34,125 nucleotides of DNA from Minisyncoccota bacterium (GTDB taxonomy: Bacteria; Patescibacteriota; Minisyncoccia; UBA6257; 2-01-FULL-56-20): positions 1 through 34,125 of the forward strand of contig JANWIW010000007.1 in NCBI GenBank assembly GCA_025449695.1. The letters are read 5' to 3'. Shown piece after piece: positions 1 through 34,125 of the stretch. Position 1 is the stretch's first letter. Each line of letters opens with the position of its first letter. The notes below the pieces were generated by a model. The model was not told the origin of the DNA. It saw only the letters and a program-made list of their open reading frames with translations, and did not search any database. The translations under genes and the position numbers were made by a program.

Positions 1-97
1 TTGCCTGATAGCGATATTTCATTCTGGGGTTTAGGGTATGGGGTTTAGGGTTTAGGGTCCCACCATCCCCTACACCCTATACCCCATACCCTGTTTT

Positions 98-1168
98 CTA
101 CATTCTCTCCAGCAGGATGCGCAGTTCGGACGGATTGTTCGAATAAAGCTCCGCGTTCTCCAGGGAAACCTCTTTGTTCTTGACCAGGTTGGCCATGGAG
201 CGGTTCAGGGTGATCATCCCCTCCTGCAGGGACGTCTCGATCACAAGGTCTATCTGGTAGATCTTATGTTCGCGGATCAGGTTGCGGATGGCAGAGTTCA
301 CGATCATGATCTCGAGCGCCGGCACCCGGCCGCCCTCGAGGCGGGGCAGGAGCCGCTGGGAAATGATGCCGACCAGCGTCGCGGAGAGCTGGGAGATGAG
401 CTGCCCCTGCTGTTCCGCGGGGAAGGAATCGATGATGCGGTCTATCGTCTGGGAAGCGGAGTTGGTGTGCAGCGTCGAGAACACCAGGTGCCCCGTTTCC
501 GCGGCGGTCATCGCGGTGGCGATGGACCGGGAATCGCGCATCTCGCCGATCATGACCACGTCCGGGTCCTGCCGGAGCAGGGTACGGAGGGCGTCGTCGA
601 ACGTAAGCGTGTCCGAGCCGACCTCGCGCTGGGAGATGATGCCGCGGTCTTGGGTGAAGAGATATTCGATCGGGTCCTCGATGGTGATGATGTGGTCGCC
701 GCGGCTGTGGTTCACCTCGTCCAGAATGCCGGCGAGGGTCGTCGATTTGCCGTGGCCGGCCGGGCCCACCACCAGTACGAACCCCTGGGAGAGCTTCGCG
801 AAGTCATGGAGGATGGGAGGCAGGGACAGCTCTTCCAGAGTGCGGATGCGCGCGTTGATGAGCCGCAGGGCGGCGGCGAGATAGCCGCGCTGGTAGTAGG
901 CGTTCACGCGGAAGCGCGCTTTGTCCTCGAAGCTGTAGGCGAAATCTATCTGGCGGTCCTTCTCGAGCTTTTCCTTCTGCTCCGGAGTGAGCAACGCGCC
1001 GATCAGCCCTTTCGCGGCGTCCGGGGTCACGATCTCCTCCTGCGCGAACGGCACGAGCGTGCCGTCGATGCGAAGCGTCGGGCGCCGGCCCACCGCGATA
1101 TGCAGGTCGGATGCGTTCTGGCGGGCGGTGGTGATCAAGAGATCCTTCAATTTTTCCGGGAAATCCAT
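98..1168 (-). CDS. pilT: Type IV pilus twitching motility ATPase PilT
   Basis: 356-aa ORF with N-terminal SDLH motif, Walker A-like GPAGHGKSTT, EDPIEY and GEMRD motifs typical of PilT/GspE ATPases. Confidence 0.95.
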   Translation of the reverse strand: MDFPEKLKDLLITTARQNASDLHIAVGRRPTLRIDGTLVPFAQEEIVTPDAAKGLIGALLTPEQKEKLEKDRQIDFAYSFEDKARFRVNAYYQRGYLAAALRLINARIRTLEELSLPPILHDFAKLSQGFVLVVGPAGHGKSTTLAGILDEVNHSRGDHIITIEDPIEYLFTQDRGIISQREVGSDTLTFDDALRTLLRQDPDVVMIGEMRDSRSIATAMTAAETGHLVFSTLHTNSASQTIDRIIDSFPAEQQGQLISQLSATLVGIISQRLLPRLEGGRVPALEIMIVNSAIRNLIREHKIYQIDLVIETSLQEGMITLNRSMANLVKNKEVSLENAELYSNNPSELRILLERM

Positions 1169-1257
1169 TATCGAAAGTATAGCATGCAGAGTTGAAGCCT
1201 CTCATGTGTAAAACAAGCCCGTTAGCGCGTGATCTTGCATGTTGATATCATGAGCCT

Positions 1258-1599
1258 ATGAGCCCAATTTTCTACTACGCGTTGCAGTTCGTCCTGGGAG
1301 GAGCATCGGTAGTGGGCATAACCCTTATTGCGAGGTATCTGGATCCGAAGTACACGGGAATTGTTTACGCACTTCCTATAATTTTGATTGTGGCGATGAT
1401 TTTTATTTACATGAACCAGGGCACGGAAATTGCGCGCCAAACGCTCAAATCGACTTTTATTTATGAGTTTACGCTGGTCTATTTCGTCTTTGCATTCTAC
1501 GTGCTGCTTCATAGGATGGACTTCTGGTTAGCAATGGGGTTGGCGTTAGTGAGCTGGGCAATCATCGCGACCCTGATCCAGTTCTGGCTGAAGACATAG
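1258..1599 (+). CDS. Small multi-spanning membrane protein, function unknown
   Basis: 113-aa ORF with about four hydrophobic segments; TATCAT hexamer 6 nt upstream of the ATG. Confidence 0.75.
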   Translation: MSPIFYYALQFVLGGASVVGITLIARYLDPKYTGIVYALPIILIVAMIFIYMNQGTEIARQTLKSTFIYEFTLVYFVFAFYVLLHRMDFWLAMGLALVSWAIIATLIQFWLKT

Positions 1600-1605
1600 C
1601 CAGTT

Positions 1606-1784
1606 CTGTCATCCCGAGTGAAGGCGAGGGACCTCCCGGTAATGACAATACTTCCCGTTCCATGATGCGTAGAACGTGCTTTAGCATCCGAGCCGACTTG
1701 CCAAGCCTGATGACCCCAGAAGCAGACTCCCTGCTCGAAGCCTGTGCTAGCACAGAGGTCCTTCGCCTTCACTCGGGATGACAG
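1606..1784. repeat. Structured intergenic element, family A copy 1 (179 nt)
   Basis: CTGTCATCCCGAGTGAAGGCGAGGGACCT at the left end is complementary to AGGTCCTTCGCCTTCACTCGGGATGACAG at the right end; related copies at 18599 and 29534. Confidence 0.85.
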
Positions 1785-1910
1785 ACAAGGGGCTCTACAG
1801 AAGGTCCTTCAGCCGCTCTGGCGGCCTCAGGATGACAGAAAAAAGAGAGGCCCGGTAAGGGAGTTCTACGACCTACGATCCCGGCTCGAAGGCCGGGACA
1901 AGCCTACGAC

Positions 1911-3635
1911 CTAATCCGACGATGTTTCCCGCAGTACGTCTTCGACGGCGACATCGCCGCGCAGGGCCTTCATGACCCCGTCCGCGCGCATGGAGATCAT
2001 CCCCTGGCGCTTCGCCTCCGCCAGCAACTTCTCCAGGGAAACTTCTTTGTTCATGAGAAGCATGAGCTCCTTCGTCATCTCGAACACCTCGAAGATGGCG
2101 ATGCGGCCCTTGCTGCCGCGCCCGTGGCAATCCGGACAGCCGGGGGCGTGATAGATCCGGTAAGGCGGCTGGAACTCCTTGCGCTGTTCGGAAGACACGG
2201 TGTCCAGGGTCCGCTCGATCGCTTCCGCGACGGCCGGCGGCGCGTCCTCCGGCTTGCGGCAGCTTTCGCAGAGCTCAAGAACCAGCCGTTGGGAGAGCAT
2301 GAGCGCGAGCGCCTCCGGCAGGAGGAAGGAGTCCACCTGCATGTCGATGAGGCGCGGGACCACGCCCACGGCGTTATTGGTGTGGATCGTGGAAAGCACG
2401 ACGTGCCCGGTGAGGGCGGCGTGGACCGCGAGGCCGGCCGTCTCGTTGTCGCGGATCTCACCGACCATGATCACGTCGGGGTCCTGCCGCAGGATTTCCC
2501 TGAGGCCCGAGGCGAAATCGTAGTTGATCTCCGGCCGCACCTGGGATTGGTTCACCCCCTGCACGAAGTATTCCACCGGGTCTTCCAGGGAGACGATGTT
2601 CACCTTGTCGGTATTGAGGAGCTGGAGGATGGCGTAGAGGGTCGTGGATTTACCGGAGCCGGTGGGACCGGAGATGAGGACCATGCCGTAGGGGCGCGCG
2701 ATGCCCCGCTTCACCCTCTCCAGGTTCGTGCCGGTGAGGCCCAGCTGGTCCAGGCTTTTGAGGCCGGTCTTGGGGTCGAGGACGCGGATGGCGACCTTCT
2801 CGCCGAGCGGCGTCGGGAAGGTGGAGACGCGAAAGTCGATCTCGCGGTCGAAGATGCGCGTGCGGAAGCGGCCGTCCTGCGGCACGCGGGTCTCATCGAT
2901 GCGAAGATTGGATATGATCTTCACGCGGGAGACGACGGGCTGGGCGAGCTCCGCAGGCAGGCTGGCGACCTCCTCCAGCTCGCCGCCCAGGCGGAACCGG
3001 ACGCGCAGGTAACTCTGCTCCGGCTCGATGTGCACGTCGGAGGCGCCGCGTTCCACCGCCTCCTTTAGCGTGTCCGCGACGATGCGCACGATGGGGGCGT
3101 CGTCCGCCTTCACGTCCTTGCCCCCGTCCAACTGGACCGCTTTCAGGCTGGATTCGTTGCTCAGCTTGATGGCCGTCAAGGCGCGCGCAACCTCGCTCTC
3201 GTAGGGCGAGTATTTGTGGAGGGCCTTCTCCCAGTCCGCGTAGGAGATCACGTACACGCCGAGGTCCAGGCCGCTCTTGTGGGCCAGGAACTTCAACGCA
3301 TCCTGCGCGCGCGGGTCGTCGGGGTTCACCATCCCCGCCACGAGCAGATTGTCCCGCTTCTCAAGGGGAACGATGCCGTAGTTCTGGACGGTCTCCTCCG
3401 GGATGAGCTGCATCACCTCCGGCGTAAGCGTAGCCGGATCTATCTTCTGAAAAGGGATGCCGAGCGCGGTCCCCTTCGCTTCGGCGACGCGGTCGTCATC
3501 CAGGAGATGCCACTCATGGACCAGTTCCTCCACCGAACGGCCCGAGGCCGCGCTTTCCTTCTCCAGTTTGGCGACATTAGCCGCGTCGAGGAGGTTCCGG
3601 GACCTTATGAGCTCTAAAAGTTGAGGGGAGGTCAT
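1911..3635 (-). CDS. pilB: Type IV pilus assembly ATPase PilB (GspE/PulE family)
   Basis: 574-aa ORF with N-terminal MshEN-like domain, SGPTGSGKSTTLYA, EDPVEY, GEIRD and a C-terminal CxxC pair region. Confidence 0.95.
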   Translation of the reverse strand: MTSPQLLELIRSRNLLDAANVAKLEKESAASGRSVEELVHEWHLLDDDRVAEAKGTALGIPFQKIDPATLTPEVMQLIPEETVQNYGIVPLEKRDNLLVAGMVNPDDPRAQDALKFLAHKSGLDLGVYVISYADWEKALHKYSPYESEVARALTAIKLSNESSLKAVQLDGGKDVKADDAPIVRIVADTLKEAVERGASDVHIEPEQSYLRVRFRLGGELEEVASLPAELAQPVVSRVKIISNLRIDETRVPQDGRFRTRIFDREIDFRVSTFPTPLGEKVAIRVLDPKTGLKSLDQLGLTGTNLERVKRGIARPYGMVLISGPTGSGKSTTLYAILQLLNTDKVNIVSLEDPVEYFVQGVNQSQVRPEINYDFASGLREILRQDPDVIMVGEIRDNETAGLAVHAALTGHVVLSTIHTNNAVGVVPRLIDMQVDSFLLPEALALMLSQRLVLELCESCRKPEDAPPAVAEAIERTLDTVSSEQRKEFQPPYRIYHAPGCPDCHGRGSKGRIAIFEVFEMTKELMLLMNKEVSLEKLLAEAKRQGMISMRADGVMKALRGDVAVEDVLRETSSD

Positions 3636-3723
3636 GAGCTAAGTTTATAGGTTGTAGTGAGTAGTTGGTAGAGGCGACGCCAAGACAGCGCTTTAAGCAT
3701 CGCTAAACAACTACAAACCATCC

Positions 3724-4023
3724 CTAAAAACTGCTCAGAAACGGGTTGATCCGGCCCCCGCTCTGGGGCTGGAGCGGAGTTGCGTAGGACTGCAGGATCT
3801 GGAATTCCTTCGTGTTCACGATCGCGTTCGGGTCGAGCTTGGTCAGCGTCGATATCTGCTCGATGTTCTGGAAATTGTCGGGAGTCGCAACCTCCACGAG
3901 GTGCGGCTTCTTGAAGAAGATATAATAGACTGCCACCGCGAGGACGACTGCCACAAGGAGCCAGGCAATCCTGTTGCCCCAATGGGTGCCGTTCCGGCTC
4001 TCTTCTTCGATGACTATTGCCAT
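3724..4023 (-). CDS. Small single-TM protein in pilus operon (PilP position)
   Basis: 99-aa ORF, one N-terminal TM helix, between pilB and the pilO-like gene. Confidence 0.75.
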   Translation of the reverse strand: MAIVIEEESRNGTHWGNRIAWLLVAVVLAVAVYYIFFKKPHLVEVATPDNFQNIEQISTLTKLDPNAIVNTKEFQILQSYATPLQPQSGGRINPFLSSF

Positions 4024-4143
4024 AACAGATAGTTATTAGTTCTGAGTTGTTAGTTGTTAGTTTCCATACTGATCAACGGCTCTTACTCACATTCATATTA
4101 CCCCATCTCCTCGGAACCAAGAACTAACCACTCGGAACTATCG

Positions 4144-4731
4144 TTAGGGATTTTGATAGTAGGTCGCAAGGGCGAGGTCGTAGCCGTAATAATCCTGGTT
4201 CGGGCGCCCGAGCGGGGTCACGGTCAGGCCGTTCACGTCCGTGACACGGATGTTGTTCTCCACGCTCTCCAGGAACTGCCGGAAGTTGGCGTAGCTCGCG
4301 GTGGCGCGGACCTGGATGGTCAGGACCCCGATGGGACGCACGAGGGAAGAGGAGGCTGTGGCCTTGGTCTTGCTCGTGACGCTGCGGGCGGTCGGCGCCG
4401 ATATGGTCAGGTTCTGGATCGCGATGCCGTGCTTTGTGGCTAGGACGTTGATCTGGTTCACCAGGTTCGCCTCGTCTCTCGAGGGCGGCAGGGCCAGGGC
4501 GGTCAGGTTCTGGAGATTGCCGTTGCCCTTATACGCGTCCACTACTGTCTTGACCTGCTTGATGGTCTCCTGCTGGTTCTTCAAAAAGTTCTCCTTGGAG
4601 ATCTTCTGCGCCTTGACCAGCTGGGAGCTCTGGTAGGCGGGTTGAACCAGGTTAAAGAACGCGAAGAGCGCGCCGAGAAAGAGCGCGATGGCGATGGCAA
4701 GGCTCAAGAGGCGTTGGGTGGCGTGTTTCAT
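4144..4731 (-). CDS. PilO-like type IV pilus assembly protein
   Basis: 195 aa, N-terminal TM, coiled coil, then ferredoxin-like region; operon position. Confidence 0.75.
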   Translation of the reverse strand: MKHATQRLLSLAIAIALFLGALFAFFNLVQPAYQSSQLVKAQKISKENFLKNQQETIKQVKTVVDAYKGNGNLQNLTALALPPSRDEANLVNQINVLATKHGIAIQNLTISAPTARSVTSKTKATASSSLVRPIGVLTIQVRATASYANFRQFLESVENNIRVTDVNGLTVTPLGRPNQDYYGYDLALATYYQNP

Positions 4732-4800
4732 AGGGTAGCTTACAGGTTACAGGTTGCAGGTTGAAGGGATCGGAAGGTTGTATCGTACATGTTCTACAAG

Positions 4801-5469
4801 CTAACGGGGTGCGGAGCTGGTGGCAGATGGAGGCGGGAAACCGGGGGTCGTCGAAGCCGCGGCGGCGGGGGCGGTCGTGGTCGCGGCGGGCAGGTTGTTC
4901 TGGAGTACGGGCGAGGAGGCGCCGTTCGCGTGCAGGAATGCCGGCGTGAACCAGATATCCATGGTGAACTGCCATACGCCGTTCAGCGCGCCTGCGTTCG
5001 AGAAGTTGATCCGCGCGACCTCCGGCTGCTTTTCGAGAAGGGCCGCCTGGTTCGCGATGTCCTCCAGGTTCTTGGCGATGCCGGCCACGTTGGCCTGGTT
5101 GCTCATCGTGTTCACGCTGACCTTGTTGTAATAGACGTTCGGCATCACCGTACGCTCCAGGAACCCCATGACCGGCAGGACGCGCGTATGGGTGCTGAGG
5201 AGCTGCTTCAGGTTGGTGAGGGCAGAGTAGAAGTCCGCAGTGATCTTCTGATCCTCCGGCGGTATCTGCTGGCTGTAGGTCTGGATCTTCTTGTCTATGT
5301 CCTGCACCTCCCTCTTGAGGTACGGCTGGTAGCCGAAGGCAAGGCCTACATAGAGGACGATCATAAGAAGAAACAGGGCGCCGGAAAGCACGAGGAGCTC
5401 CTTGTAGGGTCCGGGCGTCGCGGACGGCTCTTGGATCATCCGGTCGATCGCTTGAGGGGGGAGGGCCAT
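4801..5469 (-). CDS. PilN-like type IV pilus assembly protein
   Basis: 222 aa, N-terminal TM, coiled coil; directly downstream of pilM. Confidence 0.7.
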   Translation of the reverse strand: MALPPQAIDRMIQEPSATPGPYKELLVLSGALFLLMIVLYVGLAFGYQPYLKREVQDIDKKIQTYSQQIPPEDQKITADFYSALTNLKQLLSTHTRVLPVMGFLERTVMPNVYYNKVSVNTMSNQANVAGIAKNLEDIANQAALLEKQPEVARINFSNAGALNGVWQFTMDIWFTPAFLHANGASSPVLQNNLPAATTTAPAAAASTTPGFPPPSATSSAPR

Positions 5470-5564
5470 GGGATGTTGTAGTCGTTCTAAGTGTTGTAGT
5501 TGTTGTAAACGTCTATGTTCCAGGTAACGGTTACAACGTCTAGAACATTACAACATTTACAACG

Positions 5565-6641
5565 CTATCGCAGGGTCAGGCCGAGGGAATTCGCAAGCGA
5601 GGGGTTCAGTTCAGGCACGAGCGGCTCGAGCAGGGCGGGATACCGGAACTTCAGGAGGGGCGCCGCTTTGACCACCGGGATGCCAAGCTGAGCCTCGAAG
5701 TACTTCTGGATCCCCAGCAGGTTCGCCCCGCCGCCGGTCAGGATGGCGCGCTCGATCTTGGGAGCCCCCGTGAACTGGGAATGGTAGGTAAAATCGGTCC
5801 GTTTTACCTCACTAATTATAGCATCCAGGAAGGGCAACATTATTGTGGACAATTCATAGTTGGGGCCGGTCCCGAGAACGCCCCGCTCCTTTTTGAGCTC
5901 TTCGGCACGCAGAGAATTGATGTTTAGACTGCTGGCCAAGGCCTGGGTCAGCGAACTGCCGGAGAAATCCGTCTGCGCGGTGAACTTGATACTCCCTTCC
6001 GTCGCCACGATGATGCCGGTGGAGCGGTTGCCGATATCGACGATGAAGGTCGGCGTCGGGTCCGATCCCACGAGCATGCGGGTCAGGCTGATCGATTCCA
6101 CTTCCAGGGACTGCAGGTTCAACCCGGCGGCAGCGCAGATGCCCTGGTATTTCCGGATCTCCGTATTGGGCACGGATATAAGGAGGACCTGAAAGTAGGT
6201 GAAGCCCTTCGCGTCCTTGTACTCCCCCACCTTGGACCAATCCAGGGCGACTTCCGCGAGCGGCGAGGGGATGACCTGACGCGCTTGGAACGCGACCGCC
6301 TTCTGGAGATCGGTCTGGCCCATTGCCGGCAGCGACAGCACGGTGGTGAATGCCGAGAAGAGCGGCAAAGACGCGATCGCGTTCCGCGTACGCGGCTGCA
6401 TGCGGTCGATCAGCGCCTTCAGGAACTCGCCAGCCTCCTTTTCGAAGAGCTTCAGGCCGCTCGTCTGGAGGGCGGTGTTCGTCCTGCTCACGGAACCTTT
6501 GGTCTCGAGGATACCGTAGTTCACGAGCTCCGGCGTCTGGCCCTTCTTCCCGATCTCCACCATCTTGATGGAGGTCGTTCCGATATCGAGCCCGAGCACG
6601 GAGCCGTCCTGCGGCTTTGATAAGAAATTGAACAACTTCAT
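5565..6641 (-). CDS. pilM: Type IV pilus assembly protein PilM
   Basis: LGLDIGTTSIKMVEI and later ILTGGGANLLG motifs (actin-like ATPase). Start MKLFNF at 6641 preferred over 6647. Confidence 0.93.
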   Translation of the reverse strand: MKLFNFLSKPQDGSVLGLDIGTTSIKMVEIGKKGQTPELVNYGILETKGSVSRTNTALQTSGLKLFEKEAGEFLKALIDRMQPRTRNAIASLPLFSAFTTVLSLPAMGQTDLQKAVAFQARQVIPSPLAEVALDWSKVGEYKDAKGFTYFQVLLISVPNTEIRKYQGICAAAGLNLQSLEVESISLTRMLVGSDPTPTFIVDIGNRSTGIIVATEGSIKFTAQTDFSGSSLTQALASSLNINSLRAEELKKERGVLGTGPNYELSTIMLPFLDAIISEVKRTDFTYHSQFTGAPKIERAILTGGGANLLGIQKYFEAQLGIPVVKAAPLLKFRYPALLEPLVPELNPSLANSLGLTLR

Positions 6642-6687
6642 GAACAATAGAAGGGTCTGCGGGAAATTCCTCCTTCAGTATACCTCC

Positions 6688-7386
6688 ATGCTCGACTTTT
6701 TTCTCGACCTGATCCTTCCCCGCCGCTGCGTTCATTGCCGGCGCATACTGCCCGCGGGAGCGCTCTGTGCCGGATGCAGGGCCGCCGTCATGGCTCACGC
6801 CACGCTCTTCTGCGGGCGGTGCCGCGCCAGGCTGCCCCTCGGGCCGTCATTGCCGGACGGGCGCGGCCTTTTCCGAGTCCGTTCGCCATGCCATCCGCAT
6901 CATCCTTATGTCCTTGGCGCAGCTCATGACTACCAAGGGCCGGTGAAGAGCCTGATCTGCGCGTTGAAGTTCGATCTCGTACGCGACGCGGGCGCGGAGC
7001 TGGGAGCAATGCTCAAGGAGTATGTGGAGGTATTGGGCGGCTTTCCGGCAGACGTCCTGGCCGTACCCGTGCCTCTTTCCTCCCGCCGGCTCAGGGAGCG
7101 CGGCTTCAACCAGGCGGAGATCATCGCGCGGGCTTTCACTACAGACGTCTCTCCCTCCGTACTTCGGCGCGTTCGGAACACCAAGCCCCAAAGCACGCTC
7201 GGCGCCCGCGAAGAACGGCTCAGGAACGTCGCCGATTGCTTCGAGGCGGGCGCGGACGTTGCCGGGCAGAACGTGATCCTCATTGATGACGTGGTTACCT
7301 CGGGAGCCACCCTTCAGGCCGCCGCATTGGCGTTGAAACACGGCGGGGCGAAGGCCATCCTGGCGCTCGCGGGCGCAAAGGCTTGA
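6688..7386 (+). CDS. comF: ComF family phosphoribosyltransferase
   Basis: N-terminal Cys-rich CVHCRR/CxxC region and C-terminal PRTase motif VILIDDVVTSGATLQAA. Start at MLDFFLDL (6688) rather than 6565. Confidence 0.92.
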   Translation: MLDFFLDLILPRRCVHCRRILPAGALCAGCRAAVMAHATLFCGRCRARLPLGPSLPDGRGLFRVRSPCHPHHPYVLGAAHDYQGPVKSLICALKFDLVRDAGAELGAMLKEYVEVLGGFPADVLAVPVPLSSRRLRERGFNQAEIIARAFTTDVSPSVLRRVRNTKPQSTLGAREERLRNVADCFEAGADVAGQNVILIDDVVTSGATLQAAALALKHGGAKAILALAGAKA

Positions 7387-7583
7387 TATTGCCAAGAAAT
7401 AAAAATCATGTCGTTTTAACGCCGGTAAATCTTGCAAGTTCACCCGGCCTTCACCTTCAACAAGCTAGGCTGGACGGAGCGCCTTGAACAGAATCGTAAG
7501 TGACTAAATCGTCCCACGCTCCCCGCGTGCAAAAAATCGGTCCAATGATCTGAGCGGCGCATGTCTAGAGAGGAGGGGGTCTG

Positions 7584-9089
7584 ATGAGAACAGACCGTAC
7601 CCTAGTCGTTGAGGTTGCAGTAACCGGCACCTACAAAAAACGAAGGAAAGGAGAGAAAGTCAGAGAGGTCACTCTCACCCGTCCCGATTCCCCGATCCTG
7701 CGATCTCATAGCCGCGGTCCGGGCGTGAACCGGGACAGGCAGGGACCAGCAGACAAGAAAGAGCGCGGCTTGCCGCAAGACCTGACGCCCGACAGCCGGC
7801 ACGTCAAGCTACTGGACCTTATGCTCGGCAAGCAGAAAGGAGTCATCGGCGTGAGCGGCATGATCGGCACGTCCCTCGAAGACATCCGTCTCCTGCTCGC
7901 CCACTATGAGGACGTCGACATCAAGCACACCAAGGTCACCAAGTACTGGGCCAAGTCGTACGCGATCCCCAAGAACATCGAACGGCGCATCTTCTCCCTG
8001 CAGCACAGCAATCGGAAGATGCTCCCGCGCGATGTCCTGGCCGAACGCAGCCGGCTGGACAAGGCCGTAAGCATCTTCGTGGCCGAAGCGGTGAACGCGT
8101 TCCTGCGGGAGGTCGAAGAAGAACTTGGCATCACCCGTGAGCAGATCGGCTTCTTCGGCTACCTGGGGCAAACGCTCCGGTACGACCCCGACCCCGTCCG
8201 CATGGAGTTCCAGGCGGATTGGATCAGGAAGCGCGTCATGATCAGTGCGATCGACACGCTCGGGGATCCCGCCGAGATCCGGGACAGCATCGCGCTACCC
8301 GTCGTCTCCAAGATGCGCGAATCCGACATGACCCGGCGGGCCGGCGGGCGCGGCGCGCCCTTGAGCGGCTTTGACGATTACGTCCGCTTCTGGCACGCGA
8401 ACCTCAGCCGGCTCATCCTGAACATCGGCGGTATCGCGAATTTCAGCTTCATCCGCGGTGGTTCCCGCCTTCGCGACCTCCTGTCGTTCGACACTGGGCC
8501 GGGCAACATGGTGATGAACTTCGTCGTGAAGCGACTCACCAGACGCAAACGCAACCCGCTCAAGTACGACGTCGACGGCACTATGGCGAGGAAGGGCAAT
8601 GTCATCAAACCGCTTCTCGCGGAATGCATGATGCACCCCTACTTCCGCCGCAAGCCGCCGATGACCACCGGGGCGGAGACATTCGGCGGGCACTGGGTGA
8701 ACCGGGTCTTCTTCCAGAGGAAGTACGCCTCATGCAAGCCGGAAGACCTCGTCGCCACGGCCGCCGAGTTCACCGTTCGCGCGATCGTTTGGGGCCTGCG
8801 CTTCGTCCAGTCACCCATCCACGAATTCATCGTGTATGGCGGCGGCTCCCTCAATCCGTACCTCATGGAACGGTTGGAGGAAGCTGTCACCGCGGAATGC
8901 CTGCGGCGAGACTGGCAGAAGCCGGACTTCAAGAGGATTGAGGATGTCGACCGCGAGAGCAACATCGGCCCGGAGGACAAAGAGTCCGCCACCGTGGGGC
9001 TCGTCGCGTTCAAGCGGCTGAAGGGACAGGTCACGAACACGCCCGCCACCGGCGCAGGACCGGCCGTGCTGGGCGGGATTTGGAGCTAA
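7584..9089 (+). CDS. anmK: Divergent anhydro-N-acetylmuramic acid kinase (AnmK) family protein
   Basis: Motifs GTSLEDI, GGRGAPL, NIGGIANF, SFDTGPGN, TTGAETFG, YGGGSLNPYLMERL match AnmK layout. Strong SD (gaggagg) before ATG supports the long N-terminus. Confidence 0.8.
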   Translation: MRTDRTLVVEVAVTGTYKKRRKGEKVREVTLTRPDSPILRSHSRGPGVNRDRQGPADKKERGLPQDLTPDSRHVKLLDLMLGKQKGVIGVSGMIGTSLEDIRLLLAHYEDVDIKHTKVTKYWAKSYAIPKNIERRIFSLQHSNRKMLPRDVLAERSRLDKAVSIFVAEAVNAFLREVEEELGITREQIGFFGYLGQTLRYDPDPVRMEFQADWIRKRVMISAIDTLGDPAEIRDSIALPVVSKMRESDMTRRAGGRGAPLSGFDDYVRFWHANLSRLILNIGGIANFSFIRGGSRLRDLLSFDTGPGNMVMNFVVKRLTRRKRNPLKYDVDGTMARKGNVIKPLLAECMMHPYFRRKPPMTTGAETFGGHWVNRVFFQRKYASCKPEDLVATAAEFTVRAIVWGLRFVQSPIHEFIVYGGGSLNPYLMERLEEAVTAECLRRDWQKPDFKRIEDVDRESNIGPEDKESATVGLVAFKRLKGQVTNTPATGAGPAVLGGIWS

Positions 9090-9112
9090 GCTCCATGAGG
9101 AGAGAATTGCAT

Positions 9113-9146
9113 GAATGAGGAGGGCGACATACGTCCCTCCTCATTC
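9113..9146 (+). terminator. Stable hairpin after anmK-like gene
   Basis: GAATGAGGAGGG/CCCTCCTCATTC, 12 bp perfect stem; weak T tract. Confidence 0.6.
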
Positions 9147-9192
9147 CAATTTCAAGCCTTCGCCGGAACGCGAAGTACTGTATAATGGAACT

Positions 9193-9663
9193 ATGCCAGG
9201 CATCCGCTGGGAAGCGCCCGAGTTCGAGCATCGCCCCAAGACGGCGGGCTGGTATTGGACCACCGTCGTCATCGCGGTCGTCCTTCTCGCGCTGGCCATC
9301 TGGCAAAAATCCTTCCTCTTCGCGCTTTTCATAATCATCGCCGAGGTCCTGGTCATCGTCTGGGGCGCCATCGAGCCGCCGACAGTGAAGTTCGAGCTGA
9401 CCGACAAGGGGCTCCGGGTCGGCGAGCGCCGCTACTACCCCATGCGCGAACTGCATTCCTTCAGCGCGGATTCGGAAGGCATACTGGATCCCGCCTACCC
9501 GGAGGTCGTCATCCGCTTCCGCCACCACTTCCGCACGCCGCTCAGGATAAAGGCTCCTATGTCCTGGTTACCGGAGGTCCGCCGGGAATTGCAGGCTCAT
9601 ATCCCGGAGGAGCATTTCGAACCCGGCATGACCGAGGTGCTGGAAAGATATCTCGGTTTTTAA
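9193..9663 (+). CDS. Small membrane protein with two TM helices
   Basis: MPGIRWEAPEFEH... start at 9193 with TATAAT at 9181-9186; two hydrophobic segments followed by a soluble C-terminal domain. Confidence 0.8.
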   Translation: MPGIRWEAPEFEHRPKTAGWYWTTVVIAVVLLALAIWQKSFLFALFIIIAEVLVIVWGAIEPPTVKFELTDKGLRVGERRYYPMRELHSFSADSEGILDPAYPEVVIRFRHHFRTPLRIKAPMSWLPEVRRELQAHIPEEHFEPGMTEVLERYLGF

Positions 9664-9677
9664 ATAATTCCGCTCCC

Positions 9678-9740
9678 ATGCTTATCACCCGCCGCATCGC
9701 CACCTGGTCCGCATTCGTACAAGCCTCTGCTTCGTCCTGA
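9678..9740 (+). CDS. Candidate 20-aa leader peptide MLITRRIATWSAFVQASASS
   Basis: Short ORF whose stop codon falls inside a stem upstream of the terminator before the queuosine transporter gene; no clear SD. Confidence 0.35.
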   Translation: MLITRRIATWSAFVQASASS

Positions 9741-9764
9741 CGGGAGGCGCTCGCGCAGTCAGCG

Positions 9765-9784
9765 GCCGCCTCCGGCGGTTTTTT
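9765..9784 (+). terminator. Intrinsic terminator/attenuator before queuosine transporter
   Basis: GCCGCC-TCC-GGCGGT followed by a T6 run, only 11 nt before the ATG at 9796; GGAGGCG (9743-9749) can pair with CGCCTCC (9767-9773). Confidence 0.65.
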
Positions 9785-9795
9785 ATTTCACCAAC

Positions 9796-10458
9796 ATGAA
9801 CAACACCCCACCTCATCTCTCCCGGCGCGCCGCCCTGAAACTCATTGTGGCGCTCGCCATCTACATCACTTCCCTCATCGCCTCCAATACCTTGAGTCTG
9901 AAGCTCATGCCGTTCTGGTTCGATTCGCACCTCTCGGTGACCGTGTTCTTCTTCCCGTTCGTATTCCTCATGACGGACATTGTCGGAGAGGTGTACGGCA
10001 AGCCTTACGCCCGCGCCTTCGTGCTCGCGGGGTTCGTGAGCACCCTGCTCTTCATCCTCTGGTCCGCCATCGCAGTTGTGGCGCCGTGGTCGGGCGATTC
10101 GCTCTGGGCAAAGGAGGGCTACGACATCATCTTCAAAAGCTCCATCCGCATCTCCCTGGCTTCCCTTCTCGCGTTCGCCATCGGGGAATACCAGGATGTC
10201 TTCGTGTTCTTCTTTGTGCGACAACGCATCGGCGCGCGGCTTTTCTGGCTGCGCTCCGCGCTCTCCAACCTCTGGTCCCAGCTTCTCGACTCCTCCATCT
10301 TCATGGTTGTGGCCTTCGCCGGAATATACAGCCCACGGACCATCGGGATCGTCATCGTCACCTGGACCGCTTACAAGGTCGCCGTGGGGCTTCTTTATAC
10401 CCCGCTCTCCTATCTCGGCATCCGGCTCATCCGGGCGGATGACGCTCCTGCGGCATGA
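9796..10458 (+). CDS. Queuosine precursor transporter (YhhQ/VUT family)
   Basis: 220-aa integral membrane protein with ASNTLSLK, FPFVFLMTDIVGEVYGK and DSSIFMVVAF motifs of the family. Confidence 0.88.
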   Translation: MNNTPPHLSRRAALKLIVALAIYITSLIASNTLSLKLMPFWFDSHLSVTVFFFPFVFLMTDIVGEVYGKPYARAFVLAGFVSTLLFILWSAIAVVAPWSGDSLWAKEGYDIIFKSSIRISLASLLAFAIGEYQDVFVFFFVRQRIGARLFWLRSALSNLWSQLLDSSIFMVVAFAGIYSPRTIGIVIVTWTAYKVAVGLLYTPLSYLGIRLIRADDAPAA

Positions 10459-11162
10459 AGATCACTCCTTACCGGACCAGGCTCTTCCGGGAGCGAGAGG
10501 ATCTCTTCGCATTCACCATCGCCCACCTCCCTACGCCCCGGAACGGCGCGGTGGTGGTCGTGACCTCGAAGATCGCCGCCCTCGCCGAGGGAAGGGTCGC
10601 GCGGGCCGCGGGGCGGCGGGCAAAGGCGGCGGTCATCCGCGCAGAGAGCGACTGGGCGATCAGGACCAAGTACGTATGGCTCACCCTGAAGGACGGCGTG
10701 CTCATGGCATCCGCCGGCGTGGACGAATCGAACGCGGACGGCAAGCTGATCCTCCTGCCGGAAGACAGTTTTCGCGCCGCGGCGCTTCTGAGAAAGCGGC
10801 TCATGGCGCATTGGAGGCTCAAGCGCCTCGGGGTGCTCCTGACCGACAGCCGAACCCTGCCGCTCCGGGCGGGCGTGACCGGCACGGCGCTCGGCTGGGC
10901 GGGGTTCAAGGGCCTCAGGGACTATCGCGGCGAACGCGACCTCTTCGGACGGAAGTTCAAATTCTCCCGCGTGAACGTGGCGGATTCCCTCGCAGCTGCG
11001 GCGGTGCTCGTCATGGGCGAAGGCCGCGAGCGCACGCCGCTCGCCTTAATCGAGGACGCGCCGGTGGAGTTCGCCGAACGCGTGCGGAAAGACGAAGTGC
11101 GTATCGATCCCGCGGATGATATGTATCGCCCGTTCTTCATGGGCCTCAAGCGAAGGCGCTGA
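10455..11162 (+). CDS. Coenzyme F420-0:L-glutamate ligase (CofE)-like protein
   Basis: VVTSKIAALAEGR, SAGVDESNADGKLILLPED, GVLLTDSRTLPLRAGVTGTALGWAG, NVADSLAAAAVLVMGE motifs; 4-nt overlap with upstream gene. Confidence 0.85.
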   Translation: MKITPYRTRLFREREDLFAFTIAHLPTPRNGAVVVVTSKIAALAEGRVARAAGRRAKAAVIRAESDWAIRTKYVWLTLKDGVLMASAGVDESNADGKLILLPEDSFRAAALLRKRLMAHWRLKRLGVLLTDSRTLPLRAGVTGTALGWAGFKGLRDYRGERDLFGRKFKFSRVNVADSLAAAAVLVMGEGRERTPLALIEDAPVEFAERVRKDEVRIDPADDMYRPFFMGLKRRR

Positions 11163-11243
11163 AACGAAGTCCTGGAAAGCGTCTATCCAATTTTTTGTCG
11201 GCTCAGATGACGCTGTTCGAAAACGCTGATTTCCGCGCCCGCA

Positions 11244-11317
11244 TGTCATCCCGGACTTGATCCGGGATCCAGGTTTCTCTACTTTATTCTGGATGCCGGG
11301 TCAAGCCCGGCATGACA
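11244..11317. repeat. Palindromic intergenic element, family B
   Basis: TGTCATCCCGGACTTGATCCGGGATCCAG ... CTGGATGCCGGGTCAAGCCCGGCATGACA near-perfect inverted arms. Confidence 0.8.
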
Positions 11318-11381
11318 GATTCCGAACAGCTCCACACTAGAGATACGGGATTCCGGGCTATACACGCGTACGATAAAAAGT

Positions 11382-11894
11382 TTAACTTTTTTGAGTCGGC
11401 GGCGTGAGGTTACCTAAAACATCGTCCCACTCTTTAACACATAGATTGGCTAACTCTAGCGCATCCTCTAGGCGGCCCGTATCAGTTTCAACACTAAATC
11501 TGAGACTGAAGGTGGTCTCGCTAGGAATAACGTGAGCTGTGCCCGTTGTAGACAACCTTAGTGTCTGATCGAAACTGACCTGTTTATCTAGCACTAGATG
11601 TTTGTATGCATTAGCAATGTCCCGACAGATCGGCAAGCCGATTTTTGTTGGATCTTCTCCCGAAAAGATGCGTGTTCTTTCCTCGTGGGTAAGAACTCCG
11701 GAATTTACTAACCAATCCTTGAGGTGGAAACAATCTTGAAAGAAATGGACCACCGCATCACGTGTATCCTGATACGAACCTCCTCCGTTCCAAATCTGGA
11801 GGCCTTTGAGGTCGTTCTTTGAGTAAGTCTGGGCATAGATTGACCTTAGTTGTTGCAATCCTCGCAATATTCTTTCGTATTGTTCTTGCCACAT
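11382..11894 (-). CDS. Hypothetical protein
   Basis: 170-aa ORF from MWQEQYERI (11894); the longer ORF to 12029 would run through the tRNA and is rejected. Visibly lower GC than the surroundings. Confidence 0.7.
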   Translation of the reverse strand: MWQEQYERILRGLQQLRSIYAQTYSKNDLKGLQIWNGGGSYQDTRDAVVHFFQDCFHLKDWLVNSGVLTHEERTRIFSGEDPTKIGLPICRDIANAYKHLVLDKQVSFDQTLRLSTTGTAHVIPSETTFSLRFSVETDTGRLEDALELANLCVKEWDDVLGNLTPPTQKS

Positions 11895-11936
11895 AAAAAG
11901 TACGATGTTGCTGTACTTATGCCGTCTTGACTGTTG

Positions 11937-12008
11937 TGCTCTCGAGAGGAATCGAACCTCTATTACGGGATCCGCAATCCCGTGTCCTATCCGTTGAACG
12001 ACGAGAGC
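11937..12008 (-). tRNA. tRNA-Arg (GCG)
   Basis: Cloverleaf folded by eye: acceptor GCTCTCG/CGAGAGC, anticodon arm CGGGA-TTGCGGA-TCCCG, T arm AGAGG-TTCGATT-CCTCT; discriminator A; CCA not encoded. Confidence 0.95.
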
Positions 12009-12234
12009 AATGGCAGTGACAAAGAACATCCCCCCAATCTATCCGCTCCGACGCAACGCTAAGGTGTTGGTCGGAGAGCCGACCGCCTGCGTCGGCTTTG
12101 AACGACGAGAGCTCTGCTCCGCTAAAGCTACGCAGAGCGCAGCATTCCAAATTTGCCCTGCGATTGTAGCAGAAACGGCGGGGCGAGGCAATTTTTATGC
12201 GACCGGTCAGGCGCAGCTTTGGTATACTCAACCC

Positions 12235-12498
12235 ATGGACGTCCCGTCTCCCGCCGGCATCCATGCTCCCGACCTCAAGAAAGGAGTGTACCGGCATTAC
12301 AAGGGCGACCTTATGGAAGTGATAGGGGTCGCGATGCACAGCGAGACGCTCGAACCTTTCGTCGTCTACCGGCACGTGAGCGGCGAGCGTGAGGACGAGC
12401 CTTACTTTTGGATACGCCCCTACGCCATGTTCACGGGAAACGTGGAAGTGAATGGCGAATCCACGCCCCGTTTCACGTATCAATCTTCCGCACCATGA
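12235..12498 (+). CDS. DUF1653 domain protein
   Basis: KKGVYRHYKGDLMEVIGVAMHSETLEPFVVYRH ... FWIRPYAMFTGNVEVNG pattern; TATACT 6 nt upstream of ATG. Confidence 0.85.
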   Translation: MDVPSPAGIHAPDLKKGVYRHYKGDLMEVIGVAMHSETLEPFVVYRHVSGEREDEPYFWIRPYAMFTGNVEVNGESTPRFTYQSSAP

Positions 12499-12502
12499 AA
12501 CT

Positions 12503-12733
12503 ATGAGGTACGCATTACTCATCGCCCTGCTCGCAGTTGTACTTATCCTCGTGACCATACAGATCTTCCAGAACGGCTTCGAGCGCGGTTACCTTTCCGC
12601 AATGGAGGAACGCCTCGCCGATCCGGCGAACTCTGCGGCAGTCACCACGAGCTCTTCCACCCCGGGCGCGTTCCAGGGTCCGACCGGCAAGCCATACATC
12701 ATCGGTCCCTCCGCGCCGCCTCCTAATTTTTGA
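12503..12733 (+). CDS. Small single-TM protein
   Basis: MRYALLIALLAVVLILVTIQIF..., starts 4 nt after the DUF1653 stop codon. Confidence 0.65.
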   Translation: MRYALLIALLAVVLILVTIQIFQNGFERGYLSAMEERLADPANSAAVTTSSSTPGAFQGPTGKPYIIGPSAPPPNF

Positions 12734-12882
12734 TCTGGAGCTTGGACGGATATCCTCTGTCCCCGCGCCTCTGCTCCGCGCTTATCCAATTATCCAGTAG
12801 CTCCACGATCGTGAGTTATTGGATAACCAGGAAGGGATCGCACTGCCTATTCCCCGAGGCTGGACCGCGAATAGTCTTAAAC

Positions 12883-14427
12883 TTAAAACCGGCATAGCAC
12901 GATCGGCATCTGCCCTGCTGCCGGGGCGATCTCCGTCTTCTCGTCGCAAAGCAACGCGAACACGTTCGCCTGCCAGCGCTCGCGCTGATTCACCGTGACC
13001 GCGGAGAATATGACGAGGCGCGTCCGGTATGTCTCGATCGATCTCTCCCGCAGTTCGCGCACCGTATTTGGATCGAAGAATTGCTGGCTTATCTTCGCGA
13101 CCCGGATATCGGGGTACCACTCCTGGTACACCTCAAGGCTCGTGCCCGGGTTGCCCCACTGCGGATCGGCGAAGACGATGCCCGGACCGGGCTGCTGTTT
13201 TAGGAACTCCGCCACCTCGCGCACCCCGAAGCCCGTGGGCCAATTGGTCACATAGCTCGTCCGCATCCAGGCCGTCGATCCGAGGAAGTATTCCGCGGGA
13301 CGCAACATCATCCTTCCCGCCTGGTAGCCCCAGTTCAGGACGAGTAGCGCGCCGAGCGCAAGGACGACGCGGCGCGCCGGACGAGACAAGGGCGCGGCCA
13401 GGATCCTCGCCAGCATGAGGAGAATCAGGGTGGCCACGGCGGCGTTGTAGGTGTAGTCGTTGAACCCCCGCAGGCCGACGATGACCGCGAGCGATCCCCA
13501 GAGGAACATGGCAGTGATCCCTATCTCTGCCAGCTCACGGCGCCGGAGGGCGCGGAAGAGAAAGAGCGCACAGAGCCCCGCGGCGAAAAGCGAATAGACA
13601 TGGTAGTAGTAATCCCCCACCATCCCTACATTTCCCGCCCAGAGGTCCCTCGGCAGCTGGAGAAGCCCGGCGAGAGGCAGCACCCAGCGAGCATTGAAAC
13701 TCGCGCTGTCCAGCCAAAAGGCGAGCGGCACGATGAGACGGGGCAGGACCATGGCTACGAGGATTGCGCAGAGCGCGAGGAGCACTCGCCGCCGGATCAC
13801 ACGCGCGCGATCCTCCGTCTGGTCCGTCCGGCTAACCCATGGCAGGAGGAGCGCGAGGAGGAGGATCAGCGTGCCGGATTGCTTCACGAGTAGGATGGCG
13901 GCGCCGAGGAGCGCGGCCGTTCCCAGGAACCACCAGCGACCCTTGGATGGGCCGAATGCGCGGAGCATACTCCAGTAGAACCAGGGCGCGAGCGCGGCCA
14001 GGAACGGTTCCGCAATGAACTGCGAGTCGTAGATCAGGACCGCAGGCGAGATGGCGTAGAGGAAGGCCGCGAAGAGCCCCTCCCGCACGCCCCAGAGCTC
14101 CCTGGCCAGCAAGTACATCCCGCACATGCCGAGAAGGGAGATGAGCACGGTCAGAAGGCGCACGGCAAGGACGGGGTCGCGCCCGAGGCCGACCACTACC
14201 GCTCCCAGCCAGTACTGCAGGGGCGGCTTCCAGTCGCGGAACTGGTTGTGGACGGAGATAAACTTGTATCCCTCCGGGTCGCTATGGATCAGTTGCGAGT
14301 ACTGCACGTAAAGCGACTCATCGTTGAATATCGGAAAGGCGCGGATCGTGGCCAGGCGCATCCCCACAAAGATGATCGCGAAGAGGGCAAGCCATACCGC
14401 CGGACGGATCTTGCGAAGCTTCTCCAT
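12883..14427 (-). CDS. GT39/ArnT-type membrane glycosyltransferase
   Basis: 514-aa multi-TM protein with FPIFNDESLYVQYSQ and DWKPPLQYW motifs typical of dolichyl-P-mannose/ArnT-like enzymes. Confidence 0.85.
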   Translation of the reverse strand: MEKLRKIRPAVWLALFAIIFVGMRLATIRAFPIFNDESLYVQYSQLIHSDPEGYKFISVHNQFRDWKPPLQYWLGAVVVGLGRDPVLAVRLLTVLISLLGMCGMYLLARELWGVREGLFAAFLYAISPAVLIYDSQFIAEPFLAALAPWFYWSMLRAFGPSKGRWWFLGTAALLGAAILLVKQSGTLILLLALLLPWVSRTDQTEDRARVIRRRVLLALCAILVAMVLPRLIVPLAFWLDSASFNARWVLPLAGLLQLPRDLWAGNVGMVGDYYYHVYSLFAAGLCALFLFRALRRRELAEIGITAMFLWGSLAVIVGLRGFNDYTYNAAVATLILLMLARILAAPLSRPARRVVLALGALLVLNWGYQAGRMMLRPAEYFLGSTAWMRTSYVTNWPTGFGVREVAEFLKQQPGPGIVFADPQWGNPGTSLEVYQEWYPDIRVAKISQQFFDPNTVRELRERSIETYRTRLVIFSAVTVNQRERWQANVFALLCDEKTEIAPAAGQMPIVLCRF

Positions 14428-14465
14428 AGGAGTTCATTATGCCATCCCCAGATCGAAAGGCGGAC

Positions 14466-14494
14466 TTGAGAATCCTGCCCGGGGAATGTACAAT
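14466..14494 (+). promoter_or_regulatory. Sigma70-type promoter upstream of tRNA-Gly region
   Basis: TTGAGA - 17 nt - TACAAT. Confidence 0.6.
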
Positions 14495-14636
14495 AGACCG
14501 GCGAATTGACGTGTCCCAATGCGCCACCTCTGCGGACCAGCGGGCTTGCCCGTCGAAGGTCCGTCATGAGGGGCGAACCCCTCCTTCGCGGTCTTTAGCG
14601 GGCCTTGCCCGCCGAAGCCCGCTATGGCGGGCGAAG

Positions 14637-14707
14637 GCGGGTATCGTATATCGGTATTATGCGTCCTTGCCATGGACGAGAGAGGGGTCCGACTCCCCTT
14701 ACCCGCT
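14637..14707 (+). tRNA. tRNA-Gly (GCC)
   Basis: Acceptor GCGGGTA/TACCCGC, anticodon arm CGTCC-TTGCCAT-GGACG, T arm AGGGG-TCCGACT-CCCCT; CCA not encoded. Not represented by any ORF. Confidence 0.93.
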
Positions 14708-14735
14708 CAAAAATAATAGTTATTATTTTTGAGCG
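14704..14735. repeat. Perfect 15-bp palindrome overlapping tRNA-Gly 3' end
   Basis: CGCTCAAAAATAATA-GT-TATTATTTTTGAGCG. Confidence 0.9.
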
Positions 14736-14778
14736 AGGCTCGCCCGTCTCGCCCTTCGGGGCGGACTGGCGGCCCGCT

Positions 14779-14826
14779 CACTAAGAAAATCTTGCCCATG
14801 TATTCATGGCTTAGATTTTCTTAGTG
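14779..14826. repeat. 14-bp perfect inverted repeat
   Basis: CACTAAGAAAATCT (14779-14792) / AGATTTTCTTAGTG (14813-14826). Confidence 0.85.
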
Positions 14827-14831
14827 TCCCT

Positions 14832-14904
14832 CCGAAGCTCGTAGAGCGAAGGGGGACTTCTTTCAGATAGCTGCATACTCGCAGCTTATATTCTCAAGTG
14901 CCCT
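14832..14904 (+). repeat. 73-nt structured element, copy 1 (left of Cys-rich gene)
   Basis: Ungapped alignment with 16779-16851, 14 differences, six of which form three compensatory base-pair changes. Confidence 0.85.
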
Positions 14905-14987
14905 TCCGAAGCCTTGGCGAAGGAGGGCTATAAAAAGAATCAACAATTTGCTGGCGGCCCTCTGGCTAAGAGCCTATACTTAATTCT

Positions 14988-16766
14988 ATTCTCGAAGCCC
15001 AACACAAAACCTGCCAGAATTGCAAAAATAAGTTCCCCCTCGAACCGGATGACTTGGCGTTCTACGAAAAGCTGCAGGTTCCTCTGCCTACTTTTTGCTG
15101 GCTCTGTCGCGCTCAGCGTCGCTTCGCCTTCCGAAATGAACGAGCGCTATTTAAGAGAAAAAGCGACCTTTCGGGCAAGGAAATATTCTCGACCTATCCC
15201 GCATCCGTACCATTTCCGGTCTACACCCAAGAAGAATGGTTCTCCGACTCTTGGGATGCTCTGACATACGGGCAGGAGTACGATTTCTCACGCCCATTCT
15301 TCGAGCAGTTCAAAGCACTTTCCGATAAAGTGCCGAAACCCGCAAAATCAGCAGCCGGATTCTTAAACAATAGCGACTATTCCAACAACGCCGCCGACCT
15401 CAAGAATTGCTATCTTATCTTCAACTCCTCATATGACGAAGATTGCGCTTACGGCAACGCGGTGAATCGTTGCAGCTACTCGTTCGACAACTCTAATATC
15501 AACGTATCGGAATTAAGTTACGAAAATTTCAATTGCTCCCGCTGTAGCCGCACTTTTTTCTCGGTAACTATTACGGAATCCACCGATATTTATTTCTCCA
15601 AGAATCTGCGCGGTTGCCACGACTGCTTCGGCTGCGTCAACCTGAGGAAGAAAAGCTACTATATCTTCAACAAGCCTTATTCCAAAGAGAAATATTTTGA
15701 GGAGCTGGAAAAGTACGACCTCGGCTCTTATGCGGAATTGCAAGGAATCCGAAAAAAGGCAGAGCAATTCTGGCTGCAATTCCCTAATAAGTTCCGGCAG
15801 GACGGCTCACATAGTATGAACGTGAGCGGCGAATACATCTATCATTCCAAAAATGCCCACAAGATTTATCAGGCCATCGGCGCGGAGGACGTGAAATACT
15901 GCCAATACATCAACTACATTCCCATCAAGGATTGCTACGATTTCACCGTCTACGGCGAGAACGCAGAACATTGCTATGAGTGTGCGATGGTGGGAGACAA
16001 ATCCTATAACCTCAAATTCTGCTTGCAATCATACAGCGGTGTGCGGGATTTAGAGTACGCGGAATACTGCAATTCCTCGTCGAATCTCTTCGGTTGCGTG
16101 AGCATGAGAAATAAGGAGTATTGCATTCTGAACAAGCAATATACGGAGAAGGAATACGAGGAACTCGTACCGCGTATCAAGAAGCATATGGACGAGGTGC
16201 CCTACGTTGATAGGGCTGGCCGCGAATATCGCTACGGAGAGTTTTTCCCTGCGGAATTTTCCTATTCCGGCTATAACGAAACTATCGCTCAAGAACATTT
16301 TCCGTTAGCTAAAGAAGAAGCCTTAAAGCAGGGCTACAATTGGCAGGACATTGAGTCCAAACATCATACGACCACGATGCAATTTAGCGCGTTGTCCGAC
16401 AACATCAACGGTGTGGATAACTCAATCTTGGAGGAAATCGTAAGCTGCGAGCATAAAGAACAATGCGACCACGGATGCGCTGGGGCGTTTCGTATTATCC
16501 CACAAGAGTTACAGTTCTATAAGCGCTTCAATCTTGCGTTGCCACGGCTCTGCGTGAACTGCCGCCACAGGGAACGGCTCAAGAAAAGAAATTCGCTGCG
16601 GATATGGCAACGACAATGCGATTGCGATTACCAAAAGTATCAGAATATCATTCAGCATGGCCACCATCCCGAAGGAAGGTGTCCTAATCAATTTGAGACC
16701 ACCTACTCCACTGACCGGCCGGAAATCGTCTACTGCGAGCAGTGCTATCAGGCAGAAGTTGTGTAA
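14988..16766 (+). CDS. Large Cys-rich zinc-ribbon-like protein, function unknown
   Basis: ORF from 15054 extends in frame upstream to ...LEAQHKTCQNCKNKFPLEPDDLAFYEKL, restoring a CxxC that pairs with CWLC; no ATG/GTG/TTG before it. ATT at 14988 lies 7 nt after TATACT. Many CxxC motifs. Confidence 0.75.
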   Translation: MLEAQHKTCQNCKNKFPLEPDDLAFYEKLQVPLPTFCWLCRAQRRFAFRNERALFKRKSDLSGKEIFSTYPASVPFPVYTQEEWFSDSWDALTYGQEYDFSRPFFEQFKALSDKVPKPAKSAAGFLNNSDYSNNAADLKNCYLIFNSSYDEDCAYGNAVNRCSYSFDNSNINVSELSYENFNCSRCSRTFFSVTITESTDIYFSKNLRGCHDCFGCVNLRKKSYYIFNKPYSKEKYFEELEKYDLGSYAELQGIRKKAEQFWLQFPNKFRQDGSHSMNVSGEYIYHSKNAHKIYQAIGAEDVKYCQYINYIPIKDCYDFTVYGENAEHCYECAMVGDKSYNLKFCLQSYSGVRDLEYAEYCNSSSNLFGCVSMRNKEYCILNKQYTEKEYEELVPRIKKHMDEVPYVDRAGREYRYGEFFPAEFSYSGYNETIAQEHFPLAKEEALKQGYNWQDIESKHHTTTMQFSALSDNINGVDNSILEEIVSCEHKEQCDHGCAGAFRIIPQELQFYKRFNLALPRLCVNCRHRERLKKRNSLRIWQRQCDCDYQKYQNIIQHGHHPEGRCPNQFETTYSTDRPEIVYCEQCYQAEVV

Positions 16767-16778
16767 TGAAAAGTAATT

Positions 16779-16851
16779 CCGAAGCTCGTAGAGCGAAGGG
16801 GGACGTCCTTCAGAGAGTCACGTACCCGTGACTTAACTTCTCAAATGCCCT
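16779..16851 (+). repeat. 73-nt structured element, copy 2 (right of Cys-rich gene)
   Basis: See 14832-14904. Confidence 0.85.
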
Positions 16852-16861
16852 ACCCCGCACA

Positions 16862-16885
16862 AAAGCCCTCGTTGAAGAGGGCTTT
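16862..16885. terminator. Bidirectional intrinsic terminator
   Basis: AAAGCCCTC-gttgaa-GAGGGCTTT. Confidence 0.8.
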
Positions 16886-16905
16886 CGCGTGCAAGCCGTC
16901 TGTGT

Positions 16906-17613
16906 TTATTTGAACCTGTCGGGGAACTGCTTCACGATGCCGCTTGAAAGCGCATCAGCCATCATTAATATGTGGTCATAGACCAGATCAAAGGCCCTTA
17001 CGTCGGCGGCGTGATCATTCTTGAGGCGCGCGCTGACCTCATCCACAGTCGTCTGAAGATGCTTCGCCATCATCGCCCTTAGGGTAGACTGCGGCCAGTT
17101 CGGATTGGCGCTGCTCAGGAAATCGGCGATCTCGTTCGCGTTCTGCTTCCACTTCGCATCGGCGTCGTTAAACTTGGCCTGATCGTTCACTTTGGCCGCC
17201 TGGATCAGATCCACCGCTATTGCAATATGTTCCTTGAGGAGCCCGGTGAGCTTGTTGCCCGCCTCCCCGCCGTAATATGCCGCGACCGCAGCCCCGATGT
17301 CCTCCTGGTTCTTCATCAGCCTGGCTGCCGCGGCATCCGCATCCGGCGTACCCGCGATGGCCGCAGCGGCATAGCCGCGCGTCCAGACCACGTGGTCGGT
17401 CCACAGCTCGCGCATATCCTGACGCAAAGCAATCTCCTTGGCGGAAATGCCGGCCGGGGCCAGGTTCGTGTTCTCGCTCCCCGGAACCCGAACGGCGGCG
17501 CTATTTCCTATCGCATACCCGATCACGCCTCCCACAATGAGGGTGACCACCGCCGCGATGATCCCCGGGGAGGAAGCTCCCCGTTTCGTCGAGGAAGAGG
17601 CATGCGGGCTCAT
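16906..17613 (-). CDS. Hypothetical membrane-anchored helical protein
   Basis: Start at MSPHASSSTKRG (17613); N-terminal TM then helical domain with DMRELWTDHVVWTRGYAAAAI. Confidence 0.75.
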   Translation of the reverse strand: MSPHASSSTKRGASSPGIIAAVVTLIVGGVIGYAIGNSAAVRVPGSENTNLAPAGISAKEIALRQDMRELWTDHVVWTRGYAAAAIAGTPDADAAAARLMKNQEDIGAAVAAYYGGEAGNKLTGLLKEHIAIAVDLIQAAKVNDQAKFNDADAKWKQNANEIADFLSSANPNWPQSTLRAMMAKHLQTTVDEVSARLKNDHAADVRAFDLVYDHILMMADALSSGIVKQFPDRFK

Positions 17614-17696
17614 AGGCCTACAGAGTAGCGTATGAACCTCATATTTCGATGAACCCATAAAGCACAGCGGACCGGGGTGGGCCGGTCCGGCTGTAT

Positions 17697-17828
17697 TCAT
17701 GCGTTTTTCCGCCTGCGCTTACGCGGGACGAAGCGGCGATCACGGAGACACATGACGATGAGATCATGCATCAGTCTCCTGCTCATCCGCGGTCCCGCCA
17801 TCTTGCGCCGTCTCGTTCTGTCCGGCAT
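17697..17828 (-). CDS. 43-aa Arg-rich small protein
   Basis: MPDRTRRRKMAGPRMSRRLMHDLIVMCLRDRRFVPRKRRRKNA; strong SD (aaggagggtaaccc-ATG), promoter-like TTGCGG-16-TATAGT. Below the ORF track size cut-off. Confidence 0.6.
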   Translation of the reverse strand: MPDRTRRRKMAGPRMSRRLMHDLIVMCLRDRRFVPRKRRRKNA

Positions 17829-17946
17829 GGGTTACCCTCCTTCTGTCTTCACTATACAAAAGCCTTCCCGCTCCGCAAGCCCGGCATCAAAAATGAACAC
17901 GCGCCAGGGAGGACATCCCCGGCGCGGCAAATCGTGGAGGTAAAGA

Positions 17947-18471
17947 TTACTGGATTACAGCGGCCTGCATCAGGCGGCGGTGCGGACGCGAGGCCCGGCG
18001 GCGGCCGACGAGATCGGTGGCGAGCGCGAGGACCCCCAGAACGGCATGAGCGGCGGCGGGCGGCGCGTCGGTCATGCCGACGATCGTCTCGGCATGAACG
18101 GGAACCTCCGCGGCCACCTCGGCGCGAACCGCGACGACGTTGAGACGCGTGCCACTTCCGAGTGCGATCAGGGGCAATACTGGTCCATCCGTCTTGAAGC
18201 GGAATCCGTCGTAGCCGTCGACAGCCACGTTCGCAGCGCGCTCGACGAACGTCGCATCCGCGATCGCGCCGACGCCGAACTCCTCCTGGATGTTGGCTGG
18301 CAGGCCCATCAACCGGACCTTGTGGCCCTGTCGCAGGCAGGTCGCGCACTCGTCCGTACTGCCGACAACCGAGAACGCGGACACCCGGTACTCGCCGAAG
18401 CGACGCACCTCCAAAGCGTCGCCGATCTTGGCTTCACGTGTTGCAATGGCAAAGAGCGATCCGTCACACAT
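17947..18471 (-). CDS. Hypothetical protein
   Basis: 174-aa ORF with AGGAGG 9 nt upstream of ATG and a terminator-like GC hairpin plus T run downstream. Confidence 0.65.
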   Translation of the reverse strand: MCDGSLFAIATREAKIGDALEVRRFGEYRVSAFSVVGSTDECATCLRQGHKVRLMGLPANIQEEFGVGAIADATFVERAANVAVDGYDGFRFKTDGPVLPLIALGSGTRLNVVAVRAEVAAEVPVHAETIVGMTDAPPAAAHAVLGVLALATDLVGRRRASRPHRRLMQAAVIQ

Positions 18472-18598
18472 ACCGACATACCTCCTAAAGGCGTTAGCGT
18501 CATCTCGCGACGACGTGAAATGAAGATTACACCATCTTTAAGAAGACGCAAGGGATGTCAAAAATGGCAGGCTTTTGTAGTGCGTCATCACTCTCTTC

Positions 18599-18777
18599 TG
18601 TCATCCCGAGTGAAGACGAGGGACCTCCCGGCACTATAAAGTGCAATCATTGGTTCTATGGCGGGGAATACTATTAGTGTCAAAGCCGGCTTAAGAAGCT
18701 CTGCTGATTTCTAAATAGCTCCATAGGTCATATCTTTCCACATCACAAAGGTCCCTCGCCTTCACTCGGGATGACAG
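18599..18777. repeat. Structured intergenic element, family A copy 2 (179 nt)
   Basis: Same terminal inverted repeats as 1606-1784, diverged core. Confidence 0.8.
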
Positions 18778-18791
18778 AGCAGATTCATCGT

Positions 18792-19649
18792 TTAACCGCC
18801 CACCAGCGCCATGAACTTCATGGGGTCTATGGAAATTCCGTTCACCTTCACGGAAAGATGGAGATGGGGCGCCTCCGCGTAGCCGGTATCGCCGGCGAGT
18901 CCCACGAGCTGGCCTCGCTCCACAAGCTCGCCCGGGTTCACTTTGATCTTCGAAAGATGCAGGTAAAGCGTCATGAGCCCAAGGCCGTGGTCCACGACGA
19001 CCATATTGCCGTAGGCGCGGGTGGTCTTGGCATAACGCACGACCCCGCGGTTCATGGAATACACGGGTGTGCCTAGGGAAGCGCGGAAGTCGGTGCCCTT
19101 GTGGGTGATGACGGAACCGACAGTAAGCCGGCTGTAGCCGTACGCGTCGGTCACGACGGGGTTCCGGACCGGGTAGCGGAAGCCTCCCGTCCAGTAAGAC
19201 TTCGTCCCGCTTTTGAGCGCGGCGAGGGCGGCGTTCTCCTGCGCAAGGGCCTTGAGGAGCGCTTGTTCGGCTGCGGTGGTATTCCCGCCGAGCTTTTCGG
19301 GGATGCCCAAAGGCGCCTCAAGCTTGGGGCGCTCGTCCACTCTGACCGCCGCCCGAAGGGACGTGCCGTCTTTCAGGGACACCACGACGTCGTAGGTGCC
19401 CGGCCGCTGGCCGATGTCGGCGGCGATGAAGCCGCCGGGCTTAGAGTCATAGAGAAAGATACCGAACGGCTTGCCGTTCCAGGTAGCCGAGCGCACTGCG
19501 GAAACCGAAGTGAGTCCATGGATCGTGACCAGCGCCGGTTCGCCTTGCATGATGCGCGCGGGCTTCACCTCTACCGAAGGAATCGTGACCGCCGAGACCG
19601 GCGGGGCGAGGAAGAGCACGGCTAGAAAGAAGAACAAAAGCTTGCGCAT
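18792..19649 (-). CDS. M23 family metallopeptidase (secreted)
   Basis: Signal peptide; HKGTDFRASLGTPVYSMNRGVVRYA ... GNMVVVDHGLGLMTLYLHLS ... APHLHLSVKVNG. Confidence 0.93.
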   Translation of the reverse strand: MRKLLFFFLAVLFLAPPVSAVTIPSVEVKPARIMQGEPALVTIHGLTSVSAVRSATWNGKPFGIFLYDSKPGGFIAADIGQRPGTYDVVVSLKDGTSLRAAVRVDERPKLEAPLGIPEKLGGNTTAAEQALLKALAQENAALAALKSGTKSYWTGGFRYPVRNPVVTDAYGYSRLTVGSVITHKGTDFRASLGTPVYSMNRGVVRYAKTTRAYGNMVVVDHGLGLMTLYLHLSKIKVNPGELVERGQLVGLAGDTGYAEAPHLHLSVKVNGISIDPMKFMALVGG

Positions 19650-19745
19650 GGGTACATCTTAAGACGTTCGGCGCAATCGTTCCATACATGCGCAAAAACA
19701 AAACGGCCTCAGGCCGCGTGTGAGTGGAAACTCCGGGATTCCTGC

Positions 19746-20240
19746 TTAATGCGAAAGGAGCTCCAACGCCTCGTCCACACTCATCGCCGGGGCGGACGCC
19801 TCGCCCGAATCCGTCGTGGTGGTGACGGTCGCGGCACCCGTGCCGGCGGCCGGGGCGGGCTTCGAGGGACGGGGCGCTGCGCGGTGCACGCCCATGCCGG
19901 CCAGGGCATGCGTGCCGGCGGTGCCGAAGTCCTGATAATCCAGGCCGGTGAGCTCCAGCTGCATATCGATCGCGTGAGCCTCCGCGCGCAGGCCCTGCGG
20001 GTCCAGGCCCGCCACCTTCTGCACGTACTTCGCTATGGAAAAACCGCCCACCATGAGGACTATGAGTACGACGGTGAGGGCAATGGCCGAGCCGGACTGG
20101 AACGCGCCGATAACGACGTCCCGCCAGGTGAGACGGCGCGGATGGCGCGCGCGGGTCAAAAGATGGGCGCGCAAATGTGCGCGATATTCCGCGCGTGACT
20201 CTATCTTCTTCAGATGGCGCAAAAGGTGTTCTATTTCCAT
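19746..20240 (-). CDS. Single-TM protein, probable anti-sigma partner
   Basis: 10-nt overlap with ECF sigma gene; cytosolic N-terminus, one TM, Ala/Pro/Thr-rich outer region. Confidence 0.6.
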   Translation of the reverse strand: MEIEHLLRHLKKIESRAEYRAHLRAHLLTRARHPRRLTWRDVVIGAFQSGSAIALTVVLIVLMVGGFSIAKYVQKVAGLDPQGLRAEAHAIDMQLELTGLDYQDFGTAGTHALAGMGVHRAAPRPSKPAPAAGTGAATVTTTTDSGEASAPAMSVDEALELLSH

Positions 20241-20818
20241 GGTTGCTCGGTGGTAAGTTCAGGGTCGCCGAGGATCGTGACGGGCTGCCGGAGGTGCTTT
20301 TGCAGTTCGCGCATGGCCCGGTGCTGGAGGAGCTTCACCGCTCCCTCGCTGCGGCCGAGGGCATGGGCGGCCTCCCTCACGGACAGTTCTTCCACGAACC
20401 TCAGGATGATGATGTCTTGATGGTCGGGCTTCAATTTCCGCAACGCCTCGCGCACGTCCGCAAGGAGCATGGAAAGCGCTGCCGCTTCCTCGATGTTCTC
20501 CTCGCTGCGAAACATCTCCCCGTCCATTTCCTCAAGAGGCAAGACATCGCGCCGGCTGCGGTAATGGTCGATCACCGAGTTCCGCGCAATCCGGTAGAGC
20601 CAGCTGCCGAAGGGATGGCCGCGATGGGTATATTCCCGAACATGCTCCCAGGCGGATAGGAATACCTGATGGGTCAGGTCCTCCGACTCCTCTCGCCGCC
20701 CTATCTTCAGGTATATGAAACGGTAGATCTGGGGATGATAGCGGTCGTACAGATCGCCGAACGCCGCAGGGTCACCCTCTACCGCCCGAAGGATCAAATT
20801 ATCTTCCTCTTCCGGCAT
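20231..20818 (-). CDS. ECF-type RNA polymerase sigma factor
   Basis: DLYDRYHPQIYRFIYLKIG, DLTHQVFLSAWEH, SWLYRIARNSVIDHYR, LKPDHQDIIILRFVEELSVREAAHALGRSEGAVK. Start at MPEEED. Confidence 0.93.
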   Translation of the reverse strand: MPEEEDNLILRAVEGDPAAFGDLYDRYHPQIYRFIYLKIGRREESEDLTHQVFLSAWEHVREYTHRGHPFGSWLYRIARNSVIDHYRSRRDVLPLEEMDGEMFRSEENIEEAAALSMLLADVREALRKLKPDHQDIIILRFVEELSVREAAHALGRSEGAVKLLQHRAMRELQKHLRQPVTILGDPELTTEQPWK

Positions 20819-20959
20819 ATATAACGTGGGCGAACATGGTGGGTTACGGTTGCCTAATGCTAGCTCGAAAATGCCCAAAAGTGAAGAAAGCCTTATTTTT
20901 CAAGCACTGCTGAGCTTCGACGCCTTGAAAAAAAGGCCGGGAAGGAGGATAATCGGGAC

Positions 20960-21712
20960 ATGTCAGACTCCTTCCGGAAGTTGACGGCCGCCGCCCTTCT
21001 CTTTGGCCTCCTCGCCGCCGCCACGGCAAGGGCAGCGGATGCACCTTCCACCCTCAATCCCTGTGATTTCAAGCCCCTTTTCGACAAGCTGCACGCCATC
21101 CAATCCAATGGCGACCAGGATTACCTGGAGGCCATCCGGGCCCAGCTCCAGGTCCGCAAGGCCTTGCTCCGGAGCGTCATCGATTGCGCCCTGGAGGATC
21201 TGAAGCATCGCAAGGAAACGCTGAAGACCATCCGCTTCGACGACCCGCGCACCCTGGAGGACATCGCCCGCAGCCTCGATGCGAGCGAGGAGTTCTATGC
21301 GAGGAAGCGGGAGGCAGTGGGCGACCTGGGCATCCGCGGCACCCAGGACCTTGCTCAGGAGCTCGCGAGCTGGCGCGCATCGAACTACGTGCCGCTTATG
21401 GCCCGGGAGGACGCCTTGCTCCTCTGGAGCCAGGACCAGTCCCTCTTCTCCAAGGCGGAGGCACGCTTCGATCAGGTCCGGCCCGTGGTCATGTCGCTGA
21501 AGCTCATCTCGAACGACGGCATCCAAGCCACCTTCAAGGATGCGGAGAAGGCCTTCGCCGAGGCTAAGACCAAAAACGAGGCCGCGAAGGCAGCCATCCA
21601 GAAAGGCGACCCTGCGGCAAACGCCCTGGTGCGGAGATCCCTCGAGCCCCTCTCGGGCATTTATAAGATGTTCCTAGAGCTTTCCGACGAGATCAAGAAG
21701 ATAGTGCCGTAG
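20960..21712 (+). CDS. Secreted helical protein of unknown function
   Basis: Signal peptide (LTAAALLFGLLAAATARA), coiled-coil-like body. Confidence 0.75.
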   Translation: MSDSFRKLTAAALLFGLLAAATARAADAPSTLNPCDFKPLFDKLHAIQSNGDQDYLEAIRAQLQVRKALLRSVIDCALEDLKHRKETLKTIRFDDPRTLEDIARSLDASEEFYARKREAVGDLGIRGTQDLAQELASWRASNYVPLMAREDALLLWSQDQSLFSKAEARFDQVRPVVMSLKLISNDGIQATFKDAEKAFAEAKTKNEAAKAAIQKGDPAANALVRRSLEPLSGIYKMFLELSDEIKKIVP

Positions 21713-21746
21713 TGAGAAGTTGTTAGTTGTTGGTTTATAGCTACAA

Positions 21747-21782
21747 GAAGACCCGCGCCGAACAAAGTCGGCGCGGGTCTTC
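21747..21782. terminator. Bidirectional intrinsic terminator
   Basis: 15-bp perfect stem GAAGACCCGCGCCGA/TCGGCGCGGGTCTTC. Confidence 0.85.
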
Positions 21783-21817
21783 GCTAACAACTGAAAACTA
21801 TGAACTGACAACTGTTC

Positions 21818-22093
21818 TTACTTAACGGCGTCTTTCAAGCCCTTGCCAGCGCGGAACTTCGGCTTCACCGAAGCTGCGATCTGGATGGTCTCGCCAGTCT
21901 TAGGGTTGCGGCCCTGCCGGGCGGCGGACTTCGCCACGCGGAACGTACCGAAACCGGTGATCGCTACATCTTCTCCCCGGCCCATGGTCTTCGTAATGGC
22001 GTCGAAGACCGCTTCCACCGCGCGCTGCGCGGCCGCTTTGGTTTCCATGCCCGCGGTTTTCATTACCGCGTCAACCAATCCGTCTTTGGTCAT
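21818..22093 (-). CDS. HU/IHF family DNA-binding protein
   Basis: GFGTFRVAKSAARQGRNPKTGETIQIAASVKPKFRAGKGLKDAV. Confidence 0.95.
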   Translation of the reverse strand: MTKDGLVDAVMKTAGMETKAAAQRAVEAVFDAITKTMGRGEDVAITGFGTFRVAKSAARQGRNPKTGETIQIAASVKPKFRAGKGLKDAVK

Positions 22094-22466
22094 TTGAGTG
22101 TAGGTTGTAGGTGATAGGTTGTAGGTTACAGCTTGCAGAAAAGGAGCTTTTTAGATCTCATCCTGGAACCTGTAACCTAAAACCTGTAACCTTATAAATC
22201 GACCTTTTTGTGGTTTTAGTATAGCAAAATCAAGGGGAAATCAATAGCAAGCCAGTTTTCAGTTTTTAGTTTCAAGTTTTTAGTATATGAACCTATCTAG
22301 ACAACCCTGTCAATTCAAGCGTGCATGCCGTTCGAAATCTGGATCCCGGATAGCCCTGCTGGCCTTCCGGGATGACAAACGAAAACCAGGCTTTCCGAAT
22401 AGTGCCATGAAGACGCTCTGATCCACTTGGTTCACCCCTTAAAACTAAAAACTGAGAACTGAGAAA

Positions 22467-24698
22467 CTAATAACTGATCCCCAACCTGTCCAGTATGGGC
22501 CGGAGCGCCGGCCAGATGACGAGCCTGGTCACGTCCACGCCCTGAGCCTTGAGGTTCCCAAACTCGGCCCTGGCCCCCTCCAGGTTGCCCGCCTGGTAGT
22601 GCGCGATAGCCAGTTTCAGGGTGATATTGGGAAAGAGCTCCGGGTTCGCCGCAAGCTCTCTTGCCTTGAGGAAGTAGCCGGCGGCGGCGGCGTAGTTTCC
22701 CTGCTTGTCGCCCACCGCCTCCCCCAAGCGCACCGCCTCATCCGAGGTGCGGGGTTCCCGTCCCAGGGCCAAGGCCCTCGCGATCTCGCGCTCGCCGAGG
22801 GACGCGTCCCCGATCTCGTACGCCATGAGGCCGTAGAAGAAGTGTGACTCGCCCGCCTCCGGGTTCAATTCCACGGCCCGCTTCAATGTGGCCAGGGCGC
22901 CGGGCATATCCTGCTGAAGAAGCTGGGTGCGTGCGAGCATGAAGTACACCTCCTGGCGGTTGGGGCTCAAGGCCAGCGCCTTCATCTCTTCGTTCCGCGC
23001 GGCCTCAAGTTCGGCGGGGTCGGATTGCCACAGATAAATGCCGTTGTGGAAATCGGCGAGCGCCAGAAGGAAAGTGTGGTCCATGGGATGGCGCCGTTCC
23101 CCTTCCTGCAATGCCGCGAACGCCTCTGCCTTGCGCGCGGGAAGGTCCGGGAAGAGGACGCCCTGGGCGATTCCCTGAGTCAGGGTCGCGGCGTAATCCT
23201 TCGCGATGTGATCCCTATAGGGAGAACGTGAGGTCAGGGCCTTCTGCCAATGCACCTGGGAGGTATTCGGATCGTTATGCAAGAAGGAATCCAGCGCGAT
23301 GTAATACGAGTGCCCCTGGACCGCAATGGGCGCCGGCAGAAGAAAAACGATCACTACGCCGGTCAGGATGCTCCCGACCCCTGCCCAGGTCCGCCACGCC
23401 GCCGAACGTCTACTTCTCGATTCTCCCTCATTGCCGTTCCTTGCGGCCGCAAACGCCAGTATCAGGAAGAAGAAAAGGTACGAGGCCAACACATCGAACA
23501 GGAACGCGTTCTGGACAGCGTACGCGATGAGGGCCGCACCGAAGAAGGGCCGCCAATCCCCCCGGAAATCGCCCTGCCAGCGGGCACGGACGAGGGTGAC
23601 CCCGGCGGCCGCAAGGAGGGCAAGGTACGCGACGAGACCCACTACTCCGCCCGTCGCGAGATACTCCAGGTAAAGGTTGTGGGGCTTGTCGAACACGGTG
23701 CTGTTCCCCGTCCGCAAGAGATGGGGGTCGTAGTGTTTCTCGAAAGGAACGTAGAAGTTCTCGGGGCCGTAGCCGAGGAGCGGCCGCTCCCGCCACCCTT
23801 CTACTGCGATCTTCCAGGCGATCAGGCGGTCGCCCACGCCAACCTGGGCCAGGCTGAGATCCGTGATACGGGAAACGCCCGGCACTTTGTCCCAGAGCGG
23901 CGCATGCCGGGTCAGGAACAAGGTTCCACCGAGGACCACGAGGCAGGCCAGGACCGCGACGGATGTCCGCCGGACCCTTGTCGAGCCGGTGAAAGCGTAC
24001 CAGAGGACGAGAAAAAGGACGCCGATCGCAAGACCCAGCATGATTGCGATGGTCTGGGAGAACATGATGCCGGATAAAATGAGCAGCAGGCCGAGCCCGG
24101 TCCATGCGCGGGCGCCGCGTTTGCCGTACTCCCGCCAGAGCCACCCCCCGATGAACAGGTGGAAGAGAAGATATATCCCGAGGAAGGCGGGGTTGCCGAA
24201 CGTGCCGCCGGGACGGCCGGGATTCTGCCTGAGGAGAAAATCCATGAGCGGGCCGCGTTCCAGGAGCGCCAGCACGGCCGCAGCGGCGGCCGTCGCATAG
24301 CTCGCCTGCCACACTCTCTTCCATTGGCCCGCATCCAGGACCGATGCGGCGATGAGGAAGAGCGTCCCGAAGTGGAACAGGGCAACCAGGCCGAGCATCC
24401 TGTCCGCCGAGCTCCACATGCTCCGCAAGAAGTCCACGCCCGCAAAGGCCGAGATGAAAAGGCTAATGAAAAACGCCCCGAGCGCGATGAGTAAAAGACG
24501 GGCACGGGGGAGACGCGCGCCGCCGAGGAAAAGCAGCGCCACCCAAAGCCCGGCCATGAGCTCGACCGCGCCCTCGAATACCAGGAGCTTGGGTATCTGG
24601 AAAGGAAAGAGTGAGGCCTGCCAAAAGATGAGCGGGACGGTCACAACCAGGACGAGCAGAAGGGCGTAGATGCCTCGCTTCAGCATGGCAGGCTGCAT
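22467..24698 (-). CDS. O-antigen ligase family protein with TPR repeats
   Basis: Multi-TM; LLGYGPENFYVPFEKHYD and DKPHNLYLEYLATGG motifs; C-terminal TPRs. Start at MQPAMLKRG (24698) suggested by TATCAT 7 nt upstream. Confidence 0.85.
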   Translation of the reverse strand: MQPAMLKRGIYALLLVLVVTVPLIFWQASLFPFQIPKLLVFEGAVELMAGLWVALLFLGGARLPRARLLLIALGAFFISLFISAFAGVDFLRSMWSSADRMLGLVALFHFGTLFLIAASVLDAGQWKRVWQASYATAAAAAVLALLERGPLMDFLLRQNPGRPGGTFGNPAFLGIYLLFHLFIGGWLWREYGKRGARAWTGLGLLLILSGIMFSQTIAIMLGLAIGVLFLVLWYAFTGSTRVRRTSVAVLACLVVLGGTLFLTRHAPLWDKVPGVSRITDLSLAQVGVGDRLIAWKIAVEGWRERPLLGYGPENFYVPFEKHYDPHLLRTGNSTVFDKPHNLYLEYLATGGVVGLVAYLALLAAAGVTLVRARWQGDFRGDWRPFFGAALIAYAVQNAFLFDVLASYLFFFLILAFAAARNGNEGESRSRRSAAWRTWAGVGSILTGVVIVFLLPAPIAVQGHSYYIALDSFLHNDPNTSQVHWQKALTSRSPYRDHIAKDYAATLTQGIAQGVLFPDLPARKAEAFAALQEGERRHPMDHTFLLALADFHNGIYLWQSDPAELEAARNEEMKALALSPNRQEVYFMLARTQLLQQDMPGALATLKRAVELNPEAGESHFFYGLMAYEIGDASLGEREIARALALGREPRTSDEAVRLGEAVGDKQGNYAAAAGYFLKARELAANPELFPNITLKLAIAHYQAGNLEGARAEFGNLKAQGVDVTRLVIWPALRPILDRLGISY

Positions 24699-24726
24699 GA
24701 AGAACATGATAGCAGAGCCGCAAGAA

Positions 24727-24788
24727 GTTGTAATCGTTCTAGCCGTTCCAGGCGGGATACACACTAGAACGCATAGAACGATTACAAC
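24727..24788. repeat. 15-bp perfect inverted repeat
   Basis: GTTGTAATCGTTCTA (24727-24741) / TAGAACGATTACAAC (24774-24788). Confidence 0.85.
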
Positions 24789-24809
24789 GATCGAACGTCC
24801 CTTGAACGC

Positions 24810-24835
24810 GAACACCCCCCTTGCGGGGGGTGTTC
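24810..24835 (-). terminator. Stable hairpin downstream of surface protein gene
   Basis: GAACACCCCCC-ttgc-GGGGGGTGTTC, 11 bp. Confidence 0.65.
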
Positions 24836-24876
24836 GTCGCTATCGTAGCAGCCAGGCTAGACCGTGAGGTCAGGCC

Positions 24877-27800
24877 TTACTGGTAGATAACCGTCGCGAC
24901 CTGCAGCGGCACCACGCTGGCCTCAAGACCTTGGAAGATCGTGGGGGCGATAGTGTCGTTCCAGTTCACGTCGCCAGTCGCGTTCACGGTGATCTGGGCC
25001 ACGCCAGAGGTCTGGCCGTTGGACACCGCACCAATGAAGCCGGTGGCATCCACGTTAACCTGGATGGTCACCGAGTTGCCGGCCGAGACGTTCGGAGCCG
25101 GCGAGAAGGTGAAGACCACGGTGCACGTGTTGCCAACGCTGACGCAAGACTGCACGGTCGTTCCCGCGAAGTCGGCGCCGCCCTGCATGAGCCGCACGTT
25201 GAAGCTGCCGCTCACTGCGGAGCCCTGGAACTTGAGGGCGATGCTGTTCACCTGCACATCGCTGCCCGGCTGGGCCGCGTTGAAGGTCAGGTTCGCAACA
25301 TTCTGAATCGTGCGGGCCTGGTTGCCGGTGACGGTCTGGGCAGCAGACAAGAGGAGCTTGCCGCCGACCACAGTCATGGCATTGCCAGTCGCGCCCGAAA
25401 CGACCGGGGTGATCGCTACGTTCGGAGCGCCCGTCAAGCTCATAAGATTGAGGTTGCCGGGGATCGTGAACGTGTGGACGGAGCCATCCGCAGACGGATC
25501 GCCGCCGGAGCCACTGCCTACGACATCACCCACGAGGTCGACAACGAGGGAAGAGTTCTGCGGGATCTTCCACACGCTCGCATCGGGGTTGAAGGTGTAG
25601 GTGAAGTTGGTGGAGGAAGCCGCCGCGACGCCGGTTACCGAGGGGTAATTGGCGCAGCCGGACGTGCTGCCGTTCACCAGCTTACAGACCAATCTCACCG
25701 CGACGAAGGCCTGCTTGCTGGTCACGACGCTCGTGGTGTCGAGCGCGGTGATGGTCGTGATGCCAACGGGTTCAACATTGGTGGTCTCACGGAGCAAGAA
25801 GGTCGCAAGGCGGTTATTGGTCGAGCCCATCACTACCTGCGCGGCCAGCGGCTTGGAAGCATCCGCGCCGATGGTTACCGTCGCAGCGCTCGCCGAAGTC
25901 ACCGTCTGGCCGGTCACGGGCACGCCCGAGCAGCTCACGGAGCTGTGGGTGATCATGCCGTTGCCGGTGCAGGAGGTGAAGTTCGTAAGAGCCACATAGG
26001 AGCCCGAGGCGCTCGAGAGCGCATCCGCCCAGATGTCAAAGATACCCGACTGGCCGGCATTCACACTGCCGTTGCCAGAGAAGGTGATGACATCGCTGCC
26101 CGAGAGGGTGGTCTGCTGGGTCGGCATGCCGAACAGCTGACCGTTCAACTGGGCGCGGATGTTCTGGAACGCGGTCGAGGAAGCGGACAAGGTGACCGTG
26201 ATGTTGGACACATTAACCCCTTCCGCCGAGGACGCCGAGAGGATGTACGAGCCGATCTTCACGCCCTGCTGGCCCGGAGCCACGGTCTGAGTGCCAACCG
26301 CAGAGTTCCTGGAGACCAAGAGCGGGGTGGAAGAAAGGGTGAGGGTGTTGCCGGACGCCGAACCCGAGGACACGATCTGCGAAGAGGTCACGCCCTGGAG
26401 GTTCTGGCTGTTGCCAGGCAAGGTGGCAACGATCGTCGTGAAGTCGGCGGTCGTCTGCACATCAACCTTGACCGAGATCACACGCGCAGTGTTGGCGGGA
26501 ACGGTGTAGTTGATGTTCGAGGACGAGGTGCCGAAGAAGCAGGTGAGCACGTTGGAAGCAACCGTGCACTGGCCGCTGGCAGAACCCGCAGCGATGCTGC
26601 TCGCGGTGTTGCCGATCTGGTTGCCCGCATCGTCCACGAGCTGGATATTCCTGATATCCAGGTTCGGGTCGCCGAGGGTACCAGTGCCAGTGTCGGTGGT
26701 GTTCCACGCGACCGCACCGCCGGTCGCGGTGATGGTGACGGTCAGGAATTTAACCCGGACCGCCTCACCAGCCGCGTAGATCTTGAACTTCGCGATGGTC
26801 TGGGAAGACCCGCCCTTCGCGATTACGCCGGACGGGGTACCGGTGTCGGTCGTCACCGTGATCTGACCCTGGTTGATCGTGATCTTGGTGCCGGCGCCGC
26901 CAGTGATCGTGACCGAGATCGGCACGTTGTACTGGGTGTCCACCGCGTATACGTCATACGAGTTCAAGAGCTCGAAGCGGAAGTCGAAGCTCGGAGAGCC
27001 AGCGATATCCGCGAAGACCTGGATATTCGCACTGCCGGTCGAGAGGACCGCGTTCGAAGAGCTAAGGTCGAAGTAGGCGGTGCCATCCGCGGCCACAGAG
27101 GGCAGGATGGAACCAACCTGCGCGCCGTTCACCTTGAGAACGATGTTCTTGAGGTCAGAGTAGCGGGCCGAGCCAACAATCTTGAAGTTGAGGCCCTTCA
27201 AAGCCACCGGGCTGTTCTGCACGGTAGCGGTCCACTGCGAGACGAGGACACCGCTCTGACCGGCGTTCACGGTGCTGCCGACGGCGACGTTCACGAGGGC
27301 CAGAGTCGCGATCGAGGGAGTCGACACCGAGGTAACGGTGAAGAGGTTGCCCTGGACCGGGAAGGAGCCGTTCGGAGCGACGGTCGCGTTCGCCGCATCA
27401 ACCGCGGAAATATCCGAGGCCGAAGTGATCGAGAAGCTTACCGTGTTGCCAGCCGAGAGACCCGTTGCCGGGTCGATGGCCAGAGTGAAGGTGCGGGTCT
27501 GACCAGCCGCGATGCTCCAGCCGAGGGAGTTGAAATCGATCACTCCGTTCGAGATAGAGCTGAACTGGGTCAAAACCTTACCGTTTTCCGTAAGATAGGC
27601 GCCGGAAATGGAACTATCCGACAATACGCCGTTCTTGCGGAACTTGATGCCGTTCACGGTCACGCCGCTCTGGGATCCCGCCGTCAAAGTGAAGGTGAGA
27701 ACCGGAACGCGCGCAGCCGCCGAGGAGCCGCTCGAGATGAGCGAGCCCGCCGGAGGATTGGAAGCGGAGAGGCCAACGGTCAGACCGGCCGTCGAAATAC

Positions 27801-28281
27801 CGCCGCCACCACCGGTACCACCGGTACCGCCAGTGCCTCCCGTACCTCCAGTGCCTCCCGTACCGCCAGTGGCGCACATGGAGTTCACGAGGGCGCGGGT
27901 GATCGGGCCGAAGTAGCCAGCGGCCGGGCTGATGTTATTGGCCAGCTGGAACTTGCCCAACGCTACTTTGGTCAGAGAACCAAAGTACATAGATTCATTG
28001 CCCACGGAACCGGCACCGGAAGCGGCGACGGCAAAGCCATGGGAGTTCAGGAACTGCTGGAGGGCCTTCACATCAGCGCCGGTCATGCCCACAGTGAGGT
28101 TGCGGGTAAACGCGGTGCAAGAGGAAGAGCCGCCCTGGGCAGCCTGGAGCTGCGCCTGAAGCTGCGCGATCATCTGCATCAACTGTTCAGTTGACATAGT
28201 CTGCGCAGAAACGGGCGCGACCAACCCGATGGAAAGAACCACCGTGAGGGTCAAAGCAGACGTTTTAAGGAATTTGCTCAT
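24877..28281 (-). CDS. Secreted S-layer-like protein with peptidoglycan-binding domain
   Basis: Signal peptide, PG_binding_1-like domain (LTVGMTGADVKALQQFLN...YFGPITRALV), (TGG)n linker, then repeated beta-sandwich-like Ser/Thr/Val-rich domains. Confidence 0.85.
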   Translation of the reverse strand: MSKFLKTSALTLTVVLSIGLVAPVSAQTMSTEQLMQMIAQLQAQLQAAQGGSSSCTAFTRNLTVGMTGADVKALQQFLNSHGFAVAASGAGSVGNESMYFGSLTKVALGKFQLANNISPAAGYFGPITRALVNSMCATGGTGGTGGTGGTGGTGGTGGGGGISTAGLTVGLSASNPPAGSLISSGSSAAARVPVLTFTLTAGSQSGVTVNGIKFRKNGVLSDSSISGAYLTENGKVLTQFSSISNGVIDFNSLGWSIAAGQTRTFTLAIDPATGLSAGNTVSFSITSASDISAVDAANATVAPNGSFPVQGNLFTVTSVSTPSIATLALVNVAVGSTVNAGQSGVLVSQWTATVQNSPVALKGLNFKIVGSARYSDLKNIVLKVNGAQVGSILPSVAADGTAYFDLSSSNAVLSTGSANIQVFADIAGSPSFDFRFELLNSYDVYAVDTQYNVPISVTITGGAGTKITINQGQITVTTDTGTPSGVIAKGGSSQTIAKFKIYAAGEAVRVKFLTVTITATGGAVAWNTTDTGTGTLGDPNLDIRNIQLVDDAGNQIGNTASSIAAGSASGQCTVASNVLTCFFGTSSSNINYTVPANTARVISVKVDVQTTADFTTIVATLPGNSQNLQGVTSSQIVSSGSASGNTLTLSSTPLLVSRNSAVGTQTVAPGQQGVKIGSYILSASSAEGVNVSNITVTLSASSTAFQNIRAQLNGQLFGMPTQQTTLSGSDVITFSGNGSVNAGQSGIFDIWADALSSASGSYVALTNFTSCTGNGMITHSSVSCSGVPVTGQTVTSASAATVTIGADASKPLAAQVVMGSTNNRLATFLLRETTNVEPVGITTITALDTTSVVTSKQAFVAVRLVCKLVNGSTSGCANYPSVTGVAAASSTNFTYTFNPDASVWKIPQNSSLVVDLVGDVVGSGSGGDPSADGSVHTFTIPGNLNLMSLTGAPNVAITPVVSGATGNAMTVVGGKLLLSAAQTVTGNQARTIQNVANLTFNAAQPGSDVQVNSIALKFQGSAVSGSFNVRLMQGGADFAGTTVQSCVSVGNTCTVVFTFSPAPNVSAGNSVTIQVNVDATGFIGAVSNGQTSGVAQITVNATGDVNWNDTIAPTIFQGLEASVVPLQVATVIYQ

Positions 28282-28465
28282 TAAGTTTATTTACTTGCTG
28301 AAGAGAATTATCGACCTTTAGCGGGGGTCCCATCATTCGACTGACGCGGGCTCCCGCAAAGGACGTCGACCTTTCTGATTTGTTCGTTATTCGGTGCTTT
28401 CTCCCTGGCCGCGTCAGTGAGGGAAACGCAGCCAGAGAAAAAGGGTTGGTAGCTGATGGATAAAG

Positions 28466-28487
28466 AAAAAGCTCGCTTGAAGCGAGG
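28466..28487 (-). terminator. Intrinsic terminator (minus strand)
   Basis: Minus strand CTCGCT-tca-AGCGAG followed by CTTTTTC. Confidence 0.6.
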
Positions 28488-28497
28488 CTGAAGGGAT

Positions 28498-28575
28498 AGG
28501 TTTCAGGTGACAGATTACAGCTTACAGGCAAAGCAACCCGAACGGGAAGCTCCTGTAATCTGTCACCTGAAACCT
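28498..28575. repeat. 23-bp perfect inverted repeat
   Basis: AGGTTTCAGGTGACAGATTACAG / CTGTAATCTGTCACCTGAAACCT. Confidence 0.9.
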
Positions 28576-28707
28576 CTAACCTAGTCCTCGGTCCAGCCTC
28601 ACTTCTGAACCTTTTATAGACACAGTGTACCAGAGATGCCCCCTTTTTCAATGCCTAGCCTGGGGTCTCCCGCACACACCTATTAAAACGGTATGGCGCC
28701 TAAAATG

Positions 28708-29421
28708 TTACATTCCGGCCCTGGCCTCCTGGCGGAGCCGGTAGTACGTGGAGGGGCCGCTGTTACCCACCCGCTCCAGCAGACCCTCCGATACCAGCCG
28801 CTGAAGATCATAGCGGAGGGTGCGTTCGGAAACATCCGGCAAGGTATCCTGGATGTCCCGCATCCGGCAACCCATCCCTTCAGCATTGCCGGTTTGCCGG
28901 ATTTTGCCCAATATCGCTTCTTTCCTTACCTTAAACCCTTCTTGGTTCAGATCGGACGAATCCGTGGTCCTTCCATCCACAAGGATGATACTGGGTATCT
29001 CTTCCGGAGAGCCGGCAATTGCCTGATGGGCGGACGAAGATGGCTTTTCGATCCCTTCCCGTCTTGGCATACCTATTGCCGGAATGTCCTTTGGGAAAAG
29101 CTCCGCGCGTGAAAGCTGCCGGTTCGAGTGGAGGTGTTCGGCAGGAAAATAAGAACGCTCTATCTCTGCGAGGATGATTTCCACGGTTTGCCCTTCGATG
29201 GAACCGGTATCCCTGCCGAAGGCAAGCAGATACTCCAGCTGCCTCAAAACCTTCTCTGCACGAGCCCCATCGTTCTCGAGGGAAGCAGTAAGAAGGCCCA
29301 CTCCTCGCTTTTCCAAAGCCGCCCTCAATTGCTTGCTCGGCAAAGTCTCTCCCAGGCGAAATAAAGCATAGGCGATGCTGTAGGCTTGCCGGACTGTTTT
29401 TTGGGTGGGCAATGGCTCCAT
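28708..29421 (-). CDS. HTH-domain regulator with C-terminal winged helix
   Basis: MRDIQDTLPDVSERTLRYDLQRLVSEGLLERVGNSGPSTYYRL; start at MEPLPTQ (29421). Confidence 0.7.
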   Translation of the reverse strand: MEPLPTQKTVRQAYSIAYALFRLGETLPSKQLRAALEKRGVGLLTASLENDGARAEKVLRQLEYLLAFGRDTGSIEGQTVEIILAEIERSYFPAEHLHSNRQLSRAELFPKDIPAIGMPRREGIEKPSSSAHQAIAGSPEEIPSIILVDGRTTDSSDLNQEGFKVRKEAILGKIRQTGNAEGMGCRMRDIQDTLPDVSERTLRYDLQRLVSEGLLERVGNSGPSTYYRLRQEARAGM

Positions 29422-29533
29422 TGCAGAAGTGCCGAATTCTACTCTTATTCGGCAACCAGGGTCAAGCAGGCGGTCGTAGATCGTAGGTCGTGAGTAGTAG
29501 GTTAGGACGTTGACCTGAGATCGGCAATCCGCT

Positions 29534-29733
29534 CTGTCATCCAGGTCCCTCGACATACTCGGGGTAAACTCCGGCGAGGGACCTCCCGATAATGACAACA
29601 CTTCCTATTCCATAATGTGGAGAACGTGCTTGGCGTCCGAGCCGGCTTGCCAAGTCTCATAACTCCAGGAACAAGTTTCGTGTTCGAAGCCTGTGATAGC
29701 ACAGAGGTCCCTCGCCGCTGCTCGGGATGACAG
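29534..29733. repeat. Structured intergenic element, family A copy 3 (200 nt)
   Basis: Core closely related to copy 1; left arm carries an extra nested AGGTCCCTCG/CGAGGGACCT hairpin. Confidence 0.8.
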
Positions 29734-29760
29734 AAAAAGAGAGGCTGGGTAAAGGAGCTC

Positions 29761-29795
29761 TACTCACTACTCACTACTCACTACTCACTACTCAC
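29761..29795. repeat. Microsatellite, five tandem TACTCAC 7-mers
   Basis: Exact tandem copies. Confidence 0.9.
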
Positions 29796-30476
29796 TAGAT
29801 CTATATTCCCCAGCCGGCAAATACCAACACGAACCCTGCCGCGATGGCCAGGATACCGAACCCATAGTAAAGGCCTCGCTCGGAGATCTGCCCGCCGCGC
29901 AGCTTGGCGAGCATCACCGCAACGAAGACGCCCGCCGCGAAAAGGAGCAGGCTCTGGAGAAGATGGTCCAGGGGAAGGAAGAGGATGCTTGCCCCCGCCT
30001 CGAGGAAGAGGAAGGCAGAGAGGGCCGCTTCCGGGGCGTGAGGCGATCCCCCGTCGGCATCGCGCCAGGGCAAGGCGTTCGCGAGCCCGTAGAAGAATAG
30101 TGAGAAGAGCAGCAAGCCGGTGCCTGCCGTGAGGAGCGATATCCAGTTCAGAACGGCGTAATAGAACGACCAGCTTCCCCCGAATATAAAGAGGAATACC
30201 AGCACTTCGTACGCCGTCTCGCGATCAAGGAAAGCCAGGTCCTTGATACCCAGTACGAGAAGGAACACGCAACCGAGGAGGAACGCCGCAGCTCCCTGGC
30301 GCGGCAGGACGGCCGCGAGAAGGAGTGCCGCGGAAAGCGGGAAGAGGAGAGCCCTCGGCCTGAACGGAGGCACGAAGTACGCGATGAGGGCGCCCGCCGC
30401 GAAGATAAGGAATGACGTCCCGAACCGCAGGTTCGAGGCAACCGTAAGATACCACAGGAGCCCGAGCGCCGCGGCC

Positions 30477-33119
<2,643 letters not shown>

Positions 33120-33162
33120 TAGGTAAGGCTGGTAGGTTTTAGCTTACAGGTTGCAGGCCCTG

Positions 33163-33191
33163 ATAATAGTGCATTGGCAATCTCGATGCAA
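33163..33191 (-). promoter_or_regulatory. clpB promoter
   Basis: Minus strand TTGCAT-17-TATTAT. Confidence 0.7.
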
Positions 33192-33200
33192 GAGTGCCAA
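33174..33200. promoter_or_regulatory. CIRCE-like HrcA operator
   Basis: TTGGCAATC-N9-GAGTGCCAA versus CIRCE TTAGCACTC-N9-GAGTGCTAA (7/9 and 8/9), overlapping the clpB promoter. Confidence 0.8.
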
Positions 33201-33316
33201 TTGAAGCTGGTGTATGTCTCATACGACGTTTGTAAATGAAAAGCCTTGCGTCCCCTTTCAGATATACCTCTCTTTATATGAGTATAACATTAACCTTTTC
33301 AAACTCCGCGAACACT

Positions 33317-33345
33317 TTGACTATCGTCAATTAATGTTTTATAAT
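33317..33345 (+). promoter_or_regulatory. Near-consensus sigma70 promoter
   Basis: TTGACT-17-TATAAT. Confidence 0.75.
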
Positions 33346-33483
33346 GCACTGTGCACTTTGACACTCTGGCTTGCAGCTTTTAGGGCCCGTAGGACCTTAA
33401 GAGCTGCAAGTCTGCCTGTAGCAAAATCGTCCCGCCGAGGCAGCCACCCGCTCCCATCTTCGCGAACGCAAAGGAGGATCACT

Positions 33484-33960
33484 TTGAAGCTCCGTGTTTT
33501 GTTGCTCATTCTCGTCATCATGGCTCTCGGCTGCAACCGCCAGGAGACCATTCCCCCTCGCCCGCCTCCGCCACCGGCGAATCCGTGCGACAGCAATCTG
33601 GAGGTCACCTTCAGCCCGCCGCTCACAAGCGTCGGAGACCTCAAGGAAGTCGCGTACGAGCGCATGCGCACCTCGGGAGAGCCCGTGCCTCCGGGGAGGT
33701 ATTACTTCTCGGCGTACTACGTCCCGGGATACGAGGCGGAAGGACGCTACTTCCTCCTGCGGCCCGAGCACTTCCCTATGAACAGCATGTGCCTGCCCCG
33801 CCCCGGGCCGCACGCGATGTCGCTCCATACCGGCGCCCTGGTCGGACGGAACGGCGTGCGCTTCGGCGACGAGAGAGAGCTCGACCGGTTCGTCGAGTCA
33901 CCCAAGGGCTCCGGCAACTACGTCGCCGCGCCGCCATCCAAGATCCGGCCCCCTCAGTAA
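33484..33960 (+). CDS. Small lipoprotein of unknown function
   Basis: AGGAGG (33472-33477), TTG start, signal peptide (M)KLRVLLLILVIMALGC with lipobox ALGC. The ORF-track start at 33214 is upstream of the promoter. Confidence 0.75.
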   Translation: MKLRVLLLILVIMALGCNRQETIPPRPPPPPANPCDSNLEVTFSPPLTSVGDLKEVAYERMRTSGEPVPPGRYYFSAYYVPGYEAEGRYFLLRPEHFPMNSMCLPRPGPHAMSLHTGALVGRNGVRFGDERELDRFVESPKGSGNYVAAPPSKIRPPQ

Positions 33961-33984
33961 CCGCTGCAGGCCACGCATGTCATG

Positions 33985-34012
33985 AACGGCCGCGTTCCAC
34001 GCGGCCGTTTTT
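33985..34012 (+). terminator. Intrinsic terminator
   Basis: AACGGCCGCG-ttcca-CGCGGCCGTT followed by T run. Confidence 0.9.
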
Positions 34013-34054
34013 GATTCTGCCGTTCCTCGTTGCTTCGTTGCAAGCTGATACTTT

Positions 34055-34125
34055 GTCATTCCCGCCCACCCCGGAATCAACTCCAGCGTCGCGCTAATTG
34101 ATTCCCGCCTGCGCGGGAATGACAA
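34055..34125. repeat. Palindromic intergenic element, family C
   Basis: TTGTCATTCCCGC... with GCGGGAATGACAA at the window end. Confidence 0.75.

Follow-up and report, generated by a model that had tools for sequence, protein, structure and literature searches.

Organization of the locus

The window, by which we mean the whole stretch of 34,125 nucleotides of a Minisyncoccota bacterium analysed here, carries on its forward strand a tRNA-Gly(GCC) gene (14637 to 14708; ARAGORN; RF00005, 48.1 bits) and, downstream of it, a gene for a cysteine-rich protein which belongs to a multicopy family of Patescibacteria (14988 to 16766). Flush with the 3′ end of the tRNA gene lies a terminator-like hairpin on the same strand with the arms CGCTCAAAAATAATA and TATTATTTTTGAGCG (14704 to 14735), and this hairpin together with the segment from 14736 to 14778 is common to two paralogous tRNA-Gly loci (L149 and L161). 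In all three tRNA-Gly trailers (14704 to 14778 in the window, L149 and L161), CCCGCTCA or a near copy of it recurs past a hairpin, and at L149 the trailer unit of the tRNA-Gly is repeated in tandem.

Behind the tRNA gene, four forward-strand hairpins of two types form the array A0-B0-A1-B1 in the 3′ flank of the tRNA gene, and the first of two similar 73-nt segments lies within this array. The A-type hairpin A0 (14779 to 14826) was detected as an inverted repeat with the arms CACTAAGAAAATCT and AGATTTTCTTAGTG and is matched by the covariance model R2 described below (14780 to 14857, 75.7 bits); its inner stem was terminator-like in a consensus scan. The second A-type hairpin, A1 (14858 to 14899), has the stem AGCTGC/GCAGCT, is matched by R2 as well (14860 to 14928, 62.8 bits) and also scored terminator-like in the consensus scan. 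The B-type hairpins B0 (14826 to 14857, GTCCCTCCGAAGCTCGTAGAGCGAAGGGGGAC) and B1 (14898 to 14928, GTGCCCTTCCGAAGCCTTGGCGAAGGAGGGC) were assigned by folding and by model R2. Copy 1 of the 73-nt segment (14832 to 14904, forward strand), delimited by alignment and repeat search, opens with the right part of B0 and consists of B0 minus its left arm, A1 and the start of B1.

The cysteine-rich gene, whose frame is open from 14970, has no ATG; it starts with TTG at 15054 or, probably, with ATT at 14988. Comparison with related loci places a putative −10 element, TATACT, at 14975 to 14980 (forward strand), 7 nt before this ATT, and the TATACT-N6-start spacing of the window recurs at L035, L040, L043 and L161. 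Copy 2 of the 73-nt segment (16779 to 16851, forward strand) is placed after the stop codon of the gene with no tRNA nearby; according to the alignment it consists of B2 without its left arm, A2 and the start of a degenerate B3, and its region gives an R2 match of 28.8 bits (16808 to 16882). Just past copy 2, folding indicated an ordinary terminator-like hairpin, AAAGCCCTC-GTTGAA-GAGGGCTTT (16862 to 16885, no strand assigned).

The two 73-nt copies

A sequence-only reading of this DNA had described copies 1 and 2 as a direct pair with covarying hairpins on both sides of the gene, and had proposed that they are either a structured RNA or the ends of a mobile cassette. The pair itself is real: the copies align without gaps and are identical at 59 of 73 positions, and a repeat search lengthens them to 77 nt with 81% identity (14831 to 14907 and 16778 to 16854). 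In a BLAST search of the whole genome (983,527 bases), copy 1 found copy 2 with an E-value of 7e-14 and otherwise merely matches of 14 to 15 nt, so that the pair is not due to chance. The hairpins AGCTGC-ATACTC-GCAGCT in copy 1 and AGTCACG-TACC-CGTGACT in copy 2 do occupy identical alignment columns, and three inner stem pairs are altered on both sides (C-G to T-A, T-A to C-G and G-C to A-T), as had been noted. All six stem changes are transitions. Since two-sided transitions preserve the pairing automatically, this pair taken alone is weak evidence of selection, and the stronger evidence comes from an alignment of 37 copies of the wider repeat family.

While the direct pair was confirmed, its boundaries are not the natural ends of an element. 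The 73-mer (B, A and the start of B) represents an arbitrary register within a palindromic repeat composed of two hairpins, hereafter the A/B repeat. No further full-length copy of the 73-mer was detected by BLAST in 38 genomes of the family, and none in plasmids; the A/B family was revealed solely by covariance models.

Structure and covariation of the A/B repeat

A first covariance model (R1), built from the two 73-nt copies, found weaker relatives in the same genome and in others, and a second model (R2) was built from eight units and applied with a threshold of E ≤ 0.01. In the model matches, a long A hairpin with a B hairpin behind it emerged as the natural unit. The A hairpin has the outer arms CAYTAGAA and TTCTTRTG (for example CATTAGAAGTTG with CAACTCTTATG, or CACTTAGAAAATC with GATTTTCAAGTG), a TTA/TTA internal loop, a variable inner stem and a loop near GTANYC, often similar to GTAATC. 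The consensus of the B hairpin is GYCCCTCC-GAA-GC..GC-GAA-GGGGRC, read in the matches as GTCCCTCC-GAA-GC..GC-GAA-GGGGGAC.

Among 37 units, changes on both sides were found in 22 of the 25 modelled base pairs, and the covariation score was 0.318, compared with 0.119 for shuffled and at most 0.094 for slid alignments; the percentage of paired positions is biased upward by an alignment that follows the model structure. The covariation shows that the hairpins are maintained, and it does not distinguish between maintenance at the RNA and at the DNA level. Of the earlier proposal, the part concerning a repeated, structured element holds, with the fold conserved while the stem sequences vary, whereas the part concerning the ends of a cassette around the cysteine-rich gene does not. 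The models of Rfam 15 gave no match for the repeat.

Distribution of the A/B repeat

Model R2 gave 37 matches in the genome of the window and matches in 23 of the 38 family genomes. Eleven of the 37 begin between −2 and +1 nt from the 3′ end of a tRNA gene on the same strand, where 0.003 would be expected, and the tRNAs concerned are those for Ala, Leu, Glu, Ile, Met, Arg, Gln, Tyr, Pro, Val and Thr; the other 31 of the 42 tRNA genes have no flush match. Two more matches sit between the 3′ end of the 23S rRNA gene and the 5S rRNA gene. Abutment to tRNA genes also occurs in other genera (Arg at L075, Ile at L082, Pro at L083 and Gln at L089) and in another family of the order (Pro at L167), and in genome G021 both R2 matches abut tRNAs.

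A folding-energy test of the hairpins behind tRNA genes separated them poorly from random positions and was replaced by a model-independent search for exact arms. Perfect 8-nt hairpin arms began no more than 7 nt from the 3′ end in 9 of 37 tRNAs of the same genome and in 8 of 29 tRNAs of relatives, and at 1.1% of random positions, a control which spans more than intergenic DNA.

About one third to one half of the R2 matches lie away from stable-RNA genes, and many of these are weak and comprise mainly the B part. B units are also found without A units, and their orientation and context vary. Some 3′ arms of the repeat are T-rich. A clear U-tract is often missing from the A hairpins, so that a function in termination is only putative.

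These observations bear on the view that the element is purely a structured RNA, such as a family of small RNAs with a duplicate on either side of the gene. An RNA of this kind would fit the strong covariation and the partial conservation of the loop. However, no Rfam family matches, B units exist independently of A units in varying orientation and context, and the position flush with tRNA genes is more in keeping with a trailer than with a free-standing RNA, and we therefore regard this view as unlikely.

The cysteine-rich gene family and the cassette hypothesis

The cysteine-rich gene has a lower GC content than its surroundings, as had been stated (0.47 versus 0.60 to 0.66 nearby), and the lowest of its family in this genome. 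The family has at least 23 members there (25 matches), which make up about 4% of a 1-Mb genome, and in relatives it ranges from 0 to 27 copies, often in tandem. All named records of the family come from Patescibacteria or unassigned bacterial metagenome-assembled genomes, and no relatives were found in viral contigs. Pfam and NCBIfam gave no match for the protein, and PADLOC and PHROGs yielded nothing usable for it or for the repeat. An AlphaFold model (pLDDT 86) appears to consist of cysteine-rich ends flanking a β-helix-like middle part, and a fold search with it returned no significant solved relative and a weak resemblance to left-handed β-helices.

An ATG is missing in three paralogues (the window gene, L035 and L040), which have the motif TATACT-N6/7-ATT-CYC-G in common, and other paralogues have TATACT-N6-ATG. 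The spacing of TATACT suggests leaderless mRNAs, with AUU as the probable start codon in the former.

The two copies were proposed to form the hairpin ends, in subterminal position, of an IS200/IS605-like element that is non-autonomous and carries the cysteine-rich gene as cargo, and their direct orientation around the gene with the lowest GC content of its family in this genome speaks for such a cassette. Nevertheless, this gene is the only one of at least 23 paralogues in its genome that is bracketed, at least 22 others being without the pair. The element is not tied to the gene family either, for only 2 of 34 R2 matches outside the window lie within 500 bp of a family member (upstream of L035 and L043), and the repeat is found far from the family. 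Across genomes the two occur separately, the repeat without the gene in G002, G024 and G029 and the gene without the repeat in G025, G030, G031 and G035. Furthermore, the first part of the trailer is present at the two paralogous tRNA-Gly loci without the gene, and no match to the Y1 transposase domain (Y1_Tnp, PF01797) was obtained in the genome of the window (G000, 92.7% complete). With the paralogues unbracketed, repeat and gene occurring separately, tRNA-Gly trailers lacking the gene and no Y1 transposase, the cassette hypothesis fails; we consider it extremely improbable and have rejected the 73-mers as cassette ends in favour of a dispersed A/B repeat.

By and large the matches are thus not tied to the gene family. 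A partial exception is found in other Patescibacteria at L254 and L287, where a B-type hairpin separates the true gene end from a second copy of the C-terminal codons. At L040, L043 and L045 in the genome of the window, a different hairpin separates the gene end from a second copy of the tail. Such second tails were counted at 7 of 163 ends of cysteine-rich genes, with 0.2 expected from shuffled sequences. The last or first codons recur past a palindrome at the 3′ ends of L040, L043, L045, L031, L254 and L287 and at the 5′ ends of L006 and L030. In addition, palindromes of a type common in the Candidate Phyla Radiation (CPR), CCTTCGACAAGCTCAGG, apparently lie in frame near the starts of the cysteine-rich genes L036, L048 and L026; Rickettsia palindromic elements likewise insert in frame within genes.

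GIY-YIG endonuclease genes at palindromes and stable-RNA genes

Twelve GIY-YIG genes were located in the genome of the window, 11 of them small, and by inspection each of the 11 lies in a palindrome, in a direct repeat, or inside or beside a stable-RNA gene. Four are inside long inverted repeats (L305, L312, L315 and L319), one is inside a 23-nt direct repeat (L318), four are beside tRNA genes (L299, L320, L321 and L322), one is inside the 16S rRNA gene (L301) and one lies about 200 nt behind the tmRNA gene (L308). Four genomes together have 24 small GIY-YIG genes, 12 of which have a tRNA gene no more than about 140 nt away; inverted repeats of at least 11 nt bracket 10 of the 24, compared with 1% of random segments, and direct repeats of at least 11 nt bracket 8, compared with 4%. 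At the tRNA-Gly locus L149, a GIY-YIG ORF takes the place of the left half of the A hairpin, with flanks on its left (GGCCCGCTCACT) and right (TTTTCTTAGTGTCC) that are both common to the window. At five loci (L321, L322, L300, L304 and L306), a 5′ fragment of a tRNA gene, a palindrome and the ORF are followed by a regenerated intact tRNA gene. At L296, L300, L304, L321 and L322, the GIY-YIG ORF runs into the tRNA gene downstream, with its stop codon in the 5′ part of that gene.

The A/B palindromes might accordingly be targets of GIY-YIG elements, or relatives of them without an ORF; these elements would enter palindromes and stable-RNA genes and leave behind a gene end that has been regenerated. 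The placement of all 11 small genes, the frequent bracketing by repeats and the replacement of half an A hairpin at L149 argue for such a tie, as does the order gene end, hairpin and second gene end, seen both at tRNA-Gly and at the 7 of 163 cysteine-rich gene ends. On the other hand, the window is without a GIY-YIG gene, the best-bracketed GIY-YIG genes are found in palindromes of other families, neither transposition nor excision nor a polymorphic site was seen, and the genes and palindromes may merely share landing sites. We regard the tie as possible, if somewhat doubtful.

Discussion

Copies of the A/B repeat are scattered over the genome with covarying stems; they often stand exactly at tRNA 3′ ends, and also between the 23S and 5S rRNA genes. 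We consider it likely that the A and B units are 3′-trailer hairpins of stable-RNA genes which also spread as miniature palindromic repeats. At the RNA level, the A hairpin would serve as trailer or terminator of stable-RNA transcripts, and at the DNA level, the units would spread as miniature palindromes into gene ends. The covariation of the stems could be kept up by selection for the hairpin, by template-switch correction of the palindrome arms, or by both. The cysteine-rich gene would then sit between two units without being their cargo. Against this reading count the matches away from stable-RNA genes, the 31 tRNA genes without a flush match, the frequent lack of a clear U-tract, and copy 2, which has no tRNA nearby and precedes an ordinary terminator-like hairpin. 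What appeared to be a gene cassette thereby becomes part of a pattern spanning the genome: in very reduced genomes, a covarying repeat of two hairpins is positioned exactly at the ends of tRNAs.

Dispersed palindromic repeats are an already known kind of element. In the literature, of which our coverage is incomplete, we found no account of a RAYT-free palindrome family flush with tRNA 3′ ends in Patescibacteria. The REP and BIME repeats and REPtrons are palindromes tagged with GTAG or CGTC (PMC3733652). Like REP/BIME, the A/B repeat comprises short, dispersed and composite extragenic palindromes near gene 3′ ends, with proposed roles in termination and RNA stability. Membership in the RAYT type could be argued from extragenic palindromes of 30 to 80 nt, in places with tandem units, but no Y1 transposase is detectable in the genome of the window (of which about 7% is missing) and no GTAG or CGTC tag by the published definition (PMC3733652) stands at the unit end. 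The ends of the consensus are CAYTAGAA and GYCCC, and GTAG occurs solely inside some B units. Lacking end tag and RAYT, standing exactly at tRNA 3′ ends and having hypervariable covarying stems, the A/B units differ from REP/BIME, and an assignment to this type is very unlikely.

Intrinsic terminators and 3′ trailers of bacterial tRNA genes resemble the A/B units in having a hairpin directly behind the gene and, in some cases, T-rich 3′ arms. Unlike these terminators, the A/B units belong to a repeat family whose internal loops and ends are conserved and which includes a second GC-rich hairpin; they also occur away from RNA genes and have no regular U-tract.

Palindromes inserted in genes or at gene ends are represented by the Rickettsia palindromic elements and the double-hairpin elements of Allomyces mitochondria, and in Allomyces an endonuclease element supplies a new C-terminus of a gene. 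These elements belong to lineages different from that of the A/B repeat and are likened to it by description, not by sequence.

TIGR-Tas arrays, which have been reported from CPR bacteria, consist of variable palindromes in tandem beside genes for Nop-domain proteins (PMC12045711). The A/B repeat shares with them the CPR host and variable palindromes in an array (PMC12045711); going by the published description, a TIGR array was set aside, as the A/B units are mostly dispersed singly behind tRNA genes.

The insertions in rRNA genes of CPR bacteria described in 2024 include GIY-YIG proteins in insertions that fit no intron class, and many short ORF-less insertions of unknown kind (PMC11270868). 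In common with our observations are the occurrence in Patescibacteria, the GIY-YIG ORFs and the short ORF-less insertions; the difference is that rRNA genes are the subject of that study, the main text of which does not contain the words "tRNA" or "palindromic" (PMC11270868). We tentatively raise the idea that in this group of Patescibacteria GIY-YIG genes and transposase-free palindromes belong to a single mobile system that targets stable-RNA genes and the ends of genes, where a palindrome and a regenerated gene end would stay behind; the A/B hairpins behind tRNA genes, including those around the cysteine-rich gene, might be its ORF-less form. Such a shared system, of which no movement was seen here, would account for two kinds of insertion in CPR rRNA genes, the short ORF-less ones and those with GIY-YIG proteins that fit no intron class, and, if the link holds, it would suggest a route by which palindromic repeats spread without a transposase.
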